This document shows, piece after piece, positions 1 through 54,997 of a stretch of 54,997 bases of DNA. Within the stretch, counting starts at the first letter, position 1. Every line of letters begins with the position of its first letter. The position numbers and the translations under genes are program-made. Under the pieces are notes generated by a model, which searched no databases, was not told the DNA's origin, and worked only from the letters and a program-made list of their open reading frames with translations. Origin of the DNA: Deltaproteobacteria bacterium (GTDB taxonomy: Bacteria > Myxococcota_A > Polyangia > Haliangiales > Haliangiaceae); the NCBI GenBank assembly GCA_013813765.1, contig JACCRC010000096.1, positions 1 to 54,997 on the forward strand, read 5' to 3'.

Positions 1-19
1 GCGCCGAGCCGGCCCGCAT

Positions 20-34
20 GAATGTGGCAGACAC
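20..34 (+). repeat. Degenerate copy of the GGCAGACA motif
   Basis: The sequence GAATGTGGCAGACAC resembles the better-conserved GAATTTCGGCAGACA motifs at 146-164, 1273-1292 and 8407-8422. It lies upstream of the RAYT transposase gene. It may be chance, since it matches only about 12 of 15 positions. Confidence 0.3.
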
Positions 35-145
35 TCGCAGCCCGGCCAGGCACGCGCCCTCCACGTTCCATTCGATCGGACGCCGGTCGCGAGCTCGGTG
101 CGGAGCATTCGGCTCGCTGGCTCTCGCGCGAGCCAACGTGCGCTC

Positions 146-164
146 GCTCGAATTCGGCAGACAT
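146..164 (+). repeat. RAYT-flanking motif, left copy
   Basis: GCTCGAATTCGGCAGACAT lies about 80 bases before the RAYT start codon. A nearly identical 19-20 base motif in the same orientation lies about 300 bases after the stop (1273-1292). Another copy lies in the non-coding repeat island at 8407-8422 on the opposite strand. RAYT proteins act on short repeats that flank their gene, so this is a candidate repeat end. That link is inference. Confidence 0.5.
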
Positions 165-244
165 TTCTTGGCGACGAATCCACGATTCCTCGTCGGGAAA
201 CGCATGCAATCGATGTCAGACCCACGAGCTACAAACGATCTGCC

Positions 245-967
245 ATGGCGAAGAAGCGCGAGAGAATCCGTCACATTCAACTCTCACTCGATGCCGCGCG
301 CAGACCGATGGGGCACGGTGGTTGGCGACCGGGCGCGGGTCGGCCGCGCACGCGCCAAGGAGTCTCGCACGAGGCTCGCGAACCGATTGCAGGCAGCGTC
401 CCCCAGCACGTCACGCTGCGGATCGCCGACGGCGTCACCTCGCTGCGCAAGCGGAAGCTGGTGAAGCTGATCCGCCAGTCGATCGCGAAGGCGCACAAGC
501 CTGACTTCCGAGTTGCGCACTTTAATGTCGAGTCCAATCACTTGCACCTGATCATCGAAGCCGAGAACAACGAGCGGCGGGCGCGCGGCATCAAGGGCTT
601 GAAGGTCCGCATCGCGCGGCGCGTGAACCGCGCGCTCGGGCGTCGCGGCGCACTGTTTGGCGACCGCTATCACACACGCGCGCTCCGCACCCCGCGCGAG
701 GTGCGCAACGCGATCCGGTACGTGCTCAACAACGCCATCCACCACGGCGTCGCACCGAGCGAGCGCGAACACACGTGGATCGATCCGTACTCGAGCGCCG
801 CGTGGTTCGATGGGTGGCGGGAGCAGCTCGAACCAGATACGTGGTGGAAGCAGGAGCTACTCGCGGAGCCCTCTCCTGTGGCGCGGCCGACGGTGTGGCT
901 GCTCTCGGTCGGATGGCGCAAGCACGGAGCCCTGGGATTCGACGAGAGTCCTGCTGGGGCGCGTTAG
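245..967 (+). CDS. REP-associated tyrosine transposase (Y1/HUH family)
   Basis: The 240-residue protein resembles the Y1 transposases of the IS200/RAYT group, which nick single-stranded DNA at palindromic repeats through one tyrosine. The HUH metal-binding motif is visible as NHLHLII at about residues 97-103. The likely catalytic tyrosine is in IRYVLNNAIHHG at about residues 157-168. The N-terminus is basic (MAKKRER) and followed by a Gly/Arg-rich HGGWRPGAGRPR segment, common in RAYT proteins. I chose the ATG at 245 because the family signature begins there; the upstream in-frame extension looks non-coding. The neighbourhood carries a repeated GAATTTCGGCAGACA motif on both sides. RAYTs are usually single-copy, domesticated and not self-mobile. 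Confidence 0.85.
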   Translation: MAKKRERIRHIQLSLDAARRPMGHGGWRPGAGRPRTRQGVSHEAREPIAGSVPQHVTLRIADGVTSLRKRKLVKLIRQSIAKAHKPDFRVAHFNVESNHLHLIIEAENNERRARGIKGLKVRIARRVNRALGRRGALFGDRYHTRALRTPREVRNAIRYVLNNAIHHGVAPSEREHTWIDPYSSAAWFDGWREQLEPDTWWKQELLAEPSPVARPTVWLLSVGWRKHGALGFDESPAGAR

Positions 968-1394
968 CGGCCGCTTAACCGGCAGACCTTGCACGAGCCG
1001 CGACCGACGACCGTGTCCAGCCGCGAGCGCGTACGACATCGCCGGCTCCCAGGAGGACTGTCTAGCCGGCGGAGGATTGGACCGCGAGGACGCGCTCGCG
1101 TGGCTGCGCTCCGCGGATCGCAACACCACCGCGAGAAAGTGGGTGCTGGCTGATCACCTTCGGTGAGCTGCGGATGGCGAGTGGCGTCGCCGGGTACCAG
1201 CCGCGCACGCAGTCGTCGACTACCTCGTTCGGAAGGAGCTTGCACGCGTGACGGAGCCGTCGCGACAAGCCAGCTCGAATTTCGGCAGACACCCAACAGC
1301 AGGTCCTCAACGCTTGGGCCGCCGAGACTCGGTGGCGATCGCTGTCGCCCGTTCGCCACTCCGCACCTGGACGTCTCATTGCAGTGCTGCGAGC
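968..1394. other. Intergenic region without a convincing gene
   Basis: These 427 bases lie between the RAYT stop and the macro-domain gene. Open frames run through them on both strands, but none has a recognisable protein start or domain. The only structured element I see is the GCTCGAATTTCGGCAGACAC motif at 1273-1292. The segment may be part of the RAYT-associated repeat unit or a decayed gene. Confidence 0.5.
1273..1292 (+). repeat. RAYT-flanking motif, right copy
   Basis: GCTCGAATTTCGGCAGACAC matches the copy at 146-164 with one extra T and a changed last base. It lies downstream of the transposase gene in the same orientation. It may mark the other end of the unit that the transposase recognises. 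Confidence 0.5.
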
Positions 1395-2042
1395 ATGAGT
1401 TGCGTGACCCACCCGCTCGAGATTCATCTGCGTGACCTCGGCAAGCCACTCGTGGAGTCGTGGGCGCGCGAGTTCGCAGGAGTCGCGTCGGTGACTACTA
1501 GTTGTGGAGACATCTTCTCCACGAAGCCCGGCTTCATCCACGCAGGCGACCCAGTCGACGTCAAGGCGGACGCTATCGTGAGTCCCGCCAACAGCTTTGG
1601 CTTCATGGATGGGGGAATCGATGCGGTCTACACCTACCAGTTCGGCGAAGGACTTCAGCGAAGACTTCAGGAACTGATCTCCACCGAGTTCGGCGGCGAG
1701 CTTCCCGTCGGGATGGCCGTGATCGTGCCGACGATGCACAACGACATTCCGTGGTGCATCAGTGCGCCCACAATGCGCGTGCCACAGAACGTTGCCGAGA
1801 CCGTGAACGCGTACCTAGCGTTTCGCGCGGCGTTGCGCGCGGTCGTGGCTCACAACGCGAACGGGCAATCGCAGATCAAACGAGTCTTGTGTCCTGGTCT
1901 GGGAACCGCTGTAGGTCAGATGCCAGTTGCCCGCTGCGCTCGACAGATGCGGGCCGCGTGGGATTCCGTGTTCGCGCCCAAGGCCGCGATGCCCCGTTCG
2001 GTGCGGGCAGCCGCTGACGACGAGATCGAGCTGCTGCGGTAG
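1395..2042 (+). CDS. Macro-domain (ADP-ribose-binding) protein
   Basis: The protein has 215 residues if it starts at the ATG at 1395. It shows the macro-domain core: ADAIVSPANSFGFMDGGID, where the NAANS-like and GGI segments form the ADP-ribose pocket, and later CPGLGTAVGQM, which corresponds to the phosphate-binding loop. Macro domains bind or hydrolyse ADP-ribose and its derivatives, for example on modified proteins or nucleic acids. A longer reading from 1248 adds an Arg/Ser-rich stretch that crosses the GGCAGACA repeat, so I rejected it. No partner ADP-ribosyltransferase gene is adjacent. The gene sits beside a RAYT in what looks like accessory DNA, so a role in phage or toxin response is possible but unproven. 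Confidence 0.75.
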   Translation: MSCVTHPLEIHLRDLGKPLVESWAREFAGVASVTTSCGDIFSTKPGFIHAGDPVDVKADAIVSPANSFGFMDGGIDAVYTYQFGEGLQRRLQELISTEFGGELPVGMAVIVPTMHNDIPWCISAPTMRVPQNVAETVNAYLAFRAALRAVVAHNANGQSQIKRVLCPGLGTAVGQMPVARCARQMRAAWDSVFAPKAAMPRSVRAAADDEIELLR

Positions 2043-3188
2043 TCAGCGCCAGTCGAGGCCGAGCTCGACGAGCAGCGCGCGATCGCGCGAGCCGGGCACG
2101 AGCTCGGTGAGGCCTTGCTCGAATCGCACGCCGGCGGTGAGCGGCGTCGACGGGAACGCGACCTCGAGGCCGGCGGCAGCGGAGGCGCCGGCACGCGACA
2201 CGGACATCGCGTTGCGCGTGTCGGCGAATCTGAGATCTCCGCGGAGCTGGCCGATCAGCGCGATGCCGATCGAGCTCGCATCGACGACGGAGTAGCCGGC
2301 ACCGGCGGAGGCGCCGAGCACGTCGATCGAGGTGTCGGCCGCGCCGCCGCGGCGCGACCAGTCGATGCGCGCGGAGAGGAACGCGGGACCGCCGAGCAGG
2401 TAGCGAGCGGCGGCGCCGACCGACGGGCGCACGCGCGAGGTGGTGGCAGCGTCGTCGAACATGCCGCCGCCGATGCGCACGCCGATCCAGATCGGAAGGG
2501 GAGCGGGCGCAGGTGCGGACGCGAGCGGATCCGCGAGCACCTCGCCGCCGCTGGGCTCGACCACGCCGAGGAGCTTCTTGCTCACCATCGAGCCGCGCTT
2601 CACGTCCTTGGGCTGACCGTCGTGCTTCTCGAGCGCGCTCTCCTCCTCGAACGACACGTGGCCGTCCTTCACCTTCGGTGGCGGCGCGAACGCGGAGGAG
2701 GCGTCGAGGATCACGGCGCCGCGCGCGTATGGCTTCACGTCGACGGTGTTCGCGAACTTCTTGCCGTTGACGGTGGCGGAGACGACGTGCGTCCCGGCCT
2801 TCACCCAGACGAGGGTGCCGCCGCTGATCTGCTCGCCGGGCATGGAGTCGAGCGCGACGGGGGTGCCCTCGGGGCGGGTCACGATCTCGAGCGAGGAGAG
2901 CTCGGTGGTCTGCAGCTGCTTGCGCGTCTCGCGCACGGCGCGCGCGATCTCGGCCGAGATGTCGTCGGGCAGGGTGAGGTCGGTGCACTTGTCGAGATAC
3001 AGCGCGGCGCGGGGCAGGTCCTGCTTCTTCGCGAACACCGCGCCGAGCGTGCAGCGCGCGGCGGGGTCGGCGAGCTGCGCACGGAGCGCCGGGATGTCCG
3101 CCTTGGCGAGTGCGTCCGCGAGCGGACCGGCCGCCGCGGTACCGCCGAGGGAGGCGGTCAGCAATGCGGCGATCCAGAGGGGGCTCAC
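2043..3188 (-). CDS. Secreted PEGA-like protein with predicted outer-membrane barrel
   Basis: The product has about 381 residues. A GTG start at 3188 gives a clean signal peptide (SPLWIAALLTASLGGTAAAG); a TTG at 3197 is an alternative. Residues about 20-110 resemble the TPR-like helical leader common in myxobacterial PEGA proteins. A PEGA-like segment (PEGTPVALDS, then KAGTHVVSATVNGKK) follows at about 118-165. After a Pro/Ala-rich linker, residues about 225-381 are alternating Gly/aromatic strands ending in LLVELGLDWR, as in an outer-membrane beta-barrel. It is divergent from the DUF1415-like gene, with starts about 30 bases apart. Exact function is unknown. Confidence 0.7.
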   Translation of the reverse strand: MSPLWIAALLTASLGGTAAAGPLADALAKADIPALRAQLADPAARCTLGAVFAKKQDLPRAALYLDKCTDLTLPDDISAEIARAVRETRKQLQTTELSSLEIVTRPEGTPVALDSMPGEQISGGTLVWVKAGTHVVSATVNGKKFANTVDVKPYARGAVILDASSAFAPPPKVKDGHVSFEEESALEKHDGQPKDVKRGSMVSKKLLGVVEPSGGEVLADPLASAPAPAPLPIWIGVRIGGGMFDDAATTSRVRPSVGAAARYLLGGPAFLSARIDWSRRGGAADTSIDVLGASAGAGYSVVDASSIGIALIGQLRGDLRFADTRNAMSVSRAGASAAAGLEVAFPSTPLTAGVRFEQGLTELVPGSRDRALLVELGLDWR

Positions 3189-3217
3189 GTCACTCAAGAT
3201 GACACGGCGCGCGTACG

Positions 3218-3865
3218 ATGGTTGCGGTGTCTGTAACTGACCGGCGAGCCGTCGTGATCCGGATCTTCGAGCGGTACCTCGTCGAGGTGGTCGAGAGGTA
3301 CGATCTGTGTCCCTGGGCGAGGGGGGCGCGCGAGGGCGGCGAGGTGGCGGTGGAGGTCGTGTGGGGAACACCATCGCTCGATGCGTGGGTGTCGGCGGCC
3401 GAGGAGCTGCTTGCACGCCCGGCGACGCGCGTCGCGATGGTCATCGCCCCCGAGCTCGTGATCACGCCGAGCGATCTGCACGCCGTGCGCGGCAACGTCG
3501 CGCTGCGGATCCCGACGGCGGGCGTCGCGGAGTTTCATCCCGAAGCCAGGCTCGATCTCTCCACACCACCGAAGCTCGTGCCGTTCGTGCGCCGCTCGCC
3601 GGATCCGCTGCTGCAGCTGGTGCCGCTCGCGCTCCTCGATCAGGTGCGCGGTGCGCCGTCGGCCGCGAGCCTCCAGCAGCAGGCGCAGATCCTCGGCGGT
3701 GTCGCCGCGCCGCCGAAGCTCGACGTCGCGGCCCGGATCGCTCGGGCGAACCACTCGATGCTCACCGAGATGCACGGTGACTTCACGCGCGTGTTGCAGG
3801 CGATCCGCGAGGACCGCGACACGAGCTACGCACGGGTCGGGATCAGTGCGTCCCTGCGACCGTGA
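3218..3865 (+). CDS. DUF1415-like protein
   Basis: The protein has 215 residues. Near the N-terminus, VVERYDLCPWA matches the conserved N/D-LCPFA element of DUF1415 proteins. In the middle, AEFHPEARLD and the later FVRRSPDPLLQLV match the family's FHP and NRSPYPxLHLL motifs. The biochemical role of DUF1415 is not known. The C-terminal ~60 residues are helical and less typical. The gene ends 23 bases inside the convergent secreted-protein gene at 3843, so the two 3' ends overlap. Confidence 0.7.
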   Translation: MVAVSVTDRRAVVIRIFERYLVEVVERYDLCPWARGAREGGEVAVEVVWGTPSLDAWVSAAEELLARPATRVAMVIAPELVITPSDLHAVRGNVALRIPTAGVAEFHPEARLDLSTPPKLVPFVRRSPDPLLQLVPLALLDQVRGAPSAASLQQQAQILGGVAAPPKLDVAARIARANHSMLTEMHGDFTRVLQAIREDRDTSYARVGISASLRP

Positions 3866-4595
3866 TGAACAGGTGTGACGTCGGGAAGCCGAGCGCCGTG
3901 GTGCTGCGCGGCTGCGGAGTCGCGCACGCGCCGGTCGGTGCGCGCAGGTAACCGGGCTTCGATTCTCCGGTCGCGTTGCCGCCCAGGTAGAAGTACTTCG
4001 ACGTGCCGTTCATGTCGGGCGAGAAGATCTCGACGATCATCTGGCTCAGCGCCGGGACGTTCGCGGTGATCGGAACGGTGACGCTCGTCGGCGCGGTGTT
4101 CGCCGTGTTCGGCACCGCGAACGTCGCGGACGTGAGCGGCGTGATGAGACCGGTGTCGAGCTGTGCGGGCGGGGGCACCAGGTTGCCGGAGTACGTGCCG
4201 ATCTTGATCTGCACGTTCGGGAGGCCTAGCGCTTCCTGCACGCCGAACGAGACCGCAGTGACCCGGAGGCCACCGACGACGCCGTGATCGGCGAGTCGGA
4301 ACACGCGGTACCAGCTGTTCTCCGCGGTCGTTCCGTCGGGGTTGCCGCACGCGATCGAGTTGTTCGAGCCGATCGACGTGCCGGTGTTCTGCGTCAGCGT
4401 GATCGTGACGGGGGCTGCGTCTGCCATCGGCGCGTCGGTGGTGACCGACGAGTCCATGCCACCACCGCCAGAATCGGGATCGCCGCCACCGGTGGGCGCA
4501 TCGATCGGGTCGCCGCCGTTCCCGTTGTCCTTGCCTGCGGCCGCGCACGCTGCCGCGCACACGATCGAAACAGCGAACAGCCGCCCCCTCCGCAT
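3843..4595 (-). CDS. Secreted protein with Gly/Asp-rich linker
   Basis: This 250-residue protein begins with a hydrophobic export signal (LFAVSIVCAAACAAAG). The cysteine at residue 18 may be lipidated, although the lipobox is not canonical. A low-complexity linker rich in Gly, Asp and Ser (about residues 22-60) follows. The remaining ~190 residues are rich in Thr, Val and Asn and look like a beta-sandwich, without a domain I can name. Its organisation matches the downstream gene at 4627-5307: export signal, acidic linker, beta-rich domain. Both probably decorate the cell surface. Confidence 0.65.
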   Translation of the reverse strand: MRRGRLFAVSIVCAAACAAAGKDNGNGGDPIDAPTGGGDPDSGGGGMDSSVTTDAPMADAAPVTITLTQNTGTSIGSNNSIACGNPDGTTAENSWYRVFRLADHGVVGGLRVTAVSFGVQEALGLPNVQIKIGTYSGNLVPPPAQLDTGLITPLTSATFAVPNTANTAPTSVTVPITANVPALSQMIVEIFSPDMNGTSKYFYLGGNATGESKPGYLRAPTGACATPQPRSTTALGFPTSHLFITVAGTH

Positions 4596-4626
4596 GGGCG
4601 CATCATACGCCCGGCCGATCGGTGCG

Positions 4627-5307
4627 CTACTGACAAACGGTGGCGTTGAGGGCCATCGTGTCGAAGTAGAAGGCGGTCGCGGCCGTGAAGTCGTTGCTAC
4701 TCGTCATCCGTAGCCGGACGGTGGTGCCCTTCACGTTCGCCGTGATCGTCTTGTTGATCGCGGTCCACGTCGTCGTCGGTGCAGCGTTCGTAAACGCCTG
4801 GATCGGCTCGATCACCGTCCCAGCCGTCGACACGAGGTCGAGGCTACCGCGGTCGTAGACGCTCGCGCCGGTCTCCCCGGTGCGCACCTCGTAGAACCCC
4901 GTCAGGACAATGTTCATTGCCGAAGCGGGGATGGCGATGTCCTGGTGCAGTCCGTCCGTCGCATTGGCCCCGATGGTCCCGACGACCCCGCCGAGCCACG
5001 CCTTCGTGGTCGGGCTCTGGCCGGCGATACCGTCGGTGCGGACGATCGGCTCGTTCATGTACCGGGTCTCGGTCCAGCCGGTCGCGAGAGGCGTGGTCTC
5101 GAAGGCCGGGTTCGCCAGCAGATTCACCATCATCATCGTGCACCCGGCGGGCGGCGAATCGACCGCGGCGTCGGTGCCCGTGGAGGTCGGTGAGTCGACC
5201 GCGGCGTCGGGGTTGCCGGTCACGGGCGCGTCGGGTCTCTCCAGGGAGACCCCGGCCTCGGCACACGCTGACAGCATGGCGAGCGCCAAGATCCTCCGGT
5301 ACTGCAT
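4627..5307 (-). CDS. Lipoprotein with carbohydrate-binding-module-like jelly roll
   Basis: The 226-residue product carries a good lipobox (LAMLSACAEA, Cys about residue 15) and an Asp/Thr/Ser-rich linker. A domain beginning NLLANPAFETTPLATGW and ending DFTAATAFYFDTM follows. That opening and the FYFD ending are typical of the CBM/discoidin-like jelly rolls found in myxobacterial surface proteins. No enzymatic domain is present. Sugar or polymer binding at the cell surface is an inference from the fold pattern. It lies 320 bases downstream of the convergent promoter-less side of the nucleotidyltransferase gene at 5414. Confidence 0.65.
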   Translation of the reverse strand: MQYRRILALAMLSACAEAGVSLERPDAPVTGNPDAAVDSPTSTGTDAAVDSPPAGCTMMMVNLLANPAFETTPLATGWTETRYMNEPIVRTDGIAGQSPTTKAWLGGVVGTIGANATDGLHQDIAIPASAMNIVLTGFYEVRTGETGASVYDRGSLDLVSTAGTVIEPIQAFTNAAPTTTWTAINKTITANVKGTTVRLRMTSSNDFTAATAFYFDTMALNATVCQ

Positions 5308-5413
5308 GTCAGCAGTGTCGCAACGGCCTCACCTGACCGGCAATGGGATTCGTCACGCAGGCCCTGGCAGGACCTGAGGACGACAGGCGCCAGGAGTAAT
5401 GATAATCAGATCT

Positions 5414-6181
5414 TCAGACCGCGAGACGCAGGCCCTGAACGCCCGTGTCGAACGCCGGCCGCTGCGACAGGCGGGCTTCAGCCGCCCGAAGATCTTCGAT
5501 CGTATCGATCTCGGTCGCGTACATCGTGCCGATGTCGACGCCGTAGAGCGTGACGCCCTCGTCCACGATCTGCTGGAACGCGGCCTCGTAGTACTCGTTG
5601 ACCAGGTTCTGCTCGATGACCCGCGCGTGCAGTGCGGCGAACAGCTTGCGCGACGAAGCCGCGCTGAACAGCTCGATGCCGACCGACTCGCCCATCGCGG
5701 AGCGCACGGGCACGTGCTTGCCGATCGCGAGGACGCGGTCCTCGTTGTCGGCGGTGATCTTCACTTCCTCGAGCCCGATCTCTCCGACCGAGCGAACCGC
5801 GAGGCAATCGGGGCCGCGCTCGACGAGGTTCTCGATGACCGCGATGTCGAACACGACATCGCCGTCGAGGAGGATGAATGCGTCGTTCTCGACGTGCTCG
5901 CGCGCGAGCAACAGCGAGTACGCATTGTTGGTCGTGCGGAAATCCGGGTTGGACACGAACGTGACGTCGAGACCCGGGAACCAGCTCGCGACCGCTTCGC
6001 GCACCATGTGCTCCAGGTACCCCGTGCCGATCACGAACTGGTCAAAACCCGCACGCAAGAGGTTCGTCATCGTCCGACGGAGGATCGGGACGCCCGCGAC
6101 AGGCAACAGCGTTTTCGGCGTGTCGTCAGAGTAGGGGCGAAGCCGAGTGGCGCACCCGGCGGCGAGGATGACGGCTTTCAT
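5414..6181 (-). CDS. Sugar/polyol-phosphate nucleotidyltransferase (IPCT/LicC-like)
   Basis: The 255-residue protein starts with the classic nucleotidyltransferase signature MKAVILAAGCATRLRP, with PKTLLPVAG a few residues on. The usual GxGTR loop reads GCATR. The metal-binding Asp motif is LLDGDVVFD at about residues 105-113, and the NEYYEAAFQQIV segment matches choline-phosphate and inositol-phosphate cytidylyltransferases. I start at the ATG at 6181 because the fold begins there; a start at 6211 would add ten atypical residues. It is divergent from a CDP-alcohol phosphatidyltransferase whose own N-terminal nucleotidyltransferase-like region looks degenerate. The pair probably activates an alcohol phosphate with CTP and then transfers it. 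Confidence 0.8.
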   Translation of the reverse strand: MKAVILAAGCATRLRPYSDDTPKTLLPVAGVPILRRTMTNLLRAGFDQFVIGTGYLEHMVREAVASWFPGLDVTFVSNPDFRTTNNAYSLLLAREHVENDAFILLDGDVVFDIAVIENLVERGPDCLAVRSVGEIGLEEVKITADNEDRVLAIGKHVPVRSAMGESVGIELFSAASSRKLFAALHARVIEQNLVNEYYEAAFQQIVDEGVTLYGVDIGTMYATEIDTIEDLRAAEARLSQRPAFDTGVQGLRLAV

Positions 6182-6367
6182 GTCCAAGTGTCTGAACCAT
6201 GCAAACGCCATACACGACGGATCATCGGCACTTGCCTACGATCTGAGTGGTGAATCTTCGACAGATCGCGCGCGAGCGACGGAGACCTGACACCCCGAAG
6301 AATCTGGAGACGGCAACGATCTCACAACTCTTGGCGCGATCCTCGTCCTGCATGTAGACGTATTGTC
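6182..6367. promoter_or_regulatory. Divergent intergenic region between the two CDP-alcohol pathway genes
   Basis: These 186 bases separate the start codons of the nucleotidyltransferase and the phosphatidyltransferase, so both promoters must lie here. I see no clear consensus boxes. Shared control of the two genes is inferred from the layout only. Confidence 0.4.
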
Positions 6368-7645
6368 GTGGAAGCGGCTCTCGACCTCGACGCGATCATC
6401 CTCGCGGATGATCCGCTCGCGAGCGTGAGCATCGCCGGACTGACCGCCCGCGAGCGTGCGTCGCGCGTCGCCGGCAAGGTCGGAGCTTCTCGCGTGCTTG
6501 TCATCGACGGCTCGCGCGACGGCGTGACCGCCTGGCGCAATGGGCGCACCTGTCCGCTCCTCGTGATCCGCGCCGACCAGCTCGTGCACACGCCGCTCGC
6601 GGCTCCGCTGATCGAAGCGATCCCCGACGACGGGACCGCGATCGCGGTCGGCCCCGATGGTTCGTACGCCGGCGCGTACGTCGCCGCTGGCTCGGCGGCG
6701 GGACAGGCGATCACGGCGATCGCGCGCGGCGATAACACCACCGCGTTCGCCGATGCCACGAAGATCCCGCATGGCGAGATCGCGCGCCATCCGATCGCGA
6801 CGCGCGAGGATCGCGAGGGCGCTCACCAGCTGCTCTACCGCCTGCTGATCAAACCGCAGGACAACGTGATCGCGCGGTACATGTTCCGCCCGATCGCGCG
6901 GCGCCTGACCCGGCTGCTCGTCCAAACGCCGATCACGCCGAACATGCTGTCGGTCTGCGTCGCGGTGATGATCACGATCGCGTGTGTGCTCACGGCGACC
7001 GCAGATCCGCGGCTCGTGATCATCGGCGCCGCGTTGCAGGCGTCCTCGAACTACATCGACTGCTGCGACGGCGAGATCGCGCGGCTCAAGCTGATGACGT
7101 CGCGCTTCGGTGCGTGGCTCGACACCGTCGTCGACGAGCTATCGACCGTCGCGTACATGGTCGCGTGTGGCTGGCACTGTCATCTGTACTGGGGACACCC
7201 CGGCTGGGACATCTGGACCGTCGGGATCGTCGTCGGGCTCGGGACGTACCTGCTCGCGATGTCCGGCATCTACTACAACATCATCGTCGCGGTCGGCTCG
7301 GCGAACTCGCAGGACTACGTCGGCAAGTTCGAGGTCGTTCCCGGCGACGAGCCCAACACGGTGCGCCTGAAGCCCGTGGTGACCGAGCCCGTCGTTCGCG
7401 CGAGGCCGCGGCCGCCGTGGCTCCAGAAGATCGTCGACTTCGCGCCGAACGTCGTGCGCCGCGACTTCATCGTGTGGTGCGCGCTGATCTTCGCGATCTT
7501 CCACCTGCTGCACGTGTCGTTCGCGGTGCAGCTCACCGGCGGCATCGTCAGCGCGATCATCGTGTCGAAGGATCACATTCAACTGCGGCTGTTGCGGCGG
7601 AAGATCGCACGCTCGGGCCAGCGTCTCCTTCCTCCGCGACGCTGA
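6368..7645 (+). CDS. CDP-alcohol phosphatidyltransferase with degenerate NTase N-domain
   Basis: The 425-residue protein (GTG start) has the complete CDP-alcohol phosphotransferase motif, D-CC-D-G-EI-A-R, then 8 residues, G-AWL-D-TVV-D, at about residues 227-250. Several transmembrane helices surround it. The N-terminal ~150 residues follow the order of a nucleotidyltransferase domain (AIILADDPLAS..., VLVIDGS) but lack the GxGTR and Asp metal motifs. In inositol-phosphate cytidylyltransferase/DIPP synthase fusions the two activities sit in one chain. Here a separate active nucleotidyltransferase is divergently encoded at 5414-6181. The likely product is a phosphodiester-linked polar compound or lipid head group; the alcohol cannot be told from sequence. 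Confidence 0.85.
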   Translation: MEAALDLDAIILADDPLASVSIAGLTARERASRVAGKVGASRVLVIDGSRDGVTAWRNGRTCPLLVIRADQLVHTPLAAPLIEAIPDDGTAIAVGPDGSYAGAYVAAGSAAGQAITAIARGDNTTAFADATKIPHGEIARHPIATREDREGAHQLLYRLLIKPQDNVIARYMFRPIARRLTRLLVQTPITPNMLSVCVAVMITIACVLTATADPRLVIIGAALQASSNYIDCCDGEIARLKLMTSRFGAWLDTVVDELSTVAYMVACGWHCHLYWGHPGWDIWTVGIVVGLGTYLLAMSGIYYNIIVAVGSANSQDYVGKFEVVPGDEPNTVRLKPVVTEPVVRARPRPPWLQKIVDFAPNVVRRDFIVWCALIFAIFHLLHVSFAVQLTGGIVSAIIVSKDHIQLRLLRRKIARSGQRLLPPRR

Positions 7646-7682
7646 CGTTCGGCGTAGTCTGTGTACGAGTGCAGCTCGTACG

Positions 7683-7928
7683 ATGAAGGTGCCGCTCTGG
7701 ATCACCGTCGCCATCGCCGTCGGGGTGTTCTCCCCGGCGAGCATGCGCGCCGAGCATGATCACGGGGGCGAGAACCACCCCTCGGGCGCCGCCCGTTCGA
7801 AGCTCGGCGCCGGTGTCGGCCTCGTCGCCGCGCGCTACAACACGCCGCTCTATCTCGGCGACTACCAGGGCATCGTGCCGCACGTCACCTGGTCGCGCGG
7901 CCGGTTCGCGGCGTCAGCGAACATGTGA
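7683..7928 (+). pseudogene. Truncated secreted/outer-membrane protein gene
   Basis: Only 81 codons are readable. An export signal (WITVAIAVGVFSPASMRAEH) is followed by a His-rich start (HDHGGENH). Then comes LGAGVGLVAARYNTPLYLGD, the beginning of a beta-barrel or transporter-type protein whose relatives continue for more than 200 residues. The frame stops at 7926-7928, exactly where the repeat island starts. Nothing resembling the missing part appears on the far side at 8741. The gene was therefore probably cut by an insertion or rearrangement that brought in the repeats. It may still be translated as a short protein. Confidence 0.6.
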
Positions 7929-7941
7929 CTCGCGCGAGAGC

Positions 7942-8300
7942 ACGCGAGGCCGAGCGCTCTGCACGGAGGCTCGTCCGGGATCCTCGATCCCGGAACCAAA
8001 GGTTCGGAACCGAAGGCGCTCGTGCGAGAGCTAGCGCGTGTGGAGTCTGTGCGACAGGCGCGCCGTGATGGGCCGGGTGAAGTGCTGCGAGGCTTTCGCG
8101 CGGCTGTCCACAGAATCCACACGCGAGGCCGAGCGCTGTGCACGGTCCCTCGTGGTGGATCTCCGCTCCCCGAACCAAAAGGTTCGGAACCGAAGGCGCT
8201 CGTGCGAGAGCCAGCGCGTGTGGAGTCTGTGCGACAGGCGCGCCGTGAAGGGCCGGGTGAAGTGCTGCGAGGCTGTCGCGCGGCTGTCCACAGAATCCAC
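7942..8300 (+). repeat. Tandem duplication, two ~180 bp units
   Basis: Unit 1 spans 7942-8120 (179 bases) and unit 2 spans 8121-8300 (180 bases). A third copy starts at 8301 and degenerates after about 20 bases. The last ~115 bases of the two units differ at only a few positions, whereas bases 26-50 of each unit differ more. Each unit contains a small inverted repeat; in unit 2 it is the perfect stem CCGAACC-AAAA-GGTTCGG at 8170-8187. The high identity points to a recent duplication. Confidence 0.85.
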
Positions 8301-8406
8301 ACGCGAGGCCGAGCGCTCTCCATGGGCGCTCGTGATGGCGCTCGCTGCGATGCCGCGCTGGGCTGGTGGGCTTGCGTCGTGCCTGCGCCTGGGTGCATCG
8401 CGAGGG

Positions 8407-8422
8407 GATGTCTGCCGAAATC
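8407..8422 (-). repeat. GGCAGACA motif inside the repeat island
   Basis: GATGTCTGCCGAAATC reads GATTTCGGCAGACATC on the minus strand and matches the RAYT-flanking motif at 146-164 and 1273-1292. It is the only sequence I see that connects the two repeat-bearing regions. Confidence 0.45.
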
Positions 8423-8787
8423 AAGTAGAGCATTTCTCGCGTTCACGCCTTCGAGGCGGAGCGTTCTGCACGGTGGTTCGTGGCGGCGCTCGCTTCGATG
8501 CCGCGCTTCGCACCGCGATGTGGCTTCGCGATGGCAGCATCGGAGGGGAAAATCAAGACGAGCGTTGTGCGGTCACCCGCGAGGCCAGAGCGTGCTGCAC
8601 CGTGTTCGTGATGGCACTCGCTGATTCGCGACCGCGGCGGTTTGCGACGTCCGCCGTGGCGCTCGCTTCGATGCCGCGCTCGGCGATGGCGGCCTCGGAG
8701 GGGGAAATCAAGCCGAGCGCGATGTTCGGCGCTCGCTGATCTTCGACCCGAGCGGCGGTTCTGCTACCGGGCCACGTGGCCCAGCGC

Positions 8788-9294
8788 TTACTCGTAGCGC
8801 TTGATGATGTGGAAGCCGAAGTCGGACTGGACCACGCCGATCTCGCCGACGTTGAGACGCAGCGAGAGCTGGCGGAACTCGATCACGAGCTGCGCGTCGG
8901 GGGACACGGTGAACGCCCGGTTGGACTGCGCGCTACCGACGTCCTCGCTGTGCGCCTTCATCAGGACCTCGAAGTCACCGCCGGCCTTGATCTGACCGAA
9001 GAGGGATTTCACTTCGGCCTCGGCCTGCGACTTCTCGCGAGCAGCGGCGCGCTTGTCCTGGTGACCCTGAAAGGAGTCTTCGAGGTCCTTCCACGAGATC
9101 AGGATGTGCTTCACGGTCGCGACGTTCGCCACGGGCTCGCGCGACAGGATGTCGGTGGAGACGACCGCGGACATCGACGAGGCGGGACCGGGCCCACCGT
9201 TCATCTTGTTGTTCATCGTCGGTCCGCCCGGCGAGCCGGGTCCGCAGGCCGCGGCGACGAGCAGCGCAACAAGGGCGAGAGCGAGACGGTTCAT
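8788..9294 (-). CDS. PpiC-type peptidyl-prolyl isomerase lipoprotein
   Basis: The 168-residue product has a lipoprotein signal (LVALLVAAACGPG, Cys about residue 17) and a Gly/Pro/Met-rich linker. A parvulin-like domain follows, from VATVKHILISW at about residue 58 to VVQSDFGFHIIKRYE at the C-terminus. The HIL start, the GGDFEVLMKAHSED segment and the FGFHIIK end are hallmark rotamase features. It probably helps fold exported proteins at the outer membrane. It is single and convergent with nothing; its stop lies just beyond the repeat island. Confidence 0.85.
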   Translation of the reverse strand: MNRLALALVALLVAAACGPGSPGGPTMNNKMNGGPGPASSMSAVVSTDILSREPVANVATVKHILISWKDLEDSFQGHQDKRAAAREKSQAEAEVKSLFGQIKAGGDFEVLMKAHSEDVGSAQSNRAFTVSPDAQLVIEFRQLSLRLNVGEIGVVQSDFGFHIIKRYE

Positions 9295-9394
9295 GCGGGC
9301 ACGCTAGCACCGAACATCAGGAGTTGGAGCACCGCCGCGGCCGATGGGTTGCCTGCTGGCGACAGGTTCGGGCTTTTGTGGCAGGGTGCGCCCC

Positions 9395-9721
9395 ATGAGC
9401 GAGGACGTCACCATGGCCCAGCTGGTGGAGCTGTTGCCGCCCCGGATCTGGTACCTGACGTCGAACGGCAGCGACATGTGGTGTCGCAGGCCGTACGGAT
9501 TTCTGTTCTCGACAGGGCAGGCAGCCGAGACGTTCGCGAAGGCGATGGGCACCGACGAGGCTCTGTTCGCGATCGGCATGGATGCGGGCGCGCTGATGAA
9601 CGACGACATTCTGTCGGGCCTGCGCAACACCGCGGTCACGCGATTGTTCATCGATCCGGCGATCGATCCCGCGAACGGCGACGTCCACGGAAAGATCCTG
9701 CGGCTGTCACCGCTGACCTAG
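9395..9721 (+). CDS. Conserved hypothetical protein
   Basis: This small cytosolic protein has 108 residues if it starts at the ATG at 9395, and lacks a signal peptide. It contains the aromatic/Cys stretch WYLTSNGSDMWCRRPYGF and an Asp/Gly-rich middle (AIGMDAGALMNDDILSG). It ends in DPANGDVHGKILRLSPLT. I do not recognise a family. It overlaps the convergent lipoprotein gene at 9707 by 15 bases. An upstream ATG at 9344 would add 17 residues of unlikely composition. Confidence 0.55.
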   Translation: MSEDVTMAQLVELLPPRIWYLTSNGSDMWCRRPYGFLFSTGQAAETFAKAMGTDEALFAIGMDAGALMNDDILSGLRNTAVTRLFIDPAIDPANGDVHGKILRLSPLT

Positions 9722-10747
9722 CTCGGTCAGCAGCGCCACGAGGCGCGGCACGTAGTCCGTGTGATCCTTCTGATACGCGCGCATCAGCGTGACCAGCTCG
9801 GGCGTCCATCGAAAGCCGGCCGCGAGCTCGCGATCGAGCGCGACCGCGACGGTGCTGGAGCCCTTCTTGTCACCGAGGTAGACGATCGTCGTCGCGCGCA
9901 CGACGGACTCGTTCAAGAAGATCTGCCAGCTCGGATAGGCCTGCTTCTCCATCTGCGTCTTCACCTGCGCGAACAGCTTCTCCGCCGGCGGGCCGAGCGC
10001 GGCCGCGTGCTGCTCGAGCACGGGGTTGATGTACGAGTGCGCCATCTCGTGAACGAGCAGGTAGACGAGGTCGTCGTTCACCACGGGCAGACCGGTCGGC
10101 GTGTCGATGCTGATCAGCTGGTACATGTGCAGCGTGCCGTCGGGCAGCGTCGCGCGCACGCCGAAGTTGGAGGTGCCGGTCATCGGCGACGGCACCACCG
10201 TGTAGCGCGCTCTCTCGCGCTTTCCGAACACCGCGTCGAACCACTCGACGGGCTTCTCCGCGTCCACTGCGGCACGGAACCCGGTCTCGAGCTTCGCGTA
10301 GTGATCCTTGTGCGCGACCATGAACTCGTCGAGCTTCGAGTCCGCCGCGAACGCGCGCAGCTCGGCGGCGTACGCCTCGGCATCGACGCCGGTCCACCGC
10401 TTGTCGAGCGACGGGAGCTCTGCCGCGTTCACGAGCTTCAGCTCGTCGTCGAGGTGGACGGCGAAGATCATCGGCGCGTCGTAACCGATGCCGTGCTCCG
10501 CACGAAGCTTGCGTGCCTTCTGTACCGCCGCGTGGTTCACGAACGGACGGAAGTGGTTCACGAAGTCCGTGCGATACTGGTTGGTCTGCCCGATCGTGTA
10601 CTCCTTGAAACCGGCGAGCGCGTTCACGAACGAGAGCAGCTCGACGCGCCGATCGACACGGACCTCGGTCGAGGCGGCGATCGGCGAGGCGGGCTCCTGC
10701 GCTTTCGAGCCACAGGCGAGCAAGATCACCAGCAGGAGCGCGCGCAC
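9707..10747 (-). CDS. Lipoprotein with HExxH metallopeptidase motif (DUF4932-like)
   Basis: The 346-residue product begins at a GTG one base after the helicase stop codon. A lipoprotein signal VRALLLVILLACGSK comes first. The zinc-protease motif HEMAHS is at about residues 229-234, followed by a helical region with EKLFAQVKTQMEKQ and the conserved-looking NESVVRATTIVYL. This order resembles the DUF4932 family of putative zinc peptidases. Substrates are unknown. The near-overlap with the SNF2 gene suggests co-transcription, although no functional link is obvious. Confidence 0.7.
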   Translation of the reverse strand: MRALLLVILLACGSKAQEPASPIAASTEVRVDRRVELLSFVNALAGFKEYTIGQTNQYRTDFVNHFRPFVNHAAVQKARKLRAEHGIGYDAPMIFAVHLDDELKLVNAAELPSLDKRWTGVDAEAYAAELRAFAADSKLDEFMVAHKDHYAKLETGFRAAVDAEKPVEWFDAVFGKRERARYTVVPSPMTGTSNFGVRATLPDGTLHMYQLISIDTPTGLPVVNDDLVYLLVHEMAHSYINPVLEQHAAALGPPAEKLFAQVKTQMEKQAYPSWQIFLNESVVRATTIVYLGDKKGSSTVAVALDRELAAGFRWTPELVTLMRAYQKDHTDYVPRLVALLTELGQR

Positions 10748-10748
10748 G

Positions 10749-13658
10749 CTACGACAGTAGCGCGAGCAGGTCGTCGCGGGTGATCGCCGCGGCACCACCG
10801 GCCTCGGAGAGCGCGGCATCGGCGAGCGCGCGCTTGCGAACCTGCAGCTCGAGGATGCGCTCCTCGACGGTGTCCTTCGCGACCATTCGATAGACCATCA
10901 CGGGCTTGTCCTGCCCGATGCGGTGCGCTCGATCGGCGGCCTGATCCTCGACGGCGGGGTTCCACCACGGATCGACGAGGAAGACGTGATCGGCAGCCGT
11001 AAGGTTGAGACCGGTACCGCCGGCCTTCAGCGACAGCAGCATCACGGGCGGACCGGCCTCGTCCTGGAAGGCATTGACGACGCTCGCGCGATCGACCGTC
11101 GAGCCATCGAGCCGCACGAATGCGATGCCGGCCTTCTCGAGGTGCGGTTCGATCAGATCAAGCAACGAGGTCCACTGCGAGAACACGAGGGCGCGGTGAC
11201 CGTCGGCCGCGGCGTCCTGAAGCGCCTCGAGCAAGCGCTCGAGCTTGGAGGATGACTCGGCCGCGTCACCCTTGCCGCGGATCAGCGAGGGGAGCAGCGC
11301 GGTGTGGCACGCCGCCTGACGGAGGCGAAGCAGCGCCTCGAGCGCGGCCATCACGCCACCGCCGGCCTGGAGCATCGCGACGATCTCGCGCTGCGTGGAG
11401 GCGCGGATCGCGTCGTAGGTGATCCGCTCCTTCTCGTCGAGCTCCACGTACATCACGGCCTCGGTGCGGGGCGGCAGCTCGCGAGCGACCTCGGACTTCA
11501 TGCGGCGGAGCACGAACGGACGGATGCGCTCGCGCAGGCGCGCAGCGGTGCCGGCATCACCGTGCGAGATGGGCTCGGCCCAGCGATCCGCGAAGTCCGC
11601 GCGGCCACCGAGCAGGCCGGGGTTCGTGAAGTGCAGCTGGCTCCACAGCTCGTCGAGACGGTTCTCGATCGGCGTACCCGAGAGCGTCACGCGCCAGTTC
11701 GCCTTGAGCTTGTAGGCCGCGCGCGCGACCTGACTGTCGGGGTTCTTGATCGTCTGCGATTCGTCGAGGATGACCGCGTCCCACGTCTGCGCCGCGAGGA
11801 CGTCGGTGTCGTTGCGGAGGATTGGATAGCTCGTGAGAACTACGTCGGCCGAGGTGTCGAGCGCGCGGCGCGCACCGTGGTACGTGCTCACGCTCAGATC
11901 CGGACGGAACTTCCGAGTCTCCGCGAGCCAGTTGAACAGCACGCTGGTCGGCGACACGACGAGGATCTTCGCCTTGCCCTTCAGCGGTAGCGCGGCGAGC
12001 GCCTGGATCGTCTTACCGAGACCCATGTCGTCGGCGAGCACGCAGCCAAGCCCGGCCGAGCGGCAGAACGCGAGCCAGTCGAGGCCGCTCTGCTGATACG
12101 GCCGTAGCTCGCCCACGAAGCCGCGCGTGGGCTCCACCGTGGGGATGCCGCGGAAGCCATCGAGCAGCGGCTTCAATCGATCGAGCTCGGGCGGCGGCGG
12201 CTCGTCGAGATCCGCGGCGAGCTTCGCGAGATCGGGCAGTGCATACATCGGCACCTTGCGATCGTCACCGCGCGCCGCGAGCAGATCCGCGACGCGCTCG
12301 CCGTGCTTGTCGAACCACGACATCGGCACCTTGCCCCAGCCGCCGCCCTCGAGCGGAACCAGATCGACGCCGGCTTGCCACGCGCGCAGTGCGGCCGCGA
12401 CCGAGGCCGTGCGCCCGCTGCCGCCGAGCTCGACATCGAGACGGCTGCCGTCGATCGAGATCGAGGCCTCGAGCGTGATCGCCTTCGTCGAATTCGCGGC
12501 GCGCGCATCGGAGCGGAACCAGTTCGCGAGCTGCGAGTGCATCGCGAAGGCCTCGCGCCCCGAGAGCTCGACACGACGGCCGGGCACGAGGTTCAGCTCG
12601 TCGCGCAGGCGGTGGGTCAAACGCCGCTCCGCATCCTGATCGCGCACGGGCAGCGCGCCGTCGATGTGGACGAGCGTGTTGCCGTCGACGCGTGCGCGCG
12701 GCGGATCGCCGTACACCAGCGTCGGGAAGATGCGGAGGCGATCGCCTTCCTGTGCCACGTCGAACGCCATCCGCGGCACCTCGCGCGCGCCCATCTGCGG
12801 CAGCGTGGTCGCGCGCACGTCCACATCGATCCGCGCGGCGAGTGCGGGCAGCGTCGTTCGGATCAGCTCGGGGAACGCGGAGCGCGGCACGTCGAACACC
12901 TGCGGCAGCTTCTCGAGCCTCGCGCCGGTGAGATCGATCGCGCCGACCGGGCGCAGCACGTTGTCGTTGGTGCGCACCACGCCGAGCGCCACGACCTCGC
13001 GCACGCCGCGATCGGCCTCGATCCGCACGCGCACACCACCGCGCGCATCCTCGATTGTCGCGCGCGGCATCACCGGATCACCGCTCGTAGTGACGGCCTC
13101 GTCCTTCCACGTCACGTCGCGCGCATCCGCGAGCACCGCGAGCAGACGATCGAGTCGCTCGCCGCTCACCGGCCCGGCCTTCGCGCTCAGCAGCCGATCG
13201 GCGGTGAGGTCGGCCTCGATCGTTGCGATGTGCGAGGCCTTGCCGGTGCCGATCAGCGACAGCAGCTGGCCCTCGAGCGGCTCGGTGCGATCGGCGCGCA
13301 CGAGCTGGCGCTTGACGATCACGCCGCCCGGATCGGGATAGAGCGCGTATCGAAGTTGCGCGCCGAGCAGCGCGGGCTTCGGCAGCTCGCCGTCGGCCTG
13401 CTCGGACGCGAGCACCGCGGCGACCACGTGGGAGCACGCGGGCTCGCGGCTCGTGCAGTTGCACTCCCACTCCTGATGTTTCGTGTTGAGCACGACCTCG
13501 AACGGGGTCGGCCGGCCCGGCACCCGGATCTCGAGGATCCTCTCGTCACCCTTGTCGGAGCGACCGGTGACCCGTCCGTCGCGCGCGAGCGTGACTCCCT
13601 GCGACCAGGTGCGTTCCGTGGCCGCTGCGCGGATCGCATCGCGTAGGGAGGACAGCAC
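10749..13658 (-). CDS. SWIM-domain SNF2/Rad54-type DNA helicase
   Basis: The product has 969 residues. A SWIM zinc motif (CNC at 66-68, then CSH at 75-77; CxCx6CxH) opens the protein. Residues about 100-480 form the family's variable middle region. The two RecA-like lobes follow. Motif I is ADDMGLGKT near residue 540, the DESQ box is near 630, and motif VI reads [13 protein letters not shown] near 912. SNF2 proteins use ATP to move along or remodel protein-bound DNA; bacterial SWIM forms resemble HepA/RapA relatives and are often linked to repair or transcription recycling. The 2.9 kb gene is intact and leads a short operon with the metallopeptidase-like lipoprotein. Confidence 0.9.
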
Positions 13659-13719
13659 GGAGGAGCGTCATTAGCATGCCTAGGCCCGCGAGACCAAAGG
13701 GCGTGCTAGGTTGCTCGAC

Positions 13720-14280
13720 GTGGCAGGTGACCCCGCCGAGGACGCCGAGCACGACGCGGCGCTCGTGGCCCGGATGGCCGATGGGGACCGGAAGGCGATG
13801 TCGGAGCTGTATGCCCGGCACTCCTCGATCCTCCTCGGTCTGGCCATGCGGATCGTGCGGGAGCGTCGCGAGGCCGAGGATCTCCTACACGACGTGTTCC
13901 TCGAGGCGTGGAGAGCAGCGAAAACCTTCGATCCGAAGCGCGGTCGAGTTCGTACCTGGTTGGCCATCCGTATGCGCTCTCGAGCCCTCGACATGCAGAA
14001 GTCCGCCCGCGTGTCCCGCAATGCCGGGGATGCGGGACTGGAGACTCTCGTCGACGACGGCGCGAGCCCCAGCCCGGATCACGCCCGCGTTCGCGCGGCG
14101 CTCGCCGAGCTCGGCCCGGATCAACGCCGCGTCCTCGAGCTCGCGTACTTCGAAGGGCTGTCGTGCTCGGAGATCGCCGAGAAGATCGCGATTCCCGTCG
14201 GGACCGTGAAGTCCCGGCTCGCGGCCGGTCTCGAACGTCTGCGGTCCGAGATCGGAAGCGGTTCAGGAGCGGCGTCATGA
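13720..14280 (+). CDS. ECF-type RNA polymerase sigma factor
   Basis: The protein has 186 residues. Region 2 is visible as LYARHSSILLGLAMRIV followed by EAEDLLHDVFLEAWR at about residues 27-65. Region 4 is LAELGPDQRRVLELAYFEGL followed by EIAEKIAIPVGTVKSRL at about 127-165. A GTG at 13720 has an AGG about nine bases upstream; a TTG at 13711 is the alternative. Its TGA overlaps the ATG of the next gene, which encodes a cupin-type anti-sigma factor. The two should be translated together, with the factor held inactive until a signal arrives. Confidence 0.88.
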   Translation: MAGDPAEDAEHDAALVARMADGDRKAMSELYARHSSILLGLAMRIVRERREAEDLLHDVFLEAWRAAKTFDPKRGRVRTWLAIRMRSRALDMQKSARVSRNAGDAGLETLVDDGASPSPDHARVRAALAELGPDQRRVLELAYFEGLSCSEIAEKIAIPVGTVKSRLAAGLERLRSEIGSGSGAAS

Positions 14281-14912
14281 TGTCCGACATTCGCGAGCTA
14301 CTTCCCCTCTATGCCCTCGGGGTCCTCGAGGTCGACGAAGCCCAGGTCGTCGAGCGAGCGATCGCCGCCGACCCGGCGCTCGCCGCCGAGCTACAGGCGT
14401 ATCAGCGCACCGCGGAGGGGATGGTCGCGCCCGTCGCACCGTCGCCGGACGTGCACGAGCGCCTGATGGCGTCAGTGGGTGGCGGTCGGTTTGAACGATT
14501 CTCGAACCGAATGGCGTCGTTGTTCGATGTCTCGGTCGATCGCGCACGCGAGCTGCTCGGTCTGATCGAGCGCCCCGCGTCGTGGGAAGCGGCGGCACCG
14601 GGGGTCGGGCTCGTGCACTTCGACGGCGGGCCGGCCTGCGCAGCCGCCGACTGCGGCTTCGTGCGCCTCGCGCCCGGCGCTGCCTTCCCGTTGCACTCGC
14701 ACGCGGGTGAGGAGGTGTCGCTCATCATCGCAGGTACGTTGAAGGATCGCCGTTCCGGTCGCACGTACGGGCCCGGTGACGAGGTCTTCGAGGCGGAGGG
14801 CACCGAGCACGACGTGGTCGCGACCGACGATGGCGAGGTGCTGTACGCGGCACGCGCCACCAACGGCCTGATCATCGCGGGAGCACCCGCACGGCCCGAA
14901 AAGAAGCGCTGA
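14277..14912 (+). CDS. ChrR-like anti-sigma factor with C-terminal cupin
   Basis: The 211-residue product overlaps the sigma gene by four bases. The N-terminal ~90 residues (LLPLYALGVLEVDEAQVVER) match the sigma-binding helices of the RskA/ChrR group, but the zinc-binding HxxxCxxC motif is missing. Residues about 115-205 are a cupin, with PLHSHAGEE as the first metal motif and GTEHDV as the second. In ChrR the cupin binds zinc and is needed to release the sigma factor in response to singlet oxygen or peroxides. A similar oxidative signal is plausible here, but not shown. Confidence 0.8.
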   Translation: MMSDIRELLPLYALGVLEVDEAQVVERAIAADPALAAELQAYQRTAEGMVAPVAPSPDVHERLMASVGGGRFERFSNRMASLFDVSVDRARELLGLIERPASWEAAAPGVGLVHFDGGPACAAADCGFVRLAPGAAFPLHSHAGEEVSLIIAGTLKDRRSGRTYGPGDEVFEAEGTEHDVVATDDGEVLYAARATNGLIIAGAPARPEKKR

Positions 14913-14955
14913 CCCACCGTTCCAGGGTCGATGGCCCGGGGCGTATGATGACACC

Positions 14956-15252
14956 ATGGGCAGTGATGAAGGCATGCGGGTGGTGGGGACCATCCGCAGC
15001 ATCGAGCTGCACACGACGTCGGCGAAGTTTCAGAACGTGACGTCGCGGCAGGTCGCGAAGCTCCAGCTCGACATCGAGCGCGCCACCGACGAGGAAGGTG
15101 AGGACCTCGACATCGCGAACCTGGTGGATCTCCAGTTCCAGGGCCCCGCCGAGCTCGTGCCGCGGTTCCACGAGGGCGACCGCGTGCAGATCGTGACGAG
15201 CGCCGAGTCCAGCCTGCACATCACCAGCATTCGCCCCGCGCCGCTCAGCTGA
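14956..15252 (+). CDS. Small conserved protein, possible OB-fold
   Basis: The 98-residue protein has no signal peptide. Alternating strands (RVVGTIRSIELHTTS, LQLDIER, VDLQFQGPAEL, DRVQIVTSAE) and an acidic loop (DEEGEDLD) suggest a compact beta-barrel such as an OB-fold. I do not recognise a named family. The ATG at 14956 follows ATGATGACACC; no strong ribosome site is visible. The end overlaps the convergent LysE-type gene by eight bases. Confidence 0.6.
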   Translation: MGSDEGMRVVGTIRSIELHTTSAKFQNVTSRQVAKLQLDIERATDEEGEDLDIANLVDLQFQGPAELVPRFHEGDRVQIVTSAESSLHITSIRPAPLS

Positions 15253-15847
15253 ACGCGCGCACGAGACCGATCAGGGCGAGCAGCGCGAACAGCACGAGCG
15301 CGATCCGCGGTGCGTGGCGCAGCGCCGGGTGATCGCGGCGCACTCTGCCAACGATCCGGCCGAGCACGGTGAACCACAGCGCCGAGCCGACGCCGACGCA
15401 TGCGGCAAACACGAGCGCCTCCGCCGTCTGCGCGGCGGGCCAGAGCGAGGCCGCAACTGCAGCCCACGCGGCGAGCGCGCCGGGATTGGGTAGCGTCAGC
15501 GCGATGCCGGTCGCGAACCCACGCGCGGCGCCGGTTCCTTCCGGCGTGGTGGTGCGCTGTTCCCCGCGGCGCCAGGACAGGACGGCGTAGCCTAGGATGA
15601 TCGCAGCCGCTGCGATCGCGAGCGCACGCATCCAGTCGGGGTGCGCCGCGACGAGCCGCCCGATCCCGAGGAACGCGAGCGCCGCGTGGATCGCGTCAGC
15701 GGTCGCACCGCCGAGACCGAGGCCGAGCGCGAAGCTGCGGCGGCGCGCGACCGCCGCATCGACGATTGCGACGTTGATCACGCCGAGCGGGATGCCGGTG
15801 AGTACGCCGAGTCCGAGACCGAGAGTCGCCGCACCGACGAGGTTCAC
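15245..15847 (-). CDS. LysE/RhtB-type amino-acid exporter
   Basis: The 200-residue integral membrane protein has about six hydrophobic helices. The family's first helix signature (LTGIPLGVINVAIVDAA, corresponding to the usual PGP...) is followed by GLGLGGATADAIHAALAF. The central ALTLPNPGALAAWAA segment matches the conserved N-P motif of LysE-type carriers. These proteins export amino acids or related small molecules using the proton gradient. Its GTG start overlaps the stop of the upstream kinase gene (GTGA). Substrate cannot be assigned. Confidence 0.8.
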   Translation of the reverse strand: MNLVGAATLGLGLGVLTGIPLGVINVAIVDAAVARRRSFALGLGLGGATADAIHAALAFLGIGRLVAAHPDWMRALAIAAAAIILGYAVLSWRRGEQRTTTPEGTGAARGFATGIALTLPNPGALAAWAAVAASLWPAAQTAEALVFAACVGVGSALWFTVLGRIVGRVRRDHPALRHAPRIALVLFALLALIGLVRAFS

Positions 15848-17562
15848 CAGACGATGTCGATCGCTTCGGCGTCCTGGCCGCCGAGGATCGTCGTCGTGAA
15901 TTCCTTGACCATCTTCTTCTTCGGACCGACCGCCTTGATCTTCTTCGGTCCGGGCGCGAGCGGCAGGCGGGTCATCGGCGTCTCGCCGATGTTCTTGCCG
16001 TCCACGAAGATCGTCGTCTTCTGGCTGGCGGTGATCGTGATGTAGCCGAACCGCGAGATCGCGAGGATGTCGTCCTTCGAGATGCCGGCGTCGGGGGGAG
16101 GCGGCGGCGCGCGCTTGACGCCGGCATCGGGCGCAGCGGCGACCGGCTTGGACTTCGTGTCCTCGTCACCGCCGCTCGCCACCTGGAACGCGAAGACGCC
16201 ACCGGCGAGCAGGATGCCGAGCACCGCGATCCCGATCGCGACGTTGCGGATGCCGCGCATGCGGTGACCGCGCAGGAGGTCGGTATCGGGATTCGCCATC
16301 CACGTGTCGACGGGAACGTTCGCGGATAGATCGATCACGCCGGCCGGTAGCTCGGGCGGCGGCGTCACCAGCTCCATGCGCCCGGTGCCTGGCTGCTGGA
16401 TGATCATCGACGGCACCGCCGGCATCTGACTGGTCGGCGGGCGAGGCTGCCGCGGGCTCTCGCCGAGCTCGCCGGAGCGTGCCGCGGGCGGAAGCGGAGG
16501 CGGTGGAGGCGGCGTGGGCCGCTGCAACTGCACGATCTGTGATGTGGTGCGCGGCGGCGGCGACGGTGGCGCTGGCTCGTCGGCGGCCTTGAGGATCTCG
16601 TCGCGCGCGGCCATCTCGTCGCCGAAATCGGTGAACAGCAGGCGCGCGAGGTCGTTCGAGCTGGCGGGGCCGCCGAGCGTGGCCACCGAGTTCCGGATCG
16701 CGTTCGCGAACGCCTGCGCGCTCTCGAATCGGCCGTTTGGATCGCGCGCCATCGCCTGCACCAGCGCAGCGCGCATGCCGGCCGGGAGGTCGGGGCGGCG
16801 CTCGCGGATATCGGGGATGGGCTCCTCGGTGATCGCCTTGAACGTGAGGAAGTCCGAGTCGCGATGAAACAGCCGCTTGATCGCGAGCATCTCGTACATG
16901 ACGATCGCGAGCGCGAACACGTCGGAGCGCCGGTCGAGCGGCTTGCCGAGGATCTGCTCCGGGGACATGTACGCGTTCTTGCCCTTCACCGTGCCGGTAC
17001 GCGTGCGCGAGTTCGCACCGCGGGCTTTTGCGATGCCGAAGTCCAGCACCTTCACCGTGCCGTCGGCGCAGACCATGATGTTCGGCGGAGACACGTCGCG
17101 GTGCACGACGCCGAGGAGGTGTCCGTCCGAGGCCTTCGCCTCGTGCGCGGAGTGCAGCCCTTCGCAGGCCTGGACGATGATGCCGGCGACCATGCGGAGG
17201 TCGAGCATCTTGTTGGCCTTCGACAGCCTGGTCATCATCCGCGACAGCGGGACGCCGTGGAGATACTCCATGGCGATGAACCAGGTGCCGGCAAACTCGC
17301 CGAACGCGTGCACCTGGCAGACGTTCTTGTGCACGAGGTTGCTCGCGAGCTCGGCCTCGTCCCGGAACATCGTGACAAAGTGATCGTCCTCCGCGAGGTG
17401 CGGGAGGATGCGCTTCAGAACGAGCACGTCCTGGTGACCGCGACCGCTCGGCCGCGCCAAAAAGATCTCGGCCATCCCGCCAGTCGCGAGCTTCGCGATC
17501 AGCTGATAGCTACCGAAATCCCTGGCATCGCGAGGGACCAGCGTCCCCGCCGGAATCGTCAC
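15844..17562 (-). CDS. Transmembrane Ser/Thr protein kinase with PEGA-like C-terminus
   Basis: The protein has 572 residues. The kinase domain (about residues 15-300) shows the Gly-rich loop LATGGMAEIFLA, the lysine in VLKRIL, the catalytic HRDVSPPNIM near 155, DFGIAKA, and the APE-equivalent MSPEQ. A Pro-rich linker (about 330-400) leads to one transmembrane helix (about 437-460). An extracytoplasmic PEGA-like domain (GYITITASQKTTIFVDGKN) closes the protein. This layout is common in myxobacteria, where such kinases couple an outer signal to phosphorylation of FHA or regulatory partners. It is co-transcribed with the LysE-type gene; no cognate partner is nearby. Confidence 0.9.
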   Translation of the reverse strand: MTIPAGTLVPRDARDFGSYQLIAKLATGGMAEIFLARPSGRGHQDVLVLKRILPHLAEDDHFVTMFRDEAELASNLVHKNVCQVHAFGEFAGTWFIAMEYLHGVPLSRMMTRLSKANKMLDLRMVAGIIVQACEGLHSAHEAKASDGHLLGVVHRDVSPPNIMVCADGTVKVLDFGIAKARGANSRTRTGTVKGKNAYMSPEQILGKPLDRRSDVFALAIVMYEMLAIKRLFHRDSDFLTFKAITEEPIPDIRERRPDLPAGMRAALVQAMARDPNGRFESAQAFANAIRNSVATLGGPASSNDLARLLFTDFGDEMAARDEILKAADEPAPPSPPPRTTSQIVQLQRPTPPPPPPLPPAARSGELGESPRQPRPPTSQMPAVPSMIIQQPGTGRMELVTPPPELPAGVIDLSANVPVDTWMANPDTDLLRGHRMRGIRNVAIGIAVLGILLAGGVFAFQVASGGDEDTKSKPVAAAPDAGVKRAPPPPPDAGISKDDILAISRFGYITITASQKTTIFVDGKNIGETPMTRLPLAPGPKKIKAVGPKKKMVKEFTTTILGGQDAEAIDIVW

Positions 17563-17589
17563 CGGATTATTATGCCTGATTTCCCGGCG

Positions 17590-18111
17590 TTAAGCCCGAG
17601 CTGAGAGAGGCCGTTCCGGCCGGTCGAGCCAGTCCTGTGTGACCGCGGCGGCAAGCGGCATCGATCTCTCGAATTCCGCGACGATCCCGCGCTCGATCCG
17701 CGACGAGATCAAGGCCACATCGACCGACACGGAGCCCGTGTAGGACCGCTGGATCAGACCGGTCCCGGCCGGCGAAAGCCGGTACAGGGCGGTGATCAGG
17801 GCGCGGCCCCGGAGGATGGAGGGGCGGATCTCGATGTCGATCTCGTCGTCGTGCTTTCGCCAGCGGCAGGTCTCGACGTAGTGCAGCTGGCCCGAGATCA
17901 GCGGCCGTACGAGCGCCGGAAGCTGCCGGCGCGGGACGATCCGGCTGGTGCGGCGAAGCTCCGACGCCGTCTCCGACAGCTCCAGAACGGTGCGCTCGAT
18001 GACGTCGATCTTCCGGTCCTGCTCGAGCTGATGACCGGGATTCCAGTACGCGGCAAGGATCTCGGCGGGCGAGGGCGCACGGAACACGTGCTGGAACGAG
18101 AACGGCGTCAT
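17590..18111 (-). CDS. DUF2505 family protein
   Basis: The 173-residue protein is best read from the ATG at 18111 (MTPFSFQHVFRAPSPAEI). It matches DUF2505: N-terminal START-like strand, a conserved WNPGHQLEQDRKIDVIERTV segment, central VPRRQLPALVRPLI, and C-terminal GSVSVDVALISSRIERGIV. The family is thought to adopt a lipid- or ligand-binding SRPBCC fold; its role is unknown. A longer frame up to 18285 exists, but overlaps the divergent desaturase region and lacks family similarity. Confidence 0.7.
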   Translation of the reverse strand: MTPFSFQHVFRAPSPAEILAAYWNPGHQLEQDRKIDVIERTVLELSETASELRRTSRIVPRRQLPALVRPLISGQLHYVETCRWRKHDDEIDIEIRPSILRGRALITALYRLSPAGTGLIQRSYTGSVSVDVALISSRIERGIVAEFERSMPLAAAVTQDWLDRPERPLSARA

Positions 18112-18253
18112 CGCTGCCGAGTATCCGAGTGCGCCGGCGCATGTCGATGCACCGCTCGGTAACAACGCAGCGGTCATCAAATGGTCACGAGTTGCGGTAA
18201 CCGTGCTGCAACCCTGACCGCCTGTTGGCAAGGAGCATGCACAAACTCGCTGC

Positions 18254-19085
<832 letters not shown>

Positions 19086-19093
<8 letters not shown>

Positions 19094-20471
19094 TCGCGGC
19101 CATGCCGCGCGACGTTGTCGTCTGCGTGGTCATCGTCGACAGCGCGGGACTGAGCACGACCGTACCCGAGGTCACGATCGAGCCCGAGAGTGTGTTGAAG
19201 CGCATGCGGCCAACCGCGCCGCCGCCGCCACCGGCGCGCTTTGCGTTCTCTCCGTTCGATCCGCTCGCAGCGTTGTCATCACCGCCGTCGCCGCCATCAC
19301 CGCCATCGGGCTCGGGCGGACCGCCGCCGTTCACACCGTTGGCGCCGTTGCCGCCGCTCGCCTTCGTGGTCGACAGGGTCGCGCGCTCGCCGCTGGTTCC
19401 GGTCGTGTTACCGCCGCCGCCGCCACCACCACCGCCGCCCCCGTTGACCGCGAGCGCGCTCGATGCGAGCTCGATCACCGGCGCTTCGATCAGGATCGTT
19501 CCGCCGGCTCCGCCCCCACCTCCGCCGCACAGACCACCGCGGCCGCCGCAGCCACCGGCGTGGATCCTACCCGCGAGCGGCTGAGCGCCGTTGATCTTGA
19601 TCCGCTTGTTCGCGACGAGCTGCAGCGCGCCGCCGCCGCCGCCGCCCTCACCGCCGTCAGCCTCGCCACCGCCGCCACCGCCACCGGCGCCGCCAAAGAG
19701 CTGCGCGATCGACGGCGTCCCGAACGCGTCGCCGTCGTTGTCACGGCCGCCGCCATCGCCGCCGGCGCCGCCATGACCCGCGCCGCCGCCGCCCGAGCAC
19801 GGGTTCGAGCCCGAGCCAGCACCGCCGCTGCCCGAGCCCGAGCCGTCTTTCCCGGCTGCGCCACCGGGACTGCCGCCGGGTCCCGCGTTGCTGCCGCTGC
19901 AGTCGCCCTGCGCGTCGATCCCGCCGTTGATCGTGATCTCGCCGATCGAGACGATCGCCGCCGCACGCGTGCCTCGGATGTTCACGAGGCCGTTGATCGT
20001 CAGCTTGTTGAACCGGAACACGCCGACGCTGCCGCGTTGCGTGTAGTCGATGCCGTTGATGATGCCGCCGCCTGCGGCGCGAAGGCCGGTGATCGAACCA
20101 TCGTCGGTGTTGATCGTCGCGGACATGATCGTGTGGTCCGTGAGCGCCGTGGATTCGAGGTCCGCGGTCGTGACGGCGCCACCGCTCGGAACGAGCTGGG
20201 CGCAGTGCGGCTCCGGTGTCTCGAGGCAGCTCCACGCGCAGTCGATGTCGCGCGAGCTCGCACCGCTCGAGTCGCAGACGCGGAGCTTCTGGTTCGCTCC
20301 GATGCACTGCTTCGACGCGGCAACGCACAGGCTGGCGTCGGGGATGTACGCGTCCACCGATGAATCGATCGGAGACAGTGCACCGTCCTCACGTTCGATG
20401 TTCGTGGCGGTGAAGCCGCACGCAGAGACGATCGCGATCCCGAGTACCCGTGTCCGCAACTTCCTGGGCAA
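19086..20471 (-). CDS. Glycine-rich surface lipoprotein
   Basis: The 461-residue product begins with a lipobox (LGIAIVSACGF); the start may be the TTG at 20471 or another TTG at 20459. A short Cys-containing domain (CVAASKQCIGANQ...CAWSCLETPEPHC, about 49-90) follows. About 300 residues of glycine runs then alternate with short beta-strand segments (KLTINGLVNIRG, IVSIGEITINGGI, RIKINGAQPL). Several Gly tracts exceed eight residues. Such proteins are frequent in Myxococcota, perhaps as adhesive or matrix material. Function is not known. Confidence 0.7.
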
Positions 20472-20477
20472 GCTCCC

Positions 20478-21575
20478 CTAGGATATCGCGACTGGCGGCG
20501 GCTTGACGATGTAGTCAAAGTAGGCGCTGGGATCTCCGTTCTTCCCGTCCATCGCGGCGCGGGCAACGTTGAACATCTCGCGCGCGGTCACGTAGTGCAG
20601 CTTGTCTCCTCGCGCGCGTGTCTGCTCGGCGAGCGCGGTGTGCAAGGCTCGTCCACCGTCGCCGAGCAGCGAGCCGCCGGTCTTCTCGATCGCGCCATGG
20701 GTGTGGACCTTCACGAACACCCACTCGGGCCGGCCCTCGATGTGGATCGACTGATCGAGCCATGTGGTGACGCGCGTTGCGCTCGGCGGATCGTCGCCGG
20801 TGATCGCGCCGTTCTCGATTCGAACACCCGTGCCCTTGCGCGCGATCGAGAGCGGTCCCGTGATCATCAGCAGCCGATCGTCGTGGTGCACGCCGACCTT
20901 CGCGCGCTCCCCGTGCTCGTAGCAGCGCGCCTTCGTGAGATCGCCGACCGGCCAGTAGATCTGGTTCACCTTGTCGGGCTGACACGGATCGGGCGCCGAC
21001 GGGAACGTCAGATCGACGTAGCAGCCGAGGTCGTGCAGCATCGGGAGCTCGTCGTCGACGCCGCACCACTTTCCGTCGGGACGGCCGTTCGCGAGGCTCC
21101 AGTTGCCGTGGATGAACGCCCACTGGAACCGACCCGCCGCATCGCGCGAGAGATGACCGTGCTCGGAGAACGTCTTCAGGTGCTGCGCGATCCGCGGCGC
21201 AAGGGTCAGCGCGGTATCGCCGTCGTGGTGAAGGTGAAACTCGACCTCGCCGAAGCCGCCGCGCACGAGGCGCGCGAGCTGATCGAGGAAGTGAGGGCGG
21301 TACTCCTCGCCGGGGAAGAACCAGCCGTGGCGCGGTGGGCGTCCGTTCGCGTCGCGGAACTCGCCGAGCGCGGGATATCCGTCGGCCCACGCGTCGACGC
21401 GGGCGATGCCGACGGGATCCGGAGCGCCTCCCCACAGCGGCTCGTAGTGATCGCAGAGCGCGAACAGGATGTGCCTGTTCCCGCGCGGTTGTGGCGTCCG
21501 CGCACGGCGGATCAGATGCCGACCGTAGTCACGGAGCCAGTAGTGCAAGTTCTTTTTACGAAGGCGGCCTAGCAC
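20478..21575 (-). CDS. Polysaccharide deacetylase-like protein
   Basis: The 365-residue protein (GTG start) has no export signal. Its N-terminal region is basic and aromatic (KKNLHYWLRDYGRHLIRR). Motifs typical of NodB-like deacetylases in exopolysaccharide clusters are seen: FALCDHYEPLWGG with the Asp-His pair, VEFHLHHDGD, and FIHGNWSLANGR. The later VKVHTHGA may supply a further metal ligand. It is divergent from a CapK-family adenylate-forming enzyme; such pairs occur beside capsule or exopolysaccharide genes, though no glycosyltransferases are present here. Confidence 0.65.
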   Translation of the reverse strand: MLGRLRKKNLHYWLRDYGRHLIRRARTPQPRGNRHILFALCDHYEPLWGGAPDPVGIARVDAWADGYPALGEFRDANGRPPRHGWFFPGEEYRPHFLDQLARLVRGGFGEVEFHLHHDGDTALTLAPRIAQHLKTFSEHGHLSRDAAGRFQWAFIHGNWSLANGRPDGKWCGVDDELPMLHDLGCYVDLTFPSAPDPCQPDKVNQIYWPVGDLTKARCYEHGERAKVGVHHDDRLLMITGPLSIARKGTGVRIENGAITGDDPPSATRVTTWLDQSIHIEGRPEWVFVKVHTHGAIEKTGGSLLGDGGRALHTALAEQTRARGDKLHYVTAREMFNVARAAMDGKNGDPSAYFDYIVKPPPVAIS

Positions 21576-21606
21576 GCTCGGTGCATGGTAGTCCGAAACC
21601 CTCTTG

Positions 21607-22983
21607 ATGGATCTCTACGGACCACTGCTCGAGAAGGCGCTGTTCCCTGCATTCGAAGCCGCGCGCGGTCGGCCGACCGTTCCGCTGCTGCGTTACCTGC
21701 AGAGCACCGAGCGCTGGTCTCGCGATCAACTGCTCGACCTACAGGCGGGCTTTCTCCGTCGGTTGATGCGCCACGCTTACCTTCACACTTCGTACTACCG
21801 CGAGCTTCTCGATGACCGCGGTCTGCGTCCGGAGGACTTCGATTCCGTGGAGTCGCTGGAGCGGCTTCCACTGCTCGATCGCGACATCGTGAGGGAGTCG
21901 TTAGAGTCGCGGACCGCGGCCGCTCCCCCGCGCTGGGTCATCCAGAAGTCGACCAGCGGCACCACGGGACAGCCGGTGGTCGTGAAGTACAACGCCGAGT
22001 CGCGGTACTGGCGCGATGCCACTCGCTGGCGCGGCTACGGCTGGGCGAACTACCGGATCGGCATGCGCGCGATGCACTACTGGGGCGCGGGTCCCGCCGC
22101 GCCCAGCTGGGTCAAGCGCAAGAAGGTGATGCTCGACCGCATGCTCAAGCGCGACTTCTACGTCGACTGCACGCCGCGCGGCGATCAGGCGCTGATGGAG
22201 TCGGTCGATCAGCTGCGCAGCATCAAGCCGCACGTGATGGTCGCGTACTCGGCCGGTGCCGCAGCGCTCGCGAGGTTCGTCAACGCGCGCGGCCTGCGCG
22301 ACTGGGGCGACATCCCGGTGCTCCTCGGTGCAGAGCGGCTCTGGCCGGAGGATCGCGAGGAGATCAACAAGGCGTTCGGTCCCGCGTTCGAGACGTACGG
22401 CTGCCGCGAGGTGATGCTCATCAGCTCCGAGTGCGAAGCACACGACGGCATGCACACCTCGATGGAGACGATGATCACCGAGATCGTCGTCCGCGAGCCC
22501 GATGGTCGCGTGCGGGCTGCGAAGCCCGGCGAGACCGGCGAGATCGCGATCACCGATCTGCACAACCTCGCGTGCCCCATGGTCCGCTACATCACCGGCG
22601 ATCTCGCCGTGCAACGCGCGCCGACGCCGTGCGCGTGCGGCCGCGGCCTCGAGCGGATCGGACCGATCGAAGGGCGCGTCACCGAGACGCTGCGCGATGG
22701 CAACGGCAACCCGGTCAACGGCCTCGTGTTCAACATCCTGTTCGGCGTGATGAACCACGTCGCGCTGAAGTTCCAGGTGGTCCAGAAGCTCGACGGCAGT
22801 GTCGTGATGAAGGTCGTTCCCAACGGAACGCCGAAGCTCCCCGAGAAGGAGTCGCGGCAGATCCACGAGTTCGCGGCGAAGTACCTCCCTGGAACGACGT
22901 TCGGTATCGAGTACGTCGAGGACATCCCGCTCACGGCCGCCGGCAAGCGCAAGGTCGTCATCGTCGAGAAGCCAGCGGCGTAG
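21607..22983 (+). CDS. CapK/PaaK-family adenylate-forming enzyme
   Basis: The 458-residue protein carries the ATP-binding signature KSTSGTTGQPV at about residues 117-127, followed by a CapK-like middle. It has a four-Cys-poor segment APTPCACGRGLERIG near residue 343 and a C-terminal lysine in AAGKRKVVIVE. The PaaK/CapK group activates carboxylic acids as AMP esters; CapK members are tied to capsule or surface-polymer synthesis. I use the ATG at 21607, which follows a TTG at 21604. The divergent partner at 20478 supports a surface-polymer role. Confidence 0.8.
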   Translation: MDLYGPLLEKALFPAFEAARGRPTVPLLRYLQSTERWSRDQLLDLQAGFLRRLMRHAYLHTSYYRELLDDRGLRPEDFDSVESLERLPLLDRDIVRESLESRTAAAPPRWVIQKSTSGTTGQPVVVKYNAESRYWRDATRWRGYGWANYRIGMRAMHYWGAGPAAPSWVKRKKVMLDRMLKRDFYVDCTPRGDQALMESVDQLRSIKPHVMVAYSAGAAALARFVNARGLRDWGDIPVLLGAERLWPEDREEINKAFGPAFETYGCREVMLISSECEAHDGMHTSMETMITEIVVREPDGRVRAAKPGETGEIAITDLHNLACPMVRYITGDLAVQRAPTPCACGRGLERIGPIEGRVTETLRDGNGNPVNGLVFNILFGVMNHVALKFQVVQKLDGSVVMKVVPNGTPKLPEKESRQIHEFAAKYLPGTTFGIEYVEDIPLTAAGKRKVVIVEKPAA

Positions 22984-23003
22984 GACGGGAGTAGACTCGC
23001 GGC

Positions 23004-24032
23004 GTGCGAGTGCCGCTCGTCATCGTCACGGGATTCCTCGGCAGCGGGAAGACGACGCTCGTCAACCGGCTGCTCGCGAGGCGTGCCGCGCGTGGGGAGA
23101 CCGCGGACAAGCTCGGCATCATCGTCAACGAGCTCGGCGAGATCGGGATCGACGGCGCTCTGCTCGCTGGCGGGACCACGCGACAAATCGAGCTGCCTGG
23201 TGGCTGCGTGTGCTGCGTGCTCGGCGATGACCTCGACCGCACGCTGATCGAGCTGGTCGACAGCACGCCCGGTCTCGCAGCGATCGTGCTCGAGACGACG
23301 GGCGTCGCGGAGCCGCTGCCGATCGCGTGGGCGCTCGAGCGTGCGCCGGTCGATCAGCGCGTACGCCTGACCGCGATCGTCACGCTCGTGGATGCCGCGA
23401 ACTTTCGCGCCTCGCGGCCGCTGTCGGCATCGGTCGACGCGCAGGTGGCAAATGCTGACGTCGCGCTCGTGACGAAGACAGAAATCGCGAGCCACCATGA
23501 CGCCGCTGCCGCGATCGCCGCCATCGCAGAGCTCGCACCACGGGCGCTCGTCCGCCGGGGCACCACGGACGAGGAGGCCGCGTGGCTCGACGACCTCCTC
23601 GCTGATCCCACGCGACCCCACCTGAATGGCCAGGCAAGTAGCCATGTTCACGACGAGAACTGTCGGCATCCCGACAACGTGGACGCGTACACCGCACACG
23701 GAATCGACAGCGTTTCGGTGCGCGTGCCGGGCGTCGTGGATCTCGAAGAGCTCGAGGATCAGCTCGCCGCGTTGCCCGCCAACTACGTGAGGATCAAGGG
23801 GATCGTACGCTCGATCGACGGCCGTACCGGAACCGACGTCATCGGCTGGAGCGTCGTGCACCGCGTGGGTCCGCGGGTCTCGAGTGAACCGCTCTCCGCG
23901 CAAGACCACGAGGAAGGTCGCATCGTTGCGCTCGGACCCGACGTTGACGCCGAGGCGCTGGCCGCGTGTGTCGGCGCAGCGATCGCGAGTAAGGCATCCG
24001 ACTTGCTTGCTGAGCCGTACACCCCTCGATGA
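23004..24032 (+). CDS. CobW/COG0523-type GTPase (metal chaperone)
   Basis: The 342-residue protein (GTG start) has the P-loop GFLGSGKT at about residues 10-17. The zinc-binding GGCVCC motif of the COG0523 GTPases is near 71, the Walker B-like IVLETTGVAEP near 95, and the base-recognition TKTE near 160. A CobW_C domain follows at about 230-325. A His-rich HVHDENCRH stretch lies between the domains. Family members deliver zinc or other metals to client proteins. The stop overlaps the start of the next lipoprotein gene, so the two are translationally coupled. Confidence 0.85.
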   Translation: MRVPLVIVTGFLGSGKTTLVNRLLARRAARGETADKLGIIVNELGEIGIDGALLAGGTTRQIELPGGCVCCVLGDDLDRTLIELVDSTPGLAAIVLETTGVAEPLPIAWALERAPVDQRVRLTAIVTLVDAANFRASRPLSASVDAQVANADVALVTKTEIASHHDAAAAIAAIAELAPRALVRRGTTDEEAAWLDDLLADPTRPHLNGQASSHVHDENCRHPDNVDAYTAHGIDSVSVRVPGVVDLEELEDQLAALPANYVRIKGIVRSIDGRTGTDVIGWSVVHRVGPRVSSEPLSAQDHEEGRIVALGPDVDAEALAACVGAAIASKASDLLAEPYTPR

Positions 24033-25126
24033 TGAAGCGCATCGTCCTTTGCATGTCCCTCGTGGCCGCTGCCTGCGGCCGTGAGCAGGTCGACGTGGCC
24101 AAGGGCGATCCGACCAACGACTACAACCAGGACGCGCTGCAGACCGCGATCGACGAGTTCGTTGCCAACGGCCGTTCGGCGCAGGCGTTCGCGGATCTCG
24201 CGAAGCAAACGCTCGCGCTCCGCCCCGGGATGGATCGCACCGTCGCCGATCAAGCGGAGCTGAAGCTGATCGTGCTCGCGCTGCAGCCGATGCAGGCGGT
24301 GCAGTCCAAGGCGATGGCAGAGCAGGTCGAGACGCTCGCGCTGACCGTGTGGCCCACGCTGCTCGCGCCGCGGATCACCGCAGACGGCGTGCTGATCAAG
24401 CGCGATCCCAAAGCCGCGCTGCTGCTGCCGCAGACCGGCGAGGATCCGCGCCAGTACATCCAGCGCCTGTGCGGTGGCCCGCTCGCCGGTGACTGCAAGC
24501 AGATCGTTCCCGAGTATCAAGCCGAGATCATCGCGGCGATCGCCACGCGTCGCGCGACGGAGCGTGCACGCAACGCGGTCTCGAGCTGCGTGATGTGCGG
24601 CGCGGAGCCGGGCTGGCACGAGGCGGTTCGGGCGTGGGAGTCGCTCGATCGGATCGCCGCAGCCAAGGAGCACGACGTCGAGCGCAAGGGCGCGCCGGAG
24701 AACTGGCCGATCGCGGGCCCAGCGGCGGAGACCGGCGCTGCGATGGAAGATCCGACCGCGCTCTGGCGCGAAGCCCAGATCAATGCGGTCGGCGAGGTCG
24801 TGATCGGCGGCCAGCGCTACACCGGCGAGGCGCGGATCGAAGCGCTGCGCGATCTGCGGTCCGACAGCGACACGATCGCGCTGCACCTTCGCCCCGAGCT
24901 GTCGCTCGCGCAGGTGAAGGGCATCGTCGCCGATGCGAAGAAGGGTGGCGCGACGAAGGTCGCCGTCGTCGCGCGCGCTCCGCAGTATCCGTGGGAGCGC
25001 AGGGTGTACTGGCTCTCCGACGCCGGCAAGACGCGGGTCAACCTGCGGCCCACCGATTCGCTGCAGCTGCTCCTGCACACGATCGATCACGTCGCTGCTC
25101 CTGGTTCGATCGCGCGCGTCGACTGA
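24029..25126 (+). CDS. Lipoprotein with ExbD/TolR-like C-terminal domain
   Basis: The 365-residue protein starts at ATGATG overlapping the GTPase stop. A lipobox (LVAAACGRE) comes first, then an Asp/Gln-rich helical region and a central CVMCGAEPGW Cys pair. The last ~120 residues (ALRDLRSDSDTIALHLRPEL, QVKGIVADAKKGGATKVAVV) follow the strand-helix-strand pattern of the periplasmic domain of ExbD/TolR proteins. ExbD normally has a transmembrane anchor and works with ExbB, but here the domain hangs on a lipoprotein and no exbB is nearby. The likeness is my inference from pattern. Confidence 0.6.
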   Translation: MMKRIVLCMSLVAAACGREQVDVAKGDPTNDYNQDALQTAIDEFVANGRSAQAFADLAKQTLALRPGMDRTVADQAELKLIVLALQPMQAVQSKAMAEQVETLALTVWPTLLAPRITADGVLIKRDPKAALLLPQTGEDPRQYIQRLCGGPLAGDCKQIVPEYQAEIIAAIATRRATERARNAVSSCVMCGAEPGWHEAVRAWESLDRIAAAKEHDVERKGAPENWPIAGPAAETGAAMEDPTALWREAQINAVGEVVIGGQRYTGEARIEALRDLRSDSDTIALHLRPELSLAQVKGIVADAKKGGATKVAVVARAPQYPWERRVYWLSDAGKTRVNLRPTDSLQLLLHTIDHVAAPGSIARVD

Positions 25127-25216
25127 GACAGCCGTGTCGTGGATCCCGCGCTGCGTGACGGCGCGCGCCCCGGAACTGCCCGGATCTGCACCTCCCCGGG
25201 TGGTTCACCGCTTGCG

Positions 25217-25822
25217 ATGTCCCGGGCCATGCGCAGCGCGATCGCGATCCTCGCCGTCCTCTCGGGGAGCGCGCACGCCGACCTCAACTGGAGTGTGCAC
25301 GTCGGTGGCGGGATGGAGGGCGGCGGCGGCGCGCGTATCGTGAAAGCGGTGCGCCCCGACGGTGTGATGGAGGCAGGGATGATCGTCGAGTACATCAACA
25401 CCAACGGCAACGCGGGCATCGGCGCGTCGGTCGAGGCGGTGGGGCGGTTGACGCCGAGGTTCGAGGATGCCGAGGAGATCAAGGCCGACGGAATGTTCCG
25501 CTGGGCGGGCGACGATCGAAGGTTCCGGTTCGGCGTCGGCGCGGGCATCCGGCTGCTGACCCCGCGTGACGGCAAGGCGATCCAGGGCTACGACCTCATC
25601 CGCCTCGACATGAGCGGTGTGCTCGCGAGCTGGAAGATGGCTCCCGCGATGCCACAGATGAGCTTCGAGGGATACGTGAGCTGGACGTTCGGCTGCTACA
25701 GCGACTCGTACGATGGCGAGCGGATCGGTGACATGAAGCCGGCGAGGCACGACATCGGCTGCGTGGATTCGATCACGAGCACGTACGTCGTCGGGCTGCG
25801 CACCACGGTGAGCTGGCGGTAG
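25217..25822 (+). CDS. Predicted outer-membrane beta-barrel protein
   Basis: The 201-residue product starts at the ATG at 25217 with signal peptide MRSAIAILAVLSGSAHA, cleaved before DLNWSVHVG. The mature part alternates Gly and aromatic residues (FRWAGDDRRFRFGVGAGIRL, EGYVSWTFGCY) and ends in YVVGLRTTVSWR, a good barrel terminus. Two cysteines near the C-terminus may pair. No function is recognisable. It is convergent with sdhB; stops are about 12 bases apart. Confidence 0.65.
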   Translation: MSRAMRSAIAILAVLSGSAHADLNWSVHVGGGMEGGGGARIVKAVRPDGVMEAGMIVEYINTNGNAGIGASVEAVGRLTPRFEDAEEIKADGMFRWAGDDRRFRFGVGAGIRLLTPRDGKAIQGYDLIRLDMSGVLASWKMAPAMPQMSFEGYVSWTFGCYSDSYDGERIGDMKPARHDIGCVDSITSTYVVGLRTTVSWR

Positions 25823-25834
25823 CGCTCGGAGTCT

Positions 25835-26620
25835 CTAGCCCGAGCCGTCGGACTTCGTCTCGCGGTCGCGCGAAGCGAGCGCGGCCTTCGCGTAGTCACG
25901 GTTCATCAGCGCCATCACGTCGCGCTTGATGTCCTTCGGGCACGCGGCCTCGCACTCGTAGTGATTCGAGCAGTTGCCGAACCCGGCGGCGTCCATCGCG
26001 GTCACCATCGCCTGCGTACGGTGCATGCGCTCGGGCTGGCCCTGCGGGAGGCGGTGGAGGTGCGCGAGCTTCGCGGCGACGAACAGCATGGCCGAGCCGT
26101 TGGGGCACGCGGCGACGCATGCGCCGCACGCAATGCATGCGGCCGCGTCCATCGAGTCGTCGGCGGACTCCTTCGGAATGAGGATGTCGTTCGCGTCGGG
26201 CGCCGAGCCGCAGTTCGCGGTGATGAAGCCGCCGGCGGCGATCACGCGATCGAACGGCGTGCGATCGACGCAGAGGTCCTTGATCACGGGGAACGCCTCG
26301 GCGCGCCACGGCTCGATCCAGATCTCGTCGCCGTTCTTGAAGTGCCGCATGTGCAGCTGGCACGTGGTCGTCGCGCGCTGACCGCCGTGCGGCCGGCCGT
26401 TGATCATCAGCGAGCACATGCCGCAGATGCCCTCGCGGCAGTCGTGATCGAACGCGATCGGCTCCTCGCCCTTCGCGGTCAGCTGCTCGTTGAGGATGTC
26501 GAGCATCTCGAGGAACGACGCATGCGTCGAGACGCCGGTGACCTTGTACGTGACCATCTTCCCCGGCGACTTCGCGTTTCGCTGCCGCCAGACGTGGAGG
26601 GTGAGGTTCAGGTCCGACAT
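25835..26620 (-). CDS. sdhB: Succinate dehydrogenase/fumarate reductase iron-sulfur subunit
   Basis: The 261-residue protein carries electrons from the flavin subunit to the membrane quinone site. The [2Fe-2S] ligands are in [19 protein letters not shown], with a later TTC near 87. [17 protein letters not shown] and [15 protein letters not shown] supply the [4Fe-4S] and [3Fe-4S] clusters. The gene is last in sdhCAB and directly abuts sdhA. All cluster cysteines are present. Confidence 0.95.
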
Positions 26621-28546
26621 CTACTTGTAGCTCCGGGTCGCGAGCTTCACGTTCTCGAACGCCAATGGCTCGACGTGGCGCACGGGCTCCTTGCCTTCGC
26701 CGGCGTACTCCCAGACCGCGGCGTGGCAGAACCGATCGTCGTCGCGCTTGGCCTCGCCGTCGATCTGGTGCTCGACGCGGAAGTGACCGCCGCAGCTCTC
26801 CTCGCGGATCAGCGCGTCCTTGCACATCAGCTCGGCGAACTCGAGGAAGTCGGCGACGCGGCCGGCCTTCTCGAGCGACTGGTTGAACGAGTCGCGATCA
26901 CCGAGCACGGTGACGTCGCGCCAGAACTCCTCGCGCAGCTTCGGGATCGCCTCGAGCGCCGTCTTCAGCGACTCCGCGGAGCGGGCCATGCCGCAGTGCT
27001 CCCACATGATGTGGCCGAGCTCCTTGTGGAAGCTGTCGATCGAGCGCGAACCTCGGACGTTCATCAGACGATCGAGGCGCGCGCGCACGAGGTCTTCGCT
27101 CGCCGCGAACGCACTCGATGTGGGTGATGCGATCGCGGAATTCACGCCGGCCAGTCGGGCGAGATAATCGCCGAGCGTGTAGGGGATGATGAAGTAGCCG
27201 TCGGCGAGGCCCTGCATCAGCGCGGAGGCACCGAGGCGGTTCGCGCCGTGATCCGAGAAGTTCGCCTCGCCGAGGCAGAACAGGCCGGGGATCGTGGTCT
27301 GCAGCTGGTAGTCGACCCACAGCCCGCCCATCGTGTAGTGGACCGCCGGGTAGATGCGCATCGGCAGGCGGTACGGATTCTCTCCCGTGATCCGCTCGTA
27401 CATGTCGAACAGATTTCCGTACCTCTCGCGGATGCGCTCCTCGGTGTCGCGCGCGATCGCGTCGCGGAAGTCGAGGTACACGCCGCGCCCGCCGGGACCG
27501 ACGCCGCGGCCCTCGTCGCAGACTTCCTTCGCGGCGCGCGAGGCGATGTCTCGCGGCGACAGGTTTCCGAACGCGGGGTACTTGCGCTCGAGGTAGTAGT
27601 CACGCGCGTCTTCGGCGATCTGGTCGGGGTGCTTCGCGGTGTCGGTCTTGCTCTTCGGCACCCAGACGCGGCCGTCGTTGCGTAGCGACTCCGACATCAG
27701 CGTGAGCTTCGACTGGAAGTCGCCGGAGACCGGAATGCAGGTCGGGTGGATCTGCGTGAAGCACGGGTTGCCAAAGCCCGCGCCGCGCTTGTATGCGCGA
27801 TACGTCGCGGTGACGTTGCAGCCCTTCGCGTTCGTGGAGAGGTAGTAGACGTTGCCGTAGCCGCCGGTCGCGAGGACGACGGCGTGCGCCGCGTGCGAGG
27901 TGATCGCGCCGGTGACGAGGTCTCTCGCCACGATTCCCACGGCTCGCCCGTTGTCGACGACGAGGTCGAGCATCTCGGTGCGCGAGAACATCGTGACCTT
28001 GCCGGCGCCGATCTGCCTCTCGAGCGCGGAGTACACGCCGAGCAGCAGCTGCTGACCGGTCTGACCGCGCGCGTAGAACGTGCGCGACACCTGCGCGCCA
28101 CCGAAGCTGCGGTTCGCGAGCGTGCCGCCGTACTCGCGCGCGAACGGCACGCCCATCGCGGCGCACTGGTCGATGATGTCGACCGACACCTCGGCGAGGC
28201 GGTGGACGTTTGCCTCGCGCGCGCGGAAGTCGCCGCCCTTCACCGTGTCGTAGAACAGGCGGTGAACCGAGTCGCCGTCGTTCTGGTAGTTCTTCGCCGC
28301 GTTGATGCCGCCCTGCGCGGCGATCGAGTGCGCGCGGCGCGGCGAGTCCTGAAAACAGAAGCAAGCGACGTCATAGCCGAGCTCGGCGAGCGTGGCCGCC
28401 GCGGCGCCGCCCGCGAGACCCGAACCGACGACGATGACCTTGTACTTCCGCTTGTTCGCCGGGTTGACGAGCTTCATCTCGAAGCGGGCGTTCGCCCACT
28501 TCTGCTCGATCGGTCCGCCGGGCACGCGCGCATCGAGCTTCAACAT
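26621..28546 (-). CDS. sdhA: Succinate dehydrogenase/fumarate reductase flavoprotein subunit
   Basis: The 641-residue protein binds FAD through [20 protein letters not shown] near residue 40. [14 protein letters not shown], containing the histidine that covalently binds FAD, lies near 72. [20 protein letters not shown] supplies the active-site region near 395. It oxidises succinate to fumarate (or the reverse). I chose the ATG at 28546, which overlaps the sdhC stop in TGATG. The gene order C-A-B and length match the menaquinone-linked Wolinella/Bacillus-type enzyme. Confidence 0.95.
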
Positions 28547-29232
28547 CAGCCGACTCCGTTCATGCGGATCAGGCCAACGAGCACCGCGGTCGGCGGTGCC
28601 ATGTAGCCAACGAACAGACCGAAGGCGATCAGCGGCCCGAGCCGATCGACCGGGTACTTCGGGTGGCGCAGGCCGAGCGACTGCAGCCAGCTCGCCGCGC
28701 CGTGGCCGAGGTGCAGCGCGAGCAGCACCATCCCAGCGAAGTACACGCCGTAGATCGCGGGGTTCTGGAAGCCGATGACGAACATCGAGTACGCGTCCCA
28801 TCGCTTCTCTGCGTCGAGCGTGTGGAACGCCTCGGGCTGCACCCAGCCGACCGTGAAGTGGATGATGTGGAACGCGATGAATGCGAACACCGCGAGCCCG
28901 GTGAACGCCATCGTGCGGCCGGCGGCCGAGGACACGACCGGCTTGAACTTCGCGTAGCGCTCCGGACGCGCGGCGCGGTTCTTCGCGACCAGCCCCAGCG
29001 CCACGATGATGTGGACGATCAGAAGGACGAGGAGCCCGGCCCGCACCGGCCACTTCACCTCCCACAGGCTCTGCAGGAAGTGCGCGTAGGTGTTGTACAT
29101 GTCGCGGCCGCCGAACATCTGCAGGTGGCCGATCATGTGGACGACCGCGAACAGGAACAACAGCAGGCCGGTGACGGCCATGATGTGCTTCGCGCCGATC
29201 GACGAGCGGGCGTAGCGGACCAGCCAGGTCAT
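28546..29232 (-). CDS. sdhC: Succinate dehydrogenase cytochrome b subunit
   Basis: The 228-residue membrane anchor has five hydrophobic helices. Histidines well placed for two hemes appear in [31 protein letters not shown] and [11 protein letters not shown]. This single large subunit replaces the SdhC-SdhD pair and marks the di-heme type that reacts with menaquinone. The ATG at 29232 is preceded by GGAG in GGAGTTTCAT. It is first in sdhCAB. Confidence 0.9.
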
Positions 29233-29532
29233 ATGAAACTCCGTGACTCTGATGCCGCGGGCGGTGGCATGGTCGCGCGCGAACATCCCCGAACTACACG
29301 AACCGAGCAACGCCGGGACCCCGAACTCGACCGGTGAGGTGCTGGGCCCCGTTCATGGTGGCTCCACCCTCGGGTAGTCGCCGGCGAACGTGGCGCCCGC
29401 GCACGCGATCGCCCCGGTGGACAGCACGTGGTGATCACCATTCGGTGATCGACGTGCACCGCGTTGCACGACTCGCGCAACGCTTGTTCGTTTCGACTAC
29501 CGGCCCGCTTCCTGCGTGAAGGACCCGGAACG
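29233..29532. promoter_or_regulatory. Divergent region between sdhC and the M15 peptidase, with nested palindromes
   Basis: The 300 bases must hold promoters for sdhCAB and the peptidase gene. The clearest structure is the perfect 12-bp palindrome TGGTGATCACCA at 29429-29440. Outer arms GCACGT (29425-29430) and ACGTGC (29452-29457) surround it. A second inverted repeat, GCGTTGC-9 nt-GCAACGC, lies at 29461-29483. The first could bind a dimeric regulator; the second could form a hairpin in the peptidase leader. No sigma-70 boxes are convincing. Confidence 0.45.
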
Positions 29533-30789
29533 ATGACCAGCCGTAGCAATGACGCGAAAGCCCAGGACTTGATCCCCCACGGTGCAAAGCACGGGTTGCA
29601 CATCCTGGTGGTAGGCCTGCTCGCCTCAGGCTGCACGTCCCCCACCGACGACGACACGAGCATCATCGCCTCCGAGGTCTCGGTCTCCGCGTATCAGTCG
29701 TCCGGTTGCTCGACCTCGGTCGTCATCGGTCTGTCGAAGCAGATCGCGGACGAGATCGCATGCATGAGCCCGTCGAGCTTGCAGCGGTTCTCGCCGAGCG
29801 CGAACATCGTGTTCACGAGCAACGCGGTGCTGCCCTACCTCGGTGCGCCTGCGAAGACGGCGCTCGGCAAGGTCGGCGCCGGCTACTCCGTGCAGATCAA
29901 CAGCGCGTTCCGCACCGTGGCGCAGCAGTACCTCCTGTATCGCTGGTACCAGCAGGGTCGTTGCGGCATCACCGCGGCAGCGTCGCCGGGCCGCTCGAAC
30001 CACCAGAGCGGCCGCGCGCTCGATCTCGCGAACTACTCGTCGCGGATCACCCCGATGCGGAACCAGGGCTGGTCGCACAGCGTGCCGGGCGATCCGGTCC
30101 ACTTCGATCACGGCGGTTCGCCCGACATCCGCGGCATGGACGTGAAGGCGTTCCAGCGGCTGTGGAACCGCAACAACCCGAACGACAAGATCTCGGAGGA
30201 CGGCTCCTACGGTCCGCAGACCGAGGCGCGCCTCAAGCAGGCGCCGGCGACCGGCTTCACGACCGGTGCGGTGTGCGCGAACGCGCGCGAGACCACCGGC
30301 GCGGACGTGCTCTCCGTCGACGGTCCGGATCGCATCGCGGCCGGCGGCCACACGACGTTCTCGATCACGGTTCAGAATAACGGCACGGTCGACTGGCCCG
30401 CCACGACTCGTCTGATGGTGATGAACTCGGCGGAGAGCGAGCTCTACGACAGCTCGAGCTGGACGTCGCGGACCGAGGTCGGTCCGATCAAGAACGCGAT
30501 CAAGGCCGGCGAGAAGGGCGTGATCGACGTCGAGGTCGCGGCGCCGGTGGTCACCGAGGAGACCGCCGCGCAGACCGAGCTGGTGTTCTCCGACGGCACG
30601 ACGATGTTCGGCTCGATCAACCTGTCGGTGACGATCACGCCGAACGGCGATGACGACATCTCGAACGAAGGCGACGACACGCATGATGACGCGCCTGAAG
30701 TGAGCGGCGGCTGCAATGCAAGTGGGAACGCCAGCTGGTTGATGCTGCTCGCGCCGGCGCTCGTCGTGCTGCGCCGCCGCCGCCGCTGA
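29533..30789 (+). CDS. M15 (VanY-type) peptidase lipoprotein with MYXO-CTERM-like end
   Basis: The 418-residue protein begins at the ATG at 29533. After a lipobox (VVGLLASGCTSP), a D-Ala-D-Ala carboxypeptidase domain spans about residues 70-215, with NHQSGRALDL and PVHFDHGG as zinc motifs. A peptidoglycan-binding motif (VKAFQRLWNRN...DGSYGPQTEARL) follows at about 218-245. An Ig-like domain (RIAAGGHTTFSITVQNNGTV) comes at about 270-380. The tail has SGGCNAS, a hydrophobic helix and RRRRR, a MYXO-CTERM sorting signal. It probably trims peptidoglycan, its own or that of prey. Confidence 0.8.
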   Translation: MTSRSNDAKAQDLIPHGAKHGLHILVVGLLASGCTSPTDDDTSIIASEVSVSAYQSSGCSTSVVIGLSKQIADEIACMSPSSLQRFSPSANIVFTSNAVLPYLGAPAKTALGKVGAGYSVQINSAFRTVAQQYLLYRWYQQGRCGITAAASPGRSNHQSGRALDLANYSSRITPMRNQGWSHSVPGDPVHFDHGGSPDIRGMDVKAFQRLWNRNNPNDKISEDGSYGPQTEARLKQAPATGFTTGAVCANARETTGADVLSVDGPDRIAAGGHTTFSITVQNNGTVDWPATTRLMVMNSAESELYDSSSWTSRTEVGPIKNAIKAGEKGVIDVEVAAPVVTEETAAQTELVFSDGTTMFGSINLSVTITPNGDDDISNEGDDTHDDAPEVSGGCNASGNASWLMLLAPALVVLRRRRR

Positions 30790-30806
30790 CCGGCTACACT
30801 CCGGGC

Positions 30807-31541
30807 ATGCCGGTCTTCCGGCTCGACGATCGCCTCGTGTTTCCGCCGGTCCATCTCGCCGAGGACGGGCTACTCGCGCTCGGCGGAGACCTGCGGCCCG
30901 AGCGCCTGCTGCTCGCTTACACGCAGGGCATCTTCCCCTGGTACGCGGAGAACCTGCCGATCCTGTGGCACTCGCCGGATCCGCGGATGATCATGACGAC
31001 GCGCGACCTCGTCGTGCAGAAGACGCTGAAGAAGGTGATCCGCCGCCGGCCCTACGTGCTGAGGATGGACACCGCGTTCCTCCAGGTGCTCGAGGGCTGC
31101 GCGAGCGTGCCTCGCCCGGGACAGACCGGGACGTGGCTGATCCCCGAGATGGTCGACGCATACACGCGCCTGCACGACCTCGGCTTCGCGCACTCGATCG
31201 AGGCGTGGAACGAGGACGGCACGCTCGCCGGCGGGCTCTACGGTGTGAGTCTCGGCGCGGCGTTCTTCGGAGAGTCGATGTTCGCGCGCGCACCCGATGC
31301 CTCGAAGGTCGCGTACGTGGCGTGCGTGCGCCAGCTCGACGCGTGGGGCATCGGGCTCATCGATTGCCAGGTGCACACCGATCACCTCGAGCGGTTCGGT
31401 GCGTACGAGGTGCCACGGCTGCGCTACCTCGAGCTGCTCAAGATCGCGCTCGACGAGGACACGCGGCGCGGCAAGTGGACGTTCGAGCTCGACACCGAGG
31501 CCTTCGCGGCCTCGGGCGGCGAAGTCACCTCTGCTGCGTGA
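30807..31541 (+). CDS. aat: Leucyl/phenylalanyl-tRNA--protein transferase
   Basis: The 244-residue enzyme transfers Leu or Phe from its tRNA to proteins that begin with Arg or Lys, marking them for ClpAP degradation. Family motifs are clear: GIFPWYAE near residue 42, WHSPDPRMIM near 55, GLYGVSLGAAFFGESMF near 145 and DCQVHTDHLERFGA near 188. Length is normal. The start ATG at 30807 lies just after the peptidase stop. The 3' end overlaps the convergent DUF3060 gene by 17 bases. Confidence 0.95.
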   Translation: MPVFRLDDRLVFPPVHLAEDGLLALGGDLRPERLLLAYTQGIFPWYAENLPILWHSPDPRMIMTTRDLVVQKTLKKVIRRRPYVLRMDTAFLQVLEGCASVPRPGQTGTWLIPEMVDAYTRLHDLGFAHSIEAWNEDGTLAGGLYGVSLGAAFFGESMFARAPDASKVAYVACVRQLDAWGIGLIDCQVHTDHLERFGAYEVPRLRYLELLKIALDEDTRRGKWTFELDTEAFAASGGEVTSAA

Positions 31542-31905
31542 CGTTGTTCTTGCTGCCGGGGTTCGAGACCTTCGTCGTCTTCGCCGTGATCGGTCCCTTG
31601 TAGGTCACGTTGTTGCTGTTGCCGGCGATCGTCAACGAGTCGACGCCCGGGAGCGTGACGTTGTTGTTGTTGCCGGCGATCCACACGGTGTTCGCGGAGC
31701 CGGTGAGGTTCGCGTGGTTGCCGCTGATGCTGACCTTCGTGCACGTACCCTTCAGGGTGATCGTGGCGTGGTTGCCGATGATGTTGACCAGCTTGTCCTT
31801 GGCGCAATCGATATCGACCGTCTGCTTGTTGTCGGTGACGGTGACGTCGGCGGCAGCGACAGAGGACATCGACAGGAGCGCGGCCACAAGCAGGGTCTTC
31901 GTCAT
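31525..31905 (-). CDS. Secreted DUF3060 protein
   Basis: The 126-residue protein has a cleavable signal (LLVAALLSMSSVAAADV). The mature part is a repeat of short turns, VNIIGNHATITLKG, VSISGNHANLTGSANTVW, IAGNNNNVTL, LTIAGNSNNVTYKG, as in DUF3060, which should fold into a small right-handed beta-helix. The Asn ladders are evident. Its role is unknown. The ATG at 31905 is better than the upstream one at 31950, which precedes the signal peptide. Confidence 0.8.
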   Translation of the reverse strand: MTKTLLVAALLSMSSVAAADVTVTDNKQTVDIDCAKDKLVNIIGNHATITLKGTCTKVSISGNHANLTGSANTVWIAGNNNNVTLPGVDSLTIAGNSNNVTYKGPITAKTTKVSNPGSKNNVTQQR

Positions 31906-31909
31906 GAGC

Positions 31910-32932
31910 TCATCGTAGCGCGACATCGGCGATGATCGCGGCGGCAACAACCGGCGCCAGCGCCTCCGCGAGCGCCAGGGCGACGCGCGCTAACCCTACG
32001 GGAGCCAGGCGTTCCCAGAGCGCGGCATGGACCTCGAAGCCATCCGCGGTGCGGCGAGCCGCGCGGGCTCCGAGGTCGGCCCAGGAGATCTGGCTGGCGA
32101 TGAGCAGAGCGCGCGCGTCGGTGGCGAGGGGTGCGGGGACTGCTTCGGTGACGAGGTCGGCAATGGCGTCGCGCAATGCGGGCGGGAACGTCTTGCCGAT
32201 GACGGCGCTCTCGCAGCGCGGCAGAGGATGCGGCCCGTCGACGAGCTCCCCACCCGGCGACAGCGTGGCGACACGCGCCCAGGGCCGGTCACCGAACCAG
32301 ACCTCGGCGTGCACGACGACGTCGACGTCGACGTCAACGTTGTCGTCGACGTGGTCGTCGACGGCGCCGTGGACGAATACGCCACCGTTGTCGTGAGCGA
32401 GTCGCGTGATGCCTTGGCCGCGGGCGAAGGCGACGCCGTGAATGACGGCGCGCTCGAGCCCATCACGAAGCTCGACGTGCCCGCCGGTGATCGAGCGGCG
32501 CGCGTGCGGTGCGGGAACGAAGTCATACGGGAGCTCGTCGACTGCGCCGCGGACCGCGCGGTCGAGTGCGTCCCGCGTGAACTCTTCTTCCGTGGCCGTC
32601 GTGCGGAACGAACGAAGGAGCGCCTGGTACAGCGCACTGGTCGGATACGGCCCCGCGTAGCGGAGCGCCGGGATGCCCGCATCGCGCGCCCGCTCCGCAA
32701 GTAGGTTCATGATTGAAGCGCCGAGACCCGCGGGCAGCCGTGCGGGTGCCTCGATCGCCGGGATCCGCTGAGGCCGGCTCCAGTCGATCCGGGTCATCAC
32801 CGTGACCGCGGCGCCCTCCCAGATGATCGCGTCCACGGGCCCGAGGACGGGATGTTCACCGGCAGGTCGAAACTCGGGGTCTGGCACGGTTTCCAGGAAG
32901 GTACCAGCCGCTGTAATGTCCCGCCCGGTCAT
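31910..32932 (-). CDS. Hypothetical protein with Asp-Val repeat
   Basis: This 340-residue protein has no signal peptide and no family I can name. Helical N-terminal half contains [14 protein letters not shown] and [20 protein letters not shown]. Around residue 205 a low-complexity run [17 protein letters not shown] is encoded by GTCGAC/GACGTC-type repeats. The C-terminal region is Ala-rich. Its ATG at 32932 overlaps, on the opposite strand, the ATG of pntA by two bases (CATG), so one of the two starts may be wrong, or the genes share control sequence. Confidence 0.6.
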
Positions 32933-34562
32933 GCAGTTGGGCATCGTGAAGGAGACGCGGCCCGAGGAGCGACGGGTCGCCGCGTCTCCAACCGTCGTCG
33001 CGAAGTGGGTGAAGGGTGGCTGGGAGGTCGCGATCGAGCGCGGTGCGGGCGACAGCGCCTCGTATCCCGACAGCCAGTACGAGGCCGCCGGCGCCGCCGT
33101 CGTCGACCGGCAGGTCGCGTGGGGGGCTGACATCGTCGTCAAGCTGCGTCCGCCGGTGATGCACCCCGACGGCACGTGCGAGGCCGATCAGATGCGCGAG
33201 GGCGCGACGCTGATCTCGTACATCTTCCCCGCGGAGAGCCCGGCGCTGCTCGAGCGCCTCGCGGTCAAGAAGGTGACCGTGCTCGCGATGGATCAGGTGC
33301 CGCGCATCAGCCGCGCGCAGAAGATGGATGCGCTGTCGTCGATGGCGAACATCGCCGGCTATCGCTCGGTCATCGAGGCCGCGAACCGGTTCGGCAGCTT
33401 CTTCACCGGCCAGATCACCGCGGCCGGTAAGGTCCGCCCCGCGAAGGTGCTGATCATCGGCGGTGGCGTCGCCGGGCTCGCTGCGCTCGGCTGCGCGAAG
33501 GGCATGGGCGCGATCGTCCGCGCGTTCGACGTGCGGCCGTCCGTCGAGGATCAAGTGAAGTCGCTCGGCGGCGAGTTCCTCACCGTCAAGATCGCCGAGT
33601 CCGGCGAAGGGCAGGGCGGTTACGCGAAGGAGATGTCGAAGGAGTTCCTCGAGGCCGAGTACGCGCTGTTCCGCGAGCAGGCCAAGGATGTCGACATCGT
33701 CATCACCACCGCGCTGATCCCCGGCAAGCCGGCACCGAAGCTGTGGTTCGCCGACATGGTCGAGCTGATGAAGCCTGGCTCCGTGATCGTCGATCTCGCG
33801 GCGGAGAAGGGCGGCAACTGCGAGCTCACGAAGCCCGGTGAGGTGATCGAGCACAAGGGCGTCACGATCGTCGGCTACACCGATCTCGCGAGCCGAATGC
33901 CGCACGTCGCGAGCGATCTGTACGGCACGAACCTCCTGCACTTCCTCGACGAGATGGGCGGCGCTGCCGGCCACAAGATCGATCACGAGAACGATGCGGT
34001 GCGTCCCGCGCTCGTGCTCGAGAAGGGCGTGAAGAGCTGGCCGCCGCCGCCGATGAAGAAGGCCGAAGCGCCGGTCGCGCCGTCGATCAGACCCTCGGCG
34101 GCTCCGGCTCTCGCGCCCGCGCCCGTCCCGGTCGCCACGAAGGCGAAGTCGCACGGCCATGGCGCGGCGGCGAAGCCACCGTCGAAGACCGTCGGTATGG
34201 TGATGGCCGGCATTGGCATCGTGGCTGCGATCGCGTTCGTCGCGCTGCGCTACGGCAAGGCCGACGCGCTCGCAAGCGAATCCACGCGCGAGCTGCTGCA
34301 GCACCTCACCGTGTTCGTGATGGCGATCTTCGTCGGGTTCCAGGTCGTCTGGAACGTGGCACCCGCGCTCCACACCCCGCTGATGTCCGTGACGAACGCG
34401 ATCAGCGGCATCATCGTCGTCGGCGGCCTGCTCGGCACACGTACCGACGGTGTGCTCCATAGCTCGACCATCGTCGCGATCGCCGCGACGCTGTTCGCCA
34501 CCATCAACATCGCCGGCGGGTTCCTCGTGACCCGCCGCATGCTCGCGATGTTCCGGAAGTGA
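32931..34562 (+). CDS. pntA: NAD(P) transhydrogenase alpha subunit
   Basis: The 543-residue protein contains the NAD(H)-binding domain I ([17 protein letters not shown] start, Rossmann GGGVAGLAA near 178, and [16 protein letters not shown] near 360). A Pro/Ala-rich linker with a HGHG motif follows (about 380-425), then four transmembrane helices (about 427-540). Together with PntB it moves protons while transferring hydride from NADH to NADP+. The fused alpha form matches the E. coli arrangement. The ATG at 32931 fits the family start; an ATG at 32916 would add five residues. Confidence 0.93.
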
Positions 34563-34566
34563 TGCG

Positions 34567-35994
34567 ATGAGCTACTTCTGGAACTCGCAGGCTCTGATCA
34601 ACGCGGCGTACCTCGTCGCGGCTGTCCTGTTCATCCTCAGCCTCCGCGGGCTGTCGAGCCAGGAGACCGCGCGACGCGGCAACCTGTACGGCGTGATCGG
34701 TATGGTGATCGCGATCGCCGCGACCATCACCACGAACTCCGTGCTCGGCGGCAAGTTCCACGAGGGCTGGATGCTCGCCGTCTTCGGCGGCGGCGTGGTC
34801 GGTGCGTTCATGGCAGCACGCGTCGGCATGACGCAGATGCCGGAGCTCGTCGCGCTGCTGCACAGCTTCGTCGGCCTCGCCGCGGTGCTCGTGGGCTTCT
34901 CGCTCGATCTGTTCGGCGATGGCTCGGGCGGACCGCCGCACCTCATCCACCGCGTCGAGATCTTCATCGACGTGTGGATCGGCGCCATCACCACCACCGG
35001 CTCGGTGCTCGCGTTCGCGAAGCTGCGCGGCAAGCTGTTCGGCGCAAAGGTCAGCGGCACGCCGCTGCTCCTGCCCGCGCGCCACATGCTCAACCTCTCG
35101 ATGCTCGTCGGCTCGATCGTCTGCGCGTACATCTACGCGAAGGACGGTAACCAGATCGGCCTGCAGGTCGGCGCCGCGATCGCCGCGGTCCTCGGCGTGC
35201 ACCTCGTCGCTGCGATCGGTGGCGCCGACATGCCGGTCGTCGTCTCGATGCTCAACAGCTACTCGGGATGGACCGCCGCTGCCGCCGGCTTCATGCTCGG
35301 CAACGACCTCCTGATCATCACCGGCGCGCTCGTCGGATCCTCCGGAGCGATCCTCTCCTACATCATGTGCCGGGCGATGAATCGCTCGATCTGGAACGTG
35401 ATCTTCGGCGGCTTCGGCGCCGCTCCGCCCAAGGCAGCCGCCGGCGGTCCGGCGCAGCCCGCGGGCGAGGTGCAGGAGATCGACGCCGCCGGCCTCGCCG
35501 AGCGCCTCAAGGAAGCGAAGTCCGTCGTGATCGTTCCGGGCTACGGCATGGCCGTCGGCCGCGCGCAGCACGCGGTGCGCGAGATGACCGAGGTGCTCCG
35601 CAACCGCGGCGTCAACGTTCGCTTTGCGATCCACCCCGTCGCCGGGCGCCTCCCGGGTCACATGAACGTGCTGCTCGCCGAGGCGAACGTGCCCTACGAC
35701 ATCGTCCTCGAGATGGACGAGATCAACAGTGACCTGCCCGAGACCGACGTGGTGATGGTGATCGGCGCGAACGACATCGTGAATCCCGCCGCCGAGGACG
35801 ACCCGACCTCTCCGATCGCCGGCATGCCGGTGCTCCAGGTCTGGAAGGCCAAGCTCGTCATCGTGAACAAGCGCGGCCGCGCTGCAGGCTACGCTGGCAT
35901 CGATAACCCGCTCTTCTACAAGCCGGTGACGAAGATGCTGTTTGGCGACGCGAAGGATGCCGTCGAAAAAGTCGTTGCTGCGTTGAAGGCGTGA
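34567..35994 (+). CDS. pntB: NAD(P) transhydrogenase beta subunit
   Basis: The 475-residue protein begins with about eight or nine transmembrane helices including [15 protein letters not shown] and the [20 protein letters not shown] motif. The NADP(H)-binding domain III follows ([18 protein letters not shown] near residue 322, then [19 protein letters not shown] near 394 and [16 protein letters not shown] near 438). The start is four bases after the pntA stop. All motifs are intact. It supplies NADPH using the proton gradient. Confidence 0.95.
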
Positions 35995-36002
35995 AACGAA
36001 CG

Positions 36003-36539
36003 ATGAGCACGACATTCAGTCTCGGCCTTGGGGCCTTGCTCTCGAACCCCGACGACGAAAAGCCGGGAGGCTACTGCCGCGACGAACTGCTGTTCTCGCT
36101 CCTCGACTACGGCAAGGTTCAGAAGCCCTATTACGAGCTGCGCGAGGTCTTGAGCGCCGACCTTCCGATGGCGTCGGGATCCGAGGGTGAGGTGGGGGAG
36201 CTCGTTGTCGTTGCACGTCCGGGTGTGGGAGGTCCGCTACGTCCCGAGATCGCCGAGCACCTACTGCGGAAATGGACGCGAGCTCCGAAGAGCGCGACCG
36301 TGGCGGCCCAGCCGAGCAAGTTCGACCTCGCGGACCGGAGCATCCTCGTGCCCGAATTCTTCCCCGCGATCGAGGTCCCGAAGACCAGCCCGCTGGGCCC
36401 TGCCACCGTCTCGTGTCCCCGCGTAGTCCGTGATGCGGTGCGCGCGCTCGCGCATCAAGGAGACGAGTCTGCGGAAGTGATCGCGATGCTGACACTATGC
36501 GCGGTGCATGGGTTCGTCGTCTGCGCGGTCCGGAGCTGA
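36003..36539 (+). CDS. Hypothetical protein downstream of pntB
   Basis: The 178-residue protein starts at the ATG at 36003; a GTG at 35991 overlapping pntB is possible. It lacks a signal peptide. Visible segments include YCRDELLFSLLDYGKVQKPYYELREVL and a Pro-containing loop (VPEFFPAIEVPKTSPLG). No family is recognised. It is followed after 11 bases by another unknown gene in the same direction, so the two probably form an operon. Confidence 0.5.
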   Translation: MSTTFSLGLGALLSNPDDEKPGGYCRDELLFSLLDYGKVQKPYYELREVLSADLPMASGSEGEVGELVVVARPGVGGPLRPEIAEHLLRKWTRAPKSATVAAQPSKFDLADRSILVPEFFPAIEVPKTSPLGPATVSCPRVVRDAVRALAHQGDESAEVIAMLTLCAVHGFVVCAVRS

Positions 36540-36550
36540 GAGGAGCCACG

Positions 36551-36994
36551 ATGGGACGGTCCTGGGGCATCGTGTTCGAGAGCGACGAGCAGAGCGCCGA
36601 ACGGTGGCACCCGCTGATGAAAAAGGGCGGCTGCGAGCAGATGGCGCTGCCGCTCGGCACCGAGGGTAGCTATCTGCTGCTCGAGTGCACGGCCGGCGAA
36701 ATCGGGTCGCGCCGCTTATTCAACCACGACATGGTTCCGGAGATCCGCTCGCTCGAGACCTCGGATATGTCGTGGGACGACGTGGAGCGGGTGCTCGGCG
36801 AACAGATGGTGTTCCTGCCCGTATTCGGGCTGGCTCCGTTCCTGTACACGGGGCCCGGGTTCGAACCGAAAACCCTCGTGGGCGGCCTCGACCGGCTGCT
36901 CGCTCGCGAGTTTGGCAGCGTGCTCGATCTTCAGCTCCACACGGCGGCGCGGGTCGCGGCATACCATCGCTTGGCGATCGAGGTGAGACCGTGA
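36551..36994 (+). CDS. Hypothetical protein
   Basis: The 147-residue protein starts at the ATG at 36551, nine bases after an AGAGGAG-type ribosome site. It looks soluble, with SWGIVFESDEQSAERWHPL at the start and VFLPVFGLAPFLYTGPGFE near residue 94. I know no homologous family. The neighbouring upstream gene is also unknown. Confidence 0.5.
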   Translation: MGRSWGIVFESDEQSAERWHPLMKKGGCEQMALPLGTEGSYLLLECTAGEIGSRRLFNHDMVPEIRSLETSDMSWDDVERVLGEQMVFLPVFGLAPFLYTGPGFEPKTLVGGLDRLLAREFGSVLDLQLHTAARVAAYHRLAIEVRP

Positions 36995-37129
36995 TTCTTG
37001 GCCGAGCGCGACACGCCGCGGTGTTGTCACTTCACTGAAGCGCACGCGAGATCGCCGCGCCGCAAACTAGTTCGCGTGACGTCGCGTCGTCGCGGCAAGG
37101 TCGCCATCTGCGACGGCTAGCGTGCGCTC

Positions 37130-37640
37130 ATGAACAACCAAACGACCGCGCGAGCACTGCTCGCCGCGATGCTGCTCACCGGATGTGCCGGGACCGATGG
37201 AACGAACGGAACCAACGGTACAAACGGCAGCAACGGCAGCAACGGCTCGAATGGCAGCAATGGGAGCGACGCGCCGGTTCGCTTGCTGAGCTTCGCGCCG
37301 GTGACCGCGCCGGTGACCGACGCCGACAAGCGCAAGGTGCTGGTGTCCCCCGAGGCGATGATCGACGACGAGGTCGTCACGATGGGATACACGACCGTCG
37401 CGCGCAGCGGCGACATGTTCGGCACCGGGGTGTTCGGCGCTCGATCCGGCGACCGCCACGGTCGCGACCGCGAAGGCAGCGTTCGAGCCGTATCGCTACG
37501 GCCACGTGGTCGAGGTGGTGGTCGGCACCGGCGGTACGACGACGGTGAAGCGGCACTACGCGATGGGCCGGCACTCCGTCGAGTTCGCGTACGTGATGCC
37601 CGATCGCAAGACGGTCTACATCGGCGAGGACTTGCGCGGA
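37130..37640 (+). pseudogene. Frameshifted, truncated PhoX/DUF839-like phosphatase remnant
   Basis: The reading frame starts with a lipobox (LAAMLLTGCAGTD). A collagen-like series of Gly-x-Asn triplets follows, then VLVSPEAMIDDEVVTMGYTT. Near 37430-37445 the recognisable sequence moves into another frame, LDPATATVATAKAAFEPYRY and VKRHYAMGRHSVEFAYVM, then PDRKTVYIGEDLRG. The last part matches PhoX-type secreted phosphatases (GRFSHE..VVMPDxRTVYxTDD). The homology stops abruptly at about 37635, far short of a full protein. The gene therefore carries a one-base-type frameshift and a 3' truncation. Confidence 0.55.
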
Positions 37641-37747
37641 TCGAGCCGCGCGAGGCGAGGCCGCACGAACACGACGGCGACGGTCGTCCACGCGATGATG
37701 CTGAGCCCGATCTGCGAGAGGAGGAGGCGCGTGTTGTCGAGCTCCAT
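37616..37747 (-). pseudogene. N-terminal remnant of a membrane protein gene
   Basis: Forty-three codons read MELDNTRLLLSQIGLSIIAW, then TTVAVVFVRPRLARLDPRK, then SSPM. This is a good start of an integral membrane protein: short polar N-terminus, one transmembrane helix, basic cytoplasmic end. Relatives go on for 200 or more residues. Here the frame ends at 37616 inside the opposing PhoX-like remnant, so both genes were cut at the same junction, near 37635. It lies downstream of the di-heme enzyme gene and may once have belonged to its operon. Confidence 0.45.
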
Positions 37748-37799
37748 CTCGTGTGATGGCGCGAGCTGCGGAATCGGATCGGGGCGCGTTGTCGCAGGC

Positions 37800-38780
37800 T
37801 CACTCGTTGGTGAGCGCGCCGAGAAACGCGACGAGGTCGGCCTTCTCGTCCGGCGTGAGCATGAACCCGGTGACGAGCGGCGAGCGGTACGGGCTCGTCG
37901 AGGCGCGGCCACCGCTTGCGTAGGTGTCGATCACCTCGTCGAGGGTCGCGAGGCTGCCGTCGTGCATGTACGGCGCGGTGAGCGCGATGTTGCGCAGCGT
38001 TGGCGGTTTGAACCGGCCGATGTCGGCGGTGATCTGCGTGATCTCGGCGAGACCACGATCGTGCGCGGGATACGGATCGTAGAGCGCGGTGTTGAACATC
38101 TGGATCCGATCGCCAGTGGCGACCGTGAAGTTGAAGCCGCCGTGGCAGCTGCGGCAGCCGAGGCGCTCGGACTCGAACAGCGACAGGCCGCGCTGTTCCT
38201 GCGGCGCGAGCTGGTGACGATCGAAGCGCGACGAGCCGGAGATCAGCGTGCGCTCGAAGCTCGCGATCGCGCGCGCGACGTTGGTCACCGTGATCGGGTC
38301 GGCGTCGTCGGGGAATGCCGCCGCCAGATCATCCGCGTACGAGGCGCGCATGCGTGAGAGCAGCACGTCCTCGGTGATGCCGAGCTCGACGGGCGAGATC
38401 CCGAACAGCGGCACGAGCGCCTGCGCTTCCAGATCGATCACCGTCGGATCGGCCCAGGTCTGACTGCTGTTGTAGGCGACGTTCGTCAGGCTCATGCTGT
38501 TGTGCCGGCCGATCGCGCCGGTCGAGCCGATGGCGGTGGTGCGCCCGTCAGTGAACGCGAGCTCGGCGAGGTGGCACGACGCGCAGGACTGTGTTCCGTT
38601 ACCGGAGAGCCTGGTGTCGTTGAACAGCGCGCGACCGAGCGTGACCTTGTCGTCGCTCATCGGGTTGTCGGCGGGCACGCGCGGCGTGGGAAAGCCGGGC
38701 GGCAAGTCCCACGCGTACGGTTCGGTGGCGGGCGTCGTCGCGCACGCACCGAGAGCCGCGATGAGCGCGACGATCTTCAC
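37800..38780 (-). CDS. Di-heme cytochrome c peroxidase-like lipoprotein (MXAN_0977-like)
   Basis: The 326-residue protein has a lipobox (ALIAALGACATT). Two c-type heme motifs follow: CASCH near residue 67, preceded by RLSGNGTQS, and CRSCH near 207. MauG/CCP-type features include FTDGRTTAIGSTGAIGRHNS and the distal PPTLRNIALTAPYMHDGS. Opening PYAWDLPPGFPTPRVPADNP recalls the di-heme enzyme family described from Myxococcus (MXAN_0977), usually paired with a four-Cys protein that I do not see here. It reduces peroxide or oxidises an unknown partner. Start overlaps the upstream barrel gene by four bases. Confidence 0.8.
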   Translation of the reverse strand: MKIVALIAALGACATTPATEPYAWDLPPGFPTPRVPADNPMSDDKVTLGRALFNDTRLSGNGTQSCASCHLAELAFTDGRTTAIGSTGAIGRHNSMSLTNVAYNSSQTWADPTVIDLEAQALVPLFGISPVELGITEDVLLSRMRASYADDLAAAFPDDADPITVTNVARAIASFERTLISGSSRFDRHQLAPQEQRGLSLFESERLGCRSCHGGFNFTVATGDRIQMFNTALYDPYPAHDRGLAEITQITADIGRFKPPTLRNIALTAPYMHDGSLATLDEVIDTYASGGRASTSPYRSPLVTGFMLTPDEKADLVAFLGALTNE

Positions 38781-39451
38781 AGGTCGTGCCGCACGTAGAA
38801 CTGACCCTGCGCGGCGACGTCGGGAGATGCGTCGAACACGTCACTCGCCGGCGGCGGCGCGACCCAGCCCATGTTCGGATCGAGGCGGTTCGCGTCGTAG
38901 TCGAAGTTGCCCATCACGAGCGTGCGGAACGACGCGCCGACGTAGGTGCCCTTCATGATCTTCAGGTCGAGGCCGGCACCGAAGAAGCCCTCGGGCATCA
39001 CCTTCGAGTCGCGGATGCGCTCCTCGCCGTAGGGCACCGAGACGCGCGTGAGCTCGAGGCCGCCGCCGAGCTGCACGTAGCCGCGCAGCCACGACGTCAG
39101 GTTCGTGCGCGCGCCGATCGCCGCGCTGACGAGACCACTCGTTCGATCGACGGGCAGGTCGGTGGGCTCGGCACCGAGCGGCCCGTCCGCGGAGCTGTAC
39201 ATGTCGAGGCCGGCCTCGATGAACAACGGCCCGCTGAGGGTCCGACCGCCGAACAGGCCGAGGCCGTTCATGCGGCACTCGGTCCAGCCCTCGCCCGGTC
39301 GGTTGTCTCCCTCCCGGCGAAAGCCATAGCCGCCGACCCGGATGCCGAGCTCGTAGCCGGGCTTCGGGGCGGACTTCGTCAGGGTCTCGGCGGGCTCGGC
39401 GAGCGCGACCGCAGGGGTCAGGAGTACGAGGGCGAGGGTCGGAAGGCGCAT
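38777..39451 (-). CDS. Predicted outer-membrane barrel protein, operon with di-heme enzyme
   Basis: The 224-residue protein has a signal peptide (PTLALVLLTPAVALAEP). The mature part contains repeated amphipathic strands (YELGIRVGGYGFRRE, LFIEAGLDMY, VSAAIGARTNLTSWLRGYVQ, TYVGASFRTLVMG). It ends VAAQGQFYVRHDL. No function is known. Its stop overlaps the start of the di-heme gene (ATGA), so the pair is likely one functional unit. Confidence 0.65.
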   Translation of the reverse strand: MRLPTLALVLLTPAVALAEPAETLTKSAPKPGYELGIRVGGYGFRREGDNRPGEGWTECRMNGLGLFGGRTLSGPLFIEAGLDMYSSADGPLGAEPTDLPVDRTSGLVSAAIGARTNLTSWLRGYVQLGGGLELTRVSVPYGEERIRDSKVMPEGFFGAGLDLKIMKGTYVGASFRTLVMGNFDYDANRLDPNMGWVAPPPASDVFDASPDVAAQGQFYVRHDL

Positions 39452-39571
39452 GCCCTGCCGTCGAGCACGTCCCGTTCCGTGCCGTCACGTGACTGGCTGG
39501 AGCCGAAGCGTGAACGGGGAGGTCCACATCCGCGGCGGCGGTGTGGGGTTCCGCCACGGGTGTGGAGAAGG

Positions 39572-40024
39572 TCAACGCGGGAGCTTCTTCACGACCTCGA
39601 GCGCCTCGTCGACGTGCTTGCCGAAGCGGATCTTCGAATCGAACTTGTGGCGGACCACGCCGGCCTTGTCGAACACGAACGTGACGCGTGGGGGGATGCC
39701 GAGCGTGGACCGCAGCCCCCAGGACTCCGCGACCTTGCCGCCCGGATCCGAAAGCAGGGTGAACGGGAGGCGGTGCTTGCCGATGAACGCCTCGTGCGAC
39801 GCGGCGTCGTCCCGCGAGACACCGATGACCTCGGCCCCGGCGGCCGTGAAGTCCTCATACGAATCGCGAAAGCCGCACGCTTCGATCGTGCAGCCGTAGG
39901 TCTCGTCCTTCGGATAGAAGTAGACGACGAGCGGCTTGCCGACGCGTGTGCGCAGATCGACAGGACCGTCCTTGCCGATCAGCGTGGTCGCGGGCATGGC
40001 ATCGCCGACGCGTAGCTCGGGCAT
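39572..40024 (-). CDS. PrxQ/BCP-type peroxiredoxin
   Basis: The 150-residue thiol peroxidase has the active-site segment YPKDETYGCTIEACGFRD at about residues 40-57. The peroxidatic Cys is at about 48 and the resolving Cys five residues later, an atypical two-Cys BCP arrangement. GVSRDDAASHEAFIGKHRLP and LLSDPGGKVAESWG follow. The start is the ATG at 40024. It detoxifies peroxides with thioredoxin. The gene lies alone, eight bases after the next gene's stop. Confidence 0.9.
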   Translation of the reverse strand: MPELRVGDAMPATTLIGKDGPVDLRTRVGKPLVVYFYPKDETYGCTIEACGFRDSYEDFTAAGAEVIGVSRDDAASHEAFIGKHRLPFTLLSDPGGKVAESWGLRSTLGIPPRVTFVFDKAGVVRHKFDSKIRFGKHVDEALEVVKKLPR

Positions 40025-40031
40025 GCGGCGA

Positions 40032-41300
40032 TCATAGCAGCGTGACAACGGCGATCCCGACGCCGCCGCCCAGCAGAACGAGTAGGCCCGTGAGGCTGAC
40101 TCGCTTTCCGAGGGCACTCCCGCCGAGGCCGATCGCGAGACCGGCCTTCACGATCGTGTTGACCGCGATGCCGATGCAGATCGTGATCGTCGCGACGTCG
40201 TGCGAGATCGTCGACTGGGCGAGCTTCGCCGTCGACACCGTGATGGCGTCGACATCGGTGCTGCCGCCGAGCGCCGCGGCGAGATAGAGGCCACCGTCGC
40301 CGACGTACTCGACCGCGGCCCGGCTCGCGAGCAGCACCACGGCGAACATGAACGTCACCTTGATCGCGCTGCCGAGCTCGAACGGGTTCTTCAGCTCCAT
40401 CTTCGGCATCTCGCCACTGCGACGGAACGTCAGCACGAAGCCGATCAGACCGCCGAGAAACATCGCACCGAGGGGGATCCCGAGCGTGCGCATCAGCGGT
40501 GCATCGATCAGCGCGACCACGATCGCGACGCGGCCCAGCATGATCAGCCATGCGATCGCGATCGCGCCCGCCGCCATCGGCGCGAGGTCTGGGTGGTCCT
40601 TCGCGCGACGCGAGAACGACAGCGTCACCGCGGTCGATGACACGAGGCCGCCGAGCGCCGCACTGAGGATCAGGCCGCGGCGGGCGCCCCACAGCCGCAT
40701 CGCGACATAGCCGAGGAACGACAGGCCGGAGATCATGACGACCAGCATCCCGAGCGTGCGCGGGTTGATCGCGCCGAGCGGACCCATGTCACGGTTCGGC
40801 AGGAGCGGCAACGCGATCACCGCGACGATCAGGAACTTCACGGTCGCGTAGAAGTCGTCACGCGAGACACGCTGCGCGAAGTTGTGGAAGAACTCCTTCG
40901 ACGACAACAGGAACGTCATCGCGACGCCGATCGCCGCGACGAGCAGCAGGCGATCCTCCATCGGCTCGATCACGCCGCGGCTCACCGCGAGCGCGGCGAG
41001 CAGGTACACGCCGATCACCGTGATCTCGGTGGTCATGCCGCGGTCGGTGTCCTTCTTGACGTCGGCCGCGTACGAGATCGCGACGAGCGAGATCACGCCG
41101 AGCAACGCGATCAGCGGCACCCAGAGCGATGCGGGGCCGAGCAGCGTCGCGAGCGCGCCGACCAGCGCTACGACCGCGAACGTGCGCACGCCGCCGATCT
41201 GGCCGCCGCGCGTCCCCTTTGTCTGCTCGCGCTCGAGGCCGACCAACAGGCCGACCGCCAGCGCCGTCGCGACGCCGAGATGTGTCTCGTAGGGCTCCAC
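40032..41300 (-). CDS. MgtC/SapB-DUF4010 family membrane protein
   Basis: The 422-residue protein has an MgtC-like N-domain (THLGVATALAVGLLVGLERE, QIGGVRTFAVVALVGAL) with four helices. A DUF4010 domain of six to eight helices follows, with LGGLVSSTAVTLSFSRRAK and AAALGGSTDVDAITVS as conserved elements. This architecture is widespread but its transport role is unknown. I prefer the GTG at 41300; an ATG at 41330 would overlap the divergent oxidoreductase start. Confidence 0.8.
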   Translation of the reverse strand: MEPYETHLGVATALAVGLLVGLEREQTKGTRGGQIGGVRTFAVVALVGALATLLGPASLWVPLIALLGVISLVAISYAADVKKDTDRGMTTEITVIGVYLLAALAVSRGVIEPMEDRLLLVAAIGVAMTFLLSSKEFFHNFAQRVSRDDFYATVKFLIVAVIALPLLPNRDMGPLGAINPRTLGMLVVMISGLSFLGYVAMRLWGARRGLILSAALGGLVSSTAVTLSFSRRAKDHPDLAPMAAGAIAIAWLIMLGRVAIVVALIDAPLMRTLGIPLGAMFLGGLIGFVLTFRRSGEMPKMELKNPFELGSAIKVTFMFAVVLLASRAAVEYVGDGGLYLAAALGGSTDVDAITVSTAKLAQSTISHDVATITICIGIAVNTIVKAGLAIGLGGSALGKRVSLTGLLVLLGGGVGIAVVTLL

Positions 41301-41328
41301 GTGCGCAGTGTGGTACGAATCGCCGGCC

Positions 41329-42801
41329 ATGTGGCAACCGCCGGAGCGCATCAAGCACGAGCTACCAGCGGTCTCGTGGCCGACCGCGGAGCAGGCGGCG
41401 TCCGCGCGCCTGTTCCAGCCGATCGCGATCGGTCCGCGCACCTGCCGCGTGCGGACCTGGCTCCCCGCGATGGTGCCGTGGCGCGCGAGCGAGGACGGCT
41501 TCGTCACTCCGGATGTGATCGACTGGTATCGCCGGTTCGCCGAGGGCAAGCCGGGCGTGCTCGTCGTGGAGGCCACGGGCATCCGCGACGTGCCCTCTGG
41601 GCCACTGCTCCGGATCGGGCACGACCGCTTCCTCGAGGGGCTGAAGCAGCTGACCGCGGCCGTTCGCGAGGCCTCCGGCGGCGAGACGCTGCTGTTCATC
41701 CAGCTGATCGACTTCCTGCAGATCCGCCGACGACCGCCGCGCGACAAGTTCTTCGGACGCTTCCTCGCGATCACCGAGCGCCACCGCGAGGCCCTGCGCG
41801 CGCTCGGCGGCAACTCCGACGAGCGGTTCGAGACCGAGGAAGCCGTGCGCACGCGGCTCGCTGCTCTGCCCGACAGCGAGCTGCCGTACGTGCTCACGGC
41901 CCGCGAGATCGAGGATATGGAGCGCGGCTATCGCGACCGCGTGACCGATACGCACTTGCCGCACATCAAGGAGCTGCCGCAGGTGCTGCCGGGCCTGTTC
42001 GCGGATGCGGCGGAGCGCGCGCGCACCGCGGGCTTCGACGGCGTCGAGCTCCACTTCGCGCACGCGTACACGATGGCGTCGTTCCTCTCGGCGCTGAACA
42101 CACGTGACGACGGCTACGGCGGCAAGCGTCCGCACCGCGTGCGGCTCCCGGTCGAGGTGATCGGTGCCGTGCGCCAGCGGATCGCGAACGACATAGTGGT
42201 CGGCTGCCGCTACCTCGGCGACGACGTGATCGAGGGCGGCAACCGCGTCGACGACGCCGCATGGTTCGGCGTCGAGCTCGCGAAGGCTGGTCTCGACTTC
42301 CTGTCGATCTCCAAGGGTGGCAAGTTCGAGGATGCGAAGCAGCCGAAGGTAGGCTGGTCGTCGTATCCGTACACCGGCCGTTCCGGTTACGAGTGCATGC
42401 CGACGATCTACTCCGACGAGCGCGGGCCGTTCGCGCGCAACGTCAGTCTGTCTGCTCAGATCCGTGCGGCGGTTCGTGCGGCCGGGATGCAGACGCCCGT
42501 CGTCGGCGCGGGTGGAATCTGCGAGTTCGCGCAGGCGGAATCCGTGCTCGAGCGTGGCGAGGCCGACCTCGTCGCATCGGCGCGGCAGAGCCTCGCGGAT
42601 CCGGACTGGTTCCTCAAGATCCGCGAGGGCCGCGGCGGCGAGATCCGTCGCTGCGAGTTCACGAACTACTGCGAGGCGCTCGACCAGCAGCACAAGCAGG
42701 TGACGTGCAAGCTATGGGATCGCGAGGCGCTCGACGCACCGGATGTGACGATCGCGAGCGACGGCAAGCGCCGCCTGATCGCGCCGAAGTGGCGTCGCTA
42801 G
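41329..42801 (+). CDS. Old Yellow Enzyme-family NADH:flavin oxidoreductase
   Basis: The 490-residue protein has the FMN/substrate-barrel features of the 2,4-dienoyl-CoA reductase branch: LFQPIAIGPRTCRVRTWLPA at the start, GVELHFAHAYTMASFLSALN near 235 and DDGYGGKRPHRVRLPVEV next to it. VVGAGGICEFAQAESVLERG lies near 390. An insertion of about 70 residues (LQIRRRPPRDKFFG to GYRDRVTDTHLP) follows strand four. It lacks the C-terminal flavodoxin part of full dienoyl-CoA reductases. Substrate unknown. A GTG at 41308 would add seven residues. Confidence 0.85.
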   Translation: MWQPPERIKHELPAVSWPTAEQAASARLFQPIAIGPRTCRVRTWLPAMVPWRASEDGFVTPDVIDWYRRFAEGKPGVLVVEATGIRDVPSGPLLRIGHDRFLEGLKQLTAAVREASGGETLLFIQLIDFLQIRRRPPRDKFFGRFLAITERHREALRALGGNSDERFETEEAVRTRLAALPDSELPYVLTAREIEDMERGYRDRVTDTHLPHIKELPQVLPGLFADAAERARTAGFDGVELHFAHAYTMASFLSALNTRDDGYGGKRPHRVRLPVEVIGAVRQRIANDIVVGCRYLGDDVIEGGNRVDDAAWFGVELAKAGLDFLSISKGGKFEDAKQPKVGWSSYPYTGRSGYECMPTIYSDERGPFARNVSLSAQIRAAVRAAGMQTPVVGAGGICEFAQAESVLERGEADLVASARQSLADPDWFLKIREGRGGEIRRCEFTNYCEALDQQHKQVTCKLWDREALDAPDVTIASDGKRRLIAPKWRR

Positions 42802-43002
42802 CTACTTCTTGCTGCGAGAGCGCGAGCTCTTCTTGCGACCGCTGCCGTTCTGCTTGCCGCCGCCGTCCTTCTTGTTGACGGTCGCGTAGGCGATCGACGC
42901 CGCGCGCTTCGACGACTTGCCGGATGTTTTCTCGCTCTCCTCGATGTGCCGCGCCATACGCTTCTGCTTGCTCGTGTAGCTCTTCTTGCTGCCTCGGGCC
43001 AT
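42802..43002 (-). CDS. Small basic protein of the 'plasmid stabilization' type
   Basis: The 66-residue product is rich in Lys, Ser and Arg: MARGSKKSYTSKQKRMARHI, ATVNKKDGGGKQ and the tail KKSSRSRSKK. It matches short, often misnamed 'plasmid stabilization' proteins that combine a helix with an AxATVNK motif and may bind nucleic acid. It abuts the stop of the convergent oxidoreductase gene. GGAGGCGTCCC precedes the ATG, giving a good ribosome site. Confidence 0.75.
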   Translation of the reverse strand: MARGSKKSYTSKQKRMARHIEESEKTSGKSSKRAASIAYATVNKKDGGGKQNGSGRKKSSRSRSKK

Positions 43003-43073
43003 GGGACGCCTCCTTTTGCGGAGTTGGAATGCATGGAACGCGCCTTGCTCTCCACAGCGTCAGGAGACACGTC

Positions 43074-43430
43074 ATGAACAAGTTTCGCAGAACGCTCGGA
43101 GCATCGACGCTGACCCACGACAAGGTGGTGAACCTCTCGGGCGAGCACGTCGGTCGCGTCGAGGAGCTCATGGTCGACGTGACGACCGGCCGCGTTGCCT
43201 ACGTCGTGATGTCGTTCGGTGGATTCCTCGGCATCGGTAGCAAGCTGTTCGCTCTGCCGTGGTCCGCGATCACCGTCGACGAGGCGAAGAAGCGCTTCGT
43301 CGTGAACGTGACGCGCGAGACCCTCGAGCGCATGCCGGGCTTTGACAAGGAGCACTGGCCTGATCTCAACGACCTCGAGTACGCGAGTGGTGTCTATCGC
43401 CAGTGGGGCGCGACGCCGTACTGGACCTGA
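43074..43430 (+). CDS. PRC-barrel domain protein
   Basis: The 118-residue protein is a single PRC-barrel: SGEHVGRVEELMVDVTTGRV followed by AYVVMSFGG, GIGSKLFALPWSAITV and FVVNVTRETLERMPGF. PRC barrels bind RNA or protein surfaces; small stand-alone ones appear in stress-response sets. The ATG at 43074 is ten bases after AGGAG. The neighbouring small basic protein is divergent and may share regulation. Confidence 0.8.
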   Translation: MNKFRRTLGASTLTHDKVVNLSGEHVGRVEELMVDVTTGRVAYVVMSFGGFLGIGSKLFALPWSAITVDEAKKRFVVNVTRETLERMPGFDKEHWPDLNDLEYASGVYRQWGATPYWT

Positions 43431-43449
43431 GCGCCAACGTCACGCCGTG

Positions 43450-43707
43450 TCAGGGGTGCGCGGCGCCCCCATCGTCTGCGCGATCGGCGAGCTCGGTGAC
43501 GCCTGCCATACGCGCGCAGTGTGCGCAGCAGAAGTACTGCCCGCGCGCCTCCATGCCCTGCCCGATGATCGGCACCTTGCAGTGCGCGCAGCGTGGAGCG
43601 AGCGTCTGGATTGCACACTGGAACGAGTCGAACACGTGGACTGTTCCTCCGATGTGGATCTCGAACGCCTTGTCATAGGGATTGCCGCAGCACTCGCATT
43701 TCTTCAT
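43450..43707 (-). CDS. Small zinc-ribbon-like protein
   Basis: The 85-residue protein contains three CxxC-type pairs: CECCGNPYDKAF at the start, CAHCKVPIIGQG in the middle and CCAHC near the end, with FDSFQCAI between. It resembles small metal-binding proteins with this repeated pattern, where two zinc sites are likely. Function unknown. The start is the ATG at 43707; an earlier ATG at 43725 adds six residues. Confidence 0.75.
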   Translation of the reverse strand: MKKCECCGNPYDKAFEIHIGGTVHVFDSFQCAIQTLAPRCAHCKVPIIGQGMEARGQYFCCAHCARMAGVTELADRADDGGAAHP

Positions 43708-43752
43708 GTGCGAACTGTTCTGCAAGGCATGCGCCTTGCTCCACCTGTGACG

Positions 43753-44859
43753 ATGAGCAGAGCTTCATCTCGTCTGAGGATGGCGGTGATCGGGCAGGGA
43801 CACTTCGCACAGGCCGCGGTACTCCCGGCGATCGAACAGCTCGATGATGTCGAGCTCACGGCGCTGGTCTCCGGATCCGAGCACAAGCTCACGGAGCTCG
43901 GCGATCACTACGGCGTTCGCACGCTGTGTGGTTACGACAAGCTCGACCAGCTGCTCGCCTCGGGGAAGATCGACGCCGTCTACATCGCGGTGCCAAACGA
44001 TCTGCACGCGGAGATGTGCTTGATCGCGGCGCGCCACGGCGTGCACGTGATCTGCGAGAAGCCGATGGCGCCGACGGAAGCCGAGTGCATGCAGATGATC
44101 CGTGCATGCGAGTCGCACCACAGCCGGCTGATGATCGCGTACCGCCTCCACTTCGAGGCTGCGAACCTCGTCGCCATCGAGGTCGCGCGCGGTGGTGATA
44201 TCGGCGAGCCGCGGATCTTCAGCTCGGTGTTCTCGATGCAGGTGCGCGAGGGCAACATCCGCACGCAGCCGCGGCGCGGTGCCGGCCCGATCTACGACAT
44301 CGGCGTGTACTGCATCAACGCCGCTCGCTATCTGTTCCGATCCGAGCCGGTCGAGGTGCTCGCGACGAAGCTGTCGGGCCGCGACGCGCGGTTCGCTGCG
44401 GTGGACGAGGCCTTTGCCGCGACGCTGCGGTTCCCCCAGGAGCGAGTCGCGCAGTTCACCTGCAGCTTCGGCGCGGCGGATCGCGCGAGCTATCAGGTCG
44501 TCGGCACCAAGGGCTTCCTTACGCTCGACAACGCCTACGACTACGCGGCGGAGATGAGGCTTCGCGTCGAGGGTGTGCACGGGACGAAGACGCGGACGTT
44601 CACGAAGCGCGATCAGATCGCCGCCGAGATCTCGTACTTCGCGAAGTGCATCCGCGACAACGTCGATCCCGAGCCGAGCGGCTGGGAGGGACTCGCCGAC
44701 GTGAGGATCATCCAGGCGATCCAGTCGTCGGCGCGGTTCGGGCGAGCGGTTCCGGTCGAGCCCATCCCGACCCGCCGCCGCCCGGACCTCGGTCAGGAGA
44801 TCCGCGTCGCGGCGCACGACATGCCGCCGCTCGTCGACGTCGAGCAGCCGACGAAGTAA
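43753..44859 (+). CDS. Gfo/Idh/MocA-family oxidoreductase
   Basis: The 368-residue protein has an N-terminal Rossmann fold (MAVIGQGHFAQAAVLPAIEQ) and the family signature CEKPMAPTEAEC near 105. A C-terminal alpha/beta domain follows (GPIYDIGVYCINAARYLF near 187). The motif order is that of NAD(P)-dependent sugar dehydrogenases such as glucose-fructose oxidoreductase. Start may be 43753 or the ATG at 43780. It is followed by a crotonase and a TauE-type exporter, co-oriented within a few bases. The sugar or inositol substrate is unknown. Confidence 0.85.
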   Translation: MSRASSRLRMAVIGQGHFAQAAVLPAIEQLDDVELTALVSGSEHKLTELGDHYGVRTLCGYDKLDQLLASGKIDAVYIAVPNDLHAEMCLIAARHGVHVICEKPMAPTEAECMQMIRACESHHSRLMIAYRLHFEAANLVAIEVARGGDIGEPRIFSSVFSMQVREGNIRTQPRRGAGPIYDIGVYCINAARYLFRSEPVEVLATKLSGRDARFAAVDEAFAATLRFPQERVAQFTCSFGAADRASYQVVGTKGFLTLDNAYDYAAEMRLRVEGVHGTKTRTFTKRDQIAAEISYFAKCIRDNVDPEPSGWEGLADVRIIQAIQSSARFGRAVPVEPIPTRRRPDLGQEIRVAAHDMPPLVDVEQPTK

Positions 44860-44869
44860 CGTCCCGCGG

Positions 44870-45781
44870 ATGGACGGCCTTTCGACGATGACCTACGCGG
44901 TCGACGGCAGGATCGCGCGCATCACGCTGGACCGCCCGCAGCGCGGCAATGGGCTGACCCTGCAGACACCACGCGATCTCGCCGCCTGCGTCGAGGAAGC
45001 GAACCTCGATCCGCGCGTGCACGTGATCGCGCTCGCCGGTAACGGCAAGGGCTTCTGCGGCGGCTACGATCTCGAGGCGAGCGCGGAGAAGGGGATGGCG
45101 GGCCAGCCCACCGTCGGTCCGCAGGGGTCGCCCCTCGATCCGGTGATCCAGCGCGAGAACCACGATCCGAGCGCGAGCTGGGATCCGATGGTCGACTACC
45201 AGATGATGAGCCGCAACGTCCGCGGCTTCATGAGCCTGTTCCACAGCGACAAGCCGGTGGTCTGCAAGGTCCACGGCTTCTGCGTCGCCGGCGGCACCGA
45301 CCTCGCGCTGTGCTCTGACCTCCTCGTGATCGAGGACACCGCGAAGATCGGCTACCCGCCGGCGCGCGTGTGGGGCGTACCGACGACGGCGCTGTGGGTA
45401 CACCGCATCGGCCTCGAGAAGGCGAAGCGGCTGATGTTCACGGGCGACTGCCTGTCGGGCACCGAGGCCGTCGCGTGGGGGCTCGCGATCGAAGCGGCAC
45501 CGCGCGCCGAGCTGGACGCGCGCTTCGAGAATCTGCTCGGCCGGATCTCGCGCATGCCGATCAACCAGCTCGTGATGATGAAGCTGATGCTGAACCAGAG
45601 CGTGTACGCGCAGGGGCTCGCGCAGAGCCAGCTGCTCGGCACCGTCTTCGACGGCATCGCTCGCCACACGCCCGAGGGCTTCGGCTTCGCGCGCCGTGCT
45701 GCGGAGGCCGGGTTCCGCCAGGCGGTGAAGGATCGCGACGAGCCGTTCGGCGACGCCGGGCCCTCGACGTTCAAGGGGTGA
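44870..45781 (+). CDS. Enoyl-CoA hydratase/isomerase family protein
   Basis: The 303-residue crotonase-fold protein has the oxyanion-hole segments GNGKGFCGGYDL near 60 and HGFCVAGGTDLAL near 136. The usual acidic catalytic region reads PPARVWGVPTTALWVHRIG near 165, where one conserved glutamate is not evident. An insertion of about 25 residues follows the first motif. It acts on acyl-CoA thioesters; the reaction (hydration or isomerisation) cannot be told from sequence. Its stop overlaps the next start in TGATG. Confidence 0.8.
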   Translation: MDGLSTMTYAVDGRIARITLDRPQRGNGLTLQTPRDLAACVEEANLDPRVHVIALAGNGKGFCGGYDLEASAEKGMAGQPTVGPQGSPLDPVIQRENHDPSASWDPMVDYQMMSRNVRGFMSLFHSDKPVVCKVHGFCVAGGTDLALCSDLLVIEDTAKIGYPPARVWGVPTTALWVHRIGLEKAKRLMFTGDCLSGTEAVAWGLAIEAAPRAELDARFENLLGRISRMPINQLVMMKLMLNQSVYAQGLAQSQLLGTVFDGIARHTPEGFGFARRAAEAGFRQAVKDRDEPFGDAGPSTFKG

Positions 45782-46548
45782 TGGACGCCGCCGAGATCGT
45801 GATGATCGCGGGCGCCGCGCTCGCCGGTGGCGCCGTCAACGCGATCGCCGGCGGCGGCTCGCTGATCACGTTCCCGACGCTGGTCGCTGCGGGACTGTCG
45901 CCCGTGCTCGCGAGCGTGACGAACACCGTCGCGCTGTGCCCGGGTTATCTCGGCGCGACGCTCGCGCAACGCAAGCACCTGACGGGGCAGGGCAAGCGCG
46001 CTGCGATGCTCTTGCCGGTCGCCGCGCTCGGCGGAGTCGGCGGCGCGCTGCTCTTGCTCCACACGGATCCGCGCACGTTCGACGTGATCGTCCCGTTCTT
46101 GATCCTCCTCGCGGCGATCCTGATCGGCACGCAGGAGCGGCTGCGCGCTAAGCTCCTCGCCCGCACGGCGGCGGGACGCGCCCGCGGTGAAGTGCTCGCC
46201 GCGCTCCCACTCGGTCTCGCGGCGATCTACGGCGGCTACTTCGGAGCCGGCATGGGCGTCATGATCCTCGCCGTGCTCGGCGTGATGGTCGATGACTCGC
46301 TGCTCCGGATCAACGCGCTCAAGCAGACGGTGTCGCTCTCGGTGAACCTCGCCGCGGCGATCGTGTTCGTGATCGTCGCGGATGTCGACTGGACGGTGAC
46401 CGCGGTGATGGCGGGAGCGGCGCTCGCGGGCGGCGTGCTCGGCGGTGCGCTGTCGACCCGCATCCCGCCGGCCGTGCTCCGCTGGACGGTGGTGCTGATC
46501 GGCGTGGCCGTGGCGGCCGTGTACTTCGTAAAGCTCCTCGGCCGGTGA
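45781..46548 (+). CDS. TauE/SafE-family sulfite/sulfonate exporter
   Basis: The 255-residue membrane protein has about eight hydrophobic helices with the family's NAIAGGGSLITFPTLVAAGL and its second-half echo YGGYFGAGMGVMILAVLGV. These proteins move sulfite, sulfoacetate or related anions. The ATG at 45781 overlaps the crotonase stop, so the two are co-translated. Linked function with the crotonase is not obvious. Confidence 0.85.
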   Translation: MDAAEIVMIAGAALAGGAVNAIAGGGSLITFPTLVAAGLSPVLASVTNTVALCPGYLGATLAQRKHLTGQGKRAAMLLPVAALGGVGGALLLLHTDPRTFDVIVPFLILLAAILIGTQERLRAKLLARTAAGRARGEVLAALPLGLAAIYGGYFGAGMGVMILAVLGVMVDDSLLRINALKQTVSLSVNLAAAIVFVIVADVDWTVTAVMAGAALAGGVLGGALSTRIPPAVLRWTVVLIGVAVAAVYFVKLLGR

Positions 46549-46561
46549 TAGATTCCAGCCC

Positions 46562-47083
46562 GTGTGGCCCGTCTCGTTCGTGCTGATCGCCATCGTTGTC
46601 GCCGCGGCCTGGTGGCTGATCGCCAAGCTACGGGTGTCGCGCACGATGATGGCGATGATGACCACCCGGATCGCGTTTCCGGATGGGGGCGTCCGCCTGA
46701 ACGACTGCGCAGGGTCCGTCGCGAAGCTGTCGAACCCCGAGGAGATCGTGGTGCCCTTCGAGCACGCGGTCCTGGTGATCACCTATCCGCTCTCCACTCC
46801 CGCGACGATCGCGATCGACGCCGCCTTCCCGATCGGGTTCACCCGCTCCGAGCTCGTGAAGACGGTCTGCGAGGAGTACGCGAACGTCTACGAGGCCGAG
46901 GAGGCCACGGCACATACCAAGACAATCCCGCCCGGGGAGCGTACCATCGGTGCGCACCGCAACCGGACCGACGGGGTCTACGGGATCTGGGGCTACGACC
47001 TCGAGAAGCTCGTGATGCGGGCAGCCCGGTGGACCCGAAACGCCGACGGCACCGTCACGATCGACCTTCACATCGACAGCTGA
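46562..47083 (+). CDS. Single-pass membrane protein of unknown function
   Basis: The 173-residue protein (GTG start) has one N-terminal transmembrane helix (SFVLIAIVVAAAWWLIAKL). A soluble domain with strands AVLVITYPLSTP, IAIDAAFPIGF and TVTIDLHIDS follows. No named family. A 23-base gap separates it from the downstream TerB-like gene, which suggests an operon. Confidence 0.55.
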   Translation: MWPVSFVLIAIVVAAAWWLIAKLRVSRTMMAMMTTRIAFPDGGVRLNDCAGSVAKLSNPEEIVVPFEHAVLVITYPLSTPATIAIDAAFPIGFTRSELVKTVCEEYANVYEAEEATAHTKTIPPGERTIGAHRNRTDGVYGIWGYDLEKLVMRAARWTRNADGTVTIDLHIDS

Positions 47084-47106
47084 TCCGCGATAACAAACGC
47101 GCTGCA

Positions 47107-47988
47107 ATGACGAGACGGGCGCGGGACACCTTCACCGGGACACTACGAACCAACGACCCACGGCGGTTCCTGGTGGAGGCAATGCTTTGCGCGATGGGGG
47201 CCGACGGGAAGATCCACGAGCAGGAGCTCGCTTCCATGCAGCGGCACATCGAAGAGCACGAGATGTTCGACGGGCTCTCGGAGCGCCATCACACCGTGCT
47301 TATCGACATCGCTCGCGATGCGATCGCGTTCGCCGACACCCCGATCGCGCGCATCCCTGCGATCGCGAAAGGCCTGCCCAGCCGGCTTCACAAGCTCACC
47401 GCACTCGCGATGGCGTGCGAGGTCGTCGTCGCCGATACCGAGGTCGATCAGAAAGAAGTGATCTTTCTGAAGACGCTGCGGCGCGCGCTGCGCATCGGGC
47501 GAGAGGACTTCGAGGAGATGTTCCTCGCGGCGCAGGAGAAGCGAAGCACGCGCGACCTCGATGTTCGCGTGGCGCACCTTCGCGCGCTCGTGCCCACGGT
47601 CGTCGCGCTCTTCGCGCTGCGATCGCTGGCCGTCGGCAACTTGACGCCACCTCATCGCCTACAGATCGTCGAGCTGCTCGCCGCCATTCCCGACCTCCAG
47701 CTTCGCGAGCAGGACCTCGCCACGCTCGCCGAGAAAGCCTACGAGCGCGTGCACTTCTCGATGGATCTCGAGGCGGAGGTCCAGAAGGTCGCCAGCTCGA
47801 TGCCAGGTCCGGTCGATCGCTACTGGGCGACCGTGTACTTGATGTGCGCGGACACCGTCACGGCGTCCCACTGGCGAACGAGCCCGTTCTTCACCTTGAT
47901 CCAGCGCGCCTTCGAGCTCGACCCGGCCGATATGGATCTGGCGGCAGGTGATGCCACCGGCTTCGGCTCCTTGCCTCGCGTCGGCTAG
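47107..47988 (+). CDS. TerB/DjlA-like helical domain protein
   Basis: The 293-residue protein carries two TerB-type acidic motifs. The first is LVEAMLCAMGADGKIHEQEL near residue 22, which could bind a metal through DGK...E. The second is ACEVVVADTEVDQKEVIFLK near 100. The rest is helical (about 130-280), without signal peptide. TerB domains occur with tellurite resistance and phage-type defence genes, but none is adjacent here. The ATG at 47107 is assumed. Confidence 0.65.
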   Translation: MTRRARDTFTGTLRTNDPRRFLVEAMLCAMGADGKIHEQELASMQRHIEEHEMFDGLSERHHTVLIDIARDAIAFADTPIARIPAIAKGLPSRLHKLTALAMACEVVVADTEVDQKEVIFLKTLRRALRIGREDFEEMFLAAQEKRSTRDLDVRVAHLRALVPTVVALFALRSLAVGNLTPPHRLQIVELLAAIPDLQLREQDLATLAEKAYERVHFSMDLEAEVQKVASSMPGPVDRYWATVYLMCADTVTASHWRTSPFFTLIQRAFELDPADMDLAAGDATGFGSLPRVG

Positions 47989-48145
47989 CTGCCCCAGATT
48001 TCTGAGGGTTGGGGGGCATGCGGATCCACGCAATCCCGTGTTCTGCCGGTGGAAGTGACTGTCTTCTGGGCCGCTACCTCAGGCACACTCGATGCAGGTC
48101 GTGCGGGCTTCGGATCAGCGGAAGGCCGCCTTGCTGGAGGGATTC

Positions 48146-50086
48146 ATGTCGAAGATGACGCTGTTGCCACTCGTTCTCCTTCTCGGATGTAGCGAGCACG
48201 GAAAGACCCCCGAGCCATTCGGGGTACCCATCACCGGCGGCACCATGACGGTGTCCCGCGACGGCACTCGTGCCGTCATCTCCGATCCCGACCGCGATCG
48301 GATCCTCCAGGTCGACCTCGCCAGCGAGCAGGTCATCTCGGAGACCCCGCTCGATGTGGGCGATGAGCCCGGTCGCGTCGTCGAGGACGCCGCTGGCCGC
48401 ATGCACGTCGCGCTTCGGCGTGGCGGCGCGCTTGCGACGCTCGATACCGCGGGTGCGATCGTCGAGCGACGCAGCGTGTGCCCCGAGCCGCGCGGCCTCG
48501 CCTACGACACCACCACCGACCTCGTTCACGTCGCATGCTCCGGCGGCGAGCTCGTCACGTTCCGCGCCGCGGGTGGCGCTCCGACGCGCAGCCTCCGCCT
48601 CGAGCGCGACCTCCGCGACGTCGTCGTGAACGGCGCGAACCTGATCGTCACGCGATTCCGCAACGCGGAGATGCTGACCATCGACCCGACCGGCGCGATC
48701 GTCGGTCGCGTCCTTCCGCCGACGGTGCCCCGCTTCGACTTCGGCGGCCCCACCGACCTCGGCCCCGATACCGGCAGCGGTGGTGCACCGGGCGGCGGCT
48801 CGTTCGAAGCTCCGGCCTCCACGGCGTGGCGCACGATCGCGATGCCCGACGGCCGCCTCGTGATGTCTCACCAGCGGCGCGTGAAGAACGTGCTCGACAC
48901 CGAAACGCCGGGTGGTTACGGCGGCAGCTGCGGCGGCGGTCCTCTCGAGGACGCCGTCACGGTCGTGACCCCGGGCCAGACCCCGCAGGCGGTCGCGCGG
49001 ATCGGCCGCGGCGCGCTGCCCGTCGATATCGCTGCCTCGCGCAGCGGTGACAAGATCGCGGTCGCCGTCGCTGGCAGCCGCGAGGTGATCGTCGTCTCGT
49101 CGATCGCGCTGTCCTCGCCCGACGAGGACACGTGCGAGCCGCCGAACCCCACGCCGTGCGGTGACTTCCCCGGTGGCGACGACGGCGGCAGCGGCATGAC
49201 CGGCGGCGGCAGCGGCGGCACGGCCCCGCCGAGCTCGGAGCCGGACCCGAAGATGGGCGAGTGCTGCGAGGACAAGGATCGCGACGGCAGCTGCGACGAT
49301 GACGACGACGAGGACGAGGACGGCGACAGCGAGCGCCTCGGCCCGCCGACGTCCCTCGGCTGGACGCCGAGCGGTGACCTCGTGATCTTCTATCCCGAGG
49401 CGCCCGCGCTGATCGTTCGCACGCAGGGCACGGGCCTCTCGCACCGCATCGACCTGCCGGGCGGCGCGCGCAACGACGCCGGCCGGAACGTGTTCCACCG
49501 GCAGACCGCGATCGGCGTCTCCTGCGCCTCGTGCCACCCGGAAGGCCGCGACGACGGCATGGTCTGGAACTTCGCGTCGCTCGGCGTGCGTCGCACGCAG
49601 AGCCTCGCCGGCAACATCCTCGACCGCGCGCCGTACCACTGGGCCGGTGACGAGGCCTCGCTCCCCGTGCTCCTCGACGACGTGTTCGCGAAGCGCATGA
49701 GCGGCGGCATCCTCAACGACCGGCAGAAGAACGCGCTCGGCCCGTGGCTCAACCGGATCCCGGCGCCCGCGCCGACCGTCGCTGACCCCGCAGCGGCCGC
49801 GCGCGGAGCGGCGATCTTCGAGGCGCCGGCTGTCGGCTGCGTGTCCTGCCACAACGGCGCCCTGCTCACGAACAACCTGATGTTCAACGTCGGTACCGGC
49901 GGCACGTTCAAGGTGCCGAGCCTCCTCGGCGTGGGTGACCGCGCACCGTTCCTCCACAACGGCTGCGCGCAGACGCTGATGGATCGCTTCATCAACTGCT
50001 CGGGCGGCCCGGGCGCGCACGGTGACACGTCGAAACTTTCAGCCGACCAGCTGAAGGATCTCGTCGCGTACCTCGAATCGCTCTGA
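48146..50086 (+). CDS. Lipoprotein with beta-propeller and C-terminal cytochrome c domain
   Basis: The 646-residue protein follows a GGAGG site and has a lipobox (LLPLVLLLGCSEH). Residues about 30-320 show repeated propeller blades (GTMTVSRDGTRAVISDPDRD and similar). A Gly/Ser linker and an acidic TSP3-like run (EDKDRDGSCDDDDD) lie near 375-400. The C-terminal part has two c-type heme motifs, CASCH near 465 and CVSCH near 570. Such propeller-cytochromes link electron transfer to an outer-membrane or periplasmic partner. Upstream bases 47989-48145 hold no gene. Confidence 0.8.
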   Translation: MSKMTLLPLVLLLGCSEHGKTPEPFGVPITGGTMTVSRDGTRAVISDPDRDRILQVDLASEQVISETPLDVGDEPGRVVEDAAGRMHVALRRGGALATLDTAGAIVERRSVCPEPRGLAYDTTTDLVHVACSGGELVTFRAAGGAPTRSLRLERDLRDVVVNGANLIVTRFRNAEMLTIDPTGAIVGRVLPPTVPRFDFGGPTDLGPDTGSGGAPGGGSFEAPASTAWRTIAMPDGRLVMSHQRRVKNVLDTETPGGYGGSCGGGPLEDAVTVVTPGQTPQAVARIGRGALPVDIAASRSGDKIAVAVAGSREVIVVSSIALSSPDEDTCEPPNPTPCGDFPGGDDGGSGMTGGGSGGTAPPSSEPDPKMGECCEDKDRDGSCDDDDDEDEDGDSERLGPPTSLGWTPSGDLVIFYPEAPALIVRTQGTGLSHRIDLPGGARNDAGRNVFHRQTAIGVSCASCHPEGRDDGMVWNFASLGVRRTQSLAGNILDRAPYHWAGDEASLPVLLDDVFAKRMSGGILNDRQKNALGPWLNRIPAPAPTVADPAAAARGAAIFEAPAVGCVSCHNGALLTNNLMFNVGTGGTFKVPSLLGVGDRAPFLHNGCAQTLMDRFINCSGGPGAHGDTSKLSADQLKDLVAYLESL

Positions 50087-50105
50087 ACCGAGATAGATTC
50101 GGTTG

Positions 50106-50432
50106 ATGAGCATGCGGTGGCGGCTCCTCGCCGGGTGGCTTTCGGCGCTGACAGTGATGTCGGCTGGCTGCGAGACCACACCGGATGAGCGAGCCGCTTC
50201 TGCGTGCACGGCGCTCTGCGCGTGCGAGGCACCTCCGCTCCCGCGACTTCAGGAGCTGTGCATCGCCGAGTGCCGAGAAGAGATCGATCCCGGGGACATC
50301 AGCGAGCAGTGCCTCGCGTGTGTCTCCGGCAACAGCGATCGCTGCTCGACGCTGGAGCAGGTGTGCCGACCGATCTGTCAGCCGCAGCCGGAACCCGATC
50401 CCTTCGTGGACGCAGGACCAAGACCGCTATGA
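50106..50432 (+). CDS. Small cysteine-rich lipoprotein
   Basis: The 108-residue protein starts at the ATG at 50106, after a hydrophobic signal (WLSALTVMSAGCETT). The mature part has eleven cysteines in a compact pattern (CTALCAC, CIAEC, CLAC, CSTLEQVCRPIC), which suggests a disulfide-rich fold. A Pro-rich end follows. Its stop overlaps the next start (ATGA). No family is recognised. Confidence 0.6.
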   Translation: MSMRWRLLAGWLSALTVMSAGCETTPDERAASACTALCACEAPPLPRLQELCIAECREEIDPGDISEQCLACVSGNSDRCSTLEQVCRPICQPQPEPDPFVDAGPRPL

Positions 50433-51166
50433 CGATGAAGAGCTTATTCGTGGCGACGTGCCTCCTCGCAGGCGGAAGCGCGGTGGCGCAACCCACCGAT
50501 GCTCCGGTGGCACCGGCCGAGCCGCAACCGCCGCAAGAGCCACAGCCGCCGCAACCACCGCGCCCTCCGCAGCCTCCGCAGCCGCGTACGGTGAGGGATG
50601 AAGGACCTCCGGAGCCGATGGCGGCGCCGGCGCAGCGGCGACCGGAAGGGTTCGCGCTCGGCATCGGTGTCGGGTACCGGTTCCCCACGTCCCTCACGAC
50701 GCCGAACACCTCCAGCGTTCGGTTTCGCTTCCCCTCCGGCTTAACGCTCGAGCCGACGGTGGTGTTCGCGACCACGTCGCACAGCGAGGATATGGGCACC
50801 GCCCGCACGGTCAAGAACACCCAGCTCGGTGTCGGAGCGCTCGCGCGGTTCCCGCTGGTCCGCCGCGGCCGCACCGACCTCGAGCTGCTAGCCGCGGTCG
50901 ACGTCGACAACCTCAGCACCGACCCCGACGCGGATCAAGCCGACGACGTACGGAGCGTCACGACCGCGAGCATCCGCTACGGCGTCGCGGTGGGCGCCTG
51001 GATCACGCCGTCGTTACAGGCCAGCATGTCGGCGACGAACGGGCTCCTGACGTTCGTGAAGGACCGGCAGGAGCAGGGTCTCGACACGGTCACGATCACG
51101 ACCGACACGACGTTCGGCGTCATCTTCGATCCGACGGTCGTGTTCATGCTGCACCTGTACAACTGA
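50429..51166 (+). CDS. Outer-membrane barrel protein with Pro-Gln repeats
   Basis: The 245-residue protein has a signal peptide (FVATCLLAGGSAVAQP). A Pro/Gln-rich repeat (PQPPQEPQPPQPPRPPQPPQ) follows, then a barrel-like domain. Strands include GFALGIGVGYRFPTSL, LTLEPTVVFATTSHS, LGVGALARFPLV and FGVIFDPTVVFMLHLYN. It is translationally coupled to the Cys-rich lipoprotein upstream. The repeat may span peptidoglycan. Function is unknown. Confidence 0.6.
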   Translation: MTMKSLFVATCLLAGGSAVAQPTDAPVAPAEPQPPQEPQPPQPPRPPQPPQPRTVRDEGPPEPMAAPAQRRPEGFALGIGVGYRFPTSLTTPNTSSVRFRFPSGLTLEPTVVFATTSHSEDMGTARTVKNTQLGVGALARFPLVRRGRTDLELLAAVDVDNLSTDPDADQADDVRSVTTASIRYGVAVGAWITPSLQASMSATNGLLTFVKDRQEQGLDTVTITTDTTFGVIFDPTVVFMLHLYN

Positions 51167-51286
51167 TCTGTTGCGCGCGCGCCACACGTCCTGCGGTTCC
51201 TGCAGAGCGCGCGATCGAGTGAGACGCTAGGTCCGCGCGAAGATTCACGCGAGGTCGCGGCACGTCTCGTGCTGCTGCGCATCTTC

Positions 51287-52045
51287 ATGCGTCCGCTCAT
51301 CACAGCCGTGCTCCTCTTCTGTCCCGCGTCGGTGCTCGCAGGTGGTCGTGGCGGTGGCCATCACGGAGGAGGTGGGGCGCTGGGCAAGGTCAGCTCGGGA
51401 CTCGGAAGCGCCTCGCGCGGTGGCGGCGGTTCGTCGTCGACGGAGTCGAGAGAGGAGCGACGACGCGAGCCGGTCTACGTCGACGCTCCGGTCCCGATCC
51501 ACGCGAACGGCGGCGTCATCATTCGCCGACGACAGAAGCCGCTGTTGCCTCCACCGCCGGCACACATCGAGGGCTACGTGGGCGCATCGAAGGTCCACGA
51601 CTCCGACGGCTCGCTGTCGGCGGAGCTCGGCGTCGTCGATGACTGGTTCCGCGTCGATGGCTCGTACACGCGCTACTACGAGGCGCAGCCCGGCATGAAC
51701 ACGCTGACGCTGTCGATGCCGAAGATCACCGGCGGCGTGCGGCTCTACGACGGGCCAGGCTCGAAGATCTACATCACCGCCGGGCTCGTCGGTGCGAAGA
51801 CGAAGCACGATCAGGTGATGGACAGCTCGTTCGTCGGAGTCACCGGCGGTGTTCGTGTCGTGGTGCCCTCCAGCGATCTCGCGGCGCTCGTCGGCACCGC
51901 GGAGGTCATGCTGTTCGAGGACAACGTCACCGCGACCTCGCTGCGCGCGGGCGTTCGCATCGGACCACTCGAAGCGACGCTGCGCCTTCTCGACTTCAAC
52001 GTCGGCCCACCACTGTGGGGACCGGAGCTCGGTCTTCGGTTCTGA
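51287..52045 (+). CDS. Secreted Gly-rich protein with barrel-like C-terminus
   Basis: The 252-residue protein begins at the ATG at 51287 with a signal peptide (PLITAVLLFCPASVLAGG). A Gly/His/Ser-rich stretch (GGRGGGHHGGGGALGK) and a basic segment follow. Residues about 95-252 form repeated strands (IEGYVGASKVHD, VRLYDGPGSKIYITAGLVG, LRAGVRIGPLEATLRLLDFN) ending ELGLRF, a barrel terminus. No named function. It is the last gene before the RNA locus at 52.06 kb. Confidence 0.6.
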   Translation: MRPLITAVLLFCPASVLAGGRGGGHHGGGGALGKVSSGLGSASRGGGGSSSTESREERRREPVYVDAPVPIHANGGVIIRRRQKPLLPPPPAHIEGYVGASKVHDSDGSLSAELGVVDDWFRVDGSYTRYYEAQPGMNTLTLSMPKITGGVRLYDGPGSKIYITAGLVGAKTKHDQVMDSSFVGVTGGVRVVVPSSDLAALVGTAEVMLFEDNVTATSLRAGVRIGPLEATLRLLDFNVGPPLWGPELGLRF

Positions 52046-52063
52046 GCAGTTACGAAAAAGTGT

Positions 52064-52091
52064 TTGACGCGCGCGGCGAGATGCCTTAGTT
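52064..52091 (+). promoter_or_regulatory. Stable-RNA-type promoter
   Basis: The sequence AAAAAGTGTTTGACG contains a -35 box TTGACG at 52064-52069. Sixteen bases on, TTAGTT at 52086-52091 can serve as the -10 box. An A-tract just upstream and a GC-rich discriminator (TGTGTGCGCC) are typical of rRNA and tRNA promoters. No protein starts nearby, so it should transcribe the RNA that follows from about 52098. Confidence 0.6.
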
Positions 52092-52109
52092 GTGTGCGCC
52101 TCGTCGGGG

Positions 52110-52353
52110 CGTTTTCATGCGCCCAGGCCAAACCGGCTGCGGTTCGCACGCTCGGTCGACCAGGCAAGGTCGTCACGCGGGCGTGTTCGGAAGGCTTGCT
52201 CCGCCTTCACAACGCAGTTCCGGGGGCAAGTGAGTCCTGACGAGACCGGGGTATCAAGGTTCGACTCCTTGCTGCTGCACCTTTCCTTATGCAGCGGTGG
52301 CGGAATGGTAAACGCACTGGGCTTGCTCAGCCCGGGTTGCCCCACGTTTTCAT
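52110..52353 (+). repeat. CGTTTTCAT direct repeat bracketing the tRNA-like RNA
   Basis: CGTTTTCAT occurs at 52110-52118 and again at 52345-52353, on either side of the permuted tRNA-like sequence. A nine-base match could be chance. It could also mark an insertion or recombination core, or two similar loops in the RNA. Confidence 0.35.
52244..52323 (+). tRNA. Circularly permuted tRNA-like gene (3' half before 5' half)
   Basis: Upstream part: variable loop GGTAT, T-stem CAAGG (52255-52259), T-loop TTCGACT, CCTTG, acceptor 3' strand CTGCTGC (52272-52278), and discriminator A. Then 11 linker bases. Downstream part: acceptor 5' strand GCAGCGG (52291-52297), T8, D-stem GCG/CGC with D-loop containing A14, G18, G19 and A21, then CTGGGCT, which fits 27-31 with C32 and U33. 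The acceptor strands form 7 bp with one G-U. A15 and U48 can make the Levitt pair. The normal order of halves is reversed, as in permuted tRNA genes. The anticodon cannot be assigned with certainty. Confidence 0.6.
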
Positions 52354-52438
52354 AACTTAGCGGCCCACCGATTCGCATTGGCTCGACGTTCGTCGTCGGA
52401 GAAGTCGGATCCGTCCACAGCGAGTCTCAGCGGGATCG

Positions 52439-52502
52439 TTGACTAGGCGATTGACTAGAAGCCGCTCGTTGTTGACTAGACGCGGGGATTTGTGTTGACT
52501 AG
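52439..52502 (+). repeat. Four TTGACTAG iterons before the integrase gene
   Basis: TTGACTAG occurs at 52439-52446, 52451-52458, 52472-52479 and 52495-52502. The starts are 12, 21 and 23 bases apart. Identical eight-base words in one orientation just before an integrase start suggest arm-type binding sites for the recombinase, or sites for its regulator. Confidence 0.7.
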
Positions 52503-52504
52503 AC

Positions 52505-52520
52505 ACATGAAAATTCATGT
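52505..52520. promoter_or_regulatory. Inverted repeat over the integrase start codon
   Basis: ACATGAA-AA-TTCATGT is a perfect 7-bp inverted repeat with a two-base centre, and includes the ATG at 52507. A protein bound here would block translation or transcription start. Hairpin formation in the mRNA could also hide the start codon. Confidence 0.5.
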
Positions 52521-53925
52521 CAGCGACGAGACGCTGCGGGCGCTCAGGGCGCCCGAGGACAAGCCGCAACTCATCGCGTTCGACACAAAGCTCACCGGGT
52601 TCGGCGTCGTCGTCGGTCAGCGTACCACCACGTTCATCATCAACCGCCGCATCGAGGGAAAGCTCTGCCGCGAGGCGCTTGGAGGATGGAAGGGGCGCGG
52701 TGGGGAGTTGGATGCACGCAGCGCTCGCAAGGAGGCGCTCATCCGCCTCGGAAAGATCGAGAACAAGGAAAGCACGCCGGGCGCCGCGAAACGTGCCAGC
52801 CGCAGCGGTCCGACGCTCGCCGAGGCGTGCGCTCTGTACATGGACTGGATGCGCAAGGACGGCTGCCGCCCGTCGGCCATCGCGACGGTCGAGCGCGAGA
52901 TCAGCGAGCGCGGTCGCTACCTCAAGGCATGGGTCACCCGGCCGCTTACCGCGATCACCGGCAAGGACTGCCGGGCACGTCACGAGGCGATCACGAGCGA
53001 CCACGGTCCTCATGTTGCGAATCGCGTGATGCGAGAGCTGCGAGCCGTATGGAACTACATTGCGAAGGAGGCGAGCGCAGGGATGATCGATGGCGTTGCC
53101 GCTGGAACCGTGTTCCCGGGGAATCCCACGATCGCCGTCTTGTGGAACAAGGAGAACGGAACGACCGCGTACGTAGAGCGACGGCGCGAGCCAGTTCCGT
53201 GGAGTCGCCTCCCCACGTGGCGCGGAGAGGTGATGAGTCTGGAGAACCCCGTGCGACGCGACTACAACCTGATCGCACTGCTGACGGGACTCCGGCGCAA
53301 CGACGCTGCGACGATGCGATGGGAACACGCCAACCTCACCGACGACCCGATGCAAACGCGTGTGTGGAACACCAGCAAACAGGCGTGGGAGGAAATCGAA
53401 CTTGCGCCGCGCATCTTGCTGCGCCCATCGCCGAAGGGGGGAGCGAAGCGGTCGTTTTCGACTCCGCTGTCGAGCGAAATGGTCAAGATCCTCAAGCGAA
53501 GGCAAGCGGACAACGCGAGCCTGTTCGACGATGACAAGGGCTGGATCTTCCCGGTGCGCGCACTCAAGGACGATGCGACGAGGAAGCATCGCTGTTACCT
53601 GTGCCGCGACCTCGGACTGCCGGAGCACGTCAAGGGCACGCTCACGCACATCGCCGAGCCGAAGGGTCATTTCAAGCACCTCGTCGCTCCCCACCGACTG
53701 CGCGACACCTATACGAGCGCACTCGCCGAGATCAACGATCCGCCGCTCTCGCCGTACGTGATCGACGTACTGACCAACCATCGTCCACCCCGGGGCTCGG
53801 TCACGGCAGGCTACATCGATCTCTCGACCGATCATCTGGCCGACTGTCAGGAGCGCGTTACGCAGTTCCTCATGGCCAAGATGAAGCCGGCGCCGGACAA
53901 GCGGCGCTTCAAGGCGGTCGCGTAG
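52507..53925 (+). CDS. Tyrosine recombinase (phage-type integrase)
   Basis: The 472-residue protein has an N-terminal arm-binding region (about 1-95, MKIHVSDETL, FDTKLTGFGVVVGQRTTTF). A core-binding domain follows (about 100-210, TLAEACALYMDWMRKDGCRP), then a catalytic domain. Catalytic residues are seen: Arg in LLTGLRRNDAATMRW, HRLRDTY supplying His-x-x-Arg, His in TNHR, and Tyr in GYIDLS near 438. This integrase type usually recombines at tRNA genes. A longer start at 52492 is less likely. A TTGACTAG iteron ends five bases before the ATG. Confidence 0.9.
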   Translation: MKIHVSDETLRALRAPEDKPQLIAFDTKLTGFGVVVGQRTTTFIINRRIEGKLCREALGGWKGRGGELDARSARKEALIRLGKIENKESTPGAAKRASRSGPTLAEACALYMDWMRKDGCRPSAIATVEREISERGRYLKAWVTRPLTAITGKDCRARHEAITSDHGPHVANRVMRELRAVWNYIAKEASAGMIDGVAAGTVFPGNPTIAVLWNKENGTTAYVERRREPVPWSRLPTWRGEVMSLENPVRRDYNLIALLTGLRRNDAATMRWEHANLTDDPMQTRVWNTSKQAWEEIELAPRILLRPSPKGGAKRSFSTPLSSEMVKILKRRQADNASLFDDDKGWIFPVRALKDDATRKHRCYLCRDLGLPEHVKGTLTHIAEPKGHFKHLVAPHRLRDTYTSALAEINDPPLSPYVIDVLTNHRPPRGSVTAGYIDLSTDHLADCQERVTQFLMAKMKPAPDKRRFKAVA

Positions 53926-53934
53926 CCGGGTACC

Positions 53935-54174
53935 TCACCCGCGTTGCTCTTGAACGCACGCGGCGAGAAACGATTCGACGTCAGCGTTGCGGTAACGCAC
54001 AAGCCGGCCGATCTTGATAAAGCGCGGCCCGCGACCCGAGTAGCGCCAGCTCTGCAGAGTAGATCGCGATACACCGAGGTGGCTTGCGAGTTCGAGTTCC
54101 CCAACCAAATCACGGCGGGCGGGCAGCTCCACGCCAGGCGCCGCGGGTACGAGCGTCAACGTCGGCTCCTTCAT
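53935..54174 (-). CDS. AlpA/MerR-type helix-turn-helix regulator (excisionase-like)
   Basis: The 79-residue protein contains ELASHLGVSRSTLQSWRYSG followed by RGPRFIKIGRLVRYRNADVE, the winged helix-turn-helix pattern of AlpA/Xis-like proteins. Those regulators bind element ends, help excision or control the integrase. It converges on the integrase, with stops ten bases apart. The ATG at 54174 overlaps the stop of the upstream gene (ATGA). A longer reading to 54399 has no similarity. Confidence 0.8.
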   Translation of the reverse strand: MKEPTLTLVPAAPGVELPARRDLVGELELASHLGVSRSTLQSWRYSGRGPRFIKIGRLVRYRNADVESFLAACVQEQRG

Positions 54175-54479
54175 GACCGTGGCACCGGCACGAGTGGAAC
54201 GGCGAAGCCGGGCCGCGTCGGAGCGGTGTCCGCGGGCACGACCGAGCGAAGCTTCACGATCGCGAGATCGAGCAGCTGGTCGATCGGCACGCCGCGGAAA
54301 GCGGTCACGAGCTGCGCGACTTGGGTCAGCGCCGGTGCGCTCGCGACGGCCGGCACCGGCGCCGGCTCGGGCTCCAGTGAGCGGAGGATCTCGCGACATG
54401 CATTCGCGCCCGCGGCGCGCGTTTCATCGGATGCGTCGTGCGCAATCGCGCCCCGAATGGTTTCGATCAGGTGTTCCAT
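54171..54479 (-). CDS. Small element-encoded protein
   Basis: The 102-residue protein starts MEHLIETIRGAIAHDASDET after an AAAGGAAC site. An Ala/Pro-rich middle (EPEPAPVPAVASAPALTQVA) leads to DQLLDLAIVKLRSVVP. It seems soluble and helical. Its stop overlaps the next gene, so it belongs to a small operon with the AlpA-like regulator. Family unknown. Confidence 0.6.
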   Translation of the reverse strand: MEHLIETIRGAIAHDASDETRAAGANACREILRSLEPEPAPVPAVASAPALTQVAQLVTAFRGVPIDQLLDLAIVKLRSVVPADTAPTRPGFAVPLVPVPRS

Positions 54480-54501
54480 GGCTGTGTTCCTTTGCTGAGA
54501 G

Positions 54502-54747
54502 TTAGCGGTGGCGCAGCGACGTGCCCGGCCACGAGCGATGATGTGCGGCGACCGGCACGAGATCGCCGCGCTTCGCGTTGCGCGCGAGCACTGCGCGCAG
54601 GTGCGAGAGTTCGTGCAGCGATGCCAGTCCAAGAGACGGAGGTGTTGCCGCGGGAGGCGCTGCTTTCGGCACGCGCCCGCCGTGGTGCCAGACGTAGAAG
54701 CCGAAGCCGAGCGCGGCGCCGATCAGAAGTGCGTTTCCTTTGTTCAT
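54502..54747 (-). CDS. Small membrane protein
   Basis: The 81-residue protein is preceded by GGAGACAAACCC. It has one helix (ALLIGAALGFGFYVW) and a Pro/Ala linker, then a His/Leu-rich basic end (LHELSHLRAVLARNAKRGDL). The function is unknown. It lies 23 bases before the 54171 gene in one operon direction. Confidence 0.55.
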   Translation of the reverse strand: MNKGNALLIGAALGFGFYVWHHGGRVPKAAPPAATPPSLGLASLHELSHLRAVLARNAKRGDLVPVAAHHRSWPGTSLRHR

Positions 54748-54761
54748 GGGTTTGTCTCCGT

Positions 54762-54992
54762 TCAGGCGCGACAGACGCAGTCGCCGTAGGGGTTGATGGG
54801 GCCGCCGAGTCCGCTCGGGTTCATCCCTCCTGCCGTGACGACAGGCGTGGTTACGGTGGGCGGCGCTGTCACGACCGCGAGCGTCGGCGGGTTCGACGGC
54901 GCAGACGGCGCGAGGCTGGGATCGACCTGGGAGGGCATCGTGATCGTGCCGACAGCGACGAGCGGATCGCGTCCCGCATAGTCCTCGGCCAT
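54762..54992 (-). CDS. Proline/threonine-rich small protein
   Basis: The 76-residue reading begins MAEDYAGRDPLVAVGTITMP, continues as a Pro/Thr/Val-rich chain (PPTLAVVTAPPTVTTPVV) and ends NPYGDCVCRA. The start lies five bases from the window edge, so an upstream start or longer protein is possible. No family is known. It seems to be the first visible gene of the leftward operon. Confidence 0.45.
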   Translation of the reverse strand: MAEDYAGRDPLVAVGTITMPSQVDPSLAPSAPSNPPTLAVVTAPPTVTTPVVTAGGMNPSGLGGPINPYGDCVCRA

Positions 54993-54997
54993 CAGGA

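Follow-up and report, generated by a model that had tools for sequence, protein, structure and literature searches.

A circularly permuted tRNA-like domain in a slipin-linked RNA of Kofleriaceae and other Myxococcota, proposed to be a tRNA mimic

Here we describe, in a stretch of bacterial DNA of 54,997 nucleotides (the window), a tRNA-like fold whose parts are circularly permuted. We hold with good confidence that it is a domain of a slipin-linked, YrlA-type non-coding RNA (ncRNA) of Kofleriaceae and other Myxococcota, which we propose to be a tRNA mimic. As judged by sequence comparison, the order of the arms (often including an anticodon arm), the covariation of the stems, the neighbouring slipin gene and the splitting of the RNA gene in the window are all apparent. 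The RNA probably serves the repair of RNA damage rather than decoding. If this is right, what appears to be a bacterial permuted tRNA gene can be a tRNA mimic, and the permuted domain together with the slipin gene makes a recognisable signature, which was missed here by ARAGORN and by Rfam at gathering scores.

Results

A permuted tRNA-like fold in the window

At positions 52255-52315 a T-arm, an acceptor 3′ strand, a 12-nt loop, an acceptor 5′ strand and a D-arm follow one another (Table 1). The first-pass annotation had reported tRNA parts in this reversed order, and its positions proved exact to the base; the seven acceptor pairs with one G-U, the 12-base spacing and the fitting A15/U48 pair that it had listed are likewise all found in the window domain.

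ARAGORN made no call on the whole window, and Rfam gave no match to it at gathering scores. Neither search found the complete ordinary gene that would speak against a permuted fold, and an ordinary tRNA was disfavoured as a candidate for the site. A permissive Rfam scan of positions 51900-52700 returned four matches, all far below gathering scores and none tRNA-like. The site stands above chance: scanning both window strands with the descriptor gave three matches, of which the permuted site was the best with a score of 32, the others scoring 27 and 26, and 20 randomised versions of the window (Markov, order 1) gave 18 matches between them.

For a rotation test, segments were rotated, their variable loops trimmed to 10 nt and ACCA appended before they were submitted to ARAGORN. 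The rotated window segment is called as tRNA-Ser(gct). From a set of 34 segments of the window and its relatives, two could not be rotated and were left out; ARAGORN called 27 of the remaining 32 when rotated and none of them unrotated. Rotation without the appended ACCA still yielded calls for 22 of 26 segments (2 of 28 being left out), and rotated chance matches with ACCA appended yielded none in 182.

Table 1. Coordinates of the RNA gene and of the adjoining element in the window
Feature	Position	Strand	Remarks
Promoter-like TTGACG ... TTAGTT, upstream of the RNA	52064-52092	+	Both boxes recur in aligned relatives; sigma-70-like by eye
5′ domain of the ncRNA	52098-52238	+	Patchy conservation in relatives; start approximate, 5′ end inferred
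GACGAGACCGG, 5′ strand of a possible YrlA-like stem closing the tRNA-like domain	52239-52249	+	RNAalifold
T-arm CAAGG-TTCGACT-CCTTG	52255-52271	+	T-stem CAAGG 52255-52259, T-loop TTCGACT 52260-52266, CCTTG 52267-52271
Acceptor 3′ strand CTGCTGC	52272-52278	+	7 bp with 52291-52297; double changes at 7/7 acceptor pairs (alignment A2)
Loop ACCTTTCCTTAT between the acceptor strands	52279-52290	+	12 nt
Acceptor 5′ strand GCAGCGG	52291-52297	+	7 bp with 52272-52278, including one G-U
T8	52298	+	Single base 3′ of the acceptor 5′ strand
D-arm GCGGAATGGTAAACGC	52300-52315	+	Contains GG; covariation support in A2
22-bp block GTAAACGCACTGGGCTTGCTCA, presumed attachment core	52308-52329	+	Identical to a block on contig C156 of the same genome (G000)
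CTGGGCTTGCTCA, anticodon-arm-like / closing-stem strand	52317-52329	+	CTGGG begins at 52317
Element DNA: GCCCGG completing a hairpin and four TTGACTAG repeats	52330-52506	+	Repeats from 52439, 52451, 52472 and 52495
Integrase, tyrosine-recombinase type	52507-53925	+	GTG at 52492 gives a longer frame

Conservation and covariation of the domain

A 381-base query gave matches in 10 of 56 genomes: the window's own genome, eight genomes of the same family, in which the tRNA-like part is matched, and G013, whose match consists of element repeats only. The eight other same-family genomes share pieces of positions 52213-52333 with 77-93% identity, the shortest piece having 36 bases and the longest 121. 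Scanning genome contigs for GGGCTTGCNCATCCCAACA gave 13 loci, eight of which are the carriers already known; L074, L076, L079, L082 and L085 were rejected as chance matches. Viral contigs gave no match to a strict 47-base pattern.

An alignment of the nine carriers (the window's genome and the eight others), anchored on flanking sequence rather than on pairing, has 62 of its 63 acceptor cells paired. Whole-strand shuffles of the same nine gave a mean of 49.2 and a maximum of 60, none of 2000 reaching 62; the acceptor covariation that the first-pass annotation had proposed to seek in relatives is found. We also built a MAFFT alignment of 28 domains (A2), in which 25 rows were picked by the descriptor, the window row came from the finding itself, and G020 and G285 were placed by eye. 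Here changes on both sides occur at 15 of 16 pairs, and the covariation score is 0.742, against 0.213 for shuffled alignments (0/500) and 0.11-0.18 for slid ones. The overall pairing of 96.4% in A2 is partly built in, because the descriptor that chose 25 of the 28 rows demands pairing. That a bacterium has a tRNA-like fold in circularly permuted form is thus upheld by the order of the parts, by covariation and by the rotation test. The acceptor loop of G005 (L077, about 4684-4900) is enlarged to 159 nt and contains GC-rich, repeat-like sequence, possibly an insertion.

A longer RNA that precedes a slipin gene

The permuted domain belongs to a conserved ncRNA about 0.5 kb in length. In the eight other carriers the conserved RNA runs on through CTGGGCTTGC[AT]CATCCCAACA, an A-rich stretch and then TG[AT]GC; its conservation tails off a few tens of nucleotides short of a start codon. 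RNAalifold, applied to seven relatives, pairs the equivalent of GACGAGACCGG with CTGGGCTTGCTC; the changes are compatible, with no double ones, and covariation support for this closing stem of the tRNA-like domain was not found in these seven. The TGCTCA within CTGGGCTTGCTCA can pair with a downstream TGAGC(A) in seven of the eight relatives and in the genome's own right half; in G005 both strands have changed (TGCACA/TGTGCA) and this downstream pairing is kept, and G022, which is more distant, has GCCA/TGGC as loop and partner. The pairing options of CTGGGCTTGCTCA, upstream (closing stem), local (TGGG/CCCA) and downstream (TGCTCA/TGAGCA), are in part mutually exclusive.

The gene 3′ of the RNA encodes a slipin, a membrane-scaffold protein (SPFH/Band-7): the window genome's own copy matches Pfam Band_7 with an E-value of 8.7e-32, and its G016 orthologue matches a PDB stomatin at E 1e-21. 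In the carriers the slipin match starts about 300-355 nt past the GGGCTTGC motif, on the strand of the RNA. Within the family, the slipin query gave some match in 18 of 30 genomes and an orthologue in 14 (in G025 its first part only, at a contig end), and the nine carriers are all among these 14. The permuted domain lies upstream of 13 of the 14 orthologues, the own copy being split over two contigs; in G016, G018, G020, G022 and G025 it is a diverged version, read by hand, 5′ of the slipin gene.

Class-wide, the slipin query matched 49 of 289 genomes at E<=1e-30. Among the 30 best loci, which include 13 family loci again, the permuted domain is present in 27: in 24 it is found by the descriptor (loop <=40), in L234 (G005) with its loop of 159, and in L223 and L224 with a 5-bp acceptor, by eye. 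The best loci lacking a full domain are L235, which is the own right half, L217, where none was found, and L220, where the D-arm half alone is seen near a contig end. Outside the family, 15 of 17 strong slipin loci have the domain. A further set of 18 regions, of which 17 precede weaker slipins, has it on the slipin strand in eight cases (three of these scoring 29-30 only); it is doubtful in three and absent in six, one region being too short. Control RtcB loci gave one match with a score >=31 and a loop <=40 in 239,248 strand-bases. Slipin relatives were not found in phages at E 1e-10, nor in viral contigs, where none of 24 pattern-matching stretches encodes one.

An integrating element and a split gene

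From the sequences on either side, the RNA gene appears to be cut in two here by an integrating element, at its anticodon-arm-like strand beside the integrase gene. On contig C156, GTAAACGCACTGGGCTTGCTCA is followed by the missing 3′ part of the RNA and by the slipin gene; the DNA 5′ of GTAAACGCACTGGGCTTGCTCA is different there, and its 412 bases towards the element contain two TTGACTAG repeats like the four beside the window's integrase. The integrase frame from 52492 matches Pfam Phage_integrase at E 1.9e-5 and 25.0 bits, below the cut-off of 27.1, and its product, aligned with the integrase of L039 (G013) over 479 columns, shows 61% identity; that integrase of G013 is encoded near a tRNA 3′ fragment with the anticodon arm CGGCTTTGCAAGCCG. 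The locus suggests, as the simplest reading, that a tRNA-targeting element took the anticodon-arm-like strand of the mimic as its attachment site.

The window's genome is a draft of 562 contigs, 88% complete, so the link between contigs C392 and C156 rests on the 22-bp block and the TTGACTAG repeats, and a mixed population is possible. Searched with R1, this draft genome gave the window as its best hit (71.6 bits) and no intact copy of the RNA; the next hit, at 43.1 bits, is in the range of tandem tRNAs. The integrase-bearing element at the tRNA mimic and the related integrase of G013 were seen at 52308-53925 of the window and in L042 and L039.

Enteric and normal-order versions in an RNA-repair setting

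In Citrobacter the slipin gene adjoins rtcR and precedes the gene for RlaP, the Pfam 'RNA repair pathway DNA polymerase beta family', and a stretch with slipin and RlaP is present in 1,624 of 5,426 complete E. coli genomes. In the RNA-bearing genomes of the family, RtcB and RlaP are encoded on other contigs than the RNA and slipin. Upstream in both E. coli and Citrobacter lies an element TGGCACG-N4-T[CG]GCAA, which we take to resemble a sigma-54 promoter. Such an element would fit control of the enteric locus by RtcR, a protein described as responding to damaged tRNAs (PMC7790460).

E. coli and Citrobacter likely have a minimal permuted version of the RNA before slipin-RlaP, placed by eye. It consists of a T-arm and an acceptor and has no D-stem; it includes ATTCATT-CCTGA-AATGAAT in E. 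coli and TTTCAT-CCCCGA-ATGAAA in Citrobacter, with one compensated pair. Of four E. coli sequence variants, L267 shows a mismatch in the T-stem. Neither the descriptor nor Rfam found this enteric RNA; with R1, E. coli scores 16.1 bits at E 6e-4, and in Citrobacter the T-arm alone is matched. With a likely minimal version in so many complete E. coli genomes, the question becomes testable in a laboratory species. The arrangement of permuted T-arm and acceptor before slipin-RlaP was seen by eye at L260, L261, L265-L268 and L271.

Slipin-linked RNAs in normal tRNA order were recognised by eye in three of four Burkholderia records and in one Photobacterium record, and are called by ARAGORN in part only; in the fourth Burkholderia record no T-loop was seen. 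If these placements are right, both orders, normal and permuted, exist before slipin genes. The normal-order RNAs lie before slipin at L262, L264, L269 and L270, and those of Burkholderia have GAAA or AAA where the anticodon loop would be.

Tandem arrays of permuted domains in relatives

Arrays of permuted domains occur at L293 (1523-2452, +), L294 (2192-1604, -), L296 (2122-1623, -) and L295 (2099-1468, -). There are six copies in G003 and four each in G014 (three of them GCAA-sealed), G008 and G018, those of G018 having loops of 4-8 nt and lying among ordinary tRNAs. In G003 and G014 the anticodon loops vary from copy to copy, and the motif GGCTTG[CT]TCAC, which is much like GGCTTGCTCA of the window RNA, follows five of the six G003 units. 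The arrays of G003, G014 and G008 directly precede the gene of a protein that is 78-81% identical between them. Its vWA match reaches 27.8 bits in G014 (cut-off 27) and 24.5 in G003, just below the cut-off. In sequence comparisons this array-side protein matched no PDB chain and none of the longest frames taken from seven TROVE loci, and its AlphaFold model is poor (mean pLDDT 46).

Discussion

We infer that the best-supported mode of action is that of a tRNA mimic working with slipin, as a scaffold or decoy in RNA repair. The acceptor end would stay closed by its loop, and we propose that the RNA, closed in this way, is not chargeable and therefore works as a mimic. It could then bind proteins that recognise the tRNA elbow, such as tRNA-modifying or tRNA-cutting enzymes, and might tie these elbow-binding proteins to the slipin oligomer, serving as scaffold or decoy in an RNA-repair response; both the binding of slipin and the role as bait are presumed here. 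A wider proposal, which we advance as speculation and think rather unlikely, is that bacteria make batteries of sealed, non-chargeable permuted tRNA look-alikes with differing anticodons as baits for tRNA-cutting enzymes, the bait being sensed or sequestered by slipin (by the vWA protein in the case of the arrays), and the window RNA being the slipin-linked, pseudoknotted form.

The permuted tRNA gene that the first-pass annotation had put forward survives as a permuted fold but not as a working tRNA, against which stand the 3-6 nt loops, the varying anticodon, the longer slipin-linked RNA and the YrlA matches described below. A genuine permuted tRNA, whose loop would be excised by RNase P and 3′ processing to give a two-piece tRNA nicked in its variable region, charged and active in decoding, is improbable in our estimate. 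It would account for the rotated segments that pass as tRNAs, for the 7-nt anticodon loops of several relatives, and for acceptor loops that begin ACCA in G018, G178, G240 and G279, longer loops often beginning AC or ACC; these loop starts and 7-nt anticodon loops leave some room for an origin from real tRNAs, or for two-piece processing, in some lineages. In 11 of 27 aligned relatives, however, the acceptor strands are bridged by 3-6 nt, which leaves little room for a CCA end, as do the GCAA tetraloops of array copies, and the anticodons named by ARAGORN vary by genus (gct in the seven carriers that it calls; other genera give ttg, gca, ttt, caa, gtt, aac, gcc and many more). We give limited credence to the possibility that the RNA is a cis-acting leader of the slipin mRNA, whose tRNA-like domain would detect tRNA-binding enzymes and thereby switch the expression of slipin; it is compatible with our main reading, and a leader role may coexist with that of a mimic. 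The RNA does lie on the slipin strand at a distance of about 300-355 nt from GGGCTTGC to the slipin match in the carriers, and the alternative pairings of CTGGGCTTGCTCA could form such a switch, but similar domains in the array copies are not slipin leaders.

In permuted tmRNAs the tRNA-like part has the same gene order as the window domain, and the first-pass annotation had considered a permuted tmRNA without the usual G3-U70. Such a two-piece tmRNA would agree with the A-rich, pseudoknot-like CTCGTAAA..CGG.AAAAAA downstream in relatives, and carrier G019 does have G3-U70, the pair of alanine acceptors; yet we regard this reading as very unlikely, since the window has A3-U70, none of the remaining seven carriers has G3-U70, a canonical one-piece tmRNA is encoded on contig C319 of the same genome (122 bits), and the Rfam tmRNA models find no match in the window or at the carriers' loci. 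Two adjacent tRNA gene remnants joined by insertion of the element, a version of the two adjacent fragments also suggested at first pass, would suit the integrase that adjoins the site and the related element that sits at a tRNA fragment. We give this hardly any weight because the arrangement, with its covarying acceptor, recurs in many genomes, among them relatives in which the slipin gene still follows. The same exon order would be expected of a permuted group I intron-exon tRNA gene, to which we attach a similarly negligible probability: no match to a group I intron was obtained in the genome of the window at a threshold as loose as E 10.

In algae and archaea, permuted tRNA genes give rise to mature tRNAs by way of endonuclease processing. 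Their 3′ half is described as lying before the 5′ half (PMC3978253, PMC3218864). The domain reported here is like them in having its 3′ half upstream of its 5′ half and a covarying acceptor, and unlike them in that its acceptor appears to be closed and its anticodon varies between genera. Nor does it agree with permuted tmRNA, lacking G3-U70 in the window and having a separate ordinary tmRNA in the genome. Burroughs and Aravind reportedly linked, in 2016, a tRNA-like RNA named b7a-tRNA to an SPFH/Band-7 gene and RNA repair; our RNA type resembles this Band-7-associated RNA in lying directly 5′ of a slipin/Band-7 gene. In a literature search that covered few subscription journals, we recognised no description of a slipin-linked permuted RNA.

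YrlA (RF02553; PDB 6CU1) is like the window RNA in having T-arm, acceptor, short loop, acceptor and D-arm in one chain, and the RF02553 model has the same arm order as the window domain. By ARTEMIS, 6CU1 is described as superposing on tRNAs with circular permutation (PMC11472068). YrlA is reported to be 90-150 nt long, to occur in some bacteria with rsr and rtcA-rtcB, to bind Rsr and PNPase, and to be modified by DusA and TruB (PMC8394870). The RNA reported here differs in its length of roughly 0.5 kb, its place before slipin and its frequent anticodon arm, and the window copy has no YrlA score. Against a gathering score of 69, Rfam YrlA gives 43.2 bits in G025 (full model) and 33.1 bits in G016; none of the 30 family genomes exceeds the gathering score, and the window RNA and the loci of the other carriers have no YrlA match. 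At E<=1, YrlA has matches in 29 of the 30 genomes as well as in 12 of the 14 controls, and R1 matches 30 of 30 genomes at E<=0.001; weak YrlA or R1 matches are unusable alone, because neighbouring ordinary tRNAs imitate the permuted order.

The RNA gene does not lie beside rsr (Ro60, TROVE), unlike that of YrlA in some bacteria, and the genome's own TROVE gene is on contig C70. In all ten RNA-bearing genomes that have TROVE, the gene is on other contigs than the RNA, and its tie to the RNA is weak (10 of 14 genomes with the RNA against 9 of 16 others). Short YrlA-like RNAs, beside which no slipin was recognised, were seen in G022 and G019 (L188 and L189, 1502-1588, +). The TROVE gene of C70 (L297, 2507-8441) sits within an array of 21 ordinary tRNA genes, and TROVE is flanked by tRNAs in several relatives too.
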